Source: Thermoplasmatota archaeon (GTDB lineage: Bacteria; Pseudomonadota; Gammaproteobacteria; Burkholderiales; Thiobacillaceae). Taken from it: a stretch of 17,699 nucleotides of DNA. The position numbers and the translations under genes were made by a program. Position 1 is the first letter of the stretch. Each line of letters starts with the position of its first letter. Location of the stretch: positions 1 to 17,699 of the forward strand of contig JAMCVR010000022.1 in the NCBI GenBank assembly GCA_023475455.1. The letters run 5' to 3'. Below the pieces are notes generated by a model. The model was not told the DNA's origin and searched no databases. It saw only the letters and a program-made list of their open reading frames with translations. Positions 1-17,699 of the stretch are shown piece by piece.

Positions 1-16
1 GCTATGTCACTGTTAA
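1..16 (+). repeat. IS left terminal inverted repeat
   Basis: Bases 1-16 (GCTATGTCACTGTTAA) match the reverse complement of 1767-1782 exactly, and weaker similarity continues inward. The repeat is cut by, or exactly at, the window edge. Confidence 0.85.
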
Positions 17-64
17 ATATTGTTCTATTCTAAGTTCAGTTGAATCAACAGGATAGGTGTCTCG

Positions 65-1351
65 ATGAAAGCGGAAGAATTTCGGCGATTGACGGCGGAG
101 CTTGAGAAGCTGACGCCGCACCAGAAACAGCTGCTGACGGATCGGCTTCGCTCGACAGGACAAGCCCAGGCGGCGCTTGCACTGATAGAAAGTCGAGGGG
201 GTGCGACGCCGGCTTGCCCGCATTGCGGCCACGAGAAAGTCGCGCGCTGGGGCAAGGTCTCCGGGCTGCAACGCTATCGCTGCGGGGGGTGTCACGCCAC
301 CTTCAACGCGCTGACCGGCACCCCGCTGGCGCGCCTGCGATGCAAGGACAAGTGGCTGACCTACGCGCAGCAGATGACCTTCGGTGCGAGCGTACGCAAG
401 AGCGCCGCCGCTTGCGAGATGCATCGCAATACCGCGTTCCGCTGGCGTCACCGCTTTCTCGAGCTGCCCAATGCCCAACGGGCGACGCTGCTTTCCGGGA
501 TTGCCGAGGCAGACGAAATGGTCTTCCTCGAATCGCTCAAAGGCAAGAAACGCGGGCTTCCCCGCAAGCGGGGCGGCAAGGCCAGCAAACGCGGCTTGTC
601 TGACGAACAGATTCCGGTACTGATTTGCCGGGATCGAGCGGGCAGCATGGCGGACTTCGTGTTGGCGCGCGCGGACAAGGAGCATATCGGCGCTGTCTTG
701 AAGCCGCTCCTGGCTGCCGACGCCATTCTGTGTACGGATCGCGGCAAGGCGTTGGGGGCGGTCGCGAGGGAGATGGGTATCGTTCATCGCCCGGTGAATC
801 TGGCGCAAGGGATACGCGTGATCGCAGGGGTCTACCATGTTCAGAACGTCAACGCCTACGACAGCCGCCTCAAGGAATGGATGCACCGGTTCCACGGCGT
901 CGCTACGCGCTACCTGTCCAATTACCTCGGATGGCGCAGACTCATCGAACGTGAGCATAACGCTCCGCAGCCACGAGCCATCCTGCTCGCAGCGCTGGGG
1001 CAAGGTCTCCGGGCTGCAACGCTATCGCTGCGGGGGGTGTCACGCCACCTTCAACGCGCTGACCGGCACCCCGCTGGCGCGCCTGCGATGCAAGGACAAG
1101 TGGCTGACCTACGCGCAGCAGATGACCTTCGGTGCGAGCGTACGCAAGAGCGCCGCCGCTTGCGAGATGCATCGCAATACCGCGTTCCGCTGGCGTCACC
1201 GCTTTCTCGAGCTGCCCAATGCCCAACGGGCGACGCTGCTTTCCGGGATTGCCGAGGCAGACGAAATGGTCTTCCTCGAATCGCTCAAAGGCAAGAAACG
1301 CGGGCTTCCCCGCAAGCGGGGCGGCAAGGCCAGCAAACGCGGCTTGTCTGA
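65..1351 (+). pseudogene. IS1595-like transposase, frameshifted after codon 312 by tandem duplication
   Basis: This DDE transposase would cut and join the ends of its own IS. The reading frame starts at ATG 65. Residues 1-312 are normal: a zinc ribbon (C51, C54, C73, C76), then an ISXO2-like domain with probable catalytic acids D150 (in ADEMVF), D225 (in CTDRGKA) and D266 (in NAYDS). At base 1000 the sequence jumps back to the start of the duplicated block. Because 748 is not a multiple of three, the last 116 residues are read in a wrong frame, replacing the native 10-residue tail MKYDQQLTVT. Removing one unit restores a clean 322-residue protein. All three acidic residues lie before the break, so some activity is not excluded if the structure is real. 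Confidence 0.8.
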
Positions 1352-1748
1352 CGAACAGATTCCGGTACTGATTTGCCGGGATCGAGCGGGCAGCATGGCG
1401 GACTTCGTGTTGGCGCGCGCGGACAAGGAGCATATCGGCGCTGTCTTGAAGCCGCTCCTGGCTGCCGACGCCATTCTGTGTACGGATCGCGGCAAGGCGT
1501 TGGGGGCGGTCGCGAGGGAGATGGGTATCGTTCATCGCCCGGTGAATCTGGCGCAAGGGATACGCGTGATCGCAGGGGTCTACCATGTTCAGAACGTCAA
1601 CGCCTACGACAGCCGCCTCAAGGAATGGATGCACCGGTTCCACGGCGTCGCTACGCGCTACCTGTCCAATTACCTCGGATGGCGCAGACTCATCGAACGT
1701 GAGCATAACGCTCCGCAGCCACGAGCCATCCTGCTCGCAGCGCTGGGG
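244..1748 (+). repeat. Tandem duplication 1: 748-bp unit inside the IS
   Basis: Bases 244-1000 and 992-1748 match at a constant offset of 748. GCGCTGGGG occurs at 244-252, at the junction (992-1000) and at 1740-1748, so the junction carries 9 bp of microhomology. The match ends sharply on both sides (c243 against a991; c1001 against a1749). No difference between copies was noticed. The offset is not a multiple of three and breaks the transposase. Confidence 0.92.
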
Positions 1749-1781
1749 ATGAAATATGATCAACAATTAACAGTGACATAG
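992..1781 (+). pseudogene. Transposase 3' fragment (second copy)
   Basis: This is the second copy of the duplicated block. It encodes transposase residues from about 61 to 322, including the last two zinc-ribbon cysteines, the whole catalytic domain and the native C-terminus ending at TAG 1779-1781 in the right inverted repeat. It lacks the natural ATG and first 60 residues. The reading frame is open upstream to an ATG at 837, but those 50 or so codons are out-of-frame transposase sequence. It is not an independent gene but half of one disrupted transposase. Confidence 0.8.
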
Positions 1782-1782
1782 C
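1767..1782 (-). repeat. IS right terminal inverted repeat
   Basis: TTAACAGTGACATAGC is the perfect inverted partner of bases 1-16. It also supplies the last codons and TAG stop of the transposase. An AT-rich stretch (aaataaaa) follows, where a target-site duplication would lie. Confidence 0.85.
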
Positions 1783-1883
1783 CAAATAAAATCAACCTAG
1801 CAAAAGCGGGGCGAGTTCTTCGCCGCCCGTCCGGGAGGCTCGATTTTCGGGAATTCGGGGATGTCGGGGTCGCCTTTTCTTGG

Positions 1884-1918
1884 GTCACTTTCTTTTGGCG
1901 AGACAAAAGAATAGTGAC
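1884..1918. repeat. Intergenic palindrome (long hairpin), copy 1
   Basis: GTCAC at 1884-1888 pairs with GTGAC at 1914-1918, and TTTCTTTTG at 1889-1897 pairs with CAAAAGAATA at 1904-1913 with one bulged base. This gives a 14-bp stem around a 6-nt loop. It lies about 140 bp beyond the stop of the minus-strand EAL fragment. No U-run follows on either strand, so it is not a standard terminator. It resembles palindromes of the 'TTTCTTTTGGCGA...CAAAAGAAA' kind that recur between proteobacterial genes (from memory). The same hairpin recurs at 2550-2584 through tandem duplication 2. Confidence 0.65.
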
Positions 1919-2002
1919 TAGCTGCCGGGCTACCCCCGGCCAACGGTCAGGTGCCTTGCGACGGTTTAACCATTGAACGTGCTTCGCGCTTAACTCAACT
2001 GG

Positions 2003-2041
2003 ATTGCTTCGCGGAGTTTATGCCCTACGGGTGCTCGCAAT
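2003..2041. repeat. Intergenic inverted repeat (GGATTGCTTCGC ... CGCAATGACG type)
   Basis: ATTGC at 2003-2007 is mirrored by GCAAT at 2037-2041, around a short GC-rich loop region. The flanks read CTGGATTGCTTCGC and CTCGCAATGACG, a pattern I associate with small dispersed repeats in many bacterial genomes. It ends about 15 bp from the stop of the EAL fragment. The identical copy sits at 2669-2707. Its function is unknown. Confidence 0.45.
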
Positions 2042-2055
2042 GACGCGGCCAAGCC

Positions 2056-2540
2056 TCAGGCCAGCGTGTCCAGCGGCTTCGGCTCGCCGATGAGATACCC
2101 CTGCACGCAATCCACCCCCATCTCCCCCAGCTTCGCCAGCGCCTCGGCATCCTCGACAAACCCCGCCACCGTCTTGATATCGAGGAAGCTCCCCGTCTCC
2201 AGGATCGACCTCACCAGCGCCTCGTCGATCATGCTGGTGCCGATTTCGCGCACCAGGGCGCGGTCGATCTTCAGATAATCCAGCTTCATGCTCTTCAGGC
2301 GCGTGTAGGAGCTGGTGCCGGCGCCGAACTCGTCGAGCGTGAAGCGGCAGCCGTGGCGCTGCATCTGGCGCATGAACAGCTGGGTCTGGGCGTGGCCGTC
2401 GACGGCGTCGGCCTCGCTGATCTCGAAGATGAGCTTGTCGCATGGAATGTCGCCGCGCGACAGATCGGCCAGCAGCAGCTTGAGGAACAGCGGGTTGGTG
2501 ACTGACTGACCGGAAAGGTTGATCGAGAAGCCGCCCAGCC
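2056..2540 (-). pseudogene. 3' fragment of the PilZ/EAL gene (duplicate)
   Basis: This encodes the last ~160 residues of the neighbouring EAL protein, including FEISE, LDEFGAG, KIDRAL and QGYLIGEP, and ends at the same TGA (2058-2056). At 2540 it abuts the duplicated downstream palindromic DNA instead of the rest of the gene. It has no start of its own except an internal ATG at 2373, no visible ribosome binding site and no promoter. It is a by-product of tandem duplication 2 and should not be counted as a gene. Confidence 0.85.
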
Positions 2541-2721
2541 TTTTCTTGGGTCACTTTCTTTTGGCGAGACAAAAGAATAGTGACTAGCTGCCGGGCTACC
2601 CCCGGCCAACGGTCAGGTGCCTTGCGACGGTTTAACCATTGAACGTGCTTCGCGCTTAACTCAACTGGATTGCTTCGCGGAGTTTATGCCCTACGGGTGC
2701 TCGCAATGACGCGGCCAAGCC

Positions 2722-5700
2722 TCAGGCCAGCGTGTCCAGCGGCTTCGGCTCGCCGATGAGATACCCCTGCACGCAATCCACCCCCATCTCCCCCAGCTTC
2801 GCCAGCGCCTCGGCATCCTCGACAAACCCCGCCACCGTCTTGATATCGAGGAAGCTCCCCGTCTCCAGGATCGACCTCACCAGCGCCTCGTCGATCATGC
2901 TGGTGCCGATTTCGCGCACCAGGGCGCGGTCGATCTTCAGATAATCCAGCTTCATGCTCTTCAGGCGCGTGTAGGAGCTGGTGCCGGCGCCGAACTCGTC
3001 GAGCGTGAAGCGGCAGCCGTGGCGCTGCATCTGGCGCATGAACAGCTGGGTCTGGGCGTGGCCGTCGACGGCGTCGGCCTCGCTGATCTCGAAGATGAGC
3101 TTGTCGCATGGAATGTCGCCGCGCGACAGATCGGCCAGCAGCAGCTTGAGGAACAGCGGGTTGGTGACTGACTGACCGGAAAGGTTGATCGAGAAGCCGC
3201 CCAGCCGCGCGACCCGCTCGGGATGCCCGCGCATCCATTGCAGCACGTTCTTCACCACCCAGCGGTCGATTTCGGTAATGCGCTGCAGGCGCTCGGCAAT
3301 GGCGATCAGGTCGCGCGTGGCGATGGTGCGCTCGCCGCGGGTGGTGGGATGCAGCAGCACTTCGTAATACAGCGGGGTGCGTGCGGCATACGATTCCGCA
3401 CGCGCTTCAGTGCGTAGCGGATCGGAGTCCTTCAGGGCGTCGGCTGCGGCGACGACCGGCTGGCAGTTCAGGCTGAGCTCGTTGTGGGCGAGGATGGCGG
3501 TCAGTTCGTGCGCCCACTCGGCCAGCGCCAGCACGCCGCCGGTGTCGGCTTCGCTGTCGTAGGAGACGACGGGCACCCCGGATTCGCGTGCGCGGGCGCA
3601 GGCGGCGTTGGCGTTGTCGTAATAGGCTTCGGGGCTGGGGCAGTCGTTTGCCCACATCAGGCCGGCCGCGGCCTGCACGCGGTAGCGGGTGCCGTTGATC
3701 TCCTGCGGCTGGGCGGCCAGCAGCAGCTTGAGGAACAGCGGGTTGGTGACTGACTGACCGGAAAGGTTGATCGAGAAGCCGCCCAGCCGCGCGACCCGCT
3801 CGGGATGCCCGCGCATCCATTGCAGCACGTTCTTCACCACCCAGCGGTCGATTTCGGTAATGCGCTGCAGGCGCTCGGCAATGGCGATCAGGTCGCGCGT
3901 GGCGATGGTGCGCTCGCCGCGGGTGGTGGGATGCAGCAGCACTTCGTAATACAGCGGGGTGCGTGCGGCATACGATTCCGCACGCGCTTCAGTGCGTAGC
4001 GGATCGGAGTCCTTCAGGGCGTCGGCTGCGGCGACGACCGGCTGGCAGTTCAGGCTGAGCTCGTTGTGGGCGAGGATGGCGGTCAGTTCGTGCGCCCACT
4101 CGGCCAGCGCCAGCACGCCGCCGGTGTCGGCTTCGCTGTCGTAGGAGACGACGGGCACCCCGGATTCGCGTGCGCGGGCGCAGGCGGCGTTGGCGTTGTC
4201 GTAATAGGCTTCGGGGCTGGGGCAGTCGTTTGCCCACATCAGGCCGGCCGCGGCCTGCACGCGGTAGCGGGTGCCGTTGATCTCCTGCGGCTGGGCGGCC
4301 AGCGCGTGCAGCAGAGCCGCGGTTTGTGCCTCGGCGGAGGCGCGGCCGGCTGCTTCGATCCAGAACGCAATGCCGGATTCGCCTGCGCGCGCGAGCAATG
4401 CATTGGGTGGCAGCAGCGTGGGCAGATTCTGCGCGTATTCGCGCAGGATGGGCGTGCGGATTTCGGTGCCTACGGCTGCGCCGTCGGGATTGCCGATGTC
4501 GAGCTGGACCGCGCCGATTGCATAGCCGCCGTCGCTTGACTGGCTGCGCAGCCAGTTCCTGCGGATGGCGCGGAAGAAGCTCTTGCGGTTGGCGAGCCCG
4601 GTGGCGGGGTCGTGCGAGGCCTGCCACAAGAGGTCGCGCTGCATCTTCTGGATCATCGCGCTGTAGGAACGGTCCATCAGCGGCAGTTCCAGATCCTCGG
4701 TCCACTGCGCCTCGCCGGCCTCCAGCGATTGCAGCAGGTCCTGGCGCTTGAGGTCGAGCTTCTTGATGCCGCGATAGTTGGCGAACACGTACACCGGCGG
4801 CTGGTCGCCGATCCAGATCAGGTTGAGCGGGGTGTCGAGCGACTCGAACTGCAGCCAGTCGCCGACGCGCAGGCGCTCGGCCAGCGTATCCTGGGCCTCG
4901 CTCAGGGGCTCGCTCGCGGCGTCGGTGAGACGGGCGGCGACCGGGGTGTGCGGATGCTGCGATTTGTTCTCGTCGAAAAGCGCTGCGGCGAGCTGATCGA
5001 CGATGCGGTCCTGCGCGAACTTGTCGGCGCACACCCGGGTGAGCGCCCGGTCGATGCGCTGCAACAGCGTCTGGGTTTCGGCGGGGGAGGGGGCGGCCTG
5101 CTCCGGGTCCAGCCACGCGCACAACTGCTGCAGCACCTGCCAGGCTTCGCGCGCTTCGTCGCTGTCGGCGCCGTGGCGCATCTCGGCCATCAGCAGCACG
5201 TTGCGCCAGCCGCCGTTCAGCAGTTCGATCACGGCATTGGGAATCGGGCGTTCGTCCAGCCGCGCCAGCAACTCGCGCAGGATGCGCTGCTTGGCGACTT
5301 CGGCGCGCTGGCGGCCCTCGCACATTTCCTGCAGGCGGAACACGCGCGCGGCGCGCTCGTTCAGCAGCGGCCTGACCACGCGCTCAAGCTGGGTGCGCGC
5401 CTCGTCGAACACGCCCGGATTCCTGTCGGCTTCGGCGTTGATGCGGTCGGTCCAGCGGCTCATCAGCCGCAGCAGGCGCGCATCGGTGATCTTGCCGTCG
5501 TCGCCCGCCACCATGCTGATGCGGTCGAGCGTGTTCAGCACCTTGTGCGCCGGGTGGGCGGGCGAATTGAGGAATTGCGGATCGGACATCGCCAGCTTGA
5601 TGAGGCTGGTTTCCAACTGCTGGAAGAACGGCCGCATGCCCTCGCTGACCGATTTCTCGGCGTGCATGGTGTCGAACAGCGCACCGAACATGTCGACCGA

Positions 5701-7044
5701 GCGCCGCATTTCCTGGGTGACGGCGGGCGGCAGCGCGCCGGCGGCAGCCAGCCGCTGCAACACCGGCGAGTGCGCCACGCCGGGTGCGCTGCCCATCGTT
5801 GGCCGGTTACCGCTGCCGGGCGCCGCGCTTTGGGCGGCATGAGCCGGCATGGTGCCCATCGGCGCCGGCGCCGCGGAGGCGGCTTCCGGCTGGCCGCGGA
5901 AGAAGTCCAGCAGCGAACCGGTGAGCCGGCCGAGCGTGCCTTGCGGCGCCGGAGAGGCGGACACGGGGGCGTCGGCCTGCGCGAGCGAAGGCGCGTCGGG
6001 CTCGAACGGCGTGGCGCGTTGCGGCGTCATGATGGGCTGGCGACGCTCGGCTTCCGAGACCGGCAACAACGCCAGCAGCTCGGCATACAACGGGGCGAGT
6101 TGCTCGGACAACACGTCGCGCAGCGTGGCGTACGCCACCTGGCGCGCGCGCGCCAGCACCGGCACATCCTGCAGCGCGCTGCGGTAGGCATGGCCGATGA
6201 CGGCGGGACCGAAGGGGTTGTTGCTGTGATCGCAGGCAAAGCCGAACAACTGCCCGATGCGCGGCTCGATATCGGCGAGCTGTTCGCGGAACTGTTCTTC
6301 CAGCTTGTTGGCTTCGGACGAGGTGGCGAGCCAGTCCTCGAAATCCAGTTCGTCGACCAGGGCCAGTCCGCCTTCCATGGTGTCGCGGGTGGCCTGGGTC
6401 TGCACCGGACGCGCCTGCTTCAGCGCATCCAGAACCTGCTGCACGAAGCGGGCTTGCACGGTTGCCGCGTGGTTGCCGAATTCGTGCACGGCGCTCAGCA
6501 GTCCGCTGTGTTCGGCGATGCCGGAAGCATACAGGGCGGCTGCGTTCAGTTTGTCGCCCAGCACGCGCATCATCTGGTCGTGCACCTGGAGCAGGGTTTC
6601 GCTGAGCAGGGTGGCGCTGGCCTCGCGCAGCTGCGGGTGCGCGCTGGAGGGGGGCAGCGCGGCCAGTTTCTGCCGGTGTTCGGCCATGCGCAATTTTTGC
6701 AGCGCACGCAGCGCGTCGACGGGATGGGCGGCGAAGGCGACGCCGACGCCGGGCGGGCTCAGGCGCTTGAGCCGCGCGGGCACGCGGAAGGTCTGGGTGG
6801 TGCTGAGCGACATCGGGGTGAAGACGATTTCCACCTCGGCGTCGGCGCGCTTGGCCAGCGAGGCGATCGCCGCTTCCGGATTGGTGAACTTGAGGAACAA
6901 GCCGCCGAAACAGAAATCGCGGATTTCGCAGGCGATTTCGGGGTGTCCGGGCTGCGTGATGATGGCCGCCTGAGAAACGGGAAAGCGTTTGTCGCGCCGC
7001 AATTCCTGACCGGCGTGTTGGTTGTCTGTCGCGTTAGCCATCAT
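2722..7044 (-). CDS. PilZ / DUF1631-like / degenerate GGDEF / EAL protein with an in-frame internal duplication
   Basis: This is a large, probably cytoplasmic, c-di-GMP-related protein. Approximate domains: a PilZ-like start (residues 18-115, RRDKRF and a degenerate RDFCFGG); a long DUF1631-like helical region to ~700 (NNPFGP motif near 245); a GGDEF-like domain from ~810 (HDPATGLANR) whose signature is reduced to AGESGIAF, so cyclase activity is unlikely; then EAL. The EAL part has YYEVLLHP, NLSGQS, FEISE, LDEFGAG (usually DDFG), KID, VAGFVE (usually VAEGVE) and QGY, so phosphodiesterase activity is doubtful. Residues ~915-1110 are repeated at ~1110-1305. Without this 582-bp unit the protein would be about 1246 residues. 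I chose ATG 7044 (AAGGGGA ten bases upstream) over GTG 7050. The gene is divergent from the aroG leader. Confidence 0.8.
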   Translation of the reverse strand: MMANATDNQHAGQELRRDKRFPVSQAAIITQPGHPEIACEIRDFCFGGLFLKFTNPEAAIASLAKRADAEVEIVFTPMSLSTTQTFRVPARLKRLSPPGVGVAFAAHPVDALRALQKLRMAEHRQKLAALPPSSAHPQLREASATLLSETLLQVHDQMMRVLGDKLNAAALYASGIAEHSGLLSAVHEFGNHAATVQARFVQQVLDALKQARPVQTQATRDTMEGGLALVDELDFEDWLATSSEANKLEEQFREQLADIEPRIGQLFGFACDHSNNPFGPAVIGHAYRSALQDVPVLARARQVAYATLRDVLSEQLAPLYAELLALLPVSEAERRQPIMTPQRATPFEPDAPSLAQADAPVSASPAPQGTLGRLTGSLLDFFRGQPEAASAAPAPMGTMPAHAAQSAAPGSGNRPTMGSAPGVAHSPVLQRLAAAGALPPAVTQEMRRSVDMFGALFDTMHAEKSVSEGMRPFFQQLETSLIKLAMSDPQFLNSPAHPAHKVLNTLDRISMVAGDDGKITDARLLRLMSRWTDRINAEADRNPGVFDEARTQLERVVRPLLNERAARVFRLQEMCEGRQRAEVAKQRILRELLARLDERPIPNAVIELLNGGWRNVLLMAEMRHGADSDEAREAWQVLQQLCAWLDPEQAAPSPAETQTLLQRIDRALTRVCADKFAQDRIVDQLAAALFDENKSQHPHTPVAARLTDAASEPLSEAQDTLAERLRVGDWLQFESLDTPLNLIWIGDQPPVYVFANYRGIKKLDLKRQDLLQSLEAGEAQWTEDLELPLMDRSYSAMIQKMQRDLLWQASHDPATGLANRKSFFRAIRRNWLRSQSSDGGYAIGAVQLDIGNPDGAAVGTEIRTPILREYAQNLPTLLPPNALLARAGESGIAFWIEAAGRASAEAQTAALLHALAAQPQEINGTRYRVQAAAGLMWANDCPSPEAYYDNANAACARARESGVPVVSYDSEADTGGVLALAEWAHELTAILAHNELSLNCQPVVAAADALKDSDPLRTEARAESYAARTPLYYEVLLHPTTRGERTIATRDLIAIAERLQRITEIDRWVVKNVLQWMRGHPERVARLGGFSINLSGQSVTNPLFLKLLLAAQPQEINGTRYRVQAAAGLMWANDCPSPEAYYDNANAACARARESGVPVVSYDSEADTGGVLALAEWAHELTAILAHNELSLNCQPVVAAADALKDSDPLRTEARAESYAARTPLYYEVLLHPTTRGERTIATRDLIAIAERLQRITEIDRWVVKNVLQWMRGHPERVARLGGFSINLSGQSVTNPLFLKLLLADLSRGDIPCDKLIFEISEADAVDGHAQTQLFMRQMQRHGCRFTLDEFGAGTSSYTRLKSMKLDYLKIDRALVREIGTSMIDEALVRSILETGSFLDIKTVAGFVEDAEALAKLGEMGVDCVQGYLIGEPKPLDTLA
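3132..4303. repeat. Tandem duplication 3: 582-bp unit inside the EAL gene (in frame)
   Basis: Bases 3132-3721 and 3714-4303 match at a constant offset of 582, with CGGCCAGC (8 bp) at the left end, the junction (3714-3721) and the right end (4296-4303). As 582 is 194 codons, the frame is kept. The protein gains a second copy of the end of its GGDEF-like domain and the first half of its EAL domain. The second EAL half is present only once in this reading frame. Confidence 0.92.
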
Positions 7045-7177
7045 TTCCACACTTTCCCCTTTGTTTTTCCCGCCTGCTCAATACCTCGGCACGGCTGCGC
7101 TGTCCAGATTCGGGACGAAATCCTGCCGGCCGGAAGGCGCTTGGCGGGATGCGCCTGATTTTGGTAGACTGCCATGC

Positions 7178-7246
7178 ATGATTCGTGCCGCAAAGTTCTT
7201 TTTTAGCCGCTTTTATCCCACGCCGCAGGCGGTCGGGAGGCGCTGA
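7178..7246 (+). CDS. Phe-rich leader peptide of the aroG attenuator
   Basis: A 22-codon frame from ATG 7178 to TGA 7244-7246 contains AAKFFFSRFYP: three consecutive Phe codons (7196-7204), another at 7211-7213, then Tyr. It ends 23 bases before a strong terminator hairpin and lies directly upstream of aroG. This matches the architecture of known Phe attenuators such as pheA and pheST of enterobacteria, in which ribosome stalling at Phe codons under starvation prevents termination. The peptide is expected to have no function except being translated. The ribosome binding site is weak (GGTAG, 7163-7167). A possible promoter, TTGGCG (7141) and TAGACT (7165), would start transcription almost at the ATG. 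It is too short for normal gene calling. Confidence 0.8.
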   Translation: MIRAAKFFFSRFYPTPQAVGRR

Positions 7247-7297
7247 GACGAGCAGCAACGCCTTGACGAAACCGCCAGCCCGCTGGCGGTTTTTTGT
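7228..7297 (+). promoter_or_regulatory. Phe transcription attenuator of aroG
   Basis: GGCGGT at 7228-7233, inside the leader peptide codons, can pair with ACCGCC at 7271-7276, which is the 5' arm of the terminator. That pairing would be the antiterminator. A ribosome stalled on the Phe codons (7196-7213) leaves 7228-7233 free. A ribosome that reaches the stop codon (7244-7246) covers it, so the terminator forms. A further small hairpin, AGGCG 7238-7242 with CGCCT 7259-7263, may serve as a spacer or pause structure. The predicted outcome is that aroG is switched on by shortage of charged Phe-tRNA. The pairing is read by eye and not folded by program. Confidence 0.7.
7270..7297 (+). terminator. 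Intrinsic terminator (attenuator) before aroG
   Basis: AACCGCCAGC (7270-7279) and GCTGGCGGTT (7282-7291) form a GC-rich stem of about ten pairs, in practice seven strong pairs with a tight loop. It is followed by a T-run (TTTTTTG, 7290-7296). It stands between the leader peptide and aroG, not after a gene, which marks it as regulatory. Confidence 0.85.
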
Positions 7298-7338
7298 TTA
7301 AGCCGCCGCGGTCAAAGCACACAAACCGGAGCCTGGAC

Positions 7339-8415
7339 ATGACTGTCACCCGAACCGACGACACCCGCATCGAGCAAAGCGGCGAGCTGCTCGCCCCGAT
7401 GCAGGTCATGCGCGAACTGCGCGCCAGCGAAGCCGTGCACGCGCACGTGGCGCGCGCGCGCAGCGCCATTCACGACGTGCTGCGCGGGGCGGACGACCGC
7501 ATGTTCATCGTCGTCGGTCCCTGTTCCATCCATGACCCGGCCGCCGCGCTCGATTATGCGCGCAAGCTGAAGCCGCTGGCCGACGAGCTCGCGCACGATC
7601 TCATCATCGTGATGCGGGTGTATTTCGAGAAGCCGCGCACCACCGTGGGCTGGAAGGGGCTGATCAACGATCCGCACCTGGACGAGAGCTTCGACATCAA
7701 CGAAGGCCTGCGCCTGGCGCGCAAGTTGTTGCTGGAAATCAACGAAATCGGCCTGCCCTGCGCCACCGAGTTCCTCGACCTGATCTCGCCGCAATACATC
7801 GCCGACCTGGTGAGCTGGGGCGCCATCGGCGCGCGCACCACCGAATCGCAGTCGCACCGCCAACTGGCGTCCGGCCTGTCGTGCCCGGTGGGGTTCAAGA
7901 ACGGCACCGACGGCAGCCTGCGCATCGCGGTGGACGCGATCAAGGCGGCGGCGGCGCGCCATCATTTCATCTCCATCACCAAGTCGGGCCACGTCGGCGT
8001 GTTCAGCACCTCGGGCAACGAAGACACGCATGTGATTCTGCGCGGCGGCAAGGCGCCCAATTACGACGCCGCCAGCGTCAACCTGGCGTGCGGCGAACTG
8101 GCGGCCGCCGGCCTGCGCCAGCAGCTGATGATCGATTTCTCGCATGCCAATTCGAGCAAGCAGTACCGGCGCCAGCTCGACGTCGGCGCCGACGTCGCCG
8201 CGCAGGTGGCGGGCGGCGACACCCGCATCATCGGCGCGATGATCGAAAGCCACCTGAACGCGGGACGCCAGGATCTGATCCTGGGCCAGCCCCTGGAATA
8301 CGCCAAGTCGATCACCGATGCCTGCATCGGCTGGGACGACACCGAACCGCTGCTGCGGATGCTGGCCGATGCGGTGAAAAAACGCCGGCTGACCGCGCCG
8401 GCGGATGAGGAATAA
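7339..8415 (+). CDS. aroG: 3-deoxy-D-arabino-heptulosonate 7-phosphate synthase (class I, AroG/AroF type)
   Basis: It condenses phosphoenolpyruvate and erythrose 4-phosphate to DAHP, the first step of the shikimate pathway for Phe, Tyr and Trp. The 358-residue length fits the ~350-residue class I enzyme. The metal ligands known from E. coli AroG are all present: C62 (GPCSIHD), H269 (DFSHANSSKQ), E303 (MIESHL) and D327 (TDACIGW). The substrate-binding GARTTESQ and GFKNGTDG segments are intact. ATG 7339 is preceded by CGGAG seven bases upstream. An upstream TTG at 7294 lies in the terminator T-run and is rejected. The Phe-rich leader suggests that transcription responds to Phe. Which amino acid inhibits the enzyme cannot be told from sequence. 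A stand-alone unit: 4.5S RNA follows after 16 bp. Confidence 0.95.
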   Translation: MTVTRTDDTRIEQSGELLAPMQVMRELRASEAVHAHVARARSAIHDVLRGADDRMFIVVGPCSIHDPAAALDYARKLKPLADELAHDLIIVMRVYFEKPRTTVGWKGLINDPHLDESFDINEGLRLARKLLLEINEIGLPCATEFLDLISPQYIADLVSWGAIGARTTESQSHRQLASGLSCPVGFKNGTDGSLRIAVDAIKAAAARHHFISITKSGHVGVFSTSGNEDTHVILRGGKAPNYDAASVNLACGELAAAGLRQQLMIDFSHANSSKQYRRQLDVGADVAAQVAGGDTRIIGAMIESHLNAGRQDLILGQPLEYAKSITDACIGWDDTEPLLRMLADAVKKRRLTAPADEE

Positions 8416-8419
8416 GCGT

Positions 8420-8425
8420 TAAAAT
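8420..8425 (+). promoter_or_regulatory. Probable -10 box of the 4.5S RNA gene
   Basis: TAAAAT matches the -10 consensus at five of six positions. It lies seven bases before G8432, the predicted first base of the SRP RNA. It begins five bases after the aroG stop. No convincing -35 box is visible at 17 bp spacing. Confidence 0.5.
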
Positions 8426-8431
8426 GCGCAT

Positions 8432-8526
8432 GGCGGGCCTCCCCGCATGGCTAAGTCGTGAATCGGGTCAGGTCCGGAAGGAAGCAGCCACAGCGAGTGA
8501 TGCCAGTGCCGGGGTTCTGGCTCGCC
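8432..8526 (+). ncRNA. ffs: 4.5S RNA (small bacterial signal recognition particle RNA)
   Basis: This RNA binds Ffh and forms the SRP that targets nascent membrane proteins. The conserved domain IV core GGTCAGGTCCGGAAGGAAGC (8466-8485), including the GGAA tetraloop and the asymmetric bulge, is present, with GCAGCC following. The ends GGCGGGCC (8432-8439) and GGCTCGCC (8519-8526) pair, with one G-U, giving a molecule of about 95 nt, the usual small SRP RNA size. It lies directly before dnaX-ybaB-recR. The same neighbourhood (scr-dnaX-yaaK-recR) is known in Bacillus subtilis, so this is an old conserved arrangement. The exact ends are estimated from the terminal pairing. Confidence 0.93.
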
Positions 8527-8558
8527 ACTTACGATTCTGGAGTTAGGAATTAGGATCT

Positions 8559-8627
8559 AGGGGCTAGGGATGGTAAATCGCTCAAGTCATGCGTGCCGGT
8601 ATCGTGTGCTCCTAAATCCTAGCCCCT
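8559..8627. repeat. Inverted repeat between ffs and dnaX
   Basis: AGGGGCTAGG (8559-8568) is mirrored by CCTAGCCCCT (8618-8627), 49 bp apart. The left arm sits in a run of related TTAGGA/CTAGGG words (8541-8570) and a similar CCCAGCCCCT word follows at 8632. It looks like a small low-complexity intergenic repeat. It has no T-run, so it is not a terminator. It leaves dnaX without an obvious ribosome binding site. Confidence 0.5.
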
Positions 8628-8645
8628 ATTTCCCAGCCCCTGCAC

Positions 8646-10334
8646 ATGACTGATCTCTTCGGCGACTCCGCTTCACCCGCACTTGCGCTGGCGCGCAAAT
8701 GGCGGCCGCGCGCGTTTGCCGACCTCAAGGGACAGGAGCATGTGGTGCAGGCGCTCTCCAACGCGCTGACGCAGGGGCGGCTGCACCACGCCTATCTGCT
8801 GACCGGCACCCGCGGGGTGGGCAAGACCACGCTGGCGCGGATTCTCGCCAAGTGCCTCAACTGCGAGACCGGGGTGACGGCGACGCCGTGCGGGGTCTGT
8901 TCGGCCTGCACCCAGATCGACGCCGGGCGCTTCGTCGATCTGCTCGAACTGGACGCGGCGTCGAACACCGGCGTCGACAACATGCGCGAGGTGCTCGACA
9001 ACGCGCAGTACGCGCCGACGGTGGGGCGCTACAAGGTCTACCTCATCGACGAAGTGCACATGCTGTCGAAGCCAGCCTTCAACTCCATGCTGAAAACGCT
9101 GGAAGAGCCGCCCGCGCACGTGAAGTTCATCCTCGCCACCACCGATCCGCAGAAGATTCCGGTGACGGTATTGAGTCGCTGCCTGCAATTCAACCTGAAG
9201 CCGATGCCGCCGGCGCTGGTGGCGCAGCACCTGAGCGAGGTGCTGGCGCAGGAAAACGTCGACGCCGAACCCGCCGCGCTCAACCTCCTGGCGCGCGCCG
9301 CCGCCGGCAGCATGCGCGACGCGCTGTCACTGACCGACCAGGCGATCGCCTACGGCGGCGGCAAGGTGGAAGCAGCCGCAGTCGAGTCCATGCTCGGCAC
9401 GGTGCGGCGCGATTACCTGTTCGACCTGCTCGACGCGCTGGCGGCGCGCGACGGCGATGCGCTGCTGACGCAGGCGCGGCAGCTGGCCGAGCGCGGCATT
9501 GCCTTCGATGCGACGCTGCAGGACCTGGGCACCCTGCTCACCTGGCTGGCCCTGCTGCTGCATGCGCCCAATGCAATTGAAAGCGGCGCGGTGGAAAACA
9601 GTCCCGACGCCGAGCGGATGCAGGCCGCCGCCGCGCAGCTGGACGCCGAAACCGTGCAGCTGTATTACCAGATTGCGCTGAACGGCCGCCGCGACCTGCC
9701 GTATGCGCCGGACGAGTTTTCCGGGTTCTGCATGACGCTGCTGCGCATGCTGGCGTTCGCCCCCGGTTCGGGCGCGCCGCGTGCCGAGCCGGAAGCGCAT
9801 GCCGCCGCGCCGATGGCGGCAGCCGTGTCGCCTGCGGCCGCGCCCGCCGCCGTGCCGCGTGCCGCACCCGCCGTGCCGGTCACGGCCGCTGCGCCGTCCG
9901 TACCTGTCGCCGCCCCGCTGCAAGCCCGCGAACCCTCCCCACGCGCAGCCTGGGACTGGCTCGCCGTCGTCGCCGGGCTGCGTCTCGGCGGCATGGCGAA
10001 AATGCTTGCCGACCACTGCGAACTGGCGTCGCAGACAGACGATGCGGTGACGCTGCGCGTGGGCGAAGCGCACAGGCATCTGCTCGACCGAACCTATCAG
10101 GACAAGCTGGTGTCGGCGCTGCGCGACACATACGGCGCGACGCTCAAGGTGACGTTCGAGATGGGCACGGCCGCCGAACAGACGCCGCAGCAGGTGCGCA
10201 CGCGCATCAAGGAAGCGCGCCAGGCCGAAGCGGTGGCCGCCATCGAATCCGATCCCTTTGTGCGTGAGCTGGTCGACCAGTTCGGCGGCCGGATCGACGC
10301 CTCAACCATACAACCCTTAGGAGAACACCCATGA
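8646..10334 (+). CDS. dnaX: DNA polymerase III subunit tau (and gamma)
   Basis: It is the clamp-loader ATPase that ties together the replicative polymerase, helicase and clamp loader. In the 562 residues: Walker A GTRGVGKT at 54-61; zinc-binding cysteines C73, C82, C85 and C88; Walker B VYLIDE at 131-136; sensor 1 ATTDPQKIP; and SRC at 177-179. An Ala/Pro linker covers ~375-435, and a C-terminal tau region binds polymerase and helicase in the family. No A-AAA-AAG slippery site is visible, so a gamma form by E. coli-style frameshifting is not supported. Start ATG 8646 has no clear Shine-Dalgarno; the alignment starts well here (LARKWRP). The stop overlaps ybaB by four bases (ATGA). Confidence 0.96.
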
Positions 10335-10657
10335 TGAAGGGCGGCATCGGCAACATGATGAAGCAGGTCCAGCAGATGCAGGAAAACATGGCCAGGATGC
10401 AGGCCAAGCTGGCCGAAATCGAAATCGAGGGGCAGAGCGGCGCCGGCATGGTCAAGGTGACGATGACCTGCAAATACGACGTGCGCCGCGTCAGCATCGA
10501 TCCCGGCCTGATGGGCGACGACCGTGAAATGCTGGAGGACCTGGTGGCCGCGGCGGTGAACGACGCGGTGCGCAAGGTCGAATCCACCGTGCAGGAAAAA
10601 ATGGGCAGCGTGACCGCGGGCCTGCCGATTCCGCCGGGGATGAAGCTGCCGTTCTGA
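10331..10657 (+). CDS. ybaB: YbaB/EbfC nucleoid-associated protein
   Basis: It is a small DNA-binding dimer of the YbaB/EbfC family, 108 residues, the usual length. The Met- and Gln-rich N-terminal helix ([16 protein letters not shown]) and the C-terminal PGMKLPF are typical of the family. The ATG overlaps the dnaX stop (ATGA). AGGAG at 10319-10323, inside the end of dnaX, is its ribosome binding site, so translation is probably coupled. recR follows after 10 bp. In many bacteria this gene sits between dnaX and recR. Its precise role is not settled; links to recombination or nucleoid structure are from family knowledge. Confidence 0.95.
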
Positions 10658-10667
10658 GACGCCATCC

Positions 10668-11261
10668 GTGCAACCTGCCGCGCTCGATAACCTGATCAGC
10701 GCCCTGCGCGTGTTGCCCGGGGTGGGTCCAAAATCGGCGGCACGCATGGCTTACCACCTGCTGCAGCGCGACCGCCGCGGCGCCGAGGCGCTGGCCGGCG
10801 CGCTGCAGCATGCGTTGACGCATCTGCACCACTGCCGCCTGTGCAACAATTTTTCCGAGGCGGAAGTGTGCGAGGTCTGCGCCAGCCCGCGCCGCGACAA
10901 GCGGCAACTGGCGGTGGTCGAAATGCCGGCCGACTTCAACATGATGGAGGCCACGCAGAGCTACAACGGCCTGTATTTCGTGCTGATGGGGCGCCTCTCG
11001 CCGCTCGACGGCATCGGCCCGCGCGAGATCCATCTCGACCGCCTGATCGATCGCGCGCTCGACGGCGTGGTCGAGGAAGTGATCCTGGCGACCAACTTCA
11101 CGCCGGAGGGCGAAGCCACCGCGCACACCATCGGCGAACTGCTGAAGGCGCGCGGCCTGAAAGTGAGCCGCCTGGCGCGCGGCGTGCCGGTGGGCGGCGA
11201 ACTGGAATACGTCGACAGCGGCACGCTGGCGCAGGCCGTGCGGGACCGGCGTGCGGTTTAA
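10668..11261 (+). CDS. recR: Recombination mediator protein RecR
   Basis: RecR works with RecO and RecF to load RecA onto gaps coated with single-strand binding protein. At 197 residues it is full length: helix-hairpin-helix [13 protein letters not shown] at 16-28, zinc finger C56/C59/C68/C71, a Toprim domain from ~79 (VVEMPAD) and the usual C-terminal region ([13 protein letters not shown]). It starts at GTG 10668, ten bases after ybaB, with only a weak ribosome binding site. It is the last gene of dnaX-ybaB-recR. Codons 34-197 are repeated 785 bp downstream, but this copy is intact. Confidence 0.95.
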
Positions 11262-11300
11262 TGTGACGGATGCGAGTGTATTGAAGTGTAAGAAACTTGA

Positions 11301-11367
11301 ACAAGGAGGGCGCTGAGGACGCCGAGGCAGGCACGATTTTCCTCCGTGCCCTCTGTGTCCTCCTTGT
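11301..11367. repeat. Imperfect palindrome between recR and purB (copy 1)
   Basis: ACAAGGAGG (11301-11309) pairs with CCTCCTTGT (11359-11367), and GGCACG (11330-11335) pairs with CGTGCC (11345-11350) around a 9-nt loop. The arms between are uneven. An A-run, not a T-run, follows on the plus strand, so it is not an intrinsic terminator for recR. The reverse strand reads ACAAGGAGGACACAGAGGGC, like dispersed 'ACACAGAGG' intergenic repeats I recall from many genomes. It recurs at 12086-12152 through tandem duplication 4. Confidence 0.6.
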
Positions 11368-11369
11368 AA

Positions 11370-12046
<677 letters not shown>

Positions 12047-12154
12047 TGTGACGGATGCGAGTGTATTGAAGTGTAAGAAACTTGAACAAGGAGGGCGCTG
12101 AGGACGCCGAGGCAGGCACGATTTTCCTCCGTGCCCTCTGTGTCCTCCTTGTAA

Positions 12155-13555
<1,401 letters not shown>

Positions 13556-13566
13556 GCGGAGGCATC

Positions 13567-14409
13567 ATGTCCGGACATGCGCTCGATGTCAGTCTCGCCG
13601 ACTTCCAGCAACATGTGCTGGAGGAGTCGAAGCATCGTCCGGTGGTGGTCGATTTCTGGGCGCCGTGGTGCGGGCCGTGCAAATCGCTGAAGCCCATCCT
13701 GGAGAAACTCGCTGCCGAATACGGCGGCAAGTTCCTGCTCGCCAAGATCAACGCCGACGACAACCAGGAACTCGCTGCCCGCTACGGCGTGCGCGGCATT
13801 CCGAGCGTCCAGGCCTTCGTCGACGGCGAGCCGGTCGACGAGTTTTCCGGCGCGCTGCCGGAAGGCGAGGTGCGGGCCTTTCTCGACCGCCTGATACCGA
13901 GCCCGGCCGACGAACTGCGTGTCCAGGCTGCCGAACTGCGTGCCGCGGGCGACATTCCTGCCGCGCTGCAGAAGCTGGCCGATGCTTCAGGAATCGACCC
14001 GGCCCACGTCGGCGCGCGGCTCGATGCGGCGGAACTCATGCTTGACCTCAACGAAGCCGACGAAGCGCGCCGGCTGATCGGCAGCGTGCCGGATGACGCG
14101 GATCCGCGTGTGCCAGTGCTGAAGGCGCGGCTGCGGTTCATGGGGGCGGCGGGCGAGGACGAGGCGGCGCTGGCCGCGCGGGTGGCGGCGAACGAGAACG
14201 ATCTGGAGGCGCGGCTGAAGCTCGCCAACCTGCTGGTTGCCGCCGGCCGATATGAGGCGGGGATGGACCAGCTGCTGGAAATCGTGCGTCGCGACCGCGG
14301 CTTCGGGGACGACATCGGCCGCAAGACGCTGCTGTCGGTGTTCAACCTGCTGAATGGCGATGAACGGGTGAGCCGTTACCGGCGCATGCTTTCCAGCCTG
14401 CTGTACTGA
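13567..14409 (+). CDS. Thioredoxin-TPR protein, CnoX/YbbN type
   Basis: It has an N-terminal thioredoxin fold (residues 8-108) with an intact redox motif WCGPC (C35, C38) and cis-Pro P78 (RGIPS). An Ala/Leu/Glu-rich C-terminal half (115-280) of TPR-like helix pairs follows. At 280 residues this is the CnoX/YbbN architecture, a co-chaperone that hands substrates to GroEL/DnaK under oxidative stress. E. coli YbbN lacks the first cysteine, whereas this protein keeps both and may be a true oxidoreductase as well. Start ATG 13567 follows GGAGG by four bases. It is likely co-transcribed with purB and is convergent with greB. Codons 121-280 are repeated 625 bp downstream, but this copy is complete. 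Confidence 0.88.
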   Translation: MSGHALDVSLADFQQHVLEESKHRPVVVDFWAPWCGPCKSLKPILEKLAAEYGGKFLLAKINADDNQELAARYGVRGIPSVQAFVDGEPVDEFSGALPEGEVRAFLDRLIPSPADELRVQAAELRAAGDIPAALQKLADASGIDPAHVGARLDAAELMLDLNEADEARRLIGSVPDDADPRVPVLKARLRFMGAAGEDEAALAARVAANENDLEARLKLANLLVAAGRYEAGMDQLLEIVRRDRGFGDDIGRKTLLSVFNLLNGDERVSRYRRMLSSLLY

Positions 14410-14421
14410 GTTTTGCTCAGT
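14405..14421. other. Small palindrome between convergent stop codons
   Basis: ACTGAG (14405-14410) and CTCAGT (14416-14421) flank TTTTG. The palindrome contains the TGA of the thioredoxin gene and the TCA complement of the greB stop, only 7 bp apart. It recurs at 15030-15046. It is too short and lacks a T-run, so it is at best a weak bidirectional end signal. Confidence 0.35.
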
Positions 14422-14553
14422 CGATGGCCTGGTAGCGGACCTCGACGATCTCCACCTCGCGCCGTCCGTCCGGCGTCTGCACGCTGACGGTGTCGCCTTC
14501 GCGCGCCTTCAGCAGCGCGCGCGCCATCGGCGAAATCCACGCGATGCGACCGC
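14417..14553 (-). pseudogene. greB 3' fragment (duplicate)
   Basis: It encodes the last ~45 residues of GreB (the SPMARALL region to the C-terminus), ending at the same TGA in the palindrome. At 14553 it runs into the duplicated thioredoxin sequence. It is a by-product of tandem duplication 5 with no start. Confidence 0.85.
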
Positions 14554-15034
14554 TGCCGAACTGCGTGCCGCGGGCGACATTCCTGCCGCGCTGCAGAAGC
14601 TGGCCGATGCTTCAGGAATCGACCCGGCCCACGTCGGCGCGCGGCTCGATGCGGCGGAACTCATGCTTGACCTCAACGAAGCCGACGAAGCGCGCCGGCT
14701 GATCGGCAGCGTGCCGGATGACGCGGATCCGCGTGTGCCAGTGCTGAAGGCGCGGCTGCGGTTCATGGGGGCGGCGGGCGAGGACGAGGCGGCGCTGGCC
14801 GCGCGGGTGGCGGCGAACGAGAACGATCTGGAGGCGCGGCTGAAGCTCGCCAACCTGCTGGTTGCCGCCGGCCGATATGAGGCGGGGATGGACCAGCTGC
14901 TGGAAATCGTGCGTCGCGACCGCGGCTTCGGGGACGACATCGGCCGCAAGACGCTGCTGTCGGTGTTCAACCTGCTGAATGGCGATGAACGGGTGAGCCG
15001 TTACCGGCGCATGCTTTCCAGCCTGCTGTACTGA
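14552..15034 (+). pseudogene. Thioredoxin-TPR 3' fragment (duplicate)
   Basis: It encodes residues 121-280 of the CnoX-like protein, the TPR-like half, without the thioredoxin domain. An internal ATG at 14663 leaves a 123-codon frame, and no ribosome binding site is evident. It is a by-product of tandem duplication 5. Confidence 0.85.
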
Positions 15035-15041
15035 GTTTTGC

Positions 15042-15599
15042 TCAGTCGATGGCCTGGTAGCGGACCTCGACGATCTCCACCTCGCGCCGTCCGTCCGGCG
15101 TCTGCACGCTGACGGTGTCGCCTTCGCGCGCCTTCAGCAGCGCGCGCGCCATCGGCGAAATCCACGCGATGCGACCGCGCCCGGCGTCGGCTTCGTCGAC
15201 GCCGACGATGGCGTAGGTGGATTCACGGCCGTCCTGATCCGCGACCGTGACGGTGGCGCCGAAAAACACCTGGTCGGTGGCGTCGCGCCGGGCGGGGTCG
15301 ACGACCTCTGCGTGTTCCAGCCGCTTGGACAAAAACCGGATGCGGCGATCGACTTCGCGCAGGCGCTTCTTGCCGTAGATGTAATCGCCGTTTTCCGAGC
15401 GGTCGCCGTTGCTCGCGGCCCAGGAGATGGTTTCCACCAGCTTGGGCCGCTCGACTTTCCACAGATGATTGAATTCGGCATCCAGCCGCGCGTAGCCCGC
15501 GGGCGTCATGTAGTTCTTCGACCCCACCGGCAGGGCTGGCGCAGCGGCGTCGTCTTCGTCGTCCGGTGCGTCGGTTTCCTTCACGAAGGCTTTGTTCAT
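15042..15599 (-). CDS. greB: Transcription elongation factor GreB
   Basis: GreB inserts its coiled coil into the RNA polymerase secondary channel and stimulates cleavage of backtracked RNA. Of the 185 residues, 1-28 are an acidic extension (TDAPDDEDD). The coiled-coil domain (~30-100) carries the tip motif GDRSENGDY with the key acids D66 and E69 and the GreB-type KKRLREVDRRIRFLSKRL. A C-terminal FKBP-like domain with SPMARALL follows. GreA lacks the KKRLRE pattern, so GreB is preferred. The ATG at 15599 overlaps the stop of the upstream DUF2905 gene (ATGA), so translation is probably coupled. A longer frame to 15788 overlaps DUF2905 and is rejected. The gene is convergent with the thioredoxin gene, and its last 137 bp are duplicated. 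Confidence 0.93.
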   Translation of the reverse strand: MNKAFVKETDAPDDEDDAAAPALPVGSKNYMTPAGYARLDAEFNHLWKVERPKLVETISWAASNGDRSENGDYIYGKKRLREVDRRIRFLSKRLEHAEVVDPARRDATDQVFFGATVTVADQDGRESTYAIVGVDEADAGRGRIAWISPMARALLKAREGDTVSVQTPDGRREVEIVEVRYQAID

Positions 15600-15796
15600 C
15601 GGCCCAATAAATACGCAAGCAGCGAAAGCACCAGCGACATGAGAATGACGCTGGTGAAGGGAAAGTAGAAGGTGCCGCGCGCGCGTTTCACCCGCAGGTC
15701 GCCCGGCAGCCGGCCGAGTCCCAGACGGTTGAGCCAGGGCGTGAGCAGCCCCAGAATCAGCAGCGCTGCAATCAGGGTGATCAACCATTTCAGCAT
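15596..15796 (-). CDS. DUF2905 small membrane protein
   Basis: It has 66 residues with a hydrophobic N-terminal segment (LITLIAALLILGLL, ~5-18), the family signature GLGRLPGDLRV, FYFPFTS, and a second hydrophobic segment (VILMSLVLSLLAYLL). This is the two-helix pattern of the DUF2905 family of inner-membrane proteins, whose function is unknown. It starts at ATG 15796 without a strong ribosome binding site. Its TGA overlaps the greB start by four bases. A 91-bp gap holding a GC-rich hairpin separates it from the lipoprotein gene upstream. Confidence 0.88.
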   Translation of the reverse strand: MLKWLITLIAALLILGLLTPWLNRLGLGRLPGDLRVKRARGTFYFPFTSVILMSLVLSLLAYLLGR

Positions 15797-15853
15797 GGGC
15801 TGATTTTAGTCGATGGACCGAAGCCGACGTTCGAATTCTCCAGATTTCGCGTG

Positions 15854-15877
15854 CCCGGCGCGAACGGGTGCGCCGGG
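15854..15877. other. GC-rich stem-loop between lipoprotein and DUF2905 genes
   Basis: CCCGGCGC (15854-15861) and GCGCCGGG (15870-15877) form a perfect 8-bp stem with an 8-nt loop, ten bases beyond the lipoprotein stop on the minus strand. No T-run follows in the minus direction and only TTT in the plus direction. It may slow or partly end transcription, but it is not a canonical terminator. Confidence 0.4.
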
Positions 15878-15887
15878 TTTAAAGCGG

Positions 15888-16091
15888 CTAAGGCTGGGTT
15901 TCCGCTTCCATCTGTTTGCGCTGCGCCTCGGCCGCCTCCTGCATCTGCTGCTCCGCGGCGCGGGCTTTTTCTATCGTCTGGATCTGCGTTTCGAATACGG
16001 GATTGGGCTGGCGTTCGGTTTCGGGCTGCGGCGGTGGAGTGGGGTCGCAGGCGGTCAAAATCAAGGCAAGCGGAATCAGGGTCCATTTCAT
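15888..16091 (-). CDS. Small predicted lipoprotein with coiled-coil tail
   Basis: It has 67 residues. A short signal peptide (MKWTLIPLALILTAC) ends in a lipobox LTAC with the lipidated cysteine at C15. A Pro-rich stretch (DPTPPPQPETERQPNP) follows, then an Ala/Glu/Gln/Lys helix (KARAAEQQMQEAAEAQRKQ) that looks like a coiled coil. It is likely anchored to the inner or outer membrane facing the periplasm. I do not recognise a specific family. The ATG at 16091 overlaps the stop of the upstream gene (ATGA), so translation is probably coupled. A longer open frame up to 16412 is an overlap shadow. Confidence 0.8.
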   Translation of the reverse strand: MKWTLIPLALILTACDPTPPPQPETERQPNPVFETQIQTIEKARAAEQQMQEAAEAQRKQMEAETQP

Positions 16092-16639
16092 GGTGCGTCC
16101 TCCAGTAAACCCGTGGGCAGGCCGTCGATGCTGACCTGGTTTTTCTCGCGCCAGTAATCCAGCAGGCCGACCGTGCCTTTCTTTTCGGCCCAGCGCGCCA
16201 GGGTGTCGCGCTCGCCCTGGCAGGCATACATCGGCACGGCGTAGCCGCACGAGGTTTGCACCGAATCGATGTCGAGCACGATGAGCTGGCGTTCTCCCGG
16301 CAGATCGGGAAAGTGGCGGCGCAGCCCGCTCCATTCGGCGTCCAGTCGGCGCACGACGCGGCCGCGCCCGTACAGGCGCAGGATCAGCGGGTCGGCGTCG
16401 AAGCTGCACCACATCATCGTCATGCGGCCATCGTGTTTCAGGTGGGCGGCGGTTTCGTTGCCGCTGCCGGTGAGATCGAGGTAGGCGACGCGGCTGTCGG
16501 ACAGTACGCGCAGGCTGTCCATCCCCTTGGGCGACAGGTTGAGGCGGCTGTCGGCGGTGCCGGTCGCGGTGAAAAAAATCTTCTGTGCGGCGATGAAGTC
16601 GCGATGCTTGACGTCGAGTGAAGGATAAAAGCGCGCCAT
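16088..16639 (-). CDS. Pyridoxamine 5'-phosphate oxidase-like flavoprotein
   Basis: Its 183 residues resemble the PNPOx-like split-barrel flavin-binding family (FIAAQKIFFTATGTADSRLN, GMDSLRVLSDSRVAYLDLTGSGNETAAHL, MTMMWCSFDADPLILRLYG). The pattern is that of the stand-alone proteins often labelled 'pyridoxamine 5'-phosphate oxidase family', for which no substrate is known. It lacks the longer C-terminal region of true PdxH. Probably cytoplasmic, with FMN or a related cofactor. The ATG at 16639 shares one base with the preceding stop (TGATG), and its own stop overlaps the lipoprotein start, so it sits in a tightly coupled operon. The open frame continues upstream to 16768 inside the Lon-domain gene; that extension is rejected. 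Confidence 0.83.
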   Translation of the reverse strand: MARFYPSLDVKHRDFIAAQKIFFTATGTADSRLNLSPKGMDSLRVLSDSRVAYLDLTGSGNETAAHLKHDGRMTMMWCSFDADPLILRLYGRGRVVRRLDAEWSGLRRHFPDLPGERQLIVLDIDSVQTSCGYAVPMYACQGERDTLARWAEKKGTVGLLDYWREKNQVSIDGLPTGLLEDAP

Positions 16640-17235
16640 CAGTTGACGTGTTTCTTGAGGAATTCGGTGAGGATGCGCAGACGTGTGACGCTGTCGTTCA
16701 TTTCCAGCAGATTCTGCTTGATGGAGCGTTTGAGCGGGAGCACTTCGGACAACCGGTAGCCGACCCACACGGCATTGTCGTATTGGTGGGGCGCGGGGAA
16801 GTGCGCGTCGCCGTATTCGTTGATGATGTGGCGCAGGATCTCGACGGCGAGCTCAAGGTCGTCGGGCACGGCGGTGGCTGCCTCGCCGCTGACCGCTTCC
16901 ACGGCGCCGACGAGCAGGCCGCTCGGTTCGGTGCGGGTGCTGCGGATGACGAAGCGTTCCTGCGCCCGGGTGTCGATGTGCAGGATGCCGGTCTGCGGCA
17001 TGTCCCAGTCGGTGACGCGCATGCAGGTGCCGACGGCATAGAGGACGGCGGGGGTGCCCGTTTCGGTGCCTTCGCGAATGGCGCAAATGCCGAACGGCGT
17101 GCCGTCGGCAATGGCCTGTTTGACCATGTCGAGGTAACGCTGCTCGAAAATGCGCAGCGGCAGCAGCCCGCCGGGAAACACCACGGTATTCAGCGGGAAG
17201 AGCGGGAGCGCGGATTGTCCGGATGCCGGGCTCAC
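16639..17235 (-). CDS. Lon N-terminal (substrate-binding) domain protein
   Basis: Its 198 residues are made up almost wholly of the LON N-domain: [29 protein letters not shown] at 10-38, FGICAIREG, and [25 protein letters not shown] helical tail follows ([23 protein letters not shown]). There is no AAA+ or protease domain, so this is the stand-alone family (PF02190), of unknown exact role, perhaps substrate recognition. I chose GTG 17235, which overlaps the ubiX stop (GTGA) and puts the conserved LPLFPL near the start. The frame is open to 17547 but only as a shadow of ubiX. The next gene starts on its stop codon (TGATG). Confidence 0.88.
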
Positions 17236-17699
17236 CGGTCGTCGCCCCAGCGTGCCATCAGCGTGTGCCGGATGCCCAGCTGATCGAGGATGCGCGCGAC
17301 GACGAAATCGACGATGGCCTCGACCGATTGCGGGCGATGATAAAAGCCGGGGTTGGCGGGCAGGATCACCGCATTCATCTTCGACAGCGTCAGCATGTTT
17401 TCCAGGTGCAGGGTGGAAAACGGCGCTTCGCGGGGGACGAGGATGAGCTTCTTCTGCTCCTTCAGCATGACGTCGGCGGCGCGCTCGATCAGGTTGTCCG
17501 ACAGGCCGTGGGCAATCGCGGCGAGCGTGCCCATCGAGCACGGGCACACCACCATCGCATCGGCCGGATTGGAGCCGGAAGCGACCGGCGCGTTCCAGTC
17601 TTCGCGGCCGAACACGCGCAGCTGGCCGTCGCGTGCGTTCAGTCCCTCGGACAGCTGCGTTTCGAGGTCGCCGGCGCGCGCCGGCAGCGCCACCCCTAT
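17232..17699 (-). CDS. ubiX: UbiX flavin prenyltransferase (5' end outside window)
   Basis: UbiX attaches a dimethylallyl group to FMN to make the prenylated flavin needed by the decarboxylase UbiD in ubiquinone synthesis. About 155 C-terminal residues are present; the first ~50-60, including the usual N-terminal G(A/I)SGA motif, lie beyond the right edge. Visible family features are [47 protein letters not shown] and [13 protein letters not shown]. These cover the flavin and prenyl-phosphate binding regions. An internal ATG at 17693 is not the true start. The stop overlaps the GTG of the Lon-domain gene, making it the first visible gene of the minus-strand operon. Confidence 0.93.

Follow-up and report, generated by a model that had tools for sequence, protein, structure and literature searches.

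A putative leader-peptide attenuator upstream of the DAHP synthase gene aroG in a Thiobacillaceae genome and its relatives

The window analyzed comprises the 17,699 nucleotides from position 1 of contig JAMCVR010000022.1 (assembly GCA_023475455.1), in which aroG, encoding a class I DAHP synthase, is preceded by a small open reading frame and a predicted intrinsic terminator (Table 1). Comparison of the deduced aroG product with solved structures gave 497 bits for the Phe-sensitive enzyme 5cks and 397 bits for the Tyr-sensitive enzyme 6agl, and the best-scoring solved relatives include the Phe-sensitive enzyme of E. coli. The sole Rfam match at threshold in the window was an ordinary small SRP RNA just 3′ of aroG (71 bits). 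Five direct repeats, reported at a length of 300 nt, 99 to 100% identical and 582 to 785 nt apart, were found at 244-543/992-1291, 1872-2171/2538-2837, 3123-3422/3705-4004, 10767-11066/11552-11851, and 13927-14226/14552-14851. They cut through reading frames (e.g. 10668-11261) and look like assembly artefacts; the region 7050-8420 is touched by none of the listed repeat copies.

Table 1. Features of the aroG region (positions in the window).
Feature	Position	Strand	Evidence or remark
Long open reading frame upstream of the leader	2722-7050	−	
Probable -35 box TTGGCG	7141-7146	+	18 nt before the -10 hexamer
Extended -10 box TGGTAGACT	7162-7170	+	ends 7 nt before the leader ATG; hexamer TAGACT at 7165-7170, preceded by TGG
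Leader peptide frame, 22 codons, MIRAAKFFFSRFYPTPQAVGRR	7178-7246	+	read directly, kept in relatives; ATG at 7178, TGA stop at 7244-7246
Control codons Phe-Phe-Phe-Ser-Arg-Phe-Tyr	7196-7216	+	Phe7-8-9 at 7196-7204, Phe12 at 7211-7213, Tyr13 at 7214-7216; Phe8 and Phe9 vary synonymously among the 62 distinct family frames
Antiterminator 5′ strand GGCGGTCG	7228-7235	+	pairs with 7272-7276 and 7267-7269 in the fold
Inner antiterminator hairpin GAGGC/GCCTT + GCTG/CAGC	7237-7264	+	fold; contains the leader stop codon
Intrinsic terminator hairpin, 11 pairs	7268-7293	+	T-rich tail at 7290-7299
GGAG, probable ribosome-binding site of aroG	7328-7331	+	read from the sequence
aroG, class I DAHP synthase	7339-8415	+	PF00793, E 2.1e-94
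SRP RNA, RF00169	8432-8529		

An earlier note on this DNA had described a Phe-codon leader peptide followed by a strong hairpin with a T-run directly ahead of aroG, and both were recovered at every coordinate given there: the 22 codons of the leader comprise four Phe codons and one Tyr codon, and the predicted terminator lies between this frame and the gene. Its further claim, that all parts of a classic attenuator are in place, is supported by the conservation, aroG linkage, codon pattern, and helix co-variation presented below. The hairpin alone is weak evidence because four terminator-like sites, the one before aroG included, were found on both strands of 1.8 kb, where shuffling expects 1.6.

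The closest named relative was a Thiobacillus metagenome-assembled genome (MAG) with 92% identity (L001). In the GTDB family of this MAG an aroG protein match was obtained in 108 of 117 genomes, and 106 aroG upstream regions, that of the window included, entered the family count. An aromatic frame was present in 98 of these and a terminator in 100; 93 had the two in the expected order, and 77 had a six-pair antiterminator match in addition. The corresponding numbers in 1060 shuffles of the family upstream regions, made before a recount that corrected the cut offset of L102, L115, L118, and L123, were 94, 76, 1, and 1. The earlier note had held that relatives keeping the hairpin while losing the small frame or its Phe codons would count against it; with frame and terminator kept together in 93 of 106 regions, the family largely shows the opposite.

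Both parts together were missed in the remaining 13 regions. Four of them have the frame and no terminator by the rule applied (L144, L150, L157, L169), a hairpin being visible in L169. In L159, L183, and L189 the hairpin is kept and the small frame has a single Phe codon, and in L167 and L198 the hairpin and a promoter-like box are kept but there is no frame; the retention of the promoter-like box and the CCGCC/GGCGG hairpin in these five possibly reflects decay or retuning of the switch. In L148 the leader lies beyond the 320 nt searched, in L188 the upstream region is shortened by the contig end, and L180 and L190 have neither frame nor terminator within 320 nt. One region counted as positive, L101, carries an extra T in the run of Phe codons that breaks the leader frame and qualified via another frame; the extra T may be a real change or a sequencing error.

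Codon usage was evaluated in the aromatic frames of 22 codons found in the family, 62 distinct ones chosen without a motif filter, as a filter on the motif GGCGGTCGGGAGGC would render the fixed codons 18 to 21 circular. Codons 2 to 6 vary freely. Phe8, Phe9, and Phe12 were retained in 54, 54, and 55 frames, respectively, and Tyr13 in 47, with synonymous changes at Phe8 (42 TTT, 12 TTC) and Phe9 (48 TTT, 6 TTC). The pattern is not uniform, as Phe12 (TTT in 54 of 55) and Tyr13 (TAT in 47 of 47) show no comparable synonymous change. The Ala18 codon inside GGCGG was GCG in all 60 frames that encode Ala, the other two having Thr; Gly20 was GGG in 58 of 59, Arg21 AGG in 55 of 58, and the stop codon TGA in 60 of 62. 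As judged from these frames, constraint on the first control codons acts at the level of the amino acid and that on the GGCGG part at the level of the nucleotide sequence, as an attenuator requires.

The same codons bear on which signal would be read. Attenuation might be real and yet be set mainly by leader translation and the general growth state, with little amino acid specificity, or Tyr or Trp might be the actual signal. Such a reading would accommodate L159, L183, and L189, in which GGCGG and terminator persist with a single Phe codon, and the occurrence of Tyr in 163 and of Trp in 60 of the 188 distinct leader peptides of all sets, a collection from which L210 was left out because of a wrong frame. 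The composition of these peptides, picked for aromatic content, argues against it, with Phe making up 19.2% of the residues versus 6.9% for Tyr and 1.7% for Trp, as does the better retention of the Phe positions than of Tyr13 in the 62 family frames; we consider this reading unlikely. Besides Phe codons, most leaders of relatives contain Tyr codons and some contain Trp codons. Sensing by the predicted attenuator is better described as aromatic, with Phe first, Tyr usual, and Trp in some relatives, than as the control by Phe alone proposed earlier.

The core of the predicted antiterminator is the pairing of GGCGGT (7228-7233) with ACCGCC (7271-7276) in the 5′ arm of the terminator. Both elements are present as previously noted; the extent was underestimated, since folding yields a multihelix structure spanning 7228-7276 with more than six pairs. 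With a ribosome stalled at codon 12 and the 3′ arm of the terminator not yet made, the fold contained GGCGG/CCGCC, TCG/CGA, GAGGC/GCCTT, and GCTG/CAGC (-23.3 kcal/mol). With the ribosome at the stop codon, the terminator alone remained (-17.6 kcal/mol). When both arms were made and the ribosome was stalled at codon 12, the terminator plus the inner hairpin (-30.2 kcal/mol) was more stable than the antiterminator. Antitermination must therefore be kinetic, since in the fold completion of the 3′ arm shifts the balance toward the terminator. The 3′ blocks of the inner hairpin recur in the corresponding segments of relatives, these segments having been picked by their 5′ side.

The spacing of the elements fits these folds. 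GGCGG lies inside the leader frame in 119 of 120 leaders, the exception being L173, which is devoid of GGCGG; the distance from the last aromatic codon to GGCGG was 11 nt in 86 of the 119, and that from GGCGG to the stop codon 11 nt in 95. A ribosome covers approximately 15 nt on either side. With this footprint, the front edge of a ribosome whose A site holds Phe12 or Tyr13 would lie just short of 7228, whereas a ribosome that has reached the stop codon would cover GGCGG. The claim that GGCGGT would be free upon stalling at Phe codons and covered at the stop codon thus agrees with the measured spacing and the folds when footprint sizes of this order are used.

Further support came from comparison of pairing partners. 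The terminator stem was paired in 97.5% of cells over 53 relatives, and three of ten pairs were changed on both sides. Co-variation within GGCGG/CCGCC was set aside as evidence, as this core is nearly invariant and only the flanking helix could be tested. This second helix co-varies: cognate halves gave -4.71 kcal/mol versus -3.52 kcal/mol for permuted ones in a set of 21 distinct halves, and -5.62 versus -4.82 kcal/mol in a set of 63, with one of 5000 permutations as good in both sets. The test takes no account of kinship; it left out L101 and relied on manual placement of GGCGG in L014 and L068. In L028 the halves do not pair, and the second helix is absent.

With the upstream part covered, the core pairing reached a median probability of 0.999 in 203 leader entries, which is no evidence by itself because shuffled spacers reached nearly the same value (0.987). 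In the same entries, and in favour of an attenuator, the real spacers between GGCGG and CCGCC were on average more stable than shuffled ones (-21.0 versus -17.8 kcal/mol). In ribosome-free RNA the core probability dropped to a median of 0.19 (0.68 for the window), with GGCGG then pairing upstream. This upstream pairing was not above chance (0.87 versus 0.84 with shuffled upstream sequence), and a conserved protective 1:2 hairpin as part of the general mechanism is not supported by it. A seven-pair candidate for such a hairpin, TCCGCCA/TGGCGGA, is visible in Burkholderiaceae leaders such as L037. The folding stability of the whole leader, treated as a single RNA, was unremarkable (z = -0.53), a value that neither supports nor excludes a switch.

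The promoter elements of Table 1, which a consensus promoter scan did not list, recur at the same place in many relatives. Of 217 leader entries, 133 had an extended -10 box ending 6 to 10 nt upstream of the leader ATG, 87 of them at exactly 7 nt; where several ATGs were possible, the one near the box was preferred in this count. In the 161 entries with only one possible ATG, and hence free of this choice, it was found near the ATG in 85. Among distinct leaders the 6 to 10 nt arrangement occurred in 124 of 205, compared with 43 of 10,850 shuffled upstream regions. The best -35 candidate in the 133 entries was TTGGCG in 35 and matched TTGACA in at least four of six positions in 95; the spacer was 18 nt in 91. 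In 97 leaders of the window type, the base before the ATG was C or T in 92, and a Shine-Dalgarno-like match was found in four. With only 7 nt between the extended -10 box and the ATG, the leader mRNA is probably leaderless, and the leader peptide would then be translated from the predicted start site at the very 5′ end. In Burkholderiaceae and Oxalobacteraceae leaders, a -10-like box is instead located roughly 25 to 40 nt upstream, as assessed partly by eye.

Among the named relatives, the parts were detected in 28 of 79 (one of the 80 was too short) and failed detection in 51. The 28 positives are, by title, mainly Burkholderiaceae, Oxalobacteraceae, and Thiobacillaceae; the parts were not found in named relatives titled as Enterobacterales genera, Vibrionaceae, Rhodocyclaceae genera, Chromobacterium, or Methylotenera. 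One of those failing detection, L042 (Candidatus Burkholderia), has frame and hairpin and failed solely by the limit on frame length. The alignment of 53 leaders served to build a covariance model, R1, which was searched against 399 genomes of the order; with strict filters and rough E-values, 155 genomes had a match at an E-value of at most 0.01 and 244 had none. The 110 matches examined together with their downstream DNA were full-length; the partial ones mostly covered the terminator only. All 101 full-length matches of at least 35.4 bits (100 genomes) were located directly before aroG, as determined by tblastn of the downstream DNA. Eleven of these were from the family that provided most training sequences, and the remainder may include further leaders used in training. 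The nine weaker full-length matches were followed by aroG in three cases and not in six (L305, L308-L311, L313). At more distant second aroG copies, no leader part was found in any of eight, from eight genomes; a ninth, in G024, is too near the contig end.

This distribution speaks against the view that the open frame arose by chance, that the hairpin is an ordinary terminator or the end of a small RNA, and that the expression of aroG depends on a promoter located elsewhere. When the 320 nt preceding aroG in the window were dinucleotide-shuffled 3000 times, an aromatic frame appeared in 303 shuffles and a terminator in 291, so either element alone is expected in about 10% of shuffles; both in order appeared in seven, and with a six-pair antiterminator match in one. 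The unremarkable stability of the whole leader would also be in line with chance. Comparative evidence matters more than the shuffle test, because the criteria were written after the sequences had been seen. The frame, its codon content, the spacing, and GGCGG are conserved, every strong R1 match is linked to aroG, and the second aroG copies lack the leader; together these findings make a chance arrangement very improbable. A terminator of the upstream gene was rejected, as the long upstream frame runs on the opposite strand, which also counts against the chance reading.

A conserved leader before a biosynthetic gene could likewise be a ligand-binding riboswitch or T-box with an incidental aromatic frame. 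This is even less probable, as no Rfam family reached its gathering score in the leader (RF01859, Phe_leader, gave 15.7 bits in the window against a gathering score of 55) and conservation is limited to the frame, GGCGG, and the terminator, with codons 2 to 6 free and the spacer variable. Assignment of the leader peptide to a named small-protein family was also rejected: five leader peptides gave no match above cut-off in NCBIfam, and four of them none in Pfam.

Taken with the comparison to relatives, which makes a strong case for attenuation, we regard it as highly probable that 7141-7299 acts as a ribosome-mediated transcription attenuator of aroG governed by the supply of Phe, together with Tyr and in some relatives Trp. 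From the arrangement of its parts we infer the transcription start, leaderless initiation, stalling, termination, and the response to charged tRNA and thereby to Phe and other amino acids, as follows. RNA polymerase would start at approximately 7177-7178, on or beside the leader ATG, and a ribosome would load on the bare 5′ end of the leader RNA. With ample charged tRNA-Phe and tRNA-Tyr, the ribosome would reach the TGA at 7244-7246 and cover GGCGG (7228-7232); the terminator would form and aroG would stay untranscribed. When Phe (or Tyr) is short, the ribosome would stall at 7196-7216 without its front edge reaching 7228, and GGCGGTCG would be free to pair with CGA/CCGCC (7267-7276), enclosing the inner hairpin. 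This pairing would occupy the 5′ arm of the terminator, and aroG would be transcribed.

A wider proposal, for which we see even odds, is that one attenuator dedicated to aroG extends through much of the Burkholderiales (in the GTDB sense), that it is leaderless in many members, with the ribosome loading on the 5′ end at once, and that its codons, covering two or three aromatic amino acids, make it a single sensor of several end products at the common first step.

Attenuation by leader peptides has long been known (trp, pheA), and the pheL-pheA and pheST systems of E. coli combine a Phe leader peptide, a terminator, and alternative pairing. E. coli aroG, in turn, is controlled by TyrR. An attenuator of aroR-aroF in Corynebacterium glutamicum was reportedly described by Neshat et al. 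in 2014. The pheL-pheA and pheST attenuators, named in PMC11802643 and represented by the Rfam family RF01859, share the layout of leader, terminator, and alternative pairing with the present leader and differ in the genes controlled. In C. glutamicum, according to PMC11802643 and PMC4046766, an AroR leader peptide with Phe-Tyr-Phe precedes the DAHP synthase gene aroF, and transcription of aroR-aroF responds to limitation of Phe and not of Tyr. By this description, both systems place an aromatic leader peptide before a DAHP synthase gene; C. glutamicum belongs to another phylum, and the present leader has more Phe codons. The contrast to TyrR control drawn in the earlier note is fair, but attenuation as a solution is not unique to this group, given what is reported for aroR-aroF.

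A 5′ end at the leader ATG, predicted here, is reported in PMC7298713 for trpL of Sinorhizobium meliloti, whose attenuator RNA begins with the ATG of the leader peptide; that leader sits before trpE(G) in an alphaproteobacterium, the present one before aroG. For Burkholderia cenocepacia, leaderless transcripts are mentioned in PMC4603805, and short 5′UTRs are tabled in a supplement of PMC5688073. Among titles and abstract beginnings of the open literature, no report of an aroG leader peptide in betaproteobacteria was found; an earlier computational listing may exist in subscription papers, in supplements, or in the attenuator database that PMC1173090 mentions. The attenuator is thus of a known type, and its occurrence in this group is apparently unreported.

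The aroG leader offers a testable control point for the entry of carbon into the shikimate pathway in a large bacterial group, to which the TyrR picture from E. coli may not apply. The family-sized data set allows a constraint on translation (Phe codons) to be separated from a constraint on RNA (GGCGG) within one short frame. Should the mRNA prove to be leaderless as predicted, the leader would represent a natural system for attenuation that starts from loading of the ribosome at the 5′ end.

Some individual leaders deviate from the common arrangement. In G047 the leader (L148) is followed first by a second, short copy of the beginning of aroG (31 residues) and further on by the complete gene, and G095 has two close aroG copies, both with a leader (L116, L128). 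A leader of the betaproteobacterial type was found before aroG in JACPFU010000015.1 (L030), a MAG titled Lysobacterales and hence as a gammaproteobacterium, which may reflect misplacement or transfer. In the Oxalobacteraceae-type leaders L014, L019, L049, and L070, the GGCGGTGGAG part is followed by a conserved stretch, CGGNCGGTTCACGTAGCAGCA, located beyond the usual stop. L014 and L070 lack this stop, and the stretch is there read in frame as RPVHVAA or RTVHVAA.
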